A stretch of 35,551 nucleotides of DNA from positions 1-35,551 of the IMG/VR virus record IMGVR_UViG_3300023184_000316. One strand, given 5' to 3'. How positions within the stretch are numbered: the stretch's first letter is position 1; the number at the start of each line of letters is the position of its first letter. The position numbers were made by a program, and so were the translations under genes. Positions 1 to 35,551 of the stretch are shown piece by piece. The notes beneath the pieces were generated by a model, which saw nothing but the letters and a program-made list of their open reading frames with translations, ran no database searches and was not told the DNA's origin. Source of the DNA: a virus.

Positions 1-127
1 AATAGGCATGCCGATTAAAATCCTATGCCGAATATCTGTGCCGAATATCGCCGCTGCAACTTGTTGTAGCGTCGTTTTTAAAACACAAGTTTTGCGCCAA
101 TGCGCGCCAATGCGCGCCAATGCGCGC
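1..127. repeat. 127-bp direct terminal repeat, left copy
   Basis: Bases 1-127 are identical to 35425-35551, the last bases of the window. The unique genome is therefore 35,424 bp and circularises. The exact length of 127 equals a common maximum assembler k-mer, so the repeat most likely marks closure of a circular or circularly permuted assembly rather than a true packaged direct terminal repeat. The repeat cuts into the third unit of the 10-bp iteron at 101-130, which a biological end would not be expected to do. Confidence 0.97.
26..49. repeat. Direct repeats TGCCGAATATC (2 copies)
   Basis: TGCCGAATATC occurs at 26-36 and 39-49, a 13-bp period, with a degenerate third unit ATGCCGAT at 8-15. 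On the minus strand these lie just upstream of the small gene that starts at 35408 across the circle junction. They could be initiator- or repressor-binding sites. Confidence 0.6.
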
Positions 128-169
128 CATCTTAACATTGGCGCACATCGCCGCAGCCGGTGCGCCAAT
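94..169. repeat. GCGCCAAT iteron cluster
   Basis: The octamer GCGCCAAT begins at 94, 104 and 114 with a perfect 10-bp period, followed by a degenerate GCGCCAT at 124-130. An inverted copy, ATTGGCGC, lies at 137-144 and another direct copy at 162-169. Further inverted copies occur at 294-301 and 554-561 inside the primase-helicase gene, and a partial one at 227-236. A 10-bp period places the sites on one face of the helix, as for an origin-binding protein. The cluster is too short and its units too small for a CRISPR array. Confidence 0.7.
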
Positions 170-237
170 GCGCCGAAGCGCGGCGGGGGGGTATGGGGGG
201 AGGAGCGCGGCGCACTTTTTGGCCTATTTGGCGCACT

Positions 238-259
238 TATGTTAGTAATCACTAACATA
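238..259. repeat. 9-bp inverted repeat after the primase stop
   Basis: TATGTTAGT (238-246) and ACTAACATA (251-259) form a perfect 9-bp stem with a 4-base loop, immediately beyond the stop codon of the minus-strand primase-helicase gene (260-262). No T tract follows on either strand, so it is not a classical intrinsic terminator. It may instead be an origin dyad, an operator or an mRNA 3' stabiliser. Confidence 0.6.
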
Positions 260-2353
260 TCAATTACCCTCCTTTTGGTCGTTTTTGTCCGGCATTGGCG
301 CACTTCCGACCACAAACACCTCACGCATTTTACGGTCTTTGGTGCGGAAAACCGCCCGATATATCCTGCCTTCGGCCTGTAGTTCGGCCAACAAATCCAT
401 CAAATCGGATGCCGATTTAACGCTTTTGGGAAAGCCTGCGCGCTTGCTCAAAAGGTGCCAAACCGAGAAACCTCCGGTATTGGAAGTGGTAACGGTTTCT
501 CCCCGATTATTAAAATCCTGAACCATTAAAACAAGTATGCCCTTTGCCGCATTATTGGCGCGCACGCGTTCGGCAGATACGAACTCAGCGGCAGCTGCGG
601 CGCCGGCGTCGGTAAATGTGCCGTCCTGAAGCGGAACGCCGTCGTGCCAGCGCAGGCGCACCGGCTTTGCCCGCGGGCCTAGATTGGCCTTCTGGTGCTC
701 GATGGTAAGACAATCCTCATCCTTTTCGACGTTAAGCGACAGGCGCGAGCGCACCGAGTTGTGCCAGGCGGTGGAACCGGAATAATCTTCTTTGCCCGCT
801 TCCCTGCCTGAAATGGCAGAAACCTTATTAACGTGTGCCAGCAGCAGGACTGCGCGTCCTGGCCGGGCGATGCGGGAGCGCAGCGATCGCACGAACTGGC
901 GCACACGAGCGCGTTTAATCTCGTCATCGTCAAAAGTGTCGCTGGCGTTATCGACCACCACCAACCCTATATTGCGCTTGGCGACCAGCTCGGACAGGGC
1001 GCCGAGTAGCTTGGTTTCTGTCACCCCGCGGGCGTCGCGGTGCAGCGCCGGGTCAATATCAGAGGCGTCCAGGAGCAACAGCTTGCCGTCCAGTTCAGCG
1101 GGATCCACGGACAGCGCCTTACATAGACTGTGGAAACGCCGCAGAATGACCTGTGCGCCGTCCTCGCCGCTGAAGAACAGGACAAGTGCGGCCACGGTAT
1201 CCAGACCGCAGAACGGGCGTCCCAGCGCAACGTGAATGGCTAGGGACATAGCGACATAGGATTTACCGCTGCCGCCGTGGCCGGCAAATAGAGTCACTTC
1301 ATTGTGCGGGATCCAGCGGTCGACGAAATGCGCTATCGGCGTAAATGGGTCGGCAAAGGCATTAAATGCCAATAATTGTTTTTCAAGGTCGGAAATTGTG
1401 ACCTCTGGTTCTGGTGTTGCCGAGCTGGTGCCTGACATGGGGTTTTTCCATCCTGCAGCTTGTGCGCGGGAAAATAGGGTTTTAATCGTCACGCCGGCTG
1501 ACCGCTTGGTTGAGAAAGACAGCCACTTTGCCCGCTGCACCTTGTGATCAAACTTCCCCGACCGGCCAGACCATTCAACCCATACCTGGTAAGCCAAATC
1601 GCCCAGCCCGGTCGCGTGCAAAGCCATGCCTGCCTCTATCCACTGGTGATAGTCCTCGGCGTCCAACACCGTCAAAGCGTCTGCGGCCTCTGCCAGCTGC
1701 ACCGGCAGGGTGTAATTGCCGAGATTTGGAGAGCTTGGCGCCGCGCCTGTGTCGGCGGGTTCCATCAGCATCCGTTCCAGCCAGACCGGCGCGCGCGCTG
1801 GCGTGAACCCGGCCAGCAGATCTAGCCCATCGTCCCAGGCATACCGCCGCCCCGAATGGTGGATGCTGGGCTCGGCCACAATGTAACCGTTGGCCTTGAC
1901 GTCAATACCCGGCGCCAGCTTGCCACGACAGCGTTTGACAGCATCGGCATCTATCCTAACTAGATAGTGCCACCCGTTCCCGCTGCGCTGCGTGGGAGTC
2001 TCTGGAAGCGCCCCGTTAGCATGAATAAGCGCATCCCATGACAGATGCCCCAGGTTGCGCGTGTCTACGTCTAAGGCAATACAGCCGGCATCGCCCATAG
2101 CCAGCCCGATATTGGCTGTTGGCCACTTAGACCACCAGCCGCGGATCGTCATCTCGTCGGCACTGGCCTCGGTCGCGCCGTGTGGCGTCAGTGGATGTTT
2201 GCCGGGTGACCGGCAATCAGTGTCTCCGCAGGTGCAAACGCCTGCGCGTATGCCGTTAAGCGGCAGGACGCGAAAGCCTCGCAGTGCGTATTTAAGCGCG
2301 GCATCCAATAAGACTTTAGGATGCAGCTCGACTACGGGATCATTCTCGATCAT
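260..2353 (-). CDS. Prim-pol primase / AAA replicative helicase fusion
   Basis: A 697-residue replication protein predicted to prime and unwind phage DNA. Residues about 15-190 form a bifunctional primase-polymerase domain: a Cys/His cluster (C40, C42, C47, H53), acidic LDVD at 94-97 and GNGWHY around 125-130. Residues about 220-290 resemble PriCT-2. The C-terminal half is a RecA/RepA-type AAA ATPase with Walker A GHGGSGKS (358-365), Walker B IGLVVVDN (462-469) and a sensor-like LLLAHVNK. The ATG at 2353 has a good ribosome site (GAGGTG) and fits the domain start. It is the last gene of the left minus-strand operon and faces the iteron region. With no DNA polymerase in the genome, host Pol III probably extends the primers. 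Domain calls are strong; polarity and origin use are inferred. Confidence 0.9.
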   Translation of the reverse strand: MIENDPVVELHPKVLLDAALKYALRGFRVLPLNGIRAGVCTCGDTDCRSPGKHPLTPHGATEASADEMTIRGWWSKWPTANIGLAMGDAGCIALDVDTRNLGHLSWDALIHANGALPETPTQRSGNGWHYLVRIDADAVKRCRGKLAPGIDVKANGYIVAEPSIHHSGRRYAWDDGLDLLAGFTPARAPVWLERMLMEPADTGAAPSSPNLGNYTLPVQLAEAADALTVLDAEDYHQWIEAGMALHATGLGDLAYQVWVEWSGRSGKFDHKVQRAKWLSFSTKRSAGVTIKTLFSRAQAAGWKNPMSGTSSATPEPEVTISDLEKQLLAFNAFADPFTPIAHFVDRWIPHNEVTLFAGHGGSGKSYVAMSLAIHVALGRPFCGLDTVAALVLFFSGEDGAQVILRRFHSLCKALSVDPAELDGKLLLLDASDIDPALHRDARGVTETKLLGALSELVAKRNIGLVVVDNASDTFDDDEIKRARVRQFVRSLRSRIARPGRAVLLLAHVNKVSAISGREAGKEDYSGSTAWHNSVRSRLSLNVEKDEDCLTIEHQKANLGPRAKPVRLRWHDGVPLQDGTFTDAGAAAAAEFVSAERVRANNAAKGILVLMVQDFNNRGETVTTSNTGGFSVWHLLSKRAGFPKSVKSASDLMDLLAELQAEGRIYRAVFRTKDRKMREVFVVGSAPMPDKNDQKEGN

Positions 2354-2372
2354 GCGTCACCTCTAAAGTTAT

Positions 2373-3188
2373 TCATACTCCGCACATGCCTTCGCATTCG
2401 TTGTCAAACATAGAAATCTGACCGGCATCCTCAGCACTTCTGAAATCAATTGTGTCTAAGGGTTTACATGATTTGTGCAGATATATTGTTCCACGCATAG
2501 GTGTTGTTGCGTTCTGTTGCAACAACATAGCGTTCATTTCTAATTCTGCATTAACTGCATCTTTGAATTCATCAGGAGAATTTTCTTTTAAATCATTCCA
2601 TTGTTCATCGTTATGAAACGGGCAAAATATACATGCACTTTTCGGAGGAGTCGGATAATTATGTTTTTTCATCCATTCCAAACAGTGATAGCGACTCATG
2701 TTTAAATCTATAAGCGGCCAAATATGTTTTGCGTATTTGACGCGGGACGGCTTCATCCGAGATGCCTCGTCTGTGCTAATACCAATCCATACCGTACATT
2801 CTTTCTTTCCCGCCTTGACCATCAATTCCCTTTGCCTTCTGGCTAAGGGGGCAATCTTGTAATCAGCGGTGCATCTGCGACTTGACATGCCGCGCTTTCC
2901 GTCATTTGACAATGTATAGAACGGGATTAAACCTTTGACATAAGTCTCACCAGATTCCTTAAATTTTGATAGTTTTATAGAATCCAAGTAAAGGTTCCCC
3001 TTTGTTACTCTATAAACCGGGAATGGCAATTGTTTTTCAAGCCAATCCAGCCAATTTATGACTTTCTTTGGTTCGTTTTGAGTATCCGCAAATATCGCGC
3101 AGTCCGGCATCGGCGTAATCTCTCCGTGAGCCGCCATCAACGCCATCGTTGACGATTGAACGCCTGCACCTAAACTAATAATATTCAT
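2373..3188 (-). CDS. PP-loop ATPase, PAPS-reductase-like phage protein
   Basis: A 271-residue protein of the adenine-nucleotide alpha-hydrolase (PP-loop) superfamily, of the type often annotated as phage PAPS reductase/sulfotransferase. It has the PP-loop SLGAGVQSST at 5-14, the motif RRCTADYKIAPL (C106) and a Cys pair in ACIFCPFH (C186, C189, H192), typical of this phage branch. These proteins activate a substrate as an adenylate or handle sulfur; the substrate here is unknown. I chose the ATG at 3188 rather than the longer frame up to 3467. It overlaps the upstream stop as ATGA, has GAGGG upstream, and the extra N-terminus is only the shadow of the upstream gene. The gene is visibly more AT-rich than its neighbours, suggesting separate acquisition. 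It is a different family from the second PP-loop protein at 6817. Confidence 0.8.
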   Translation of the reverse strand: MNIISLGAGVQSSTMALMAAHGEITPMPDCAIFADTQNEPKKVINWLDWLEKQLPFPVYRVTKGNLYLDSIKLSKFKESGETYVKGLIPFYTLSNDGKRGMSSRRCTADYKIAPLARRQRELMVKAGKKECTVWIGISTDEASRMKPSRVKYAKHIWPLIDLNMSRYHCLEWMKKHNYPTPPKSACIFCPFHNDEQWNDLKENSPDEFKDAVNAELEMNAMLLQQNATTPMRGTIYLHKSCKPLDTIDFRSAEDAGQISMFDNECEGMCGV

Positions 3189-3343
3189 CTCGCCACCCTC
3201 GTACGATACTCGCACCAGTCGCGCACAGTCCACATGCTGACATCGTAAAAGGCAGCGATGACCGAGTATGCCCTGCCGAACCGCTGCCGCTGGTGGCGGG
3301 CCTCCTGAACTATGCTGAAGGGTATTTTGGCTTTGTGGTGCAT
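3185..3343 (-). CDS. Small HTH DNA-binding protein
   Basis: A 52-residue basic protein. The segment YSVIAAFYDVSMWTVRDW reads as a helix-turn-helix of the resolvase/transposase-like type, so DNA binding is likely. The ATG at 3343 has a strong ribosome site (GAGGAG, 5-6 nt spacing). The same frame is open back to an ATG at 3412, where it would add a 23-residue methyltransferase-like stump (see 3344-3412), so a 75-residue form is possible. The stop overlaps the next gene's start as ATGA, which implies translational coupling. Together with the HTH gene upstream it may regulate the divergent early region. No specific family is recognised. Confidence 0.6.
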   Translation of the reverse strand: MHHKAKIPFSIVQEARHQRQRFGRAYSVIAAFYDVSMWTVRDWCEYRTRVAR

Positions 3344-3412
3344 GATATCTCCTCGCGAATGCCAGCCGACTGTAGCCGCCTCTATTCCAGAACAGACTGA
3401 CAAGTAATTCAT
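3344..3412 (-). pseudogene. Remnant of DNA cytosine methyltransferase N-terminus
   Basis: The 23 codons from the ATG at 3412 read MNYLSVCSGIEAATVGWH followed by SRGDI. This closely matches the opening of phage C5 DNA cytosine methyltransferases, whose first strand and SAM-binding loop read (Y/F)LS-x-x-SGI-x-A. Everything after motif I, normally several hundred residues including the PCQ catalytic loop, is missing; the frame runs straight into the small HTH gene. The start keeps a GGCGGGG ribosome site and an ATGA overlap with the upstream gene, so the piece is probably still translated as a leader of the 75-residue form. A deletion between a methyltransferase start and an HTH gene is the simplest reading. 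Confidence 0.65.
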
Positions 3413-3582
3413 TTCCCCGCCTTCCGTCGCCCCCGTTCCAGTGCCAGGAACAGGCGATCCGCAACAATCACGCGCCGGCCAACAACCATCTTTGTTGTCA
3501 CTTTCCCTTGATTAATCAGGGTATTGACCCACTGTCGACTGACATTTAGCCGGGTTGCGGCCTCTTTGATCATAATATACAC
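3409..3582 (-). CDS. Excisionase/MerR-like HTH protein
   Basis: A 57-residue protein with a winged-HTH excisionase-like fold: IKEAATRLNVSRQWVNTLI is the helix-turn-helix, followed by the wing and hydrophobic strand KMVVGRRVIVADRL. Such proteins bind DNA as small regulators. The GTG at 3582 is preceded by GAGGGAGG at 4 nt; an ATG at 3573 is the alternative start. The frame is open to 3654, but that extension runs into the divergent promoter region and has no ribosome site. It is the first gene of the left minus-strand operon and sits back to back with the early promoter, a typical place for a control protein. Its stop overlaps the next start as ATGA. Confidence 0.75.
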   Translation of the reverse strand: MYIMIKEAATRLNVSRQWVNTLINQGKVTTKMVVGRRVIVADRLFLALERGRRKAGK

Positions 3583-3647
3583 AGAACCTCCCTCATTGAC
3601 TAAAAGACAAGGATTGCACAATACCACAAATAATTTGCATATTGTTG

Positions 3648-3676
3648 TTGACATCGCGTAAACAGGTCTATATTAT
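3648..3676 (+). promoter_or_regulatory. Sigma70 promoter of the early operon
   Basis: A perfect -35 TTGACA at 3648-3653 and a -10 TATTAT at 3671-3676 are separated by the ideal 17 bases, with a predicted start near 3683. It reads into the plus-strand early genes from 3717. This strong host-type promoter fits immediate-early expression by host RNA polymerase, as no phage RNA polymerase is encoded. It lies between divergent operons, next to the HTH gene that starts at 3582, so repression by that protein is plausible but not shown. Confidence 0.85.
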
Positions 3677-3716
3677 TCCTACATACCAACCGACCCACCA
3701 ACCGAAAGGAAACAAA

Positions 3717-3902
3717 ATGGAAAATCAATCAGTGTTTCAGTTTTGTGCGGCACGTTCACCGGAGGCAGCGCAAGCCATGGCAATGGCAGCAAGGTCGTCT
3801 AACCACGACTTCTGTGCGGCGTGGGATTCGCCGGGTAATAGTGCGTGGTGGTGGGAGTCGTTCAACGGGAACGACACGCGCAAGACTCGGGTGGAGTGCT
3901 AA
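3717..3902 (+). CDS. Small early protein, unknown function
   Basis: A 61-residue protein that I do not recognise. The ATG at 3717 is chosen because AAAGGA lies 6 nt upstream and the promoter start is about 34 nt upstream; the open frame to 3642 would begin before the promoter. It is Ala- and Trp-rich in its centre (AQAMAMAARS, then AWWWESF), with no signal peptide or membrane segment. As the first gene behind the strong early promoter it is in the usual place for small host-takeover or anti-defence proteins; that role is only a positional guess. Its stop overlaps the next start as TAATG. Confidence 0.65.
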   Translation: MENQSVFQFCAARSPEAAQAMAMAARSSNHDFCAAWDSPGNSAWWWESFNGNDTRKTRVEC

Positions 3903-4273
3903 TGACCCCCGAACGCTGCAACTGCGGGAGCGAGGACTGCCCCCGCTGCTACCCGCTCAACCGCAAGCAAGCAGAAGTTACCGAGCGCGACCGCGCCGAC
4001 GCACTTACCGACATCGTCGATGAGGTAATGGACTACGGCCGCTACCCGCGCCGTGGCCGGTCGCAAGTGGATCTCTACGAGTTCGTGTCGGAGAACTTGG
4101 ACACCAGCTATGCGTTCGAGCTCGTTGTAGCCGTTTTGAGCAGCGACAAAGAGACAGTGCAAACACGCATTAGCCGCTTGTATGACCAAGTGCAGGAAAT
4201 GCTGAAAAAGCACTATATCGACACCGACATCGTAGAAGAACTGGCGCAAGACATCGCCAACGAGGACGAATAG
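3902..4273 (+). CDS. Small early protein with N-terminal Cys cluster
   Basis: A 123-residue acidic protein. The N-terminus has four Cys in a tight cluster (CNCGSEDCPRC, residues 6-16), probably a metal-binding knuckle, followed by a mostly helical body (residues 25-120) rich in Asp/Glu. The ATG at 3902 overlaps the preceding stop by one base (TAATG), so I prefer it to the longer frame from 3845. I do not recognise a family. The second gene of the early operon, it is probably made by translational re-initiation. Confidence 0.75.
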   Translation: MTPERCNCGSEDCPRCYPLNRKQAEVTERDRADALTDIVDEVMDYGRYPRRGRSQVDLYEFVSENLDTSYAFELVVAVLSSDKETVQTRISRLYDQVQEMLKKHYIDTDIVEELAQDIANEDE

Positions 4274-4274
4274 C

Positions 4275-4367
4275 ATGAACTTTTTAGAGATTACAGGCGC
4301 GGCCGCGTGCGCCATCGCAACACTCGCGGCAGGTTGGATTTTCATCGTATTACTTTTTAGCTTTTAA
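4275..4367 (+). CDS. 30-residue single-pass membrane peptide
   Basis: A very short gene encoding 30 residues. After a polar start (MNFLEITG) residues 9-30 are one continuous hydrophobic segment (AAACAIATLAAG, then WIFIVLLFSF), so it is a predicted inner-membrane peptide with almost no soluble part. GAGG lies about 9 nt upstream of the ATG, and the gene fills the gap between two well-supported genes (1 nt after one stop, 11 nt before the next start), which favours it being real. Function is unknown; small early phage membrane peptides sometimes act in exclusion or in modulating host membrane proteins. Confidence 0.6.
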   Translation: MNFLEITGAAACAIATLAAGWIFIVLLFSF

Positions 4368-4378
4368 TCGGAGGATTT

Positions 4379-5137
4379 ATGGCAATTAACTTACAGGCAA
4401 TTAGTCGCAACACCACGTTACAACCGCCCCGCATCATGGTCTACGGCCCGCATGGATTGGGCAAGACCACGTTCGGCGCCAGCGCCCCGAACCCCATCTT
4501 CATTCTGACCGAGGATGGGTTGGGGCGCCTTGAAGCGGATCACTTCCCGGTCGCCAAAAGCTACAAGGATGTGCAGGAGGCTTTGGCGTCACTTAAGGGC
4601 GAGCACAACTTCCAGACCGTGGTGATCGACTCTCTCGACTGGCTCGACAACCTGATATGGGAGCAAATCAACGGCCAGTATGAAGCCAAAGACTTGGCCT
4701 ATGGAAAGGGTGCGGTAATCGCTGCGGATCTCTGGCGCAAGGTTTTGGAGGATCTGACCGCCCTGCGTGCTAAAGGCATGGCGTCTATCCTGCTGGCGCA
4801 CTGTGAGATCAAGCGGTTTGACAGCCCGGAGGTTGAGCCATACGAAAGGTATCAACCCAAATTACAGGCGCGTAGCAGTGCGCTTGTTCAAGAATGGTGT
4901 GACATTGTAGGATTTGCCAATTACAAGACAATCGTAAAGTCGTCTGATGTTGGATTCAACAACAAGGTGAGCCGCGGCATCTCGACTGGCGAACGCTTGC
5001 TCTACACCAGCGAGAAACCGGCATACCTTGCTAAGAACCGCTACAGCTTGCCCGAATCACTGCCATTGGACTGGTCAGCACTGGCAGACGCAATGATGAC
5101 CACAACCGAAACACCAACCAAAACCAAAGGAAAATAA
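4379..5137 (+). CDS. Sak4-like RecA-fold ATPase (AAA_24), recombination
   Basis: A 252-residue P-loop ATPase of the phage nucleotide-binding (AAA_24/Sak4) type, a reduced RecA/Rad51-like fold that helps single-strand annealing in phage recombination. Walker A is GPHGLGKT at 23-30 and Walker B TVVIDSLDWL at 80-89. Residues 110-140 carry the conserved core after Walker B (KVLEDLTALRAKG, then ILLAHCEIK). The ATG at 4379 is preceded by GGAGG. It is followed after 2 nt by the DUF669 gene and, further down, by a PD-(D/E)XK exonuclease: the three-part recombination set (annealase, ssDNA-binding partner, exonuclease) known from many phages. Confidence in the family is high; its activity here is inferred. 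Confidence 0.85.
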   Translation: MAINLQAISRNTTLQPPRIMVYGPHGLGKTTFGASAPNPIFILTEDGLGRLEADHFPVAKSYKDVQEALASLKGEHNFQTVVIDSLDWLDNLIWEQINGQYEAKDLAYGKGAVIAADLWRKVLEDLTALRAKGMASILLAHCEIKRFDSPEVEPYERYQPKLQARSSALVQEWCDIVGFANYKTIVKSSDVGFNNKVSRGISTGERLLYTSEKPAYLAKNRYSLPESLPLDWSALADAMMTTTETPTKTKGK

Positions 5138-5139
5138 TC

Positions 5140-5625
5140 ATGGCCGCACTCAATTTCAACGCAGCAGAAGTAGAACCGCAGCAGTCATTCGACGCCTTGC
5201 CTGTGGGGCGTTACGAGGTGATCATCACCGACAGCGAAATGAAAGACACCATAGCTGGAACCGGCCAGTATTTGCAGCTGACTTTTTCCGTTACTAGTGG
5301 CCAGCACGACGGCCGCAAGCTCTGGTCGCGCCTGAATTTGGTCAACCCCAACTCCACGGCAGTCGGCATCGCCGAGCGCGAGCTGTCGGCCATTTGCCAC
5401 TGCGTCGGCATCATCACGCCAGCCGACAGCGAGGAGCTGCACGACCGCCCGCTGATTGTTGACGTAATACAGGAATTGAATCCGAAAAGCGGTCAGATGG
5501 TGAACCGCATTAAAGGTTACAGCCAAGCCAACGGCGCACCGGCGCCGAAAGCCAAACCAGCCGCACCGGCAGGCTTTGCTGCTGGCAAGGTCTCGGCAGC
5601 GGCACCCTGGGCAGCTCGTAAGTAA
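5140..5625 (+). CDS. DUF669 protein, ssDNA-binding partner of Sak4
   Basis: A 161-residue protein matching the DUF669 style: a compact OB-like beta domain (GRYEVIITDSEMKDT, YLQLTFSVTSGQHDGRKLW, then INxVNPNS-like NLVNPNSTA) over residues 20-125, and a flexible Ala/Pro-rich tail (residues 128-161) ending in WAARK. DUF669 proteins are encoded beside Sak4-like ATPases and are thought to bind single-stranded DNA in place of a phage SSB. The start is 2 nt after the Sak4 stop, indicating joint expression. The disordered basic tail could serve for partner recruitment. Confidence 0.8.
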   Translation: MAALNFNAAEVEPQQSFDALPVGRYEVIITDSEMKDTIAGTGQYLQLTFSVTSGQHDGRKLWSRLNLVNPNSTAVGIAERELSAICHCVGIITPADSEELHDRPLIVDVIQELNPKSGQMVNRIKGYSQANGAPAPKAKPAAPAGFAAGKVSAAAPWAARK

Positions 5626-5670
5626 ACTAACCCGCTGGGGCGGCAACGCCCCGGCGTCATCGGAGGATGT

Positions 5671-6816
5671 ATGGATTTATTTGCACAACCTAAAATTATT
5701 GAAGCAGATTCAAAAGAAGTTATTGACCGCGCAAAAAATGTTTTTGAATTACTTAAATTGCTTGAATTTCATGCGCGTGTTCATGCTATCAATCAAATTC
5801 GTTTAGCCTTGCACAAATATTCACCGTTCGCTAATGAGCCGGTTGATTGTGTTCAGTGGATTGCTGCCGACAATGTAACTGCAAACGATTACAACCCAAA
5901 CAGTGTTGCCCCTCCTGAAATGAAATTGTTGGAACACTCAATTACGGAAGATGGTTATACGCAACCTATTGTTGCTTGGAAACAAGAGTCTGTTTTCGAG
6001 GTGGTTGACGGTTTTCACCGGCACCGTGTTGGCCGTGAAAGCGAGATAGTAAACAAGCGTGTTATGGGCTATCTGCCAATCGTTGCGATACAGGCCAGCC
6101 GTCAAGACCGAAATGACCGTATAGCTTCAACTATCCGGCACAATCGCGCACGCGGTAAACACAAAGTAGAAGCAATGTCCGATATTGTTGTTGAGTTGAA
6201 ACGGCGCAACTGGTCGGACGAAAAAATTGGCAAAGAATTGGGAATGGATGCTGACGAAGTGTTAAGGCTCTGTCAGATAACCGGCTTGTCTGAAGTGTTT
6301 GCTAATCAGGATTTTTCAAAGGCATGGGACATTGAAGAACCTGAAATTATCAGCGAGGAAATTTTGTCAGATATTTCAGATGAACAGATTAAAAAATCAA
6401 AACGGGTATTTCACACGTTTGATAAGTGGGAATGCTACCCGTCTGGATTCTACGAAGAAAAGCCAAAAGACTTAACGCAAGAAGAAGGCGAAGAAAAATA
6501 CCGCGTTTTTCTGTCTGACTTGAACGCATTTGAAACCGCATTGAAAGAGGTAACAGGGAAATGGAAAAACTCATGCGAGCATTACTTGACCAACGACCGG
6601 ATGAACCGAATTGCATGGCTAGGGCAGGCATCAGTGGCGCAAGCTCTGGGTATTCCTTCTTGCTGTCGCGGGGGATACAACCGCTTGACCGATTCGGAAA
6701 AGAAAGCAGCGGATTTGTTGGCATTGAAATACCTGAACATTTGGTTAACCGACAGGGGTAATCCGGAATTAACGCTTGATCTTGCCGCGTCTAAAACTGA
6801 AGCGGATTTATATTAA
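5671..6816 (+). CDS. ParB/Srx-domain protein, IbrB/YbdM-like
   Basis: A 381-residue protein with a ParB/sulfiredoxin-type nucleotide-binding domain at about 57-165: the signature VVDGFHRHRVG (111-121) and NRARGKH (158-164). An HTH-like segment follows (WSDEKIGKELGMDADEVLRL, about 196-215), then a long acidic C-terminal region without a clear family. ParB-fold domains bind and hydrolyse CTP or ATP. The next gene, starting at the base after this stop, is a PAPS-reductase-like PP-loop protein; this pairing is that of the enterobacterial IbrB/IbrA and YbdM/YbdN proteins. The ATG has GGAGGATGT upstream. Both genes are clearly more AT-rich than the recombination genes around them, so the pair looks like an inserted cassette. 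Its biochemical role is not established. Confidence 0.8.
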   Translation: MDLFAQPKIIEADSKEVIDRAKNVFELLKLLEFHARVHAINQIRLALHKYSPFANEPVDCVQWIAADNVTANDYNPNSVAPPEMKLLEHSITEDGYTQPIVAWKQESVFEVVDGFHRHRVGRESEIVNKRVMGYLPIVAIQASRQDRNDRIASTIRHNRARGKHKVEAMSDIVVELKRRNWSDEKIGKELGMDADEVLRLCQITGLSEVFANQDFSKAWDIEEPEIISEEILSDISDEQIKKSKRVFHTFDKWECYPSGFYEEKPKDLTQEEGEEKYRVFLSDLNAFETALKEVTGKWKNSCEHYLTNDRMNRIAWLGQASVAQALGIPSCCRGGYNRLTDSEKKAADLLALKYLNIWLTDRGNPELTLDLAASKTEADLY

Positions 6817-8043
6817 ATGGCTAACCTTAAACGTTACCTAGAAACCGATGTATTAACCGCTGCGCGTGAGCGTATTGCGTATACGTTTGATCACTTTGAG
6901 AAAATCTACGTTAGCTTTTCCGCCGGTAAAGATTCAAGCGTGATGCTTCATTTGGTTATGGAAGAAGCTATTAAACGCAATCGCAAGGTTGGTGTATTAC
7001 TGATCGACCTGGAAGCGCAATACAAGCTAACGATTGAACACGCCGAAGTAATGTTTGATCTGTATAAAAACAACATTGAATTGTATTGGGTTTGCCTGCC
7101 AATCAAGTTGCGTAACTCGGTGAGCAATTACGAGCCGGTATGGTGTGCGTGGCAACCGGAGCGAGAAAAGGATTGGGTCAGGCCAATGCCAAAACGGGAA
7201 GGTGTTATATCCGACCACGCACATTTTGATTTTTTTCAACCGTGGATGGAGTTTGAAGAATTTATTATTCTATTCGGGGTGTGGTATGCACAAGGACAAA
7301 ACACCGCGGCATTTATCGGCATCCGTTGTGACGAAAGTTTAAATCGTTTCCGCACGATTGCGGTATGGGATAAAGGGATGCATGGAGGGAAACGCTACAC
7401 GACTAAAGTAGTCGATAACCTTTACAACATCTATCCGATTTATGATTGGCATGTAAACGATATTTGGCGATATCACGCGCACTTTCCTACCAAGCCGCAC
7501 AATGAAGTTTATGACCGTATGCACTTGGCCGGATTATCTCCACCGCAGATGCGACTTTGCCAGCCTTACGGCGACGATCAAAAGCGCGGCCTGTGGTTGT
7601 ATCATCTAATTGAACCCCAAACATGGGGCAAAGTTGTTGCGCGTGTAAACGGTGCGAATAGCGGTTCACTGTATATTGAAGAAACAGGAAATGTCACCGG
7701 CTACAATCGAATCAGCAAACCAGATGGGCATACGTGGAAAAGTTTTGCTAATTTGCTGCTAGCGACTATGCCAGAAGTCACGCGGGAACATTACCTTGCT
7801 CGTTTCAAATCGTGGATGAAGGGCTGGCGGTCACGCGGTTACGCTAACGGAATACCTGACGAAGCTCCAAGAACATTGGAAAAAAAATATTGGGCACCCT
7901 CATGGCGGCGCATATGCAAGGTTTTACTTCGCAACGATTGGTGGTGCAAAGGTTTAGGATTAACTCAACCAAAAAGTGAAGCCTACGGTAAATATTTATT
8001 AATTAAAAAATTAAAAAAAGGAGAAATAATTGAAAATTCCTGA
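6817..8043 (+). CDS. PAPS-reductase-like PP-loop protein, IbrA/YbdN-like
   Basis: A 408-residue adenine-nucleotide alpha-hydrolase family protein. The PP-loop is SFSAGKDSSVM (33-43), where Gly of the usual SGGKDS is replaced by Ala. Residues about 160-265 continue the PAPS-reductase-like core (FIGIRCDESLNRFRT, YPIYDWHVNDIW, then LCQPYGDDQ). The C-terminal 120 residues, with RFKSWMKGWRSRGY, resemble the DUF3440 region of IbrA. It follows the ParB-like gene without a gap, so the two are probably partners. Family members are annotated as sulfurtransferases or PAPS reductases, but redox Cys are not obvious, so nucleotide adenylation or thiolation is as likely as sulfate assimilation. AT-rich, as is the start of the next gene, which it overlaps by 14 nt. 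Confidence 0.82.
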   Translation: MANLKRYLETDVLTAARERIAYTFDHFEKIYVSFSAGKDSSVMLHLVMEEAIKRNRKVGVLLIDLEAQYKLTIEHAEVMFDLYKNNIELYWVCLPIKLRNSVSNYEPVWCAWQPEREKDWVRPMPKREGVISDHAHFDFFQPWMEFEEFIILFGVWYAQGQNTAAFIGIRCDESLNRFRTIAVWDKGMHGGKRYTTKVVDNLYNIYPIYDWHVNDIWRYHAHFPTKPHNEVYDRMHLAGLSPPQMRLCQPYGDDQKRGLWLYHLIEPQTWGKVVARVNGANSGSLYIEETGNVTGYNRISKPDGHTWKSFANLLLATMPEVTREHYLARFKSWMKGWRSRGYANGIPDEAPRTLEKKYWAPSWRRICKVLLRNDWWCKGLGLTQPKSEAYGKYLLIKKLKKGEIIENS

Positions 8044-9154
8044 ATTACAAATAAATACTCGTGATGCTATTTATAAAAATTACGAAAAAAAATCTGATCA
8101 AAAAGGTAGAAAACATTTAGGCGCAAGCGAGATCGGCCACGAGTGCGACCGCTACCTGTGGCTGTCATTCCGCTGGGCAAAGCCGGCCGACTTCGATGGC
8201 CGAATGCTGCGCCTATTTGATTCTGGCAATCAACAAGAACCGCGTTTGATTGCTGATCTTCGCGGCATAGGTGTTGAAGTGTGGGATAAAGACGAAAAAG
8301 GTTATCAATGGAGCTACAAGTCTTTAGGCGGGCATTTCGCCGGCAGCTTAGACGGCGTAGGGCTGGGCTTGCCGGAAGCGCCCAAAACGCCGCATTTGCT
8401 TGAATTCAAGACCGCAAATGCTAAGTCGTTTGCAGCCATGACAAAAAAAGGCGTAAAGGAGTCCAAACCGCAGCATTACGTGCAAATGCAAGTATACATG
8501 GGCTGGGCTGGCCTAACGCGCGCGATGTATCTAATGGTCAACAAAGACACGGACGAGATCCACGCCGAGCGCATCGAGTTTGACCAGGATGCCTTTAACC
8601 AAGCGATTCAGCGCGCCGAGCGCATCATTACTGCGCCGGAACCCGCGGTCACGATTGCCGACAGCGCAGCTGGTTTTACCTGCAAATTTTGCCGGTTCAA
8701 AGAACAATGCTACGAAACCGAAGCGCCGGCCGTGAGCTGCCGGACATGCGCCCACAGCACGCCGGAAATGGATGGGGACGGCCGCTGGTCATGCGCGCAG
8801 GGTCGCCCTGATATGGATGTAACCGCCCAGCGCGCCGGCTGCGGAGAGCACCGGCACATACCAACCTTGCTGGGGCGGTTCGCGGAGCTGATGGACGCCA
8901 GCGCAAACAACCTGCTTACCTATAAACACAAGCTGACCGGCTTAGAATTCCAGCAGCCGGTTTATACCTCGCAGGACATAACCAACCTGGCAGACAAAAC
9001 CATGCTTGGGGACGCCGGGCTGACCGCCATCAAGACCGAGTTTGACTGTGCCATAAAAGCCCCGGCAGCCGACCCGTTTGCAGACATGATCGACGATTTA
9101 CCCTGGGAGAAAGCCGCCGCATCTAAACGTGCCAAAAAGGGAGCCGCAAAATGA
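8030..9154 (+). CDS. PD-(D/E)XK exonuclease with Fe-S motif (Cas4/RecB-like)
   Basis: A 374-residue nuclease. Active-site residues are seen as D108 (SLDGV), E125-x-K127 (LLEFKTA) and a QxxxY-like QMQVY around 152-156. C39 together with C217-x2-C220-x5-C226 reproduces the split four-Cys pattern that holds a 4Fe-4S cluster in Cas4 and AddB. Four further Cys (236, 239, 254, 270) may bind zinc. It would resect DNA ends to feed the Sak4/DUF669 pair upstream. The start is a TTG at 8030 with GGAG 6 nt upstream; no ATG fits. The first 60-80 bases are as AT-rich as the preceding cassette and then composition jumps, suggesting that the insertion of the ParB/PP-loop pair rebuilt this 5' end. Confidence 0.85.
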   Translation: MKIPELQINTRDAIYKNYEKKSDQKGRKHLGASEIGHECDRYLWLSFRWAKPADFDGRMLRLFDSGNQQEPRLIADLRGIGVEVWDKDEKGYQWSYKSLGGHFAGSLDGVGLGLPEAPKTPHLLEFKTANAKSFAAMTKKGVKESKPQHYVQMQVYMGWAGLTRAMYLMVNKDTDEIHAERIEFDQDAFNQAIQRAERIITAPEPAVTIADSAAGFTCKFCRFKEQCYETEAPAVSCRTCAHSTPEMDGDGRWSCAQGRPDMDVTAQRAGCGEHRHIPTLLGRFAELMDASANNLLTYKHKLTGLEFQQPVYTSQDITNLADKTMLGDAGLTAIKTEFDCAIKAPAADPFADMIDDLPWEKAAASKRAKKGAAK

Positions 9155-9321
9155 AAAAAGATTTACCGAAGGAGCAGGACAACGACAACTGCCCGTTGTG
9201 CGGCAACGACACGCTCGACATGGGTTACGGCCTAGCCGGTGGCGGCATTGGCGTTTACTATTTTTGCAAAACGGATAAGTGCAACTATTTTCACAAAACG
9301 CCGGACGGAGCCGCAAAATGA
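9151..9321 (+). CDS. Small zinc-ribbon protein
   Basis: A 56-residue protein with CPLCGND near residue 14 and CKTDKC at 39-44: two Cys pairs that form a zinc ribbon, similar in layout to Lar-type or Com-like small phage proteins. It overlaps the exonuclease stop and the following start as ATGA at both ends, with AAAAAGGGAG upstream as ribosome site. The second zinc ribbon follows directly. No function can be assigned beyond metal-dependent binding of protein or nucleic acid. Confidence 0.7.
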   Translation: MKKDLPKEQDNDNCPLCGNDTLDMGYGLAGGGIGVYYFCKTDKCNYFHKTPDGAAK

Positions 9322-9578
9322 GCAGCAACGCATTTAACCAGCTTGACCGCGAATATACCGAGCGCGAGGATTACTTGGCCAGCCGACAAGAGGAACGGCA
9401 GGCAGAAAAACCATCAATCGACCCCTGCCCGTTCTGCGGTCACCTTGACATTGAGGTTGACGAGATCGAGATCGGCATCATTGCGATCTGCTGTCCCGAA
9501 TGCATGGCGATCGGACCGCACCAGGATGGCGCACAGTCTGTTGAGCTCGCCATTGAAAAATGGAACCGCAGAAAATGA
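9318..9578 (+). CDS. Lar-like restriction alleviation zinc-ribbon protein
   Basis: An 86-residue protein that follows the Lar pattern: DPCPFCGHLDIEV, then CCPECMAIGPHQDG, ending in SVELAIEKWNRRK. The PCPFCG opening, the second Cys pair and the final AI-x-x-WN-x-R are the family hallmarks. Rac prophage Lar modulates host type I restriction-modification so that unmodified DNA survives; many phage relatives are untested. The ATG at 9318 overlaps the preceding stop as ATGA, so I prefer it to the longer frame. An early anti-restriction role fits its position. Confidence 0.7.
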   Translation: MSSNAFNQLDREYTEREDYLASRQEERQAEKPSIDPCPFCGHLDIEVDEIEIGIIAICCPECMAIGPHQDGAQSVELAIEKWNRRK

Positions 9579-9730
9579 CACTGACGCAGTTTAAGGTGGT
9601 CTTGGAGAAGTTCATGCTGGCCAGAAGCAGATATATGAACTCACCCACCAGCACGACCACGAAAGCATGGAAAGCTGCCGATCTGGAATTGGCGCTGGCA
9701 TACAACAAATACATGGAGACACGGAAATGA
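9575..9730 (+). CDS. Small early protein, unknown function
   Basis: A 51-residue, mostly helical protein (FKVVLEKFMLARSRYM and AWKAADLELALAYNKYM), with no Cys or membrane segment. It begins within the Lar-like stop (ATGA) and ends within the next start (ATGA), so it belongs to the translationally coupled train of tiny genes. I do not recognise it. Confidence 0.6.
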   Translation: MTLTQFKVVLEKFMLARSRYMNSPTSTTTKAWKAADLELALAYNKYMETRK

Positions 9731-9882
9731 TTCAAACCAACGAAGAAAAAGTAAAAGCCGCTATCGGCTACCTGCGTAGCCGTGATAAGTATTTGCTAGA
9801 CAACGGCAAGTGGGTGCCGACCACGGCAGAAAAGACGGATGTTCGCCAGACGATAGCGGAGTATCGGGAAGCGGCGAAATGA
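9727..9882 (+). CDS. Small early protein, unknown function
   Basis: A 51-residue charged helical protein (EEKVKAAIGYLRSRDKYLL and TDVRQTIAEYREAAK). The ATG at 9727 overlaps the preceding stop as ATGA and its own stop overlaps the next start in the same way. The longer frame back to 9667 lies inside the previous gene and is not needed. No family recognised. Confidence 0.6.
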   Translation: MIQTNEEKVKAAIGYLRSRDKYLLDNGKWVPTTAEKTDVRQTIAEYREAAK

Positions 9883-10007
9883 AATTTAATGACGTTGTTT
9901 TGTTTGTTGCATTCCTTACTTCGCTTGCGTTTATATGGGGCGTCGTTGACGGAACTATACCGGCATATAAAGCCGAAAAAGGCAATGTGAAGGAGTGCGG
10001 GAAATGA
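9879..10007 (+). CDS. 42-residue single-pass membrane protein
   Basis: Residues 6-23 (VVLFVAFLTSLAFIWGVV) form one transmembrane helix near the N-terminus, followed by a short polar tail with one Cys (AYKAEKGNVKECGK). Both ends overlap neighbours as ATGA. It is the second tiny membrane protein of the early operon, after the one at 4275. No function can be inferred; it is not next to the lysis genes. Confidence 0.6.
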   Translation: MKFNDVVLFVAFLTSLAFIWGVVDGTIPAYKAEKGNVKECGK

Positions 10008-10447
10008 GCAACGAAGAACAGGAGTGGCTGGCAAGTTTATTAGATCGCGTGTCTGATCTGGAAAAAGAAGTCACGGAACTAAAAACAACGCTTGCCTATG
10101 AGCGCGACAAGGCTAGGGATGATGCGGCGAAGGGGTTGATGGACTGCAAGGGTTATGACCTATACCCGGACGGCACGATGCGACCGGCGCATGGCTTGGG
10201 CGAATGGGTTAAGGCCGAGGACTACGACAAACTCCACGCCACCGCCACCACCGCACAAGCGGAGATTACGGCGCTGCGGGATGCGGAGTCGGTGGCGTGG
10301 GAATATTGGCGGGAGGTTGAGGGGGAGATGCTGGTGCTGAAAGACCAGCTAACCTGCGCGCTGCTTCAAGCGCGGGAGAACGCAAATGAGTGTAAATTAA
10401 GAATGGAAGATTTAGAAGCCAAACTCAAGGAGAAGAACGGTGGATAA
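10004..10447 (+). CDS. Coiled-coil early protein
   Basis: A 147-residue protein with coiled-coil stretches at both ends: residues 8-45 (LLDRVSDLEKEVTELKTTL) and 80-145 (QAEITALRDAES, MLVLKDQL, MEDLEAKLKEK). The middle contains YDLYPDGTMRPAHGLGEWV, a compact loop seen in other phage hypotheticals. The ATG at 10004 has AAGGAG about 11 nt upstream and an ATGA overlap, so I prefer it to the GTG at 9995. Unknown function. Confidence 0.65.
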   Translation: MSNEEQEWLASLLDRVSDLEKEVTELKTTLAYERDKARDDAAKGLMDCKGYDLYPDGTMRPAHGLGEWVKAEDYDKLHATATTAQAEITALRDAESVAWEYWREVEGEMLVLKDQLTCALLQARENANECKLRMEDLEAKLKEKNGG

Positions 10448-10652
10448 ATACGAAAACATTGAAACCGTGAAGCGTCTTGATTTTGACCACCTTGACATGC
10501 TGGTCAGTAAGCGTATCGGTGCTCTTAAAATCTACGCGCAGAGCATGACTGAATCAGATGTGCACGATGCTATCTGCCGCGATTTGATACTGCCCTGCGT
10601 TTATTTGCTGGCGCAGTTTCTGGAGTCGGTGAAGATTGGGGATAAGGAATGA
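10440..10652 (+). CDS. Small early protein, GTG start
   Basis: A 70-residue helical protein (LDMLVSKRIGALKIYAQSM, then LILPCVYLLAQFLESV). The start is GTG at 10440 with AAGGAG 8 nt upstream, overlapping the preceding gene by 8 nt; the stop overlaps the next start as ATGA. The moderately hydrophobic C-terminal helix is probably buried rather than membrane-spanning. No family recognised. Confidence 0.6.
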   Translation: MDKYENIETVKRLDFDHLDMLVSKRIGALKIYAQSMTESDVHDAICRDLILPCVYLLAQFLESVKIGDKE

Positions 10653-11218
10653 CACTGTTAGGAGAAACACCCTACACGCCCTGTTACGTTCGCAACGAGT
10701 TTTTGTTTGACGAACAAAAAGGGTTTGGTGAATTTACACCAGCCATTGCGTTTGCGTTTCGTGCCGAACCTGCGCGTGTCCCTATGTTTCAGGTCATGCT
10801 TGAGTCAGGGGCGCAATGGGCAAGAGTGCCAATCCACATGATTTGCAGCAAACCTTGTGACCCGTTGCCTATAGAGCAGGCTTGCTGGTGGGATAGCTAC
10901 AGCTACGATTTCTCCGTAGTGGCGCTGCCGTTCCTCAAGAATCACGCGGTTACTGCGTTAGGCCGCGACAAGGTTATCCGCAAAGGCAATTACTTGTTCA
11001 CCGTAGACTGGATGAAGACCGGCTGGAGTGAGGTAGCGCATCAGCACAAAAACCATCATATTATTGCGCTAGAGTCGGGGCCGTGGATTGCATATCCTAA
11101 CAATCGGTTGGTCTGGCACGACGAATCGTGGATTGCGCCAAATCCTAACAAGGAGTGGCAAACGCCGACACGTGACTATTTTGTAGAAGGACTAGGGTAT
11201 AAAAAACCGACGCCCTGA
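10649..11218 (+). CDS. Conserved-looking phage protein, unknown function
   Basis: A 189-residue protein, the last gene of the early operon. It is rich in Trp and aromatic residues (ACWWDSYSYDFSVV, FTVDWMKTGWSEVAHQHKNHHII, RLVWHDESWIAPNP) and looks like a globular beta fold, without signal peptide or membrane segment. The ATG overlaps the preceding stop as ATGA. Its last 27 bases overlap, tail to tail, the end of the endolysin gene on the other strand, so early and late transcription converge here. I do not recognise the family. Confidence 0.7.
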   Translation: MTLLGETPYTPCYVRNEFLFDEQKGFGEFTPAIAFAFRAEPARVPMFQVMLESGAQWARVPIHMICSKPCDPLPIEQACWWDSYSYDFSVVALPFLKNHAVTALGRDKVIRKGNYLFTVDWMKTGWSEVAHQHKNHHIIALESGPWIAYPNNRLVWHDESWIAPNPNKEWQTPTRDYFVEGLGYKKPTP

Positions 11219-11575
11219 CCGGGGCGGGACGCATTGAATGTGCGCCCACGATGGAGTCGCAGCCCCGTCCTCCAGCCACAGTTCTAACTGTTCCAGCAGT
11301 CCGATATTCTGTCTACAGAACGCGTCCAGGCGCCCGTCATCGTCCTCTACGTCGATGGCTTGCCCGGTCATATGCCGGGAGCGCATAGCGCCGCCTGCGG
11401 CGTGGTTTACAGCCGCTGGCCGCCAGCCTGACCGCAAGCCACGATCCTCGCCAAACTCTGCAATTAGCTGGTTTGCCCGCCCGCAGATGATTTCTGCGTT
11501 TGCGCGGATCTCGTCTGTTAGCTCCTGCTCATGCCCGGCTAGGTGCTGGCCTAGATACTCGTCGACCGTGATCAT
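11192..11575 (-). CDS. Endolysin, M15-family peptidase
   Basis: A 127-residue zinc peptidase of the M15 (VanY/Hedgehog-type) fold, predicted to cut peptidoglycan stem peptides at lysis. The metal site is H68 and D75 in SRHMTGQAIDVE and H112 in WAHIQ, preceded by the substrate loop RSGWRPAAVN (48-57). It has no signal peptide, so the holin must let it out. It is the last gene of the late operon; its ATG overlaps the upstream stop as ATGA. The end of the frame runs through an intrinsic-terminator-like hairpin and T tract. Confidence 0.88.
   Translation of the reverse strand: MITVDEYLGQHLAGHEQELTDEIRANAEIICGRANQLIAEFGEDRGLRSGWRPAAVNHAAGGAMRSRHMTGQAIDVEDDDGRLDAFCRQNIGLLEQLELWLEDGAATPSWAHIQCVPPRSGRRFFIP
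11201..11226 (-). terminator. Probable intrinsic terminator of the late operon
   Basis: On the minus strand CGCCC (complement of 11222-11226) pairs with GGGCG (11211-11215) across a 6-base loop, followed by TCGG and then six T (11201-11206). It overlaps the last codons of the endolysin gene. The 4-base gap between stem and T run makes it weaker than a textbook terminator. It lies where the early and late transcripts converge, a natural stop point. Confidence 0.45.
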
Positions 11576-12102
11576 TTAAGTGGAAAATTGCCGCCAACAG
11601 GGTTAAGCGCACCAAGCGGCGCTGCGCTGAAAGACTCTGTGCCGACCGGGACATGATCGCCATTCCACGGTGACTCGTTGATCGGACCGTAGCAGCTCGC
11701 CAGCTTCACGCCGTTGACCGGTTTAGCCTGAATCTCGCAAGAGAACGACCACATATTCGACATGCCGGATTCTTTGGTCGTAACGAATTTGGTTACCACC
11801 ATCGGTTTGACCGCCCAATCCGGCGCCTGGGGGTAGCTGGTCACGGTCGAGAACAACGACCAGACTTTACCCGGCGCGGCTTTGCAGGAGCCGCCCATCA
11901 GCGACAGGTCGGCAATGCCTTTGCCGGTCAGGATTGGGCAAACGGCAACACCCTCGGCAAACTTCTTGCCATTGACCTCGATGGTCTTGCCGGTCGGCGC
12001 GGTGCTTGACGCAGCGCATAGCGCAAAATGACCGTTACAAATAGCCAAGTCCATCGCCTGCGCTGACCCCACAAACATGGCAAAAACTAACAGGTATTTC
12101 AT
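11572..12102 (-). CDS. Exported protein in the lysis cassette, unknown
   Basis: A 176-residue protein with a clear Sec signal peptide (MKYLLVFAMFVGSAQA, cleavage after AQA) and a mature part with six Cys, apt for disulfide bonds in the periplasm. It lies between the holin and the endolysin, both overlapped as ATGA. It is too large and lacks the Pro-rich lipobox features of a spanin, so I do not call it one. A periplasmic lysis helper or a secreted superinfection factor are both possible; neither is shown. I do not recognise its family. Confidence 0.75.
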   Translation of the reverse strand: MKYLLVFAMFVGSAQAMDLAICNGHFALCAASSTAPTGKTIEVNGKKFAEGVAVCPILTGKGIADLSLMGGSCKAAPGKVWSLFSTVTSYPQAPDWAVKPMVVTKFVTTKESGMSNMWSFSCEIQAKPVNGVKLASCYGPINESPWNGDHVPVGTESFSAAPLGALNPVGGNFPLK

Positions 12103-12533
12103 CGGTGTCCTTCCGCGTTTTTAACTTTCTCAACCGAGCGCATGGCGCCAAGTCCCAACATGCCCATCAGGATCTGCAACGTCAGGTCGGTGTCTATAAC
12201 CGGGAAATCGCCGGTATAGCCAAACCAGACTTTGGCCGCAAACCTGGCAAACGGCTCGACTAGGGCGGCGTAGGCCAACCCCGCGCCGCACACCCATCCG
12301 ATACCTGGCCGCCAGCCGGCAACAAACCAGTTGGTAGATTTAGCTTCCTCGATGTTGGTTTGGATTTGCAGCTTCGCCAGATCGGTTTCAGCCGCAAGCT
12401 GCGCCAATTCTCCGTTCTGCTGCATGCGGGCAAGCTCTAGCGCCGCTGCGGCCTTTTGTGCCGGATCGGGCCATAGCCGGTCAATTAGACCTTTGCCAAG
12501 GTCAAATAGCCCCGACAGCAGCAGCGGGTTCAT
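12099..12533 (-). CDS. Holin, 3-TM gene-transfer-release type
   Basis: A 144-residue protein resembling the GTA_holin_3TM family. It has an N-terminal hydrophobic/amphipathic stretch (MNPLLLSGLFDLGKGLIDRL), a charged helix (26-64), then NWFVAGWRPGIGWVCGAGLAYAALV (68-92) with the family's typical WRP-x-x-GW turn, and a last hydrophobic helix LTLQILMGMLGLGAMRSVE (117-135). It would form the membrane lesion that releases the M15 endolysin. It overlaps its neighbours as ATGA on both sides. Confidence 0.85.
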   Translation of the reverse strand: MNPLLLSGLFDLGKGLIDRLWPDPAQKAAAALELARMQQNGELAQLAAETDLAKLQIQTNIEEAKSTNWFVAGWRPGIGWVCGAGLAYAALVEPFARFAAKVWFGYTGDFPVIDTDLTLQILMGMLGLGAMRSVEKVKNAEGHR

Positions 12534-12766
12534 TTGTCGGCTTTTGCTTCCAGCTTCTCAAATATCTTTGCCAACATTGCTTTGATGTCCCGGATATCTT
12601 CGCGGTAATCACTACGGATAACGTAGTCCTTGGGCAAGTCTTCACGCAGCTTTGCTAGGTCTGATTTTAACTCTTTGACCGCCGCCCAAAGCTCACGAGC
12701 AAACCAGCCAAGGACGGTAAAACCGCCGCCGAGTAAAGCGTTTATCAGGTGCTGGTTTTCCATCAC
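12530..12766 (-). CDS. Small membrane-anchored coiled-coil protein (lysis region)
   Basis: A 78-residue protein with one N-terminal transmembrane helix (LINALLGGGFTVLGWFARELW, about 7-27) and a charged coiled-coil tail (AAVKELKSDLAKLREDL, then DIRDIKAMLAKIFEKLEAK). N-in, C-out or the reverse cannot be told. This layout recurs in phage lysis cassettes as a second holin or an inner-membrane spanin-like part. No lipoprotein o-spanin is visible inside or beside it, so spanin function is unproven. Confidence 0.7.
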   Translation of the reverse strand: MMENQHLINALLGGGFTVLGWFARELWAAVKELKSDLAKLREDLPKDYVIRSDYREDIRDIKAMLAKIFEKLEAKADK

Positions 12767-12996
12767 AAACCTAGCGCATTTTTAAGTGCTGCAAGGTCAG
12801 CAGGGCTTGCAAGGATTTGTTCTACCAATGTGGGAACAGGAGTTAGTTCTAGCACAGGGTCTGCTGGTTCCGGCGCATTTCCTGCCTCTACCCACGTTAT
12901 GTATTCCACGTAATCACGATTAGCAGGATCGTTCGGAATATTCGCTCCGTCTGCGATGCGAATGATTGTCGTGCTGTTTGAGAGTTTATACATCAT
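12763..12996 (-). CDS. Small tail-fibre-associated protein (XkdW-like)
   Basis: A 77-residue protein whose middle reads DYVEYITWVEAGNAPEPAD, the W-x-x-x-GN-x-PEPA(D) motif of short proteins encoded next to tail fibres in many phages (XkdW-like or fibre-associated). It lies directly after the tail fibre gene and overlaps it as ATGA. It may be a fibre chaperone or a minor tail part. Confidence 0.6.
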   Translation of the reverse strand: MMYKLSNSTTIIRIADGANIPNDPANRDYVEYITWVEAGNAPEPADPVLELTPVPTLVEQILASPADLAALKNALGL

Positions 12997-14675
12997 AGCT
13001 CCGCATCGCTTGTAAAGTGTATAAATGGGTTGTACGCACTTAAACTATTAGAATCATAAATAGCATTTGTTTGTGAGATAACAACGGAAGCGCCAAAAGT
13101 GTTGCCATTATTCCAAGTGGCTACAGAGCGTGATGAAAATCTGCTGGCGGCTCCAACTCCGTCCCAAATTAAAATAGTTGGAGTTGTCCTTTTTTGTAAT
13201 TTAAACGGTATCGTCATTGTCCACGATTGAGTTTGTGCTGGATTTACATACGCGCCAGTTTGAACAATTCCCGAAAATGTAGACGTTCCCGGCGCGGTTG
13301 CTGTGTCATATGACTTTTCGTAATACCGCTGGCACAAAGCCAATTCATTCCCATAAGGTCTGTAATCAAAACTTGTTGCTGCTGAGCCTTTTTCTAGCTG
13401 GACATTTCCAATTGTCCAAGTCAGCCCTGCGGTCAATGCGCCTACAGTAAACACAATCTGTATGCCGGTGGTAGCCGCCGCAGGGACGCTTATGTTTGCC
13501 GAAAAGTTAGTAACTGTTGCGCTAACTGTGAATGTGCCCGTAGCAATTTGAGTAACAGTCGGGCTTGCCAACGTGCCAAACGTGTCTGCGGTGGTTGTGG
13601 CGTAACTTGCCGTCCATGTAACAGTCGTTAGCGTTGCCGATATAGCCAAGTCTGCTGACAATGTGCAGGTAGAACCAGCTAAGTCGTAAGAGTTCTTTTG
13701 CTCTATACGTTGACCAAAGCCCACCGCCGTAACAGATGCCGCACCTGTAAACTTGTACCTAAACTGCGTATTGGTGGGTGTGGTTGACCCGGCTACCTGC
13801 TGGCCTGTTACGTTTGCGCCTGTGCAGTATCCATACCAGCGGTCAACTGAGTATGCTAAAGCCCCTGCTGCGGTAAATGTTTGTGAAGCTGCTGCGTTTC
13901 TTTGGTCAACTCCCATTGCGCCATTGATAATGCGATTTTTTAATTCGTCGTAATTTAAACTTGTGCAATTTGTCAAAATGCCGCTTGTTGGCGTACCTAA
14001 TATTGGCGCAACAAAAGTTTTGTTTGTTAAAGTTTCCGTTCCAGCAAGAGTAGCTAAAGTGCTGGTAACAATAGGTAGGGTAATTGTGGGAGTTCCAGCA
14101 ACAGCAGGAGTTACGATGGTCGCAATGCCGGAAGTTGTTCCGGCTACTCTTAAATTGTTTCCGTTTATCAGTTGAAACCGCGTCCCATCGTATTCAACAA
14201 GCACCGCCTGACCTGCAACCATATCGCCAGCAACCAGCGCAACAGATCCCGTCCTAGTAACCGATTTAACGCCCAACCCGTCAATATTTAAAGTAACCGC
14301 GGCCGTGTTAGTAGACCCAACAACAAAACTAAACACGCTGCCGGCCGTGTAAGCGGTCAAACTTGGCGTTATCGTTCCGGTTATTGCGTCAGCCGTTCCG
14401 GCAATTGTAATTAATGGAAGAGAGGCGCCGGTTAATTGGTCAAACCGGACGGCATCGGTAGCCGCAGTTCCAGCCGCCAGGTTGGTTATTTTGTAACCGC
14501 CAAGCGTGATGTTTGCCGTCGGCGTTGTCTGCCCATCTTTTGTTAGCGCGGTCGTGAGCCCGGTCGCCAGATCGCTGGTCAGTGCGTTAAAGGCCGTCGA
14601 GCTGATGACGGTGCCGGAAACGACGGGCTGACCCGCCGAGTTGATGTTAAAAGTTCCCGAACCATTGTAGGACAC
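12993..14675 (-). CDS. Tail fibre / receptor-binding protein
   Basis: A 560-residue protein rich in Thr, Ala and Gly. The N-terminal region (1-100) has SYNGSGTFNINSAGQPVVSG and the repeat-like ITLGGYKITNLAAGTAATDA seen in fibre head-binding parts. A linear beta repeat region (110-230) follows, then a C-terminal domain starting at NRIINGAMGVDQRNAA, a motif common in phage fibres ahead of a carbohydrate-binding-like sandwich. It should bind the host surface and set host range. The codons of 13000-14200 are more AT-rich than those of the core virion genes, as expected for an exchanged receptor-binding part. Confidence 0.8.
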   Translation of the reverse strand: MSYNGSGTFNINSAGQPVVSGTVISSTAFNALTSDLATGLTTALTKDGQTTPTANITLGGYKITNLAAGTAATDAVRFDQLTGASLPLITIAGTADAITGTITPSLTAYTAGSVFSFVVGSTNTAAVTLNIDGLGVKSVTRTGSVALVAGDMVAGQAVLVEYDGTRFQLINGNNLRVAGTTSGIATIVTPAVAGTPTITLPIVTSTLATLAGTETLTNKTFVAPILGTPTSGILTNCTSLNYDELKNRIINGAMGVDQRNAAASQTFTAAGALAYSVDRWYGYCTGANVTGQQVAGSTTPTNTQFRYKFTGAASVTAVGFGQRIEQKNSYDLAGSTCTLSADLAISATLTTVTWTASYATTTADTFGTLASPTVTQIATGTFTVSATVTNFSANISVPAAATTGIQIVFTVGALTAGLTWTIGNVQLEKGSAATSFDYRPYGNELALCQRYYEKSYDTATAPGTSTFSGIVQTGAYVNPAQTQSWTMTIPFKLQKRTTPTILIWDGVGAASRFSSRSVATWNNGNTFGASVVISQTNAIYDSNSLSAYNPFIHFTSDAEL

Positions 14676-14693
14676 TGTATGCGCTCCTGTTAA

Positions 14694-17051
14694 TTAGTTA
14701 CGACTTGCGGGCGCAGCTATTGCCGCTTGCGTTGCCGTTCCGCGCAATATTGTTGCCAACAATTTACCACGTTGAGAAGGCGTTGCCGTTTCTAACAATT
14801 TTGCAGCTTCTTTTGGATCAAGCAGAGCTTCAGCTAATTGCTTTTGAAGCGTTTTGTTAGCATTTCCATAAAGCAAATTAGCGCCAGAAGTTGCCAAATT
14901 ACCCATAAACTGAGTCGGCGCAAAATTCCGCAAGAAATTAGGCACGCCGGTTTGCGCTAGCATGTTGTTATAAGCAAGTTTCTCGACCGTGTCACTGCCA
15001 GATTTACCAGCTGATTGCGCAAAATCGGCGCGTTGCAAATCTTGGCGAATTTTTTGCAAGGTCGACAGTTGTTGCGGAGAAAGCGTGTTGGCTAAAGTTG
15101 CCTTGTTAAAACCCGTTGCAGCTTGCGCGGTTTCGTCGCGTAAAGCTCGCGCAAACGCTGCTGGGGTCAGTCGGTCATTTATGCCGCTTACAGACTTGTT
15201 TGCAATAGCCTGCACCGTGTCCATTGCATTAAGAGGTTTTGACATCGCGGTAAATGTATTGCGAGCCTCTGCATACTTCGGGCTTATTTCATCAAGATTT
15301 AACAAGAAATTTTTACGCAAATCGGTCAGCACTCGCGCTTCATTGCTTCCCGGCGTTGCCTTTGCGATTTTGTCTTGCAATGCGCGGCCGACATAATCCA
15401 ATCCCTTGACGGTGCCCGCTTCCGTTTCAAGATTGACGCCTTCATTGCGCGCCAAAGTAACGGCATCTTTGACAGCATCCTGCATTGCAGGCCGGTTCCA
15501 AAGAGCGTTAATCTTGTCGCCTGCGCGTGTAAGATTTTTTGGAATGTCTACTGGCGGCGCACCGCGGTTTGCCATTTTGGCAAAAATTGCATCTTGCTCA
15601 AAACCAGATAAATGTTTTTGAACACCGTTTATTTCGTCCCGAATCATATTTTTTAGAAATTGCACGCCGCCATCGGCTGCATCTTCTGGAATCAAATAAC
15701 CCTTGTCGCGCAATTGCGTTGCCAAGTCATCGATACCCAAACCGCCCTTGTTAAAAAGTCCTGGCGGGATTCCTTTAACACCAGCGCCTGTGCGAATTTC
15801 GCCAGTTATGTCGCGCATCGTGCCTTCAGCGTTTTTTATGCCGCCAAGTTTTTTAATTGCGGAAAGTATGCCACTCGGTTCTTTTGTTGCCGCAGCACCA
15901 CCTTTAACCACCTCGGCCGCAGCAAACGGAGAGCGACCAGTTTCCAATCGTGACAAGTCAACGCCAGCAACATAGGCTTCGTCATATAGTTTTTGCGCCG
16001 CAGCGCGACGCGCAGCATCTGCGCTTTGACGCTCCCCGCCAGTGCCAGCCAAATCCAATAAAGCAGCAATTCGAGCAGTATTCTGTTGTGCTGCGCGCTC
16101 AACTACCGCATTTTTAACTTCCGGCGTGCTGGCAAAAGCAGACCTTTGCAAAGCCGCAATGCTGGCATTGTTTGCCGCCTCACCAACTGTCGGCATAGAT
16201 CCGGGAACCAATTCTTGCGCGCCCCGTAACTTTGTGAGCAAATTGGCATCGCCGCCGGAGGCTTCTTGCAATGCCCTTCCTAGTATTTGAGCTTGCCCAC
16301 TAGATGTTAGCGGATCAATCAATGATTTGGCGCCACGATAACCCGTAATAACTGCTGGAATTGCTGCACCAGCTGCACCACCAATTAACGCATTTACTGA
16401 ACGCTCATCATCTGTTCCAACAGGCTGAATCGCACCCAGCGTCGCACCTTGTGCCCCGGCTCCCAGTATTGTTCTAGGAACTATAAGAGCGCCGCCAGCT
16501 ACGTTTAATGCTTCAGCGGCACCCCTAGCACCCCTGGCGCCTTGAATCGCAGCAGCACCCTTCAACAAGCCGCCAGGCATTAGCGCCATGCCGACATTGC
16601 CGGCTATGTCGCCAATAACACCGCCACCGGTATTCATTAACGGTTCATCGCGCCGTTTTGTTTCGTCAGTCTCGCGCCTAAGTCGTTGCGCAAATGATTC
16701 AGGCTGATTGCCGGTTATCAAGTTTGAAAGATTTCTTTTTGTTGGGCTTATGTATTCGCCAGTATCAGCCACCAGCTGCTTAATGCCTTGCCCGGTATCC
16801 GATATAGCCTTACCAGCGCCAATAAAGAAATTTTGTGCAAAGCTGTTGCCTTCGGTTGGGTCAATGCCTGCTTGCATGAGCGAACCGCCAGAAACGCCGT
16901 TGCGGGCTTGGGCTGCTTGGGCTGCATTGGTCGCAATGGCTTTGCGAGAAAATGTTTCTTGTTTAGCAACGCGGTCAATAACGTCCTGCGCTGTGCCTTG
17001 CGGAAAAGCCAGCGTTGTGCCGTCAAATAGCTGAATTCTGGTATCAGCCAT
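14694..17051 (-). CDS. Large internal virion / DNA ejection protein
   Basis: A 785-residue protein beginning DTRIQLFDGTTLAFPQGTAQ, an opening shared by ejection-type proteins of short-tailed phages. Glycine/alanine-rich hydrophobic segments (about 120-250: VIGDIAGNVGMALMPGGLLKG, GGAAGAAIPAV) suggest membrane insertion during DNA ejection; the rest is long helices. With no tape-measure gene in this phage, this is the best candidate for the channel-forming internal protein (like P22 gp16/gp20 or T7 gp15/gp16). Overlaps the preceding gene by one base (TAATG). Confidence 0.7.
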   Translation of the reverse strand: MADTRIQLFDGTTLAFPQGTAQDVIDRVAKQETFSRKAIATNAAQAAQARNGVSGGSLMQAGIDPTEGNSFAQNFFIGAGKAISDTGQGIKQLVADTGEYISPTKRNLSNLITGNQPESFAQRLRRETDETKRRDEPLMNTGGGVIGDIAGNVGMALMPGGLLKGAAAIQGARGARGAAEALNVAGGALIVPRTILGAGAQGATLGAIQPVGTDDERSVNALIGGAAGAAIPAVITGYRGAKSLIDPLTSSGQAQILGRALQEASGGDANLLTKLRGAQELVPGSMPTVGEAANNASIAALQRSAFASTPEVKNAVVERAAQQNTARIAALLDLAGTGGERQSADAARRAAAQKLYDEAYVAGVDLSRLETGRSPFAAAEVVKGGAAATKEPSGILSAIKKLGGIKNAEGTMRDITGEIRTGAGVKGIPPGLFNKGGLGIDDLATQLRDKGYLIPEDAADGGVQFLKNMIRDEINGVQKHLSGFEQDAIFAKMANRGAPPVDIPKNLTRAGDKINALWNRPAMQDAVKDAVTLARNEGVNLETEAGTVKGLDYVGRALQDKIAKATPGSNEARVLTDLRKNFLLNLDEISPKYAEARNTFTAMSKPLNAMDTVQAIANKSVSGINDRLTPAAFARALRDETAQAATGFNKATLANTLSPQQLSTLQKIRQDLQRADFAQSAGKSGSDTVEKLAYNNMLAQTGVPNFLRNFAPTQFMGNLATSGANLLYGNANKTLQKQLAEALLDPKEAAKLLETATPSQRGKLLATILRGTATQAAIAAPASRN

Positions 17052-18715
17052 TATTGCCTCTTTCCTTCTGCATCATATTGAATTACGTTGGCATCAGGAG
17101 CTCGACGGTTTTGTCCTTGAAACGGTTGCAATGGCACAGATCCAGGCACGCCAATCTGCGGTTCATCACGGTTAAACTTTTCATATTTGGCAAGCAGTCT
17201 TTCAACAGTATCAAGCGCCGCAAGTCTGCGCGAACGCGGGAGCGTTGCGTCGCCCACTTGCCCCGCCGTTTCACGGTACAACTGCACATCTACATTTGAC
17301 TGCGGTCCTTCCATTCGAGGCACTTTTGATGTCAAAATGCCGCCAATTACTCGAAGTTTGTCGGCTTCCGCAGCGCCTTTAGGGGCACTTCCTGCCAAAC
17401 TGGCTACCCAATCAAGACCCGCACCGATTCCGCTTCCAGTTGGAAGCGGGCTAACAGCAGGTGTGCCATCTGGGTTTTTACCAGCCGTTCCACTTAAAAT
17501 GTTACGAGCTTCTTGAACTGCTGCATTGAAACCTCTTGCATTAAATTCGCTCTTATTTTCTAATTCCTTTTTTTGTTTTTCGCTATCTACAATAATTTGC
17601 GCTTGAAATTTTCCAGGCAAAGTTGCGTTAGGCTGCGATAAAGGTATCGCAGGAGCCGAAACAGGCATAGAAACAGAACGCGGCGCCATGCCGATACGCG
17701 GTGCGATCGGCACAGCAACAGGCGCTACCGGCTGGCCAACAGGTTGAGTAGGTTGACCAGCCCCAGCTGGTGGCAAAGTCTGTCTGCCAAAGTTTGGAAC
17801 TGGTGCATTGGGCGGCAATGCAGGTTGCCGCGCTGGTCCTAGACCAGTGTCAAAATTCAATTTGGCTATATCCACACCAGCTTGCGTAAGCCTTATACCA
17901 AGTGAAGCACGCTGATCTGCCGACAAATTGCCAAACTGATACATATCCATATCGCGTTTTAGCGCAGCGTCAACGGTTCCAGTTGTAAATTGGTTTTGTG
18001 GTGTAGCCTCAACCATTTTACGATTGCCTGATTTGTCAGAATAAACGGCATAAGTTTTGCCATCTTTAGTTTCGTAATGTGGCGTAGTGCCAAATTCTTG
18101 TTTTTCTGGCGCGGTATAAACAGGGGCAAATGTTGTTGGGTTAATTAAAGATTCACCTGCCGATAGTTTAATAGGAGCTTTAGGCCCGATCTGCGCTAAC
18201 AGTTGCGCCATCGCCATTTGTTGCGTTTCCGGCGTTTTAAATTGCCCAATCATTTCAGGGTCAATTTGTCCAGCCCGGCGAGCCGCAACAGCAGGCACAG
18301 CAGGCGCGGCAGAAATACCGGGCATCGGTTGTCCCTCATCATCAACAGCAAATGTCGGCGGCGCCGCAAGTGTTTCAGGAACGGCGGCAGAACCCGCAAC
18401 GGCGGGCGCAGATAGCATTTTCGCTAAACTAGTAAAGTCAGCAGATTGATCGGCACGATACTTCTCACCCAGCGCCTTTTCCTTTTCCCGCGCCTGCCCC
18501 TGAAAGTATGCCCCGCCAAAGCCCTGTAGCAGCTTTGCCAGCCCTGCCGTTGCAGGTGTGCGCGCCTCTATGCCCTTGTAGCTGTATCGCTCTATCGGAG
18601 CCTGTGACTGCGCCTGAAGCATCTCTGCCATACGTTGCTGGTCGGCAATCTTTGCCAGCTCTGCCTGGTAAGGACTAGGCAGGGTAAAGCTAAATAATTT
18701 GTTTGCTTCGGCCAT
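17051..18715 (-). CDS. Virion structural / ejection protein
   Basis: A 554-residue, low-complexity protein: helical N-terminus (PYQAELAKIADQQRMAEML), then Ala/Pro-rich linkers (residues 100-170 and 295-370, such as APVAVPIAPRIGMAPRSV) and a helical C-terminal part. The composition and position between the S74-tipped protein and the large ejection protein fit an internal head protein that leaves with the DNA. No defined family is recognised. Confidence 0.65.
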   Translation of the reverse strand: MAEANKLFSFTLPSPYQAELAKIADQQRMAEMLQAQSQAPIERYSYKGIEARTPATAGLAKLLQGFGGAYFQGQAREKEKALGEKYRADQSADFTSLAKMLSAPAVAGSAAVPETLAAPPTFAVDDEGQPMPGISAAPAVPAVAARRAGQIDPEMIGQFKTPETQQMAMAQLLAQIGPKAPIKLSAGESLINPTTFAPVYTAPEKQEFGTTPHYETKDGKTYAVYSDKSGNRKMVEATPQNQFTTGTVDAALKRDMDMYQFGNLSADQRASLGIRLTQAGVDIAKLNFDTGLGPARQPALPPNAPVPNFGRQTLPPAGAGQPTQPVGQPVAPVAVPIAPRIGMAPRSVSMPVSAPAIPLSQPNATLPGKFQAQIIVDSEKQKKELENKSEFNARGFNAAVQEARNILSGTAGKNPDGTPAVSPLPTGSGIGAGLDWVASLAGSAPKGAAEADKLRVIGGILTSKVPRMEGPQSNVDVQLYRETAGQVGDATLPRSRRLAALDTVERLLAKYEKFNRDEPQIGVPGSVPLQPFQGQNRRAPDANVIQYDAEGKRQ

Positions 18716-18724
18716 TTGGAGCCT

Positions 18725-18964
18725 CTAGTAATCCGACGGCGTAAAATTCTGTGACGCAGGATCGTATTGCATAGATTTTTCTACGACCGGCGCTTTTTTC
18801 GGCTTGTCTTGCATCAGCATTTTCATTATATCGCTGCTCATCCCGCCAGATGGTCCGGCGCCCAGCGGCCCGCTATATTTGCGGTATGGCTGCGTCGGAT
18901 CTTGCAGGAGCGCGGCAAGCTGCACGCGCTTCTCGTCAGGGTTGAAGTTAAACATTGAGTTCAT
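18725..18964 (-). CDS. Small virion-module protein, unknown function
   Basis: A 79-residue protein with a helical N-terminus (PDEKRVQLAALLQDP), a Gly/Pro loop and a basic patch (MQDKPKKAPVVEK). The ATG overlaps the upstream stop as ATGA. It lies between two structural proteins, so a minor virion part is likely. No family recognised. Confidence 0.6.
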   Translation of the reverse strand: MNSMFNFNPDEKRVQLAALLQDPTQPYRKYSGPLGAGPSGGMSSDIMKMLMQDKPKKAPVVEKSMQYDPASQNFTPSDY

Positions 18965-20049
18965 GTAAGCATCCCATAGTCAACCATCTTGAACCCGCTC
19001 GGATGAACGCTAACCGCGGCCGGCATAAATGCCTCGACCTCATCAGCCATAAAGCCTATCTGACGTTCGCCGAATATGTCGTATTCGTAAATAGTCAGCC
19101 CCAGCGGATGTGTGCCGATTCGCTCAATATTAGACTTTAGGCGCCGGTCTGAAAATTTAGCCCCAGCCAACCCGCCAGCCGTTCCCAGCATCCCGTAAAG
19201 CCCAGCATTTGCGGCATTGGCGTTTGCAGACTGGATGCCGTATTGATCCATAGCCGACTGGCCAGCTGCTTGGGCTCCTGCAAATATTGGCGCCGGGGCG
19301 ATATTGGTCGGCTGGTAGCCCTGGAATTGCGGCATCTGAATCTGCGAACCGGACATTAACCCGGTGATTTCGTTAAGCGGCTGCTGGCGCAGGAATGACT
19401 GGCGCTGCAGCTCGGCCTGCTGGGCTGCGTTCTGCGCGCCCATCTGCGAACTTGCCTCGTTAAATCCTTGCGCTCTGGCGCCGGTGTCTAGCCCAATACC
19501 TTGCAAAGCGGCTTGCGAAAGCAGGTCGTTCTTTTGCTGGTTAACGTCCCGCATTGCATTCCCGTAAGCCTCGCCACCCGGCACCAGCCCTTGATTAGCG
19601 AGCCTGGTCCTTGTCTGCGCGTCCATGCGCTCGATCTGCGGCTGCAGGCGTTGCATAATCGCCTCTTGCCCGGTTGTTCCCGCATTAACCGGCATCTTAG
19701 CAAGGTTTGACGTATCAATAGTAGTTTGCAGGGCTTGGCTGTTTGGCGAAAACGGCGTTGCTAAAGCAGTTTGTGCAGTTCCAATGCCCTGCTCTCCCAG
19801 GTTGGCCAGCGACTTCTGCACCCGTTGTTGAGCCTGCAAAGCGGCCAGAGCGTCAGGTGTCAGCGTTTGCGTGATCGTCGGCTGGTCGTTTGTGCCAAAA
19901 GTAACCGTCTGGCCACCAAGTGGACCGCTGACGTTGGGATTGTTCAAGCGCCCTTGCAGGCGAGCCGTGGCCTCGTTGGCGGCGCCCTGCGCTGTTGCAG
20001 CGCCGGCGTAGTCTGGCGGTGGCGGTGCGGCCGGTGCGGATTTACCCAT
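18961..20049 (-). CDS. Virion protein with C-terminal S74-like chaperone domain
   Basis: A 362-residue protein. Residues 1-295 are Ala/Gln-rich helices typical of internal or ejection proteins. The last 57 residues read FSDRRLKSNIERIG, then YEYDIFGERQIGFMADEVE and MPAAVSVHPSGFKMVDY: the peptidase S74 (intramolecular chaperone) pattern with its SDRRLK catalytic Ser/Lys motif. S74 domains trimerise fibres and then cut themselves off. Here the domain is short and attached to a non-fibre body, so auto-cleavage is uncertain. Overlaps the GNAT gene by 8 nt. Confidence 0.7.
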   Translation of the reverse strand: MGKSAPAAPPPPDYAGAATAQGAANEATARLQGRLNNPNVSGPLGGQTVTFGTNDQPTITQTLTPDALAALQAQQRVQKSLANLGEQGIGTAQTALATPFSPNSQALQTTIDTSNLAKMPVNAGTTGQEAIMQRLQPQIERMDAQTRTRLANQGLVPGGEAYGNAMRDVNQQKNDLLSQAALQGIGLDTGARAQGFNEASSQMGAQNAAQQAELQRQSFLRQQPLNEITGLMSGSQIQMPQFQGYQPTNIAPAPIFAGAQAAGQSAMDQYGIQSANANAANAGLYGMLGTAGGLAGAKFSDRRLKSNIERIGTHPLGLTIYEYDIFGERQIGFMADEVEAFMPAAVSVHPSGFKMVDYGMLT

Positions 20050-20473
20050 GATTGATCCTTTTGCTATATCGTTGACCTAAAAACCGGCAGTCGTCGCGGC
20101 GCAGCGTGTAAAACACAATGTCGCCATCCGGGCGCCCTTCTTTAATCCGGCCTTCTTCCGTAAATCCCATGTTCGTCACCACTTTTGCGCTTTGTTCGTT
20201 GTCGCTACCAACCGGCACTATAATCTTTTCAACTTGGCAAATGTTAAACGGATAATCAAAGATCGCCGCCAGGTAGGCCGGAGTCAGCTGCCCTTCGATA
20301 GCAAAATGGCACCAGATTGTCTTATGGTTCCAGTTCTCATACATGACCCCTGCAATAATCTCATCATTGCGTTTTAGCCCTATTGCCGTTGCCCTGCCCT
20401 CAAAAAATCCACCGTCTACGCGCTTTGCCACCCAGTGCCCAACATCGGCACTGGATACTATATCCCAGCCCAT
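20042..20473 (-). CDS. GNAT-family acetyltransferase
   Basis: A 143-residue protein of the GNAT type often found in podophage tail modules: RNDEIIAGVMYENWN (strand 4 area), FDYPFNICQVEKIIVPVGSDNEQSAKVVTNMGF (acetyl-CoA binding region and the N-x-x-S-x-K helix) and GDIVFYTLRRDDCRFL. It transfers an acetyl group from acetyl-CoA to an unknown amine, perhaps a virion or host protein. I chose the ATG at 20473; the frame is open to a GTG at 20506 deeper in the upstream gene, with no ribosome site. Overlaps that gene by 16 nt. Confidence 0.8.
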   Translation of the reverse strand: MGWDIVSSADVGHWVAKRVDGGFFEGRATAIGLKRNDEIIAGVMYENWNHKTIWCHFAIEGQLTPAYLAAIFDYPFNICQVEKIIVPVGSDNEQSAKVVTNMGFTEEGRIKEGRPDGDIVFYTLRRDDCRFLGQRYSKRINHG

Positions 20474-22014
20474 CCGGTCTGAAACACAATGTCCGTTGCT
20501 GCCCACTCAATCTGCAATCCAGAGCTGCTGCTTTTTAGCTGAATCCCGCCGCAATAGCCGATGCCCGTAATGCCCTGCCAGTTGTTCGTGATCTGGAGCC
20601 CAGCGCCCCATAGACCCGTATCCCAAACAGATGTATCCCACAATCCCACAGCTGTCGGAGAGAATGACAGGCTGGCGGTGGTGTCAGCGGTATTAAAATC
20701 GACGTTCATGCCGACAAAAACAGCAGGAACCCCATCGGTAAATATGCTCGGCCGAGCCCTAGTAAAATATTTCTTTACGCCGCGGCTCTCGAAGTAATTA
20801 AACGCCTGCAAGACGGTCGTTTGGATGTTTGATGTGCCATCAACATATCCGTTGTCCCACGCTTTGCCGACAACGCCGTTGCCACCAAAATACGGATCGT
20901 CGTTGAAAGTCTCCCAACAGTTCGCATTCCAGCCTGTGAAGTTGCACCATGCTTTTGTGATGTTGTTCATCACAAATTGCTGCTGCTGCCCTTCCGCAAT
21001 CGGCACGTTAATAAACACCGCGTTATTCTTTGCAAAATACAGAATTTCCCAGCCAAAGTTTGCGCCGTAATTAGTCGTTGCCGTTGTTATAGCGCCCTGA
21101 ATTTTGTTAGATAACGCCACCCGCGGATCTAGCCGAGAACTCTGCAAAGCCGACGCCAGCGGCAAAAGCCCGTCATAAGTGATAATTAACAGGTCGCCCG
21201 AGTATTTCAACATGCAGCGGTTGCCGATAGGTGCGCCCAGCTTCCAGACGCCCGCGAGCGCCCACGTAGCATCGCTTGACGGATCTGTGCCGCGCCAGAC
21301 TATGACCTCGCCGTTGCTGGTCACGAATACCAGGTTGTCGTCGGCGCCATAACCCGCATCCAGCGTCCAGGTGTCCAGATCAACCAGCGTGCCGCCGTAT
21401 TTGGCTATCTGGCTCATGTCTAAAACCTGCGCCGCGCCACCAACCGCACCTGTCGGCAGATACCACGCCTTAAGCGTGTCTTTCTGGATAAACCAAACGC
21501 GGTTTTTAAAAAGCGAGATATTGCTTAAAGTTGTGGTTGTGACGCCGGTAATGGCAATTGTCGAAATGCCGGTAATGCTTTCCCACGTTGAATTGTTATA
21601 GAGCAACGGAGCGTCAACACCGTTCACGCAGTAGAGATAGCTGCCCGCCGCGGTGGTGACGTTGATGTGCTCCCACTTGGCATTTGTCAGCCCGGTCTTA
21701 ACCGCAGCGCCAACAGCGCCTTGCGTCGTTGCATCGTAAATCGATGTTCCCGCCCATGCGAACAATTTGTTAGCGGTGCCGGTCGAATAATTGACCAGCG
21801 TCTGCACCTGCCCGCTGATGCCTGTTGCCCAGTTCTCATACCCGCCGCGCAAGACCAAATTGCTAACGCCGGGGAAATAGTTTGTCAGCTGGTAGGCGTC
21901 GATGGGCTCCATATTCGCTATAGAATCTCGCGCATTCCAACCGCCCACCGGCGCCGGGATAGATGCTACCCGCGCAGCAGTCTGTTGCACCAGTGCTCTG
22001 CTAGTTCGTGCCAT
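20458..22014 (-). CDS. Tail hub/stopper protein, P22 gp10-like
   Basis: A 518-residue, almost all-beta protein with Trp- and Tyr-rich repeats (YLYCVNGVDAPLLYNNSTW, SLFKNRVWFIQKD, NLVFVTSNGEVIVWRGTDP, KYSGDLLIITYDGLLPL), a beta-propeller look typical of the packaged-DNA stabilisation protein gp10 and related tail hub proteins of short-tailed phages. It should plug the portal-adaptor channel and hold the tail needle or fibres. The order adaptor (22017) then hub (20458) matches P22 gp4-gp10. Confidence 0.7.
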   Translation of the reverse strand: MARTSRALVQQTAARVASIPAPVGGWNARDSIANMEPIDAYQLTNYFPGVSNLVLRGGYENWATGISGQVQTLVNYSTGTANKLFAWAGTSIYDATTQGAVGAAVKTGLTNAKWEHINVTTAAGSYLYCVNGVDAPLLYNNSTWESITGISTIAITGVTTTTLSNISLFKNRVWFIQKDTLKAWYLPTGAVGGAAQVLDMSQIAKYGGTLVDLDTWTLDAGYGADDNLVFVTSNGEVIVWRGTDPSSDATWALAGVWKLGAPIGNRCMLKYSGDLLIITYDGLLPLASALQSSRLDPRVALSNKIQGAITTATTNYGANFGWEILYFAKNNAVFINVPIAEGQQQQFVMNNITKAWCNFTGWNANCWETFNDDPYFGGNGVVGKAWDNGYVDGTSNIQTTVLQAFNYFESRGVKKYFTRARPSIFTDGVPAVFVGMNVDFNTADTTASLSFSPTAVGLWDTSVWDTGLWGAGLQITNNWQGITGIGYCGGIQLKSSSSGLQIEWAATDIVFQTGWAGI

Positions 22015-22016
22015 GC

Positions 22017-22928
22017 TTAATTAGGCCCGTAACCGGAATCCGGTATGTTGTCGTAACCGATCAGCACAGTGCCAGGCCGCGGCGCAAAGCTCAGATTTGC
22101 AGATGACATGTCTAGCGCCATCGCCGCCTCAAGCTCATACATATAATTCCGATACATTGCGGTCGTATCAAAACCTTTAGCTTCAAAATACTTGAGCTTG
22201 GTCGACAACACAATCAAGCGGTCAGGGTATATCGTCGTGTCGGTATCGACCGTGAAACTGGTTTTTACAGCCCCAGCAGCAGAATTAGCCCAGCCGTTAG
22301 ACCGGTATTCGTAGCCAAGATACTCGGCAGCCGAGGTGCCTGGCCAAACTTGAAAGTAAGCGCCCAGCAAGCGCCAGCGGATCCGCGGGCCGGTCGAGAT
22401 GTAGCCCGACAACAGCCACTCCCATTGCTGCGCGTCCTCCGGTCCCAACATTTCCCAATGCTTGGATTTATCCCACATGCTGCGCGGCACCAGCGCCTCG
22501 TAGTCGCTCGGCAAATCGTATTTCATTTTCTGAAAGTAGGCAGTAGCAGAAGCCCCGCCAGCGGCTGCAAAGTCCTGGTCAAGCGTAACCTGCGTCGCAG
22601 AGTCTACAGACGCTATAAACGTGTTTTGATTGATTCCAGACCCTTGCACCTGCCAGGTCGTGTCCAGCCCAACAGTCGACGGAATGCCGGTAATCGTCCT
22701 AGCTGCCGTAGTCCAGTTTCCGGTGGTGGTCAGAAACTGTGTATAGAAAGCCTTTTGCTTCGTCATTGCGCGCCAGTTGTGCCGACGCAGCAGCTCGTAA
22801 CCGGTCGCGTTCATCAGCGCAAGGATTTGGATAACGTCCTGATTTGTATTGCCAGCAACCAAAACGGGCGTAGAAACGCCCAATTCGTTCGTTACCTGCT
22901 GCACCAACTGGAGCATCGTGCTCGACAT
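22017..22928 (-). CDS. Head-tail adaptor, P22 gp4-like
   Basis: A 303-residue protein whose N-terminus (MLQLVQQVTNELGVSTP, then QILALMNATGYELLRRHNWRAMTK) is the helical opening of phage adaptor proteins of the gp4/tail tubular type, with a central beta insertion (70-130) and YDLPSDYEALVPRSMWD, RWRLLGAYFQVWPG and a C-terminal helix. It should dock under the portal as the first tail ring. ATG 2 nt after the upstream stop. Confidence 0.75.
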   Translation of the reverse strand: MSSTMLQLVQQVTNELGVSTPVLVAGNTNQDVIQILALMNATGYELLRRHNWRAMTKQKAFYTQFLTTTGNWTTAARTITGIPSTVGLDTTWQVQGSGINQNTFIASVDSATQVTLDQDFAAAGGASATAYFQKMKYDLPSDYEALVPRSMWDKSKHWEMLGPEDAQQWEWLLSGYISTGPRIRWRLLGAYFQVWPGTSAAEYLGYEYRSNGWANSAAGAVKTSFTVDTDTTIYPDRLIVLSTKLKYFEAKGFDTTAMYRNYMYELEAAMALDMSSANLSFAPRPGTVLIGYDNIPDSGYGPN

Positions 22929-22930
22929 AT

Positions 22931-23464
22931 TTACGCCTCTTTACGCGGCCTTCCGGGCTTGCGGGTTTCCATCAGCATCGCCATCTGCTCTTTGAGTTCG
23001 TTCAACTCGCGGCGCGTGGTTTCCAGCTCGGTGGTATTCGCGGATTGGTTCTTTCTAGTCAGATAAACGCGCGCTCTGTCTCTCAATCCAGCGCCGCCCA
23101 TGCCGATCCGTTGCAGCTGGCTGTCAGACGCCGTTGCTACCTGCTCAACGGTTTGGAATTTGAGGATCTGGAGCTCGGCCATCTGGTGCTTATTAAATCC
23201 CTCGTCATCGTCCGTGTTCCATTGCTCTAGCAGTGTGCCAATAACCGGACCGTCGCCGCTTTGCATTTGGAAATACAGCCATTGGCGCGGGAATCGCTCC
23301 TTGTGATCTTCCCTGACCGGCTGGTCAACAATGTTGGTTTTGTCACCCGGCACAACAATACGCACGAACGGCGTCGGCCGATCTTTGTACGGTTTTTGAT
23401 CGTTGACGTAAAACTCAACATGCAGATGCGAATCAGCGTTGTGAACATCACTGTCTAAAGCCAT
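22931..23464 (-). CDS. Conserved phage protein with C-terminal AT-hook-like tail
   Basis: A 177-residue protein. The N-terminal domain (HLHVEFYVNDQKPYKDRP, PFVRIVVPGDKTNIVDQPV) resembles small phage proteins of unknown function encoded beside head genes; the C-terminus is a coiled coil (ETTRRELNELKEQMAMLME) ending in RKPGRPRKEA, an AT-hook-like basic motif that could touch packaged DNA. I chose the ATG at 23464 (AGGAGAA 5 nt upstream); the frame runs open to 23515 but would overlap the previous gene. Probably a minor head or connector part. Confidence 0.7.
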   Translation of the reverse strand: MALDSDVHNADSHLHVEFYVNDQKPYKDRPTPFVRIVVPGDKTNIVDQPVREDHKERFPRQWLYFQMQSGDGPVIGTLLEQWNTDDDEGFNKHQMAELQILKFQTVEQVATASDSQLQRIGMGGAGLRDRARVYLTRKNQSANTTELETTRRELNELKEQMAMLMETRKPGRPRKEA

Positions 23465-23484
23465 TTTTCTTCTCCTGTGGGGAT

Positions 23485-23850
23485 TTAAGTTCTTGCGCCT
23501 GTCAGGCTGTACCACTTGGTCGCAGATACCGCAAAAAATACACTGCTGAAATTGCTAACAATCGAAGCCGACGTCGTTTGATTGATCGTCGATCCTGTGT
23601 CATACGGATAAACCTTGATCGTGTTAGCGCCGGAATTAGCAATAAATATTGTCGCCCCCATTTGTGTTGGAGGCAACAGCACGCCAGTTCCGGAAGCCGC
23701 GGTATCGACCGAGTTGTAAACACGCGTCAGTTGCAGCGCGTCAGCTCTCGTCGACCCTACCGCGGTCAACCCATCAACGCCATCACCGCAGACGGCAACG
23801 GTCATCAGGGACGTAGCCCCGGCGCCCATTACCCTCGATGGAATGGTCAT
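23485..23850 (-). CDS. Virion protein, paralogue of the next gene upstream
   Basis: A 121-residue beta-rich protein. It starts IPSRVMGAGATSLMTVAVCG and shares with the 119-residue protein upstream (23850-24209) the same line-up: IPSRV, CGDG, AVGST-x-ADALQL, TGV-(L/I)-LPPT, G-x-TIN and a final SAT-x-W. The two are clearly a tandem duplication that has since diverged. A surface or decoration protein is likely from its place in the capsid region and its Thr/Ser/Gly-rich beta nature; no named family. Confidence 0.7.
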   Translation of the reverse strand: MTIPSRVMGAGATSLMTVAVCGDGVDGLTAVGSTRADALQLTRVYNSVDTAASGTGVLLPPTQMGATIFIANSGANTIKVYPYDTGSTINQTTSASIVSNFSSVFFAVSATKWYSLTGART

Positions 23851-24209
23851 TACGCGGTCGTAACCGATGCCCAGGTCGTCGCGCTGGTCGCAAACAGGAT
23901 AACGGTTTTCGCCGTTGCAACAGACAAATTAGACGCAGCCGCATTGATCGTTGAACCTGATTTTGGGTAAACGGTAACCGTCTGGCCGCTGTCGTTGCGA
24001 ATGCCAATCATGGCGCCTACTTCGGTCGGCGGCAGAATAACGCCGGTCGACGCCGAGCTGGTGGTGATTGTGTTCCAAACCGCTGACAGTTGCAGTGCGT
24101 CCGCAATGGTGGAGCCAACGGCCACCAAGCCGGTCGCGCCATCGCCGCAGATGCTGGTAGTCGCAAGACCGGAATTTCCGGATGCCTGAACGCGTGAAGG
24201 GATAGCCAT
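23850..24209 (-). CDS. Virion protein, tandem paralogue
   Basis: A 119-residue protein (IPSRVQASGNSGLATTSICG ...) colinear with the protein downstream at 23485-23850; shared blocks are listed there. Its stop overlaps the paralogue's ATG by one base. Both copies keep open frames and their own starts, so both are probably used, perhaps forming a hetero-oligomer on the capsid. Confidence 0.7.
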   Translation of the reverse strand: MAIPSRVQASGNSGLATTSICGDGATGLVAVGSTIADALQLSAVWNTITTSSASTGVILPPTEVGAMIGIRNDSGQTVTVYPKSGSTINAAASNLSVATAKTVILFATSATTWASVTTA

Positions 24210-24210
24210 T

Positions 24211-25005
24211 TTAAATCCTTTGAGTTAGTGGATAAGACATGGCTTTCGCCATTGCGTGCAATAAACCGGGACCGCAGACCTCAATTACAACATCTTCCTG
24301 CGCAAACTCGCGGGCAAGGTTTTGAAAGTCCCGCACCTGCTGGCACATCCACGGCGCCGCTTTATATTTTGTTTCGTGGATAGTCGCAGTTATTACGTTC
24401 TCGCCGTCGTTTGATTCTTGCTTGTAAACGTGGTGCTCGCCCTCAGAATAGCTGGAATCCATGCCAAACAAGTAGATCTGCCGATAGCCTTTTAGCTTGG
24501 CCAGAATCATCGCCAACATGCCGACCGTTGTAAACCCGCCCATAAGGTGCACAGGGCGCGCTCTTTCGCTCTCCAGATACTCGTAGACCCCTTCGGTCTG
24601 CACGTGCACCAAATTGACGTTAAAGCCGTCCAGGGCGTCAAATATGCAGGGATCGCATTGGCTTGCAACGTAGAACTGAGTTTCTAGCTTGGGATTTTTT
24701 AGAAACCGCACATTCTCCGGCCTGGCGTCCAGCATGACATGTCCATCCGGCACGATGCCGCGGGCAAGCAGCCAGTCATAGGATCCGTTGACAGACCAGA
24801 TTTTAGAACCGTTTTGATGCCGAATCATTAGCTGGTGCACCGACTCATTTAGACTCGGCGCACCGCCAACGATGCAAATGCTGTCCCCGTTCGGCTCCGT
24901 ATCGAAGTCGAACCAGGTCAACTGCCTTTCACAAGACAGTTTCACATTCCCCAGCATTACGCTGGGGAGTGTGTTTCCAACAACATCTAATACGGTTTCG
25001 ACCAT
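24211..25005 (-). CDS. MptE/DUF115-like (6-hydroxymethylpterin pyrophosphokinase-like) protein
   Basis: A 264-residue protein with a Rossmann-like DUF115 pattern: SICIVGGAPSLNESVHQL (nucleotide-binding loop, residues about 42-59), WSVNGSYDWLLARGIVPDGHVMLDARPE (70-97), YVASQCDPCIFDAL and HLMGGFTTVGMLAMILAKL followed by IYLFGMDSSYSE. This superfamily includes MptE pterin enzymes and the Maf-type proteins that add sugars to flagellin. A nucleotide-sugar transfer role on virion proteins is one option, especially as a glycosyltransferase is encoded in the same operon. Why it sits between two capsid-type genes is unclear. Confidence 0.75.
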   Translation of the reverse strand: MVETVLDVVGNTLPSVMLGNVKLSCERQLTWFDFDTEPNGDSICIVGGAPSLNESVHQLMIRHQNGSKIWSVNGSYDWLLARGIVPDGHVMLDARPENVRFLKNPKLETQFYVASQCDPCIFDALDGFNVNLVHVQTEGVYEYLESERARPVHLMGGFTTVGMLAMILAKLKGYRQIYLFGMDSSYSEGEHHVYKQESNDGENVITATIHETKYKAAPWMCQQVRDFQNLAREFAQEDVVIEVCGPGLLHAMAKAMSYPLTQRI

Positions 25006-25007
25006 TA

Positions 25008-25559
25008 TTAAGTGATCTGACCTTGAAGATGCGGGCGGTTGATGGTCACCGTAACCGTTGAAACGGTTGCGGCAATCGTTGCCAGGTTAGCCGAGCGAGC
25101 GCCAAGAAGCTGCAGACCCGCAGAAGCAAGAACCTTAACGCGGCCGGCAGTAGCAGACAGGAACAGCGTCACTTGCGGCGTAACCGCAACTGCCGTTTTC
25201 TTAACCACTGCATTGCCAGCGATTTGATACCAGCCGAACGTGCCAGCCAGGTTGGCCGACATCGCAACCGCGACCGGACAGGCTTGGTTGCCAGTGTTCG
25301 GCACCAAAACCGTCTGGTAGGTCGTCGCGTTGTAGCTCACCAACGAGCCGACCACCGTTGAAGCAACGCCAACCAGCAGGATAAACTCGCCCTCGCCGTA
25401 GGTCGGATCGTCAGCACGCACGATCTTGCCCAGGACGTTAGGCGGCGTCGGAATGACAGAAGTGCTGCCAGTCGAAACGCCGCTGGGCGAAGTCACCCCG
25501 GTGTCGATGTTTGCGATCTGCAACAGACCGCTTTGATTTTCTGCAAAAGTATAGGCCAT
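25008..25559 (-). CDS. Head decoration-type protein
   Basis: A 183-residue beta-rich protein (GKIVRADDPTYGEGEFILLVGVAS, GSLVSYNATTYQT, GTFGWYQIAGNAVVKKTAVAV) encoded directly after the major capsid gene. Composition and position match the small decoration or capsid-stabilising proteins of many tailed phages (the DDPT-x-G-x-GEF-(I/V)-(L/Y)L block recurs in them). It shares no visible blocks with the paralogue pair downstream. Confidence 0.65.
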   Translation of the reverse strand: MAYTFAENQSGLLQIANIDTGVTSPSGVSTGSTSVIPTPPNVLGKIVRADDPTYGEGEFILLVGVASTVVGSLVSYNATTYQTVLVPNTGNQACPVAVAMSANLAGTFGWYQIAGNAVVKKTAVAVTPQVTLFLSATAGRVKVLASAGLQLLGARSANLATIAATVSTVTVTINRPHLQGQIT

Positions 25560-25571
25560 TTTATATTCTCC

Positions 25572-26812
25572 TTATGCTATCAGCACGCCGCAAAATTGCG
25601 GTCCGCTGGAGCAAAGATTACCAGCCCACCCAATCAGCTTAACAATCATTCTGTTACTTTCAGCCTTTCGGCTTACTGACCATCTTTCGATGGCGGGGAA
25701 ACCGCTTCGGATTTCCCTCGCTGGCTTCAATAAAGTTATACCAGTGTTCAGACTATCGCATACACCCTTCGGTGTCCCTCTCACTTAGTCGTTCACGCTG
25801 CTTTCGCTTGCGCCCTGTCGCCCGCTTCCGGGCTTCCAAGTCAATCAGAGAAGGTTTAAAGACGCCATTAATGCAAAGTAGGTTTAGCGTCTTGGTTAAC
25901 GGCTTGCCGTTCGCCGCCGATCGGTACAAAGTTCCTATCTACGTGTGGCCTAAAAAACGCATATTTAGTGTTTAGGAACCACATGTGATTCGCCGTCGCA
26001 GCCGCACCGATACCGCCATCGAGCACAACGTCGGATGCCATGCCCGCGCCGTAGTATTTCAGCGAGGCAAAACCAGCACCAGCCATTGACGAGCCCGAAT
26101 CAGAAATGCGCTGAATGGATTGTAGAGATTGCAGATACAGACGATAGTAGTTATTGTCAGCAACGATCAGATCCGGTTTGTCGGTTCCGCGAATCAGCTG
26201 CACAGCAACCGAATCCATATACTGCTGGATGTTGGATGCCGTAGTAGCCGCGCCGCCGTTCGTCACGCCGGAGTAAGCAACCGACTGCCAGAACGAATAG
26301 CTGGCGCGGTTAATGCCACCATACGTACCGGAGGTCGGAGCATCCGGGACCATCGCTGCAAGCCCGGTGATGTTTTTTCCGCTGTTCCCTGTGCCATCCA
26401 GATAGATGTCGCCGGAAATACGGTTAGCCAGCTGCGCTTCGGCCACGTTCATACGACCGTCGAGCAGGTCGATAATCGCTTCCTTGCCGCTGTTCTGAAT
26501 CATTTCCAGACCGCTGATTGACACCGCCGCAGCATACTGAGTGATACCAAACTGCGCCGCACTGATCGGGCTGTTTTGGCTGACGTTCAGCACTTCATAG
26601 CCACTGTAGCTATTCGTGTTGTTCGTCGTGCTGTCGTTGTACATTACCTCTTGGAGTATGAGATTCCCCCCACTGAAGGTCTTCACATTCCCGCGCTCTT
26701 TCAACCGGCGCAGAAGCGCGTTGTTGTTTGTTACGTTGTCGGCCAGCTCACCGCTACGACTTTGTATGTTGGTCGCAATGATGTCGCTGATCGAGCTGTT
26801 GGCGAATGCCAT
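25572..26812 (-). CDS. Major capsid protein, gene split by a group I intron
   Basis: Coding parts are 25886-26812 (309 codons) and 25572-25646 (25 codons with stop); joined, they encode 333 residues. The product forms the head shell. Exon 1 has the usual helical start (SISDIIATNIQSRSGELAD) and ends in the block FVPIGGERQAVNQDA. In unspliced RNA the frame runs five codons further (KPTLH) and stops. The expected continuation, IVKLIGWAGNLCSSGPQF and so on, is found 239 nt downstream in exon 2. The junction leaves exon 1 complete after GCT and starts exon 2 at ATT, so the frame is kept without extra residues. The identity rests on operon position (portal, scaffold, capsid, decoration) and on the conserved C-terminal block. 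The unspliced message would make a truncated 314-residue protein. Confidence 0.9.
25647..25885 (-). ncRNA. Group I self-splicing intron (239 nt, no ORF)
   Basis: Read on the minus strand, the core can be drawn in full. P1: exon AGACGCU (25892-25886) with guide GGCGUCU (25866-25860), a U.G pair at the splice site. P3: CCUUCUC (25854-25848) with GAGAGGG (25782-25776). P4: CUUG/CAGG (25840-25837, 25817-25814). P5: GCCCG-GAAG-CGGGC. P6: GCGC/GCGU enclosing GC-GAAA-GC. P7: GACUA (25790-25786) with UAGUC (25755-25751), inside a typical AUAGUCUGAAC-like S element. P8: ACACC-GAAG-GGUGU. Then 3' hairpins, including CCAUC-GAAA-GAUGG and AGCC-GAAA-GGCU. The last base is G (25647). The four bases upstream of the guide can pair with the 3' exon AUUG as P10. 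No homing endonuclease is encoded within. Subgroup is not assigned. Confidence 0.9.
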
Positions 26813-26836
26813 TTTTTAAGCTCCTTAATAAATTAA

Positions 26837-27844
26837 TCAGAGCCGGTCGCTCATGCTGTCAAATTGCTCTGCCAGCAAAGCTCGGCGATCATTTGCTTTG
26901 GTATTCGTCACGGTTCCGGGTGTGGATCCTCGCACGCTCACCGCTGCCGCCCGCGCCGATTTAGCAGCTTTATTTGCTGCTGCTCTTTTTGCCGTGTCTA
27001 GCTCAGCTTGTTTGCTGGCCTGGACACTTTCAAAAAGGTTCGGATCTAAGCGTAGTGCTTTCTGATACGCGTCGTCTAAGTCGCTGGCCACACCACTCTG
27101 TAGGAGTTGGATTATTACCGGTCGCGCTTCTTCAAAATACTCGGCCTTTTGGCTGAAACTGTTGATCTCACCCAAAAGCGCCTGATTCTGCTGCTGTTCC
27201 TGTGCCTGCTTCCATCCCTGCATTTCGCCACGAACGGAATTCAGTTCGTTTTGCAGTGCGTAAATGGTCGGATCAGTCGGCGCCAGTTGTGGCTGGTCGC
27301 CCATATCGGATAAATTTACTCCGTAAGATTGTGCAAGTCTAGCAAAATATTGACGTTTTTCCTGCGGATTACTGTAGCGCAGTGCGTGGTCGGCTTCCAT
27401 AAGAGCCTTGACCGCGCCCGGCGCGTCGATGCCCAGCCCTTGAATCGTGTTCATGTAAGGGTTGAGCACCTCCTGCATCTGGTCGGCAAATTGAGCCTTA
27501 CTGATAAGCGGCTCGACACCGGCTTTCATCTCGTTTTCGCGCTGCCAGGCATACTCCTGAATGCGCGCTGGGGCGGTTTTCCAGTCCTCGTGGTAATCTT
27601 TTTTCCAGCTGGCCGGGGGGCGCTTCCACAGCGGTTCCTCGGCCGGCTCGGTGGGCTCTGCTTTTGCCTGCGGTGCTGACGGCTTGGCATACTTGCCAGC
27701 CTCATCCCGCGGCTTTTCAGCCCTTGCCGGTTCAGCCCTTGCCGGTTCCGGCGCGGCCTCTGCGACTTCATCAAACTGCTGGGAAAGCATCTCACGGCGG
27801 CTGTCGGCGTTATCTACTGGCACAATCTCATTTAGATCAGACAT
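26837..27844 (-). CDS. Scaffolding protein
   Basis: A 335-residue, highly charged and helical protein encoded directly before the major capsid gene, the usual place for a scaffold that shapes the prohead and leaves before DNA packaging. An acidic, Pro/Ala/Glu-rich N-terminal part (30-75, with a repeated ARAEPARAEKP run) leads to PPASWKKDYHEDWKTAPARIQ, a motif common in phage scaffolds, then coiled-coil (200-260) and a basic C-terminal part (KRAAANKAAKSARAAA) that could bind the coat. No protease domain is visible. Confidence 0.82.
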   Translation of the reverse strand: MSDLNEIVPVDNADSRREMLSQQFDEVAEAAPEPARAEPARAEKPRDEAGKYAKPSAPQAKAEPTEPAEEPLWKRPPASWKKDYHEDWKTAPARIQEYAWQRENEMKAGVEPLISKAQFADQMQEVLNPYMNTIQGLGIDAPGAVKALMEADHALRYSNPQEKRQYFARLAQSYGVNLSDMGDQPQLAPTDPTIYALQNELNSVRGEMQGWKQAQEQQQNQALLGEINSFSQKAEYFEEARPVIIQLLQSGVASDLDDAYQKALRLDPNLFESVQASKQAELDTAKRAAANKAAKSARAAAVSVRGSTPGTVTNTKANDRRALLAEQFDSMSDRL

Positions 27845-27863
27845 TTTTTGCTCCCTGTGGGGG

Positions 27864-28193
27864 TTATCTACGGATAAAACGAATATCGTCGCGCAGCTTG
27901 GCCAGCACGCGGTTAGCCTGGTCGTGCGTCATGTTGGCCACTTGAGCCCTCAAAACCTCTCGGCGCGTGTCTTTTCCTTGCGTTGGCTTGGTTTCCATCT
28001 TTTCGTTGCCGATCTCGATGCAGTTGTGCTGCCGGAGATGCGCCCGGTGCTGGCTGCGGCTGGTGATCATGCTGCCGTCGGCCATGCTTTGATAAGGCTG
28101 GATGTCCGGCATGATGCCTGGCGCCACCGGCTCGGCGTAATAATCTGACTTCTCGACCAGCTGGCCGTCGATCTGGATGTAGGTTTTTCTCAT
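27864..28193 (-). CDS. Conserved head-module protein, unknown function
   Basis: A 109-residue protein with the blocks YIQIDGQLVEKSDYYAEP, IMPDIQPYQSMADGSMI and SRSQHRAHLRQHNCIEIGNE, which recur in short-tailed phage genomes between portal and scaffold. The C-terminal helix is charged (REVLRAQVANMTHDQANRVL). The R-x-x-HR-x-HLR-x-H patch could bind metal or DNA; its role is not known to me. ATGA overlap with the gene upstream. Confidence 0.7.
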   Translation of the reverse strand: MRKTYIQIDGQLVEKSDYYAEPVAPGIMPDIQPYQSMADGSMITSRSQHRAHLRQHNCIEIGNEKMETKPTQGKDTRREVLRAQVANMTHDQANRVLAKLRDDIRFIRR

Positions 28194-28534
28194 ATCAGCG
28201 CCAAAACGTCCTCATCATCTAATTCAATGTGCAGATCCCGGATCCGCTGCACCCTGTCCAAATCGGCCAGCATCCGGTCGTAATCTATTGCCGGTTCAGT
28301 GCTGGCCATCTTTTCCATAAACGGCTCGGCAATCTCTGCCGCCGCTTCCGGCCTGCCTTCTACTATTCGCTCAAACGCATAAACAATCTCGGCCTTGCGT
28401 CGCGCTGCGTCGGCCACTTCTTTTGCAAACTTCTTTTTAAGATAGTCGCCGTCGTGCGTGTCAAATTCGACAATCTGGCTTACATAGTCCCATGTCGCAT
28501 CGTCCCAGGTGCCTGTGTCCCAGCCGCCGTTCAC
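28190..28534 (-). CDS. Small head-module protein, unknown function
   Basis: A 114-residue protein: a short N-terminal W-rich stretch (GWDTGTWDDATWDY) and a long acidic helical body (KKKFAKEVADAARRKAEIVYAFERIVEGRPEA ... split by loops). Encoded between portal and the 109-residue protein with ATGA overlaps on both sides. No family recognised. Confidence 0.65.
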   Translation of the reverse strand: MNGGWDTGTWDDATWDYVSQIVEFDTHDGDYLKKKFAKEVADAARRKAEIVYAFERIVEGRPEAAAEIAEPFMEKMASTEPAIDYDRMLADLDRVQRIRDLHIELDDEDVLALI

Positions 28535-30882
28535 TGTGCAATCTCAACCCCAACAGCGCGCCCATCAGGACCGCGCACAATGCGTTTAGGCGCCATCAGT
28601 GCCGACAGCGCCTGCTTTACCTGTTGCAGCGATTCGTCGTGCTTGTTGGCCATGTCAGCGTGCAGGACGGTCACTTGGTTGAGCGCATTAGACACCCCGG
28701 CGCCCAGCTCCTGCGCCACCCGGTCAGACGCTGCCTGCGCTGCTTCTGCGGTTTGCAGATCTACACCTGGATTCGCCCCTATGCGCGCAACCATGATTTT
28801 GGTCGCTGCCTCGAGCTCTGACTTCCAGCGGTTGAAGTCATCAACAGATTTAACCTCTTGCGCTTTCATTTCCATTTCGTGGCGCATTTTCTGATCGTCG
28901 ATCTGCGCCTGCATCTGCGCCAGCTGCATCTCGCCCTCGATCTTCGCCTGTGCAATCTGACTGTCGAGCTGTGCTTTCATTTGCGCCGCTTGCATGTCGG
29001 CCTGCGCCCGCATCTGGTCGGATTGTGCGGTCGCTTGCATCTTGGCCTGCTCCAGCTGCTGGGTAGCCTGAATCTGCATCATTTCAGGGTTCGGCGGTGC
29101 AGGCTGCGGATTAGCCGCGGCTTGCTTCTGTTTCTCTTTCAGTTGGTCGAGCGCAGAATCCAGTGTGCCCTCTATCGGTTTGGCCTGCTTGAATCCGCTG
29201 ATGCCAAACTTCATTACCTCAACCAGCATCGGGATCAGCTCCGGCGATGACTGGCCAACCGGCAACGCCTCGCGCAACAGCCCGCCAAACGCCGTAATAA
29301 ATTCGACCCGGTCCTTCTTGTTTTGCTGCTCATCCAGCTGCACCAGGCTGTCGGAATCGACCTCGATGCGGAAGTTTCGCAACGGGTTGTCCTGCATGAG
29401 CTCGATGGCCTGCGGAATCATGGCCTGATCCTCAGGACTCATCTGGCCGGCCGCGGCGTAGAGCAGGATTGTCTGCGGCTGGAATTTGGTGCAGATAACC
29501 TGCGCTTTTAGCCGGATCAGCTCGCTGGCAAACAGCGCCACCTCCTCCTGCATCGAGCGCAGCCGGAGCCCGGCATATTGGCCTTTGATCTGCTGTGCGG
29601 TCGCGGTTTCGCTTGCTGCGCTCTGGCCTCGAATGATGTCGCTGATGCCGGTAATCTCGTAAATCTGGCCTTTTATGTCCTCACGCGCCCGGTAGCAGTT
29701 GATTAACGCGCTGGCCAGCATGTCGATCGGCAGAATGTCGATACTGCCTTTCAGCCCGCCCTTCTCTGAGAATGCCATCCATTTGTCGACCGGAATCAAC
29801 GTATTGTTGTCGCCCTCGGTCAGCAGCCGTTGCAACGCCGGCTGGCTGGCGTCGTAAACGCCGCGGATCCGCAATGCTTTGACCAATCCATCAATTCTGT
29901 CTGACAGAATATCAAGCTCGTTCGCCTGGTCCTGGTAGATCACAAAATCCGGCACAGGAATCAGGCTGTCGCTGGTGGTGGTGCTGTATAACGGCCGCGC
30001 GCAGGGGAAGAACTGGTCAAGTTCCAGCGGATCGTCACGCTCGTCAATAATCTTCGGACAATTCTTCGACAGCCAGTAAACCTTGCCCGATTCCTTGTCC
30101 CACAGCTCGCAAATCTTCGCCCTCGTGCGCTCTTTCGTGCTCTGTCCATAGGTTGCAAGCGTTTCGGCGCCTGAGTCCAGCGGGATCTGCTTGGCCATCT
30201 TTTCGCCAAAACGCTCGGTCAGCGCATCTCTGGTCATGTAGACCCAACGCCAGACGCAAGTTACTTCTTCCCAAGTGCGCGCGACGCTGTGGCCGAAATC
30301 CTTCCAGTAAACGTAATCAGTCGGGGCGCACTCATACTCGATTTCTTCTTGAGGCTCGGTTTCGCCTGCAGTGTAGTCCTGACTTTCGGGCTTCGGCGCG
30401 CCTTCCGGGGTCTGGCCTTCGGCTGCCTCATTCTCGACATCCTCCGTAACCTGCAACCCGTCCTCCGGTATACCCATCTGCCGCACGTGCGGCTCGTAGC
30501 GCACCCAAGCGGTCCCGCGGCCACCGAGAAACCGGTCCTCGACCGCGTGCTTCATGGTCGACCGGAAATCTGGGTAGTGCTCGATCTCAAAATCCAGTGC
30601 GCGCTCGATCAGCTGGCCAGCCACCCGGCCGACAGGATCATTGTCGCCAAACCGACGCTGTGCGACCGCTTTCGGCAGCTTGGCGTAAACCGCAGGGATC
30701 AGCGTCTGCACGTTGCTCCACAAGATATTAAACTTTGCGGTTTCGTTCGTGTGCTGGCTGCGGTTGTCGTCGCGGTAGCGTTTGACGATCTTCGCGCTGC
30801 GCGCTTCCCACTTCTTGAATTCGTTGTCGTACTGGCTGATGATGTTCAGCCACTTGTCGACGCCGGTGCTGGTTGGTTCCAT
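28531..30882 (-). CDS. Portal protein (P22/podovirus type)
   Basis: A 783-residue portal, the length class of P22-like short-tailed phages. The N-terminal part holds KWEARSAKIVKRYRDDN and NILWSNVQTLIPAVYAKLPK, the standard portal opening; the centre has YVYWKDFGHSVARTWEEV and the stem/crown region around SDIIRGQSAASETATAQQIK (about 415-434), the most conserved portal signature. Residues 560-690 are a long Gln/Ala/Met-rich coiled coil that may form the barrel extending into the head. The dodecameric ring is the DNA gate and docks TerL and then the adaptor. AGGA upstream of the ATG; one-base overlap with the preceding gene. Confidence 0.9.
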   Translation of the reverse strand: MEPTSTGVDKWLNIISQYDNEFKKWEARSAKIVKRYRDDNRSQHTNETAKFNILWSNVQTLIPAVYAKLPKAVAQRRFGDNDPVGRVAGQLIERALDFEIEHYPDFRSTMKHAVEDRFLGGRGTAWVRYEPHVRQMGIPEDGLQVTEDVENEAAEGQTPEGAPKPESQDYTAGETEPQEEIEYECAPTDYVYWKDFGHSVARTWEEVTCVWRWVYMTRDALTERFGEKMAKQIPLDSGAETLATYGQSTKERTRAKICELWDKESGKVYWLSKNCPKIIDERDDPLELDQFFPCARPLYSTTTSDSLIPVPDFVIYQDQANELDILSDRIDGLVKALRIRGVYDASQPALQRLLTEGDNNTLIPVDKWMAFSEKGGLKGSIDILPIDMLASALINCYRAREDIKGQIYEITGISDIIRGQSAASETATAQQIKGQYAGLRLRSMQEEVALFASELIRLKAQVICTKFQPQTILLYAAAGQMSPEDQAMIPQAIELMQDNPLRNFRIEVDSDSLVQLDEQQNKKDRVEFITAFGGLLREALPVGQSSPELIPMLVEVMKFGISGFKQAKPIEGTLDSALDQLKEKQKQAAANPQPAPPNPEMMQIQATQQLEQAKMQATAQSDQMRAQADMQAAQMKAQLDSQIAQAKIEGEMQLAQMQAQIDDQKMRHEMEMKAQEVKSVDDFNRWKSELEAATKIMVARIGANPGVDLQTAEAAQAASDRVAQELGAGVSNALNQVTVLHADMANKHDESLQQVKQALSALMAPKRIVRGPDGRAVGVEIAQ

Positions 30883-31169
30883 TATTTATTCCTGTTCGAT
30901 ATTGCTGCGGCTTTACTCTTGGCATCGGCCTTGCTGCTCGCACCCCACGCTCGCAATGCAAGCGCTAAGCGCGTCGGCTCGCCGTTCTTTTCCATCGGCC
31001 CCGGCATACCGCCCATGCGCGCCAGAAATGACGCACGCCGCGGGTTGTCGCCTGCTTTGACCGGTGGTTTAAGCGTGCCGCCAGTCTCGGCCTTGTAGCT
31101 CGCTCGGCCTGCGGCGTTAAGTCCACCGGCAGGATTCTTTCCTTCTTTACGTGTCCAGGCTGCGCTCAT
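30882..31169 (-). CDS. Small basic head-module protein (DUF6321-like)
   Basis: A 95-residue very basic protein: SAAWTRKEGKNPAGGLNAAGRASYKAE... (opening), then DNPRRASFLARMGGMPGPM and PTRLALALRAWGASSKADAK. The RKEG-x-NP-x-GGLNA-x-GR block and the RR-x-SF-x-ARM block are those of small phage proteins annotated DUF6321, found next to portal genes. Basic, with no hydrophobic core to speak of, so possibly a DNA-associated virion peptide. Confidence 0.7.
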   Translation of the reverse strand: MSAAWTRKEGKNPAGGLNAAGRASYKAETGGTLKPPVKAGDNPRRASFLARMGGMPGPMEKNGEPTRLALALRAWGASSKADAKSKAAAISNRNK

Positions 31170-31774
31170 TTTGTGAATATCACATCCCTATTAACCCGGT
31201 CGGCAATCTTGTAACCCATGTCGGCCAGTAGGTTGATCGTGTCGTTGTCGGTGTAGCCGTATCGCTCGCCGTGGCCTTTCAGCTCTAGCGTAATCACCGG
31301 CCAGCTCGCCTCTATCGTTGCCAAAGCGCCTAAGATGGCCAAGTGTTCGTAACCCTCAACATCAAGCTGCAACAGGTCGCAATCGGTGACGCCCAGGCTG
31401 TCGATCGGCAGGACGTCAAACTCTGCGCCCTCTTTGATTTGATGCGCGCCGATGTTGTCGGGGAATATCTGGTCAATCGCTGCCTTGCCGTGGTCCTTGC
31501 CAAACGCAGCCCGCCGAATCACTATCCGCGGGTGACTGTCGGTATTGAGCGCCAGCGCCTCGTAGTTGGCTGCGTCAGGTTCAAGGCTGTAGACGCGCTC
31601 AAACTTCTGCGCCAACGCCACCGGATACACGCCCACGTTGCCGCCTGCCTGTATCGCCGTCCTAAACTCCCGGCACAAATCCAGACTGGCGCCCAAGTCG
31701 CACACCTCGGCCAGCGCCGCTTGAATACAGCACTGGTCAGCGTCAGGAACCGCCCAGCCGTTATGCTGACGCAT
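31166..31774 (-). CDS. FkbM-family methyltransferase
   Basis: A 202-residue class I SAM methyltransferase. Motif I is FRTAIQAGGNVGVYPVALAQ (about 37-56), in which the usual D-x-GAN-x-G appears as Q-A-GGNVG; the acidic motif is YSLEPDAANYEAL (65-77) and the fold ends with LQLDVEGYEHLAILG and VITLELKGHG. FkbM proteins O-methylate sugars or small molecules. In this operon, next to a glycosyltransferase, it might cap a glycan on the virion or host surface. Overlaps the glycosyltransferase gene by 14 nt. Confidence 0.82.
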   Translation of the reverse strand: MRQHNGWAVPDADQCCIQAALAEVCDLGASLDLCREFRTAIQAGGNVGVYPVALAQKFERVYSLEPDAANYEALALNTDSHPRIVIRRAAFGKDHGKAAIDQIFPDNIGAHQIKEGAEFDVLPIDSLGVTDCDLLQLDVEGYEHLAILGALATIEASWPVITLELKGHGERYGYTDNDTINLLADMGYKIADRVNRDVIFTK

Positions 31775-32357
31775 AAGCCACCCTAGTCTGTTCCCACGGT
31801 CGCGGTTTGCCGTGAAACGCGATTAAACGATCCTCGGCCTGCACGCCGTTTGGCAGCACATCAACCTTAAAGCTCACGATGCCGGGCGTGATGTCCTGCC
31901 AGTATTTGACCAGCCGGCCAGCCAGCGCCCACTCTAGATAGACCTGATCACCCCCTTCGCAGTAGCGGTCGCCCGCCTTAAATGCGTCATAGATGAACTT
32001 GTGCGGTTTTGACCACCACATCAGGCTGGATTGCATCGCCCGCGGATCCGCTTTGCCGCGGTAGACATCGCGCATGATCACAAAGTCGTGCGGCCTTGCG
32101 GCCTCAAGCAGCTCTGTGCAATCGCCCACCAGAACGGTGTCCAAGTCCATGTAAAACGCGCTCGGCAGCCGGAATAGCTCGATCTTCGACCACCAGCCAG
32201 GCCAGTCGTGGTCGAGCGCCAGCGTCGGGCAGTCCAAATCTAAGTCGGTTAGGCAGATGAACTCCTCGCCCGGCAGGAATCGAGCGCACATGTCCTGCAA
32301 CGCGTAAACGTGCGCTGGCAGGAAGTCACCGCCCGACTTTAAGACGCAGGCAATCAC
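31761..32357 (-). CDS. Glycosyltransferase-like protein (DxD motif)
   Basis: A 198-residue protein with a GT-A fold pattern: VIACVLKSGGDFLPAHVYALQ opening split here as VIACVLKSGG and FLPAHVYAL, EEFICLTDLDLD, WSKIELFRL and the metal/nucleotide-sugar motif FYMDLDTVLVGD (DLD). The end has GGDQVYLEWAL and IAFHGKPRPWEQ, as in GT8/mannosyltransferase-like phage proteins. It would move a sugar from a nucleotide donor; the acceptor is unknown. I chose GTG at 32357 (GTGA overlap with the upstream stop); the frame is open to an ATG at 32414, which adds 19 arginine-rich residues shadowing the upstream gene. Confidence 0.75.
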   Translation of the reverse strand: MIACVLKSGGDFLPAHVYALQDMCARFLPGEEFICLTDLDLDCPTLALDHDWPGWWSKIELFRLPSAFYMDLDTVLVGDCTELLEAARPHDFVIMRDVYRGKADPRAMQSSLMWWSKPHKFIYDAFKAGDRYCEGGDQVYLEWALAGRLVKYWQDITPGIVSFKVDVLPNGVQAEDRLIAFHGKPRPWEQTRVAYASA

Positions 32358-32677
32358 GCGCTGAAGATCCCGACCGCCATTACTTCGACACCTGCGCCGG
32401 TTGTAATCTTCCATGCGCCGTCAGCGGAAACCGCGTTCAGCTCGATGTTGTAGACGTTCACGCCCGTACCTGCAAGCGCTGGAAGGATGGTATGCGTCAG
32501 GATGCCTGTTCCCGAACCATCAACGATCAAAACGTTGCCTGTTGCTGCGGTTGAGACGGTACAAATCAGCCTGTGCAAATAGTCGCCTTTTGCACCGGTA
32601 GTACCCAATACTTGCGCGCTGCTGCTCGCTGCGACGTGCTCATATTGATAGCGATACGGATTGTTTACGCCACTCAT
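32354..32677 (-). CDS. Small virion-associated beta protein
   Basis: A 107-residue protein: NPYRYQYEHVAASSSAQVLG, then GAKGDYLHRLICTVSTAATG, VLIVDGSGTGILTHTILP and GAWKITTGAGVEVMAVGIF. It is an all-beta sandwich of the type found as short head-fibre or decoration proteins. The ATG at 32677 has AAGGAG upstream; the longer frame to 32710 is not needed. Encoded directly after TerL with ATGA overlap. No named family. Confidence 0.65.
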   Translation of the reverse strand: MSGVNNPYRYQYEHVAASSSAQVLGTTGAKGDYLHRLICTVSTAATGNVLIVDGSGTGILTHTILPALAGTGVNVYNIELNAVSADGAWKITTGAGVEVMAVGIFSA

Positions 32678-34002
32678 AATCTCTTGCTCCTTGATTTTGC
32701 GGTTGCCCACATGTCATTCAATGTAACCGTATTTTCCGGACCGACCATCAGCGGCTTGACCACATCTGGCGCCCTGACGGTCGGCTCGGCACGCCATGCT
32801 ATCGCCAGCATGCGCATAGCGTCGGCAGGATGCGAGCACCAATCGTGCCGCGGCGTCTGTCTAAACGCTTTCTTGTCTTCGTCGTATTCGCGCTGATACT
32901 GGCGCAGCGCCTCGATTCCCTCGGCACAATGTTCCACATGGAACCACGTGTTCGGCAGCATCTGGCGCACCGCCTGGATGCCGTCCTGCACGCTCAGATC
33001 CGGCACAATGGCTAGGTTGTTGATGCCCAAGTAATCGGCCAGCTGCTCGATAATGCTCTTGCCCTGCGCTGCCAGCGTCTTGGCTTTAGCGTCGTGCGGA
33101 AGGTTGTGCTTGCCGTAGCGGTAGGGCTTGCCGGTGACCACCGCGGCGAGCTCGGCTATGTTGGCGCCAGACACTGCGTAATAGTCGATCACGTGGATCT
33201 CGCCGCGGATGACCTGATACCACCAAATCGCGGTATCGTCCCGGTATCCCAAATCCCACGCCGTGTGCACGTTTACTTCAGGCTGGTAGTCGACGCGGCA
33301 GATCCTGCCCGCCTCGGTTGCCTCGCGCATCTCTGTGCCAAAAAACGCGCCAAGGATAGCGGCCTCAAAGCTGCACTCATACTCCTGGTCGAACTGGTCT
33401 TTGCTCAGTTGCGACCGGGCGGCATCCAGCTCGGTCGCCGGCAGCAGACCGGACTTGCTGGCCGGCAGCTGCAACAGGAACCAGTCATCCCGCAATCGCT
33501 CGGCAGTCTGCTTAATCTCCCAAAACTGGTTCTTGCCTTTCGGAGTCCCACCAAACACCGCCCAGCCTTGCCGGTCCGAGAGCGCCGGCCGGATGACGTT
33601 GCCCCAAACAGACGGTTTGAAGTCGCCGTATTCATCCATGAAGATACCGTCAAAGCCGAGCCCGCGCATCGAATCAGCGTTGTCGGCGCCAAACAAACGC
33701 ACCTTCGAGCCGTTGATCATGTCGACGGTCAGTTCACTCTCGTTCGTGCTGGCCGCCGAGGTAGCCGAGAAGTGCTTAAGATAGTCCCACGCCACGCTTT
33801 TAGCCTGGCTTCGAAACGGAGCGATATAGGCAAACTGCGGCATCGGGCTCCTGCTGGTGACCGCCGCCCGAATCAGGTCGTTGATAGCCGCCACCGTTTT
33901 ACCAGCCCGCCGGTGAGCCACCAGGCACGACCACCGCTTGGTGCGCTGATGAAACGGCAGGAAAGCGGCACGAGGCTTGTAGGGAATAACGTGAAGCATC
34001 AC
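32674..34002 (-). CDS. terL: Terminase large subunit
   Basis: A 442-residue DNA-packaging motor with both domains complete. ATPase: Walker A HRRAGKTV (30-37), Walker B GIFMDEYG (119-126; D123, E124), coupling motif VFGGTPKGKN. RNase H-like nuclease: D250 (HTAWDLGYRD), D304 (LPHDAKAK) and D394 (HPADAMRM). The enzyme translocates DNA into the prohead through the portal and cuts it from the concatemer. Length and motifs are normal. ATG overlap ATGA with the downstream gene; it begins within the TerS stop region (4-nt overlap). Confidence 0.95.
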   Translation of the reverse strand: MMLHVIPYKPRAAFLPFHQRTKRWSCLVAHRRAGKTVAAINDLIRAAVTSRSPMPQFAYIAPFRSQAKSVAWDYLKHFSATSAASTNESELTVDMINGSKVRLFGADNADSMRGLGFDGIFMDEYGDFKPSVWGNVIRPALSDRQGWAVFGGTPKGKNQFWEIKQTAERLRDDWFLLQLPASKSGLLPATELDAARSQLSKDQFDQEYECSFEAAILGAFFGTEMREATEAGRICRVDYQPEVNVHTAWDLGYRDDTAIWWYQVIRGEIHVIDYYAVSGANIAELAAVVTGKPYRYGKHNLPHDAKAKTLAAQGKSIIEQLADYLGINNLAIVPDLSVQDGIQAVRQMLPNTWFHVEHCAEGIEALRQYQREYDEDKKAFRQTPRHDWCSHPADAMRMLAIAWRAEPTVRAPDVVKPLMVGPENTVTLNDMWATAKSRSKRL

Positions 34003-34274
34003 TCAAGCCACCGGAAGGTGTGCTCTTGGGGCCCACCATCGGGACCGGTTTGCTCAGACCGCGCCAGCTTCGGAATATGGTATTCGATGGCTTTCAGATA
34101 CAGGTCGGCGGCCTTGCCGGGATCCTCAAGAGCCACCTGACCAAGCCATCGGGCAAAGTTGCCCGCGTTATCTTGAGCAATCAACGCAATAGCATTGCGC
34201 ACATCGACCGTCGTCTTGTTACCGACCCCGGCCTTGCGCCCGCCTGTCTTTGGTATTCCTTTAGGTCTTGCCAT
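33999..34274 (-). CDS. terS: Terminase small subunit
   Basis: A 91-residue protein immediately upstream of TerL, with the MARPKGIPKTGGRKAGVGNK opening common to terminase small subunits and a helical body (VDVRNAIALIAQDN, ARWLGQVALE, KAADLYLKAIEYHIPKL). It should recognise the packaging site and load TerL. The ATG at 34274 is preferred to the open frame back to 34427, which would cross an operator-like palindrome and the gene upstream. The ribosome site is weak (no clear SD within 12 nt), so its translation may be low or need a partner. Confidence 0.82.
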   Translation of the reverse strand: MARPKGIPKTGGRKAGVGNKTTVDVRNAIALIAQDNAGNFARWLGQVALEDPGKAADLYLKAIEYHIPKLARSEQTGPDGGPQEHTFRWLE

Positions 34275-34300
34275 TTCTGTTTTAATCTTAAGTGGATACT

Positions 34301-34318
34301 CACTTACATTTGTAAGTG
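34301..34318. promoter_or_regulatory. Operator-like palindrome before terS
   Basis: CACTTAC (34301-34307) and GTAAGTG (34312-34318) form a perfect 7-bp inverted repeat around ATTT. Extra copies of TAAGTGG (34289-34295, and 34313-34319 overlapping the palindrome) and CTTACTTAC (34323-34331) flank it. It sits in the 49-bp gap between a small gene and terS. On the minus strand TAAGAT (34286-34291), 11 nt before the terS ATG, could be a -10 box, though no good -35 box has correct spacing. A binding site for a regulator of packaging genes, or a TerS recognition site, are both plausible. Confidence 0.5.
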
Positions 34319-34323
34319 GTCGC

Positions 34324-34488
34324 TTACTTACGCTCCATCTGCTGCATTGCAACAGCCAGTCGCTTACCCTTATCAGCCTGGTTAAAGTCTCGCGCCACGC
34401 TGACCGGCACGCCAACCCGCTTGGCAAACTTCGGATCGTGCGCGGCTGCCGCCATCATGCGGGCTTGAGCTGGTGAGGTGCTGGGCAT
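34324..34488 (-). CDS. Small phage protein of the MPSTS type
   Basis: A 54-residue basic protein, MPSTSPAQARMMAAAAHDP then KFAKRVGVPVSVARDFNQAD, a sequence style that recurs in many phage genomes near terminase genes (the ARMMAAAAH and VPxSVARDFNxAD blocks). No function is known to me. It begins one base inside the upstream stop (TAATG) and was recognised from the translation of the gap between two longer genes. Confidence 0.75.
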   Translation of the reverse strand: MPSTSPAQARMMAAAAHDPKFAKRVGVPVSVARDFNQADKGKRLAVAMQQMERK

Positions 34489-34856
34489 TACTTCAATTCC
34501 CGCAACCGATAGATGGTTGTGTCAATCAACTCGCACACTTCGTCAATGATGTTTTGGAGTTGCGAGTCATCGGGCAAGACTTTACGAATCCCGTCAACAA
34601 AATCTTTAATCTTTTGAATGTAAGTCAGCGGCACTTTCGAAATGTGAAAGTCAGCCGGGTAAGTGTCGATCACATCGTAACAGCCCTGAAACGCCTCGGC
34701 GTAGCGGTCGGCCAGGTCGACCACATCCTCGTAATACCGCCCCAGCGCCTTGTGCTGACTATAACTTTTGCTTTGCAAGTGCATGAAATGCGCGTTCGTG
34801 CCAGAGTGCAGCAAGACGCTGACGAAAAGTGCTGCATTCTTTTGATAATCAGCCAT
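34488..34856 (-). CDS. Helical DUF5856-like protein
   Basis: A 122-residue all-helical protein, the first gene of the late operon: ADYQKNAALFVSVLLHSGTN, then HFMHLQSKSYSQHKALGRYY, YEDVVDLADRYAEAFQGCY and helical C-terminus VCELIDTTIYRLRELK. The pattern of H, E and Q in the first two helices resembles the ferritin/Dps-like four-helix proteins annotated DUF5856 in phages. Role unknown. Ribosome site GAGGTG 3-4 nt before the ATG. Confidence 0.72.
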   Translation of the reverse strand: MADYQKNAALFVSVLLHSGTNAHFMHLQSKSYSQHKALGRYYEDVVDLADRYAEAFQGCYDVIDTYPADFHISKVPLTYIQKIKDFVDGIRKVLPDDSQLQNIIDEVCELIDTTIYRLRELK

Positions 34857-35099
34857 AGCACCTCAAGACAACCGCGGTCGTGTGGAGAGCGCCCGCATCG
34901 CTCAGACCGCGGTCAAGCGGGGTTTGCGCACTCGGAGGAGATATACGCACTAACATCTTATCCCTCAATAATTCTGCGCGCAAGCGCAAAAAGAGCCGCT
35001 GGAAAACTCAAGGCAGAAAAAACAGGCGAGTTTTCCAGATTTGCGGAAAACTCAGAGCCTAAAAACCTGCGGAGTTTCTTTTACAAAAAAATTTAAAAA
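34857..35099. promoter_or_regulatory. Intergenic control region upstream of the late operon
   Basis: No supported gene lies in these 243 bases. It holds two copies of the palindrome ACCGCGGT (34871-34878 and 34906-34913), which also form a 9-bp inverted repeat (ACCGCGGTC/GACCGCGGT). On the minus strand, TTGCGC then 17 bases then TAAGAT (-10-like, complement of about 34955-34960) is a weak sigma70-like promoter reading toward the late genes. Three copies of GGAAAACTC in alternating orientation occupy 35001-35053. As the only long gap upstream of a 23-kb operon it probably holds the late promoter; the exact box is uncertain. Confidence 0.5.
35028..35053 (-). terminator. Hairpin, possible terminator of the 35100-35408 gene
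   Basis: GAGTTTTCC (35028-35036) and GGAAAACTC (35045-35053) make a 9-bp stem with an 8-base loop. On the minus strand six T follow 5 bases later (complement of 35017-35022). An alternative 11-bp stem uses 34999-35009 (CTGGAAAACTC) with 35028-35038 (GAGTTTTCCAG), so two folds compete for the same middle strand. It lies 46 nt past the stop of the small nuclease-like gene. Confidence 0.45.
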
Positions 35100-35408
35100 T
35101 TAGGACAAATCGACAACCCGCTGGATATACCGGCCTTTTGAGTTCTTGCGCCAGCCGTGAACCTCAACCCGAATCCCGGCCTCGCGCACCCGGCCAATGG
35201 TTTCAGAGTTAGTAACCTTTGCAACCCTGTTTGCAACGCCCTCGCTGGTGACCTGGACCGCCAGCACCTCGCCGCGTTTGATGGCCAGCAGGTCGGCCCA
35301 ACCCCACAGATCCTTGCGCGTCCGGGTAAAGCTGTTCCATTTTTCGACAACTTCGACCAAGTAACCTAAATCCCGGAGAGCTTTAAGACTGCGCTGAGTT
35401 GGTGTCAT
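35100..35408 (-). CDS. Small PD-(D/E)XK-like nuclease/resolvase-type protein
   Basis: A 102-residue protein: TPTQRSLKALRDLGYLVEVVEK, then KDLWGWADLLAIKRGEVLAVQVTS and ... AGIRVEVHGWRK. The helix-strand-D-(8-12)-(E/Q)-x-K outline of small restriction-like nucleases is visible (D39 and VQVT), but the final Lys is replaced by Thr, so catalysis is doubtful. Similar small proteins occur in many phages next to replication genes. It starts at the genome junction, with TGCCGAAT repeats upstream, and is transcribed toward the late operon. The ribosome site is weak. Confidence 0.6.
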   Translation of the reverse strand: MTPTQRSLKALRDLGYLVEVVEKWNSFTRTRKDLWGWADLLAIKRGEVLAVQVTSEGVANRVAKVTNSETIGRVREAGIRVEVHGWRKNSKGRYIQRVVDLS

Positions 35409-35424
35409 TTTATGTCCATAAATA

Positions 35425-35551
35425 AATAGGCATGCCGATTAAAATCCTATGCCGAATATCTGTGCCGAATATCGCCGCTGCAACTTGTTGTAGCGTCGTT
35501 TTTAAAACACAAGTTTTGCGCCAATGCGCGCCAATGCGCGCCAATGCGCGC
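35425..35551. repeat. 127-bp direct terminal repeat, right copy
   Basis: Identical to 1-127 (see the left copy). The gene starting at 35408 and the primase-helicase stop at 260 flank one continuous intergenic region once the circle is closed. Confidence 0.97.

Follow-up and report, generated by a model that had tools for sequence, protein, structure and literature searches.

Intron splicing within a phage capsid gene is already known, and the intron described here would be another case of it. In mycobacteriophage LittleE, splicing of the capsid gene has been proven by RT-PCR and N-terminal sequencing, the intervening sequence being, according to its authors, most likely a group I intron (PMC3706429), and the 265 bp intron in the minor tail gene of phages BAKA/Optimus has also been proven by RT-PCR to be spliced (PMC3706429). 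A group I intron has furthermore been reported for the capsid gene of the lactococcal phage Tuc2009, as cited in PMC3706429, and the “Jug” huge phages carry thousands of small introns, with splicing supported by metatranscriptomes for 37 of 76 (PMC12363816).

The locus addressed here lies in a 35,551-nt viral sequence (IMG/VR record IMGVR_UViG_3300023184_000316; this whole analyzed stretch is referred to as the window), the capsid gene of which (minus strand, 25572-26812) has a 239-nt ORF-less group I intron inserted at 25885-25647. LittleE and the window share an intervening sequence in the major capsid gene of a tailed phage, an exon 1 ending in U, an intron ending in G, and the existence of intronless relatives, whereas the LittleE insert is ~820 bp long and contains a putative homing endonuclease, and that of the window is 239 nt long, ORF-less, has its core resolved, and is known from sequence alone (PMC3706429). 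The BAKA/Optimus intron resembles it in being short, devoid of an endonuclease gene, and harbored by a virion structural gene, although the host gene differs (PMC3706429), and that of Tuc2009 in residing within the capsid gene of a tailed phage (PMC3706429). Jug introns average ~206 nt, are many per genome, and have their endonucleases mostly as stand-alone genes, the examples given being in terL, nrdD, and DNA polymerase genes as opposed to the capsid gene of the window (PMC12363816). The suggestion of the sequence-only reading that a capsid gene is an unusual site for such an intron thus has to be amended, as capsid splicing is published (PMC3706429), and the capsid gene is the commonest site found in the intron family, albeit in a biased sample. 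Beyond these reports, the present locus contributes a series of natural alleles in which one site is either occupied or empty, evidence that the intron spreads with no endonuclease inside it, and a family that the Rfam model RF00028 largely fails to see. The segment is, in our view, very probably a compact group I intron that self-splices from the capsid mRNA, is horizontally mobile, and is otherwise a tolerated parasite and not a regulator.

The interrupted capsid gene and its uninterrupted relatives

Exon 1 of the major capsid gene (25886-26812, minus strand) consists of 309 codons ending in NQDA and matches the major head protein family phrog_9953 (E 2.4e-95). The capsid reading frame (25868-26812, minus strand) extends beyond it, the unspliced frame reading NQDA KPTLH and then a stop, which gives a 314-residue protein ending in NQDAKPTLH. 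After base 25647 the capsid frame picks up again as IVKLIGWAGNLCSSGPQFCGVLIA, which, followed by a stop codon, makes up exon 2 (25572-25646, minus strand), colinear with uninterrupted relatives and under purifying selection. Joining the exons in silico places NQDA directly before IVKLIGWAGNLCSSGPQFCGVLIA, the predicted ligated RNA junction being AAGACGCU followed by AUUGUUAAG, and the predicted spliced capsid protein having LIGWAGNLCSSGPQF as a C-terminal peptide. It follows from these frames that a full-length capsid protein would require splicing, the unspliced product being without the conserved C-terminal 24 residues. The exon 1 protein can be aligned to the capsid proteins of Myxococcus phages Mx8 and Mx9, Stenotrophomonas phage BUCT555, and Bradyrhizobium phage ppBjS10J-1, all four of which run uninterrupted from NQDA into a GW-GN-type C-terminus.

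Scanning IMG/VR with the capsid protein retrieved 597 relatives, the best 80 of which were analyzed. The intron is present in seven of these 80, and the other 73 are intronless at the exact junction, having the NQDA codon directly joined to [IV]VKL[IV]G[WF]-[AS]GN; the C-terminal GW/F-AGN segment is kept in all of the intronless relatives compared. Such exact empty sites in 73 of the best 80 relatives fix both of the splice sites, and excision of the intron restores the reading frame as it is found in these relatives. Relatives with a capsid protein ending at the early stop, which had been named in advance as evidence that would speak against an intron, were not seen, as 73 of the best 80 read through the junction.

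An allele set combining the IMG/VR capsid relatives, loci found by their intron-core pattern, and cultured relatives comprised 14 distinct alleles with the intron and 71 without it. Inserts at the window-type capsid site are 231-240 nt long in the 14 intron-bearing alleles, and exon 2 is open and of constant length in all 14, with 733 synonymous versus 145 non-synonymous codon differences. Searching for the spliced junction yielded 35 stretches, which were taken as intronless alleles; the 25 of these that were compared are no nearer to the window exon 1 than the previously found relatives, so that none resembles a cDNA of the window’s own gene. Other kinds of insert were considered and rejected: an intein because of the stop five codons into the insert, a group II intron because of no group II Rfam match at E ≤ 10, and a frameshift or assembly error because 14 distinct alleles share the insert.

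Elsewhere in the window, adjoining plus-strand genes at 5671-8043, one with a weak ParB N-terminal match and the other with a PAPS reductase and DUF3440 match, recall the IbrB/IbrA arrangement, and a Restriction alleviation protein Lar domain (E 2.8e-10) is encoded on the plus strand at 9279-9578.

Core structure, covariation, and detectability

All elements of the intron (25647-25885) are given here on the minus strand. P1 is formed by AAGACGCU, the 5'-exon strand with U at -1 (25886-25893), and the internal guide sequence GGCGUCUU (25859-25866), which pair over 8 bp with U.G at the splice site. The P1 loop contains an in-frame stop UAA (25868-25870) that precedes the guide sequence, and a P10 strand, UAAU (25867-25870), which can form 4 bp with AUUG at the beginning of exon 2 (25643-25646). 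Further on are P3 (CCUUCUC, 25848-25854, with GAGAGGG, 25776-25782), the P4-P5-P6 domain (CUUG/CAGG, GCCC/GGGC, GCGC/GCGU, and P6a; 25795-25840), P7 (GACUA, 25786-25790, with UAGUC, 25751-25755), the P8 hairpin (ACACC/GGUGU, 25762-25775), P9 with peripheral hairpins (25662-25744), and the conserved 3' end AGUAACAGAAUG (25647-25658), the terminal guanosine of which is base 25647. The placement of a group I intron splitting the capsid gene by the sequence-only reading was, therefore, exact to the base, with its P1, P3, P4-P6, P7, P8, P10, and terminal G all present; it was also correct in describing the intron as ORF-less, there being no endonuclease ORF within the 239 nt. Only three bases (AGU) separate P7 from P3 in the window intron, leaving no P7.1/P7.2, and its P5 hairpin is short, with no P5abc, so the traits of group IA (P7.1/P7.2) and of IC1/IC2 (P5abc) do not apply to it. 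Folding of the window intron as a single sequence gave z -2.3, a measure of little use for a pseudoknotted core.

A search for the intron-core pattern returned 107 stretches in IMG/VR and one locus in GTDB genomes, and 35 complete related introns were aligned, with the structure taken from the window row. Pairing is possible in 89.6% of the alignment cells, versus 74.5% upon shuffling and 39-45% with the partners slid, the slid control somewhat favoring a structure read from one alignment row; the compensatory changes are independent of that. The covariation score is 0.369 versus 0.138 for shuffled alignments (reached by none of 500 shuffles), and 39 pairs have changed on both sides. Covariation is strong in P1, P3, P8, P9, and the variable P7 pair: P3 is paired in every one of the 35 sequences, with double changes at 7/7 pairs; P8 has them at 5/5 pairs; four helices of P9 and the periphery have double changes and are 79-86% paired; and the fifth P7 pair is A-U in 27, G-C in 6, and U-A in 2 sequences. 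The P4-P5-P6 domain is always pairable, P4 and P6 being invariant and hence uninformative as covariation, and AGUAACA near the 3' end is common to all 35 introns, with the G a few bases on. P1 tracks whichever exon hosts the intron, the guide sequence covarying with it across the family, and ends in U.G in 28 of the 35 rows of the alignment; in several of the other seven, P1 is misaligned. The 4-bp P10, initially proposed only as possible, gained family-wide backing as well, as the mean pairing is 3.0 bp versus 1.96 with shuffled exons (0/5000), even if some of the 3' sites were assigned by script and are possibly a few bases off. In-frame stops before the guide sequence occur in 54% of the family introns versus 23% in the other two frames; the test is simple and the sequences are related, and the pattern fits a protection of the core from translation.

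The family covariance model, R1, scores the window intron at 191 bits, the window being a member of its training set. RF00028, on the contrary, matches the window neither at the gathering threshold nor at E ≤ 10, gives no gathering-level match on the family loci, and, among nine of these, has a sole sub-threshold match of 23 bits (in L151). Such a missing match had been set out beforehand as counting against an intron; it is set aside, since in the control T4 nrdB-nrdA-td region RF00028 scores the nrdB intron at 35.7 bits (the cut-off being 50) and does not find the td intron at E ≤ 1, and the silence of a model that misses a proven intron is no refutation of a phage group I intron. The T4 introns are missed by R1 as well, so the link to proven introns consists of shared architecture and short sequence matches. 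One of the latter is provided by the P8-P7 stretch of family member L187, which is shared with sequences from phages of Staphylococcus and Lactococcus, one of these sequences being annotated as Intron_gpI; at ~30 nt, these matches would be support for a tie to annotated introns and not proof of it.

Host genes and wider occurrence of the family

R1 has 145 matches in 97 family loci, with two or more in several contigs. Clustering by flanking exon places 56 of the 79 loci that were classified in major head protein genes (phrog_9953, 283, 1357, 267, and 14242, the families having been checked on representatives only), and most of the others in ribonucleotide reductase and portal genes. Because the loci were collected by means of the window intron’s core and partly, for the window-type capsid loci, via the capsid search, this tally is a biased estimate of target preference. 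The same intron type splits the P22-like coat gene of phage ctn9Y15 (MW202674) and the ribonucleotide reductase gene of Roseobacter phage CRP-118; both introns are ~80% identical to the window intron over the matched stretch, and differ from it in host gene, their records being without intron annotation. In phage ribonucleotide reductase genes, the intron family recurs at one site, after the ...NP of a conserved motif (L003, L089, L104, L110, L156, and others). Searching E. coli genomes for the intron returned no match, and searching plasmids returned a single distant one, at L275:3001-3230 on the 205 kb Rhodanobacter plasmid NZ_CP088981.1 (78% over the matched parts, within an unannotated stretch).

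P22-like coat genes have introns near codons 40, 45, 52, 90, 104, 204, and 363, and several have more than one (L188 and L121, with three model matches each, L171, and L152). Further multi-intron loci are L123, L116, and L142, the last with five model matches within 2.1 kb (4369-6424), while in the phrog_1357-group capsid genes at L187:4527-4949 and L163:3434-3850 two introns flank a micro-exon of ~22 nt (TACCTTACAAAACCAAGACCCT in L163). Family introns also occupy a second site of Mx8-like capsid genes, just 5' of a YSGYETL motif, in L112 and L196, where exon 1 is non-adjacent, the insertion likely being longer and perhaps having its own gene within.

A separate observation concerns an insertion of 32-41 nt after codon 40 of P22-like coat genes (L102:922-961, L145:1132-1169, L152:1161-1198, L274, and ~40 IMG/VR stretches), which sits a few dozen nt upstream of the codon-52 group I intron, contains an early in-frame stop, and varies in length, mostly in other than multiples of three. 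It is present in 27 alleles linked with the codon-52 intron and in 0 of 11 alleles without that intron, the coat-gene alleles carrying it representing few lineages. Its ends can be placed according to the group I rule (a U before the insertion and a G as its last base), exon GUGGU pairs with GCCUC (four pairs and one mismatch), the two strands having jointly become GUGAU/GUCUC in L274, and the sequence 5' of GCCUC pairs with the 3' exon over 4-5 bp in 21/21 (shuffled mean 3.8, 0/2000). The insertion could be a coreless, substrate-only group I intron spliced by the neighboring ribozyme; it could also be a translational bypass element. A broader picture, put forward tentatively and on balance doubtful, is that of a large family of compact group I introns unseen by the Rfam model, with phage major capsid genes as its commonest niche and several sites per gene, which would spread as DNA without an endonuclease of its own, and of which a P22-like coat-gene member would splice the coreless 32-41-nt partner.

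Mobility, competing explanations, and meaning

That the element is mobile was beyond what the sequence-only reading could discern. On the exon 1 tree, the presence of the intron requires nine changes, at least seven of which are forced by supported branches. The window intron is 97.9% identical to that of L009, the exons being 83.0% identical, and 98.3% identical to that of L057, with exons at 81.2%; in L008, the nearest allele to the window by exon (95.1%), the intron is no more similar (97.9%). Vertical descent with constraint would not yield such near-identical introns in diverged exons. The flanks add to this, as the hexamer GACGCT precedes the intron in 14/14 intron-bearing versus 17/71 intronless alleles (Fisher p 7e-8, kinship ignored), T is at -1 in 14/14 versus 18/71, and the last 12 nt of exon 1 are identical in all of the compared intron-bearing pairs, identity being near background beyond ~12 nt upstream. 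The -1 base differs in 9/9 comparisons between intron-bearing and intronless sisters; L057 and L079, for instance, have 12 differences in the 927 nt of exon 1, yet differ at -1, and have further differences within the first 18 nt of exon 2 (positions 9, 10, 15, and 18). This reads as intron gain together with a short adjoining stretch of exon, as in DNA homing, and the sequences show that the intron has spread horizontally among related phages without an internal endonuclease. The patchy distribution could alternatively stem from general phage recombination. No homing endonuclease was recognized when the window ORFs, including part of the small ones, were scanned against Pfam and PHROGs. It is documented that ORF-less introns can be moved by endonucleases acting in trans (PMC3984707).

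Following known group I biochemistry, an external guanosine would attack 3' of the exon 1 U, the freed exon 1 would then attack 3' of the terminal G, and the exons would be ligated into an mRNA for a 333-residue capsid protein, while ribosomes on unspliced RNA would halt five codons into the intron, at UAA 25870-25868, before reaching the guide sequence. The most likely route of spread would be homing or recombination at the level of DNA with co-conversion of a short flank, possibly by means of an endonuclease supplied in trans. Mobility through reverse splicing into capsid mRNA and reverse transcription, which is compatible with splicing, would agree with the lack of an endonuclease among the scanned ORFs and with the shortness of the transferred flank; the -1 base and the clustered exon 2 changes, however, move with the intron, which insertion into a recipient mRNA would not bring about, and we hold this route to be unlikely.

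The remaining explanations concern what the intron does to the capsid. Had it decayed into a non-splicing state, the virion would use a truncated capsid protein ending in NQDAKPTLH, the 314-residue product that unspliced translation does give; this is very improbable, as exon 2 is open and under purifying selection in the 14 intron-bearing alleles, the helices of the core are all intact and covary, and all the intronless relatives retain the C-terminal GW/F-AGN segment. Hardly credible is a capsid made of two polypeptides, exon 2 being translated separately from the intron-terminal AUG (AUG directly followed by AUUGUU): that ATG is in frame with exon 2, and GenBank starts the downstream half of the ctn9Y15 coat gene at it, but family members elsewhere end without ATG and in other phases, the exon 2 product would be merely 25 residues long, and there is no apparent ribosome-binding site upstream. 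The idea that the intron could tune capsid output, raised in the sequence-only reading, found no support, 73 of the best 80 relatives being intronless. An intron kept as a regulator coupling capsid output to translation or growth state might be seen in the excess of in-frame stops before the guide sequence, through which translation and core folding may interact, but those stops equally fit simple protection of folding, and an intron found in just seven of the best 80 relatives, repeatedly gained or lost, resembles a mobile parasite, which renders regulation quite improbable.

The natural collection of alleles at this single site, 14 with the intron and 71 without it, opens the spread of an intron lacking an endonuclease to direct testing. 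As the standard Rfam model misses such introns, metagenome capsid genes are at risk of split or truncated annotation. The genes of the most abundant virion proteins, in turn, emerge as a common home of small self-splicing introns in environmental phages.
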